Shown here piece after piece: positions 1 through 6,335 of a DNA stretch of 6,335 nt. Source of the DNA: an uncultured Ruminococcus sp. (lineage in GTDB: Bacteria; Bacillota; Clostridia; Oscillospirales; Ruminococcaceae); the NCBI GenBank assembly GCA_900553335.1, contig USCU01000072.1, positions 1 to 6,335 on the forward strand, in the 5' to 3' direction. Below the pieces are notes generated by a model, which was not told where the DNA came from, did no database searches, and saw only the letters and a program-made list of their open reading frames with translations. The position numbers were made by a program, and so were the translations under genes. Numbering within the stretch: position 1 is the first letter of the stretch; each line of letters starts with the position of its first letter.

Positions 1-115
1 AACAGCATATGCCGCTTTAGCCTCGGACATACTTTAAAATCTTCAATAGGGGGGCACAGTCCCGTTTTATTCAACATTTTCAGCAAGGGACATCATTGAT
101 GTTTCCAAATAAGTT
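1..115. other. left edge, no supported gene
   Basis: No gene can be supported here. Plus frame 1 is open from the edge to a TGA at 97-99, and plus frame 2 is open to a TAA at 34-36; either could be the tail of a convergent plus-strand gene cut by the window edge. On the minus strand an ATG at 28-30 opens a ten-codon stub (MSEAKAAYAV) running off the edge, but it has no Shine-Dalgarno sequence. A G-run followed by an imperfect GGG...CCC inverted repeat lies around 49-63. Sequence further left would decide between these options. Confidence 0.4.
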
Positions 116-145
116 CAGCCTGAGAGAATTGCTTCTCTCAGGCTG
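116..145 (-). terminator. hairpin after SBP-1, probable terminator, possibly bidirectional
   Basis: A perfect 13-bp stem (116-128 with 133-145) closes a 4-nt loop and begins 17 nt beyond the SBP-1 stop codon. Its position and strength fit a rho-independent terminator. The U-tract is poor on the minus strand (GAACTTATTTGG follows). On the plus strand TTATCTTTT follows, so the hairpin may instead, or also, serve a convergent gene to the left. Confidence 0.65.
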
Positions 146-162
146 TTATCTTTTACTAAACT

Positions 163-1584
163 TTATTTATTTTTTGCAAGAAACTCTTTGATCTGCTTGT
201 TGATTTTTTCAACCTCTGTATCAACTGTTGCAGAAAACTTTTCTTTGGTCTGCGTCCATGTGTAGGTTTTGCCCTGTTCGTCAATACCGCTTGTGCTTCT
301 GTAAAGCCAGTTTGTAAGCGACTGTCCTGCCATAAATCCGCTGTTATCATCTCCCATGAGAGCAGATACTCCATAGCTAGGTTCGAATATCATGAGGTTA
401 TTGTTCGGATTTGAAACCTCTTTCATAAGGTCATAATCCTCTTCTGTCCAATACGGATTATCCTGAAGCCATTTATCCTTTGCTTTTTGGAGATAGCCGC
501 TATCAGTTTGTGCCACTCTATAACACTCATAAAATGCTCTGGCAGCATCTTTCTTTTCTGAGCCGTTTACCCACATGAATGAATTCATTGACGCTGATGT
601 GATCGGCTTTTCTCCGTTATAATCCGGATCTGCAGGCAATGGAACGATTCCCCAGCTATCATTCTTTGTAGGACCTCCTGATCCTGTTGCTGCCCAATCT
701 CCCATTACATAGAAAAGAATGTTTTTGTTAAAAGCTTCGCCTGCATTTTGAATCCAGTTAGGTTCAACATATCCCTCTTTACGCCAGTTGTAAAGCCTTT
801 CCTCTGCCTTTGCAATTTTAGCGCTGTCAAGATTTGATCTGTATGTTACGTTATCATCCGTCATAACCAAAGTTTCACCCGTTTGCTGAACATACTGAGG
901 CGCGTAGAATCCGTTTATTCCGAATCTTTCCTCACCGCTCGGTGCGGCTTTAACATACGAACTCATAAGATCATCCATTGCGTCAAAGTCCCATTTGCCT
1001 TCATAATAAAGCTCAACAGGATCGTCAAGTCCATTTTCATTCATTACATTCTTATCGTAAAAAACATATGACGACGGATAGTATTCTATAGGAGCTACAT
1101 AGTGCTTTCCTGCCAAAGAATACTGATCAGCAGTATCTTTTACATCACTCCAAAGGGGATCGTTAAAGTCAATTATATCATCAATCGGCTGATAAAATCC
1201 CTGTATAACCTGACACGGAAAAGCAAGCGCACTGTAAACAAATAAGTCTGGAACATCCTTTCCTGATGTAACTGCTGCTCCTAGTTTTGTATACTGATTA
1301 GACGAGGTTACTCTCGACCACTCAATTTTTCCGCCCTTCTGCTCAAACAGATTAAGTCCTACCGTCTTTTCAGCTCCTCTGGAGGGATTCAAATCATAAT
1401 TCGCCATCCAAATTAAAGTATTCTCCTCTCCTTCAGCGATAGGCGCTATATCATCTGTTGTAACAACTTTTACTGTATCTTCATGTGAAGATTCATCTTC
1501 AGAGCTATTGTCACCACAAGCTGCCAAGGACAAGGACATTGTAGCTGCTAAAACTCCTATTAATACTCTTTTTACTTTATTCAT
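163..1584 (-). CDS. SBP-1: extracellular solute-binding lipoprotein (carbohydrate ABC importer type)
   Basis: A 473-residue protein predicted to be anchored outside the membrane, capturing a solute (probably a sugar or oligosaccharide) for an ABC importer. Residues 1-22 form a lipoprotein signal peptide (K3, K5, R6, then a hydrophobic core) ending in lipobox LAAC with C23 as the lipidated cysteine. A Ser/Asp/Glu-rich linker runs to about residue 37. The body resembles the family 1 solute-binding fold (MalE/UgpB-like). Blocks shared with its three neighbours are VTSGKD (105-110), QGFYQP (128-133), HYVAP (161-165), QTGET (234-238), FYECY (351-355), YGVSALMGDD (404-413) and YTWTQ (441-445). Many Trp and Tyr residues fit sugar stacking. 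The start has AAGGAG (1595-1600) 10 nt upstream. The C-terminus is AKNK where the others end AK or NK. The family call is from protein pattern only, and the ligand is unknown. No permease or ATPase gene is nearby. Confidence 0.9.
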   Translation of the reverse strand: MNKVKRVLIGVLAATMSLSLAACGDNSSEDESSHEDTVKVVTTDDIAPIAEGEENTLIWMANYDLNPSRGAEKTVGLNLFEQKGGKIEWSRVTSSNQYTKLGAAVTSGKDVPDLFVYSALAFPCQVIQGFYQPIDDIIDFNDPLWSDVKDTADQYSLAGKHYVAPIEYYPSSYVFYDKNVMNENGLDDPVELYYEGKWDFDAMDDLMSSYVKAAPSGEERFGINGFYAPQYVQQTGETLVMTDDNVTYRSNLDSAKIAKAEERLYNWRKEGYVEPNWIQNAGEAFNKNILFYVMGDWAATGSGGPTKNDSWGIVPLPADPDYNGEKPITSASMNSFMWVNGSEKKDAARAFYECYRVAQTDSGYLQKAKDKWLQDNPYWTEEDYDLMKEVSNPNNNLMIFEPSYGVSALMGDDNSGFMAGQSLTNWLYRSTSGIDEQGKTYTWTQTKEKFSATVDTEVEKINKQIKEFLAKNK

Positions 1585-1633
1585 CTGAACAAAACTCCTT
1601 ATTTTTTCTATATTGTATCACCAAAACATTTAA

Positions 1634-1661
1634 ATTATACTAATTTTTGCGACATTTGCAA
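1634..1661 (-). promoter_or_regulatory. promoter of SBP-1
   Basis: On the minus strand, TTGCAA (1656-1661, -35, 4/6 match) is followed after 16 bp by a perfect TATAAT (1634-1639, -10). Transcription would begin near 1627, giving a leader of about 43 nt. SBP-1 can therefore be expressed independently of SBP-2. Confidence 0.75.
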
Positions 1662-1693
1662 GCACTTTTTTGCCATTATCGCAATTAAAGTGC
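1662..1693. repeat. inverted repeat abutting the SBP-1 -35 box
   Basis: The arms GCACTTT (1662-1668) and AAAGTGC (1687-1693) are perfect complements around an 18-bp centre, which itself contains a small TTGC/GCAA repeat. It lies between the SBP-2 stop codon and the SBP-1 -35 box and touches that box. It could be an operator, or a weak remnant terminator of SBP-2. No T-run follows it, which argues against an efficient intrinsic terminator. Confidence 0.5.
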
Positions 1694-1703
1694 GTTAAAA
1701 CAT

Positions 1704-3116
1704 TTATTTGTTGAGAAACTTTTGGATCTGTTTGTTGATAGTTTCAACCTCCGCATCTACAGCTCCGGAAAATTTTTCTTTACTTTGAGTCCATGTATAC
1801 GAAACACCTTGCTCATCAAGAACAGAGGTTGACTTATACAGCCAGTTTGCAAGACAAACTCCTGACATAAATCCGCTGAAGTCATCTCCCATCAGAGATG
1901 ATATTCCATAAGCAGGATCAAACAAAAGCAAAACCTTATCAGGATTTGAAATGTCAGACATTAGATCAAAATCCTCTTCCGTCCATGTAGGGCTTGCTGC
2001 CATAGCCTTTTGTCGTCCTAACTTTTGATATTCAGGATCTGTTTGTGCCATTTTGTAGCACTCATAAAAAGCTCTTACGGCGTCTGTCTTTTCAGAACCT
2101 GTAACCCACATATACGAAGTGATTGTAGCAGAAGTAATCGGCTTATCTCCCTCGTAATTAGGATCTTTCGGGAACGGTACCATTCCCCACTCGCCCTGAA
2201 CATCAGGTCCGCTCGTACCCATTGCAGCCCATGTTCCCATTGAATAGAACAAAATGTTCTTTTCAAACGCTGAGGCAGCCGAACCTATCCAGTTTTGTTC
2301 AACATATCCCTGCTTCTGCCAATCATAAAGTCTTTCCATAATGGAAGCAATCTTAGGGCTGTCAAGGTTTGACTCGTATGTAATATTATCATCAGTCTTT
2401 ACAAGAGTTTCTCCCGTCTGAGCTACAATCTGCGGAGCATACCAGCCGTTTATTCCGTATCTCTCCGTATCTCCCTCAGCGCCCTTGCACCAATCACTCA
2501 TCATATCTTCCATAGCATCATAATCCCACTGATCTTCATAATAAAGATCCAAAGGATCGTCAAGTCCATTTTCTTCAAATACATTTTTATCGTAAAACAG
2601 CATTGCGGTAAGTCCATACTCAAGAGGAGCTACATAATGCTTACCGTCAAGTACAAATTGATCCGCGGTATCCTTTACTCCGCTCCACAAAGGTGTGTCA
2701 AAGTCGATAATTTCATCAAGCGGCTGATAAAATCCCTGAACAACCTGGCAAGGGAAAGCTAAGGTGTTGTATGTAAACAGATCAGGAGCGTCTTTTCCTG
2801 AAGTAACCGCAGCCGCAAGCTTTGTATACTGATTCGATGAGGTTACTCTTGTCCATTCTATTTTTCCGCCTTTATCCTCAAACAGCGATAATCCGACCGT
2901 TCTGTCGTCGTCATTTGTCGGATTAAGATCATAAAGTCCCATATAAGTGAGTGTTGTTTCCTCACCGTCTGCGATTGGTTTAATGTCATCTGTTGATACA
3001 ACAGGCATTGAATCCCTTCTAGATGACTCGCTGTCCCCGTTATCCGTACAACCGGCAAAAGCAAAAGTCATTACAATCGCAAGACTTCCTGCAATAATTC
3101 TTTTGATTTGTTTCAT
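1704..3116 (-). CDS. SBP-2: extracellular solute-binding lipoprotein (carbohydrate ABC importer type)
   Basis: A 470-residue paralogue of SBP-1 with the same predicted role as an importer receptor on the cell surface. The signal peptide (K2, K5, R6, hydrophobic core) ends in lipobox FAGC with C23. The linker TDNGDSESSRRDS follows. Conserved blocks VTSGKD, QGFYQP, KHYVAP, QTGET, FYECY, LMGDD and YTWTQ are all present and the frame is intact. It differs from SBP-1 in segments likely to line the cleft: LEYGLTAMLFY instead of IEYYPSSYVFY, and NGWYAPQIVAQTGET instead of NGFYAPQYVQQTGET. This suggests a different ligand preference, which is inference. The start is fixed by GAGGAGG ending 5 nt before ATG. 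Unlike SBP-3 and SBP-4 it has no convincing terminator, so some transcripts may run into SBP-1. Confidence 0.9.
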   Translation of the reverse strand: MKQIKRIIAGSLAIVMTFAFAGCTDNGDSESSRRDSMPVVSTDDIKPIADGEETTLTYMGLYDLNPTNDDDRTVGLSLFEDKGGKIEWTRVTSSNQYTKLAAAVTSGKDAPDLFTYNTLAFPCQVVQGFYQPLDEIIDFDTPLWSGVKDTADQFVLDGKHYVAPLEYGLTAMLFYDKNVFEENGLDDPLDLYYEDQWDYDAMEDMMSDWCKGAEGDTERYGINGWYAPQIVAQTGETLVKTDDNITYESNLDSPKIASIMERLYDWQKQGYVEQNWIGSAASAFEKNILFYSMGTWAAMGTSGPDVQGEWGMVPFPKDPNYEGDKPITSATITSYMWVTGSEKTDAVRAFYECYKMAQTDPEYQKLGRQKAMAASPTWTEEDFDLMSDISNPDKVLLLFDPAYGISSLMGDDFSGFMSGVCLANWLYKSTSVLDEQGVSYTWTQSKEKFSGAVDAEVETINKQIQKFLNK

Positions 3117-3176
3117 GATTTCCTCCTCATTTTATGCAGACAGAACAAATACTGCCAACGCATAAATATTTTAAAT

Positions 3177-3214
3177 TTCAACCGAAAGTTGACATTAATA
3201 AGCATTCAGTTGAA
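3177..3214 (-). promoter_or_regulatory. hairpin in the SBP-2 mRNA leader
   Basis: In the minus-strand transcript TTCAACTGAA (3205-3214) can pair with TTCGGTTGAA (3177-3186), giving a 10-bp stem with one U-G pair around an 18-nt loop. It falls within a predicted leader of about 100 nt, longer than those of SBP-1 (~43 nt) and SBP-3 (~26 nt). It does not cover the Shine-Dalgarno site, and no terminator or known riboswitch fold is recognisable. It could equally act at DNA level as an operator downstream of the start site. Confidence 0.4.
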
Positions 3215-3225
3215 TCTACATAATT

Positions 3226-3255
3226 ATTATACCACAAATTGCCGTGCTTTGACTA
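3226..3255 (-). promoter_or_regulatory. promoter of SBP-2 (extended -10)
   Basis: On the minus strand a perfect TATAAT (3226-3231) is preceded by TGG, forming a TGnTATAAT extended -10. A weak -35 TAGTCA (3250-3255, 4/6 match) stands 18 bp upstream. An extended -10 can compensate for a poor -35. Transcription would start near 3219. Confidence 0.75.
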
Positions 3256-3320
3256 TATACATTTTTTACATATAAGTTTATTCTTTTTTGTAACATTTCA
3301 CAAAGCGAACACTTGTTATT

Positions 3321-3350
3321 AAAAAGAGCATCGCAAAACTGCGATGCTCT
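3321..3350 (-). terminator. rho-independent terminator of SBP-3
   Basis: A perfect 11-bp stem (3325-3335 with 3340-3350) with a 4-nt loop begins 19 nt past the SBP-3 stop. On the minus strand it runs into a T-tract (3321-3325). On the plus strand A residues lie before the hairpin and after it, so it works as a terminator mainly on the minus strand. It separates SBP-3 from SBP-2. Confidence 0.92.
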
Positions 3351-3369
3351 AAAAAACAATATAGCTTTA

Positions 3370-4794
3370 TTATTTAGCAAGGAACTTCTGGATAGATTGG
3401 TTAAGTGTCTTTACTTCGCTTTCAACCTGTCCTGAGAATTTTTCCTTAATCTGTGTCCATGTGAAGGTTTCACCCTGTTCGTTAGGAGCAGATGTTGACT
3501 TATAAATATAGTTAGTCAGTGAAACACCTGCCATAAATCCGCTGCTGTCATCACCCATAAGAGTTGATACACCGTATGATGGATCAAAAATCATAAGGTT
3601 CTTATCAGGATCGGATGCATCCCTGATAATTTGATATGCTTCCTCGCCCCAGTTAGGATTGTTTGTCATCCATTTTTCCTTCAAAGTATCCTGATAAGCT
3701 GTATCTGTCTGAGCAGCTCTGTAGCATTCATAGAAAACCTGAACAGCGTCCTTTTTGTCAGAACCCTTTACCCAAAGAACAGAGTCATCTGACATCTTAG
3801 CAGAAGCAATAGGCTTATCTCCTTCATATGTCGGATCGCTTGGGAATGGCACTACGCCCCAGTCGTCTGACTCAGTAGGTGTATGAGTATCAATTGCTGC
3901 CCACTCGCCCATTGCATAGAAAAGAAGATTCTTTTCAAATGCAGTCGTAGCGTCGCCGATCCAATCGTATATAACATATCCCTGCTTAAGCCAATCAGCA
4001 AGTCTTTCCTCAGCTGCTGCAATCTTCGGGTTGTCAAGGTTAGAATAATATGTAACATTATCGTCTGTCTTTACAAGAGTTTCACCGGTTTGCTGAACGT
4101 AAGAAGGAGCATAGTATCCGTTGATTCCAAATCTTTCTTCATCACCTGAAGCACCCTTGCAGTATTCGCTCATCAAATCATCAAGTGCATCATAATCCCA
4201 AGAACCCTCATAATAAAGATCGAGAGGATCATCAAGTCCGTTATCAGTTATAGCCTTTCTGTTATAGAAAAGCAGAGAAAGCGGAGCATAGCTAAACGGT
4301 GCAACATAGTGCTTTCCATCAATTGAGAACTGATCTGCTGTATCTTTGATGCCGGACCACATTGGCGCATCAAAATCAATTATATCGTCAAGCGGCTGAT
4401 AGAAGCCCTGAATAACCTGAGATGGAACAGCCAAAGCTGAATAATTAAATAAGTCCGGAACATCCTTACCCGAAGTTACGGCAGCACCAAGCTTCGTATA
4501 CTGGTTAGACGCAGTAACTCTCGACCACTTTATAGATCCGCCCTTATCCTCAAACAAAGTAAGTCCTACAGACTTTTCTCCCTTAGGTGTCGGGTTAAGA
4601 TCGCCGATTCCCATGTAAATAAGCTCTGTTTCTGCGCCGTCCGGAATGCTTTTAATATTTTTAGCTTCAGCAACAGCAACCTTATCTTTTCTTGAAGAAT
4701 CGTCGCCGTTGGATTCGCCTTTGGTACAAGCTGTAAATGCAAAAGTCATTGCAACAGCCATACATCCTGCGAGCAATCTTTTAAGATTTTTCAT
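3370..4794 (-). CDS. SBP-3: extracellular solute-binding lipoprotein (carbohydrate ABC importer type)
   Basis: A 474-residue paralogue in the same family. I chose the ATG at 4794 (protein MKNLKRLLAG...) rather than the in-frame ATG at 4812. The upstream choice would place the ribosome site AAGGAGG (4801-4807) inside the coding region and add MIRRIL, whereas the chosen start matches the N-termini of SBP-1 and SBP-2 and puts the lipid cysteine at residue 23 in all three. The lipobox is FTAC, followed by a Ser/Asp/Lys linker. All shared blocks are present, but FPCQV is replaced by VPSQV, and GTSGP/GSGGP by DTHTP just after MGEWAAI, near the presumed cleft. The N-terminal part is closest to SBP-4 (about 70% identity by hand over ~138 residues). 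It ends in a double stop, TAATAA. It has its own promoter and terminator, so it is probably monocistronic. Confidence 0.9.
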   Translation of the reverse strand: MKNLKRLLAGCMAVAMTFAFTACTKGESNGDDSSRKDKVAVAEAKNIKSIPDGAETELIYMGIGDLNPTPKGEKSVGLTLFEDKGGSIKWSRVTASNQYTKLGAAVTSGKDVPDLFNYSALAVPSQVIQGFYQPLDDIIDFDAPMWSGIKDTADQFSIDGKHYVAPFSYAPLSLLFYNRKAITDNGLDDPLDLYYEGSWDYDALDDLMSEYCKGASGDEERFGINGYYAPSYVQQTGETLVKTDDNVTYYSNLDNPKIAAAEERLADWLKQGYVIYDWIGDATTAFEKNLLFYAMGEWAAIDTHTPTESDDWGVVPFPSDPTYEGDKPIASAKMSDDSVLWVKGSDKKDAVQVFYECYRAAQTDTAYQDTLKEKWMTNNPNWGEEAYQIIRDASDPDKNLMIFDPSYGVSTLMGDDSSGFMAGVSLTNYIYKSTSAPNEQGETFTWTQIKEKFSGQVESEVKTLNQSIQKFLAK

Positions 4795-4800
4795 TAAAAT

Positions 4801-4807
4801 CCTCCTT
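4801..4807 (-). promoter_or_regulatory. ribosome binding site that fixes the SBP-3 start
   Basis: AAGGAGG on the minus strand lies 6 nt before the ATG at 4794. It makes the upstream in-frame ATG at 4812 unlikely as a start, since no such motif precedes that codon at a useful distance. Confidence 0.9.
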
Positions 4808-4826
4808 ATCATAATTTTATGTACAC

Positions 4827-4855
4827 ATTATAAATCTTTAGTTAAAAAAAGTCAA
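4827..4855 (-). promoter_or_regulatory. promoter of SBP-3
   Basis: TTGACT (4850-4855, -35) and TATAAT (4827-4832, -10) stand on the minus strand with an ideal 17-bp spacer. This is the best sigma-A type promoter in the window and predicts a leader of about 26 nt. Confidence 0.9.
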
Positions 4856-4865
4856 TAAAAGTGCT

Positions 4866-4900
4866 CGTCTCGAGATGAAACTTTGTATATAATAGACAAA
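4866..4900. promoter_or_regulatory. two operator-like palindromes upstream of the SBP-3 promoter
   Basis: The first is CGTCTCGAGATG (4866-4877), a 12-bp palindrome with one mismatched pair, starting 11 bp upstream of the -35 box. The second is TTTGTATATAATAGACAAA (4882-4900), a 19-bp odd-centre palindrome with 8 of 9 half-site positions symmetric. Both sit where an activator or repressor dimer could act on SBP-3. No regulator gene is visible, so the binding protein is unknown. Confidence 0.4.
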
Positions 4901-4960
4901 ACAATAAGAAATAATTAGTCAATATGCTTAAATCCAAAAATAAAAAACGGAAAGAAAAAG

Positions 4961-4998
4961 GAAAAGATCGGACGAGTTTTAATCACTTCGTCCGATCT
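4961..4998 (-). terminator. rho-independent terminator of SBP-4
   Basis: A perfect 11-bp stem (4965-4975 with 4988-4998) closes a 12-nt loop, starting 12 nt after the SBP-4 stop. On the minus strand it is followed by TTTCCTTTTTCTTTCC. It isolates SBP-4 from the SBP-3 promoter region. Confidence 0.88.
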
Positions 4999-5010
4999 GA
5001 AAAAGACAAA

Positions 5011-6287
5011 TTATTTTGCAAGGAATTTTGTTATCTGAGAGTTTATTTTTTCAAGCTCGCTGTCAACAGTTCCTGTATATTTCTCCCTAAGCTGCGTCCA
5101 TGTGTATTCGATTCCCTGCTCATCAGGCTTTGTACAGCCATTATATAGCCAGCCAGTAAGATTTACACCGCTCATGAAGCCTCCGAAATCATCACCCATA
5201 AGAGATGAAACACCGTACGAAGGATCAAAAATCATAAGATTTTCATTCGGATCAGCAACCGATCTGATAACATCATAATCCTCCTCTGTCCAATTCGGAT
5301 TATCCGCCAGCCATTTTTCTTTAGTATTCTGAACATATTTAGAATCCGTTACAGCAACTCTGTAGCACTCATAAAAGGTTTTGACAGCATCCTTCTTCTC
5401 AGAGCCTATTACCCACATATATGCTGTCATGTCAGCTGTAGTAATCGGTTTATCGCCGTCATATGAAGTATCCCTTGGGAATGGCACTACGCCCCATTCG
5501 TCAGAGCTTCCCGGTCCTGATGTTCCTGTTGCTGCCCACTCGCCCATAGCATAGAACAAAATGTTCTTCTCAAAAGCGGAAGACGCACTTGATATCCAGT
5601 CAGGCTGAACATAACCGTTTTTCTTCCAGCTTGAAAGTCTTTCTTCTGCCTTTGCAATTTTCGGATCAGAAAGATTGTTGGTAAACGTTATATTGTCATC
5701 CGTCTTAACCATTGTTTCTCCTGTCTGCTGAACAATCTGCAATGCGAAATATCCGTTTATTCCGAATCTCTGATCATCTCCGTCAGAGCTCTTGCACCAT
5801 TCATTCATAATATCTTCTAAAGCGTCAACCGTCCATTCGCCGTTGTAATATAGCTCCAGAGGATCGTCAAAACCGTTATCAATTATGTTTTTCTTGTTAT
5901 AAAAAAGCAATGACGAAGGATTATAGCTTATAGGCGCAACATAATATTTTCCGTCAAGTGTGTATTGATCAGCAGTAGATTTTACGTCAGTCCACATAGG
6001 CTCATCAAAATCTACAACATCGTTTATCGGCTGGTAAAAACCCTGTACAACCTGACACGGAAAAGCGAGCCACTCGTATTTGAATATATCCGGAACGTCT
6101 TTTCCCGATGTAACAGCAGCGCCAAGCTTTGTAAATTTATTCGATGCAGTTACTCTTGACCACTTAATAGATCCTCCCTTATCCTCAAACAGACTGAGTC
6201 CAACGCTCTTTTCGTTTGCAGCAGTTGGATTAAGGTCAGCATCACCCATAAACAAAAGCTCGGTTTCAGCTCCGTCAGGGATATCGC
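5011..6287 (-). CDS. SBP-4: extracellular solute-binding lipoprotein, 5' end missing
   Basis: A fourth paralogue of which 424 residues are visible. The reading frame does not begin at the TTG at 6255. It continues upstream through DIPDGAETEL, matching the SIPDGAETEL of SBP-3, until the genomic sequence stops at 6287. By alignment about 48 residues are missing: the signal peptide, the lipobox cysteine and the polar linker. The visible part carries all family blocks (VTSGKD, QGFYQP, QTGET, FYECY, LMGDD, YTWTQ) and is intact to its TAA. Distinct pocket-region residues include MGDADLNP near the N-terminus and NGYFALQIVQQTGET in the middle. The truncation is a sequencing or assembly edge with adapter sequence, not a biological break. 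Its role is presumed the same as that of its neighbours, with the ligand unknown. Its promoter lies outside the window. Confidence 0.9.
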
Positions 6288-6335
6288 CTGTCTCTTATAC
6301 ACATCTGACGCTGCCGACGATCTACTCTGTGTAGA
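6288..6335. other. Illumina Nextera adapter, index and P5 remnant (non-genomic)
   Basis: CTGTCTCTTATACACATCT (6288-6306) is the reverse complement of the 19-bp Tn5 mosaic end used in Nextera libraries. GACGCTGCCGACGA (6307-6320) completes the Read 1 adapter. TCTACTCT (6321-6328) is the reverse complement of the i5 index AGAGTAGA (N/S504 from memory). GTGTAGA (6329-6335) starts the P5 arm. The four parts are in exact library order, so this is untrimmed read-through adapter. It should be removed from the contig. Confidence 0.98.

Follow-up and report, generated by a model that had tools for sequence, protein, structure and literature searches.

The window, by which we mean the whole 6,335-nucleotide stretch of DNA analysed here, carries four minus-strand ORFs, all four of which are placed by Pfam with bacterial solute-binding proteins, and closes with a 48-base tail on the plus strand that is identical, without a single mismatch, to a Nextera adapter with barcode 504 (Table 1). 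The four ORFs form a tandem array of paralogues that share 61–65% mutual identity, and there is no permease gene within the window. None of the four proteins was assigned to an NCBIfam family at E 0.001, and phmmer returned no solved structure for gene 3 at E 0.001. The tail begins where gene 4 breaks off and runs to position 6335, the final base of the window.

Table 1. Coordinates, strand and supporting evidence for the features of the window
Feature	Position	Strand	Evidence
Gene 1, tandem paralogous solute-binding protein	163–1584	−	Pfam
Gene 2, tandem paralogous solute-binding protein	1704–3116	−	Pfam
Gene 3, tandem paralogous solute-binding protein	3370–4812	−	Pfam
Gene 4, tandem paralogous solute-binding protein, 5′ end cut by adapter	5011–6287	−	Pfam; comparison with P0001
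Tn5 mosaic end, CTGTCTCTTATACACATCT	6288–6306	+	19/19 bases; printed in PMC3347997 and PMC6460022
Reverse complement of Nextera Read 1 tail, GACGCTGCCGACGA	6307–6320	+	14/14 bases; PMC6460022; i5 primers of PMC8225968 (3′ part)
i5 index in read-through orientation, TCTACTCT, the reverse complement of AGAGTAGA (504)	6321–6328	+	Index tables in PMC4712552 and PMC8225968
GTGTAGA, first 7 bases of the P5 reverse complement	6329–6335	+	i5 primers of PMC8225968 (P5 part)

The Contig Tail Consists of Consecutive Adapter Segments

The search pattern for the adapter comprised 40 fixed bases and 8 free bases that stand for the index: mosaic end, Read 1 tail, eight free bases and GTGTAGA. This pattern has one match in the window, at 6288–6335 (+), and occurs in none of 200 dinucleotide-preserving shuffles of the window. 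Mosaic end and Read 1 tail together (6288–6320) are exact over 33 of 33 bases. When the mosaic end alone is sought with up to three mismatches, the sole match in the window is again that at 6288, and such a looser match turns up in 1 of the 200 shuffles. Positions 6307–6335 are identical to the opening 29 bases of Nextera i5 primer 504, as printed in PMC8225968, once that primer is reverse-complemented; index 504 is given as AGAGTAGA in PMC4712552. The mosaic end, both by itself and followed by the Read 1 tail, also appears among the custom read-cleaning and trimming parameters printed in PMC6460022. The initial annotation had described the final 48 bases as the mosaic end, the Read 1 tail, an 8-base i5 index and the start of P5; the order, the coordinates and the absence of mismatches are all confirmed, and its identification of the index as 504 agrees with the printed tables (PMC4712552, PMC8225968).

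The first 19 bases of the tail are a recognition end of the Tn5 transposase, as would be expected if a natural Tn5/IS50 end had inserted into the gene. However, the mosaic end is a chimera of the outside and inside ends that was optimised for in vitro applications. The natural form of the outside end, CTGACTCTTATACACAAGT, printed in the same source, differs from it at three positions (PMC3347997). The window has the exact chimeric form and not a natural outside or inside end. Moreover, the mosaic end is followed by the Read 1 tail, the index and P5 instead of transposon DNA, which refutes a natural Tn5/IS50 insertion, and the mosaic end is present in none of the three genomes of relatives searched (G001–G003). 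The view that the mosaic end could be mistaken for a Tn5-type insertion, and that the index and P5 bases speak against one, is therefore upheld, and we consider a natural insertion extremely improbable. Still less probable is a synthetic mosaic-end cassette that was truly present in the cell, whether through laboratory Tn5 mutagenesis or in an engineered strain. Mosaic ends are in use for EZ-Tn5-type mutagenesis, but there is no reason why a cassette of this kind should include an i5 index and P5. In addition, the nearest loci found, three of three, come from metagenome-assembled genomes (MAGs), so that the source is probably uncultured, and gene 4 is whole on another contig.

The Adapter Truncates a Gene That Is Intact Elsewhere

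The nearest named relative is a locus (L001) in a MAG from an uncultured Clostridia bacterium, in which gene 4 is 79% identical. The longest DNA alignment with this locus stops at 6285, and a second one reaches 6286. Among some 5.8 billion proteins searched is one of 474 residues, P0001, that is identical to the gene 4 fragment at 424 of 424 residues and whose cluster comprises 2 contigs, the longer of 43,885 bases. P0001 stems from another contig, not necessarily from another sample, and thus the gene broken by the tail is intact elsewhere. It has 50 further N-terminal residues, which by eye have the look of a lipoprotein signal and linker. Since the gene 4 fragment lacks these 50 residues, the TTG at 6255, listed as its start among the ORFs, is not where gene 4 really begins. 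Translation of the tail in the gene 4 frame gives YTE*IVGSVRCV*ETG, interrupted by a TAG and a TAA stop, where P0001 has SVKEETVKVVSTDDIG. The contrary case named by the initial annotation, an independent assembly in which the 48 bases continue into genomic DNA, was examined at the protein level, and there P0001 continues gene 4 free of adapter. The intact neighbour, gene 3, is identical from Met7 onward to P0011, a protein whose cluster comprises 23 contigs, the longest of 210,991 bases.

The residues of P0001 that precede the break are Ile49–Gly50, and their codons permit C and T at 6288–6289 (GGC for Gly, ATA for Ile) and not G at 6290. Because the codons allowed for these two residues fit C and T, bases 6288–6289 are possibly genomic, judging from the protein sequence. 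The join could thus be placed at 6287/6288, although as many as two bases beyond it, 6288 and 6289, may be common to genome and adapter, and within that ambiguity the earlier statement that genomic sequence stops at 6287 holds.

Two false frames arise from the tail: an ORF of 84 amino acids at 6080–6334 (+), which ends in PVSYTHLTLPTIYSV, and an open frame of 61 amino acids at 6150–6335 (−), which starts with STQSRSSAASDVYKRQ. Frames of this type, which span adapter and genome, could enter protein databases. Adapter-derived peptides may be widespread in metagenome protein sets; a literature search for two such peptides, which was dominated by primer-listing papers and says little, found no occurrence among the 20 listed of 2,605 papers.

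The Solute-Binding Protein Array

Apart from the tail, the four tandem paralogues are a separate, modest observation. L001 contains all four, each paired one-to-one by tree with its counterpart in the window (7 of 7 inner branches starred); the duplications are therefore older than the split. The order of the array has changed since, being g4, g3, g2, g1 in the window and g2, g4, g3, g1 in L001. In L001 (4373–14205) the four-gene array lies between RNase H and class-V aminotransferase genes on one side and methyltransferase and cytidylyltransferase-like genes on the other, and a further locus, L002 (5632–9263), has a single, more distant copy next to an RNase H and class-V aminotransferase pair. 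None of the 10 matches to the permease family PF00528 in G001, the genome of L001, falls on the array contig, C5, and the same genome has a fifth homologue at C1:28248–29657. It is possible that an orphan receptor locus has grown from one to four copies. Because the paralogues are old, tandem and without a permease at the RNase H/class-V aminotransferase site, and single-copy in a distant relative, we tentatively propose that the cell may swap separately retained receptors of differing specificity onto one transporter encoded elsewhere, a proposal that we regard as rather doubtful.

Terminator-like hairpins are found after gene 1 (116–145) and gene 3 (3325–3350), with 7 such sites in the window versus 3.6 in shuffles, and an inverted repeat, AGATCGGACGA...TCGTCCGATCT, was noted by eye after gene 4 (4965–4998). 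On sequence grounds, these hairpins and the inverted repeat suggest possible separate transcription of array members.

The Same Tails in Other Sequence Collections

When IMG/VR was scanned for the 48-base pattern, at least 125 matches came up on at least 120 contigs from at least 34 datasets. Among the matches listed, all 125 lie no more than 72 bases from a contig end. Of these, 8 reach the final base of the contig and 109 fall within 22 bases of the end, the length of P5 that remains after the pattern. After the index, 124 of the 125 matches listed follow P5 either to the contig end or over its full 29 bases, the exception being L031, and 16 continue beyond P5. Ten different indices occur among the matches listed, all of them in a table of 18 codes; the index of 19 matches is presumably code 517 and that of one code 522. 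For 105 of the 125 matches listed, the index code is printed in PMC8225968.

Within a given dataset the index does not vary. Among the matches listed, it is constant in every one of the 19 datasets that have two or more matches. These 19 are not all independent, since adjacently numbered datasets may be related; when the index labels were shuffled 2000 times, a mean of 1.6 and a maximum of 6 of the 19 datasets had a single index. The index therefore tracks the library and not the adjoining sequence or organism, as adapters do. Constancy of the index per dataset thus provides a simple test of adapter versus genome that needs no raw reads.

Around G001, 396 genomes were searched for the 33-base adapter, and two contained it: G264 once and G337 135 times. 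In G264 the adapter lies 8 bases from a contig end and has the index TAGTAACG, which is absent from the table of 18 codes. In G337, the 9 of 135 loci that were read lie 7–15 bases from a contig end (contigs C2, C5, C7, C14 and others), and all 9 have one index, TACTCCTT, of which one locus has just the first 7 of 8 bases.

Whole or partial matches to the 48 bases were found in 9 of 72,556 plasmid records and in 26 of 50,697 phage records, 20 of these 26 being listed. In some finished records the adapter is internal (for example H1, H4, H14 and H15); an adapter can therefore also end up inside an assembly, and an end position alone is not proof of adapter origin. No match occurs in any of 20,395 E. 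coli records. This result and the empty shuffles both weigh against a genuine genomic stretch that merely resembles the adapter by chance, in favour of which no points were found. Chance resemblance is refuted by the constant index per IMG/VR dataset, among the matches listed, together with the other continuation of gene 4 in P0001, and it is the least probable of the explanations we considered.

Discussion

Collectively, these analyses leave it virtually certain that positions 6288–6335 represent the i5-side Nextera adapter with index 504 in reverse complement, most likely acquired through Read 2 read-through that was left untrimmed and then assembled. The letters are identical to those of the adapter, gene 4 breaks at that point and the same protein continues normally on another contig, all of which is seen directly; no evidence against an adapter origin was found in this window. 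In the Nextera layout, a Read 2 that extends past a short insert meets, in order, the insert, the mosaic end, the Read 1 tail, i5 and P5. Read 2 is the probable source because this is the order of the segments here. From that order, the library insert would have been short, with the read exceeding its length by 48 bases or more, so that Read 2 ran past it into the adapter. The adapter part of the read would then have escaped trimming and been assembled into the contig, and the assembler may have been halted there by low coverage or by adapter words that branch to many contigs.

The contig tail is thus an ordinary, well-known laboratory artefact and not biology, and there is nothing new left in the 48 bases. 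It matters little, and only as data hygiene, in that a gene has been truncated and false frames have been created.

All 48 bases are identical to the i5-side Illumina Nextera adapter (primer 504) as reached by Read 2 read-through. The Nextera P5 has 29 bases, of which the window carries only 7 because it stops there. Adapter-tailed public contigs in IMG/VR have the same contig-end structure as the window. The record of Escherichia phage ESSI2_ev129 (LR597640.1) includes all 48 bases, index 504 among them, at 30879–30926 of 30927. Other public records differ from the window in their indices and in the length of P5 that they retain, and the match is internal in a few finished records of plasmids and phages.
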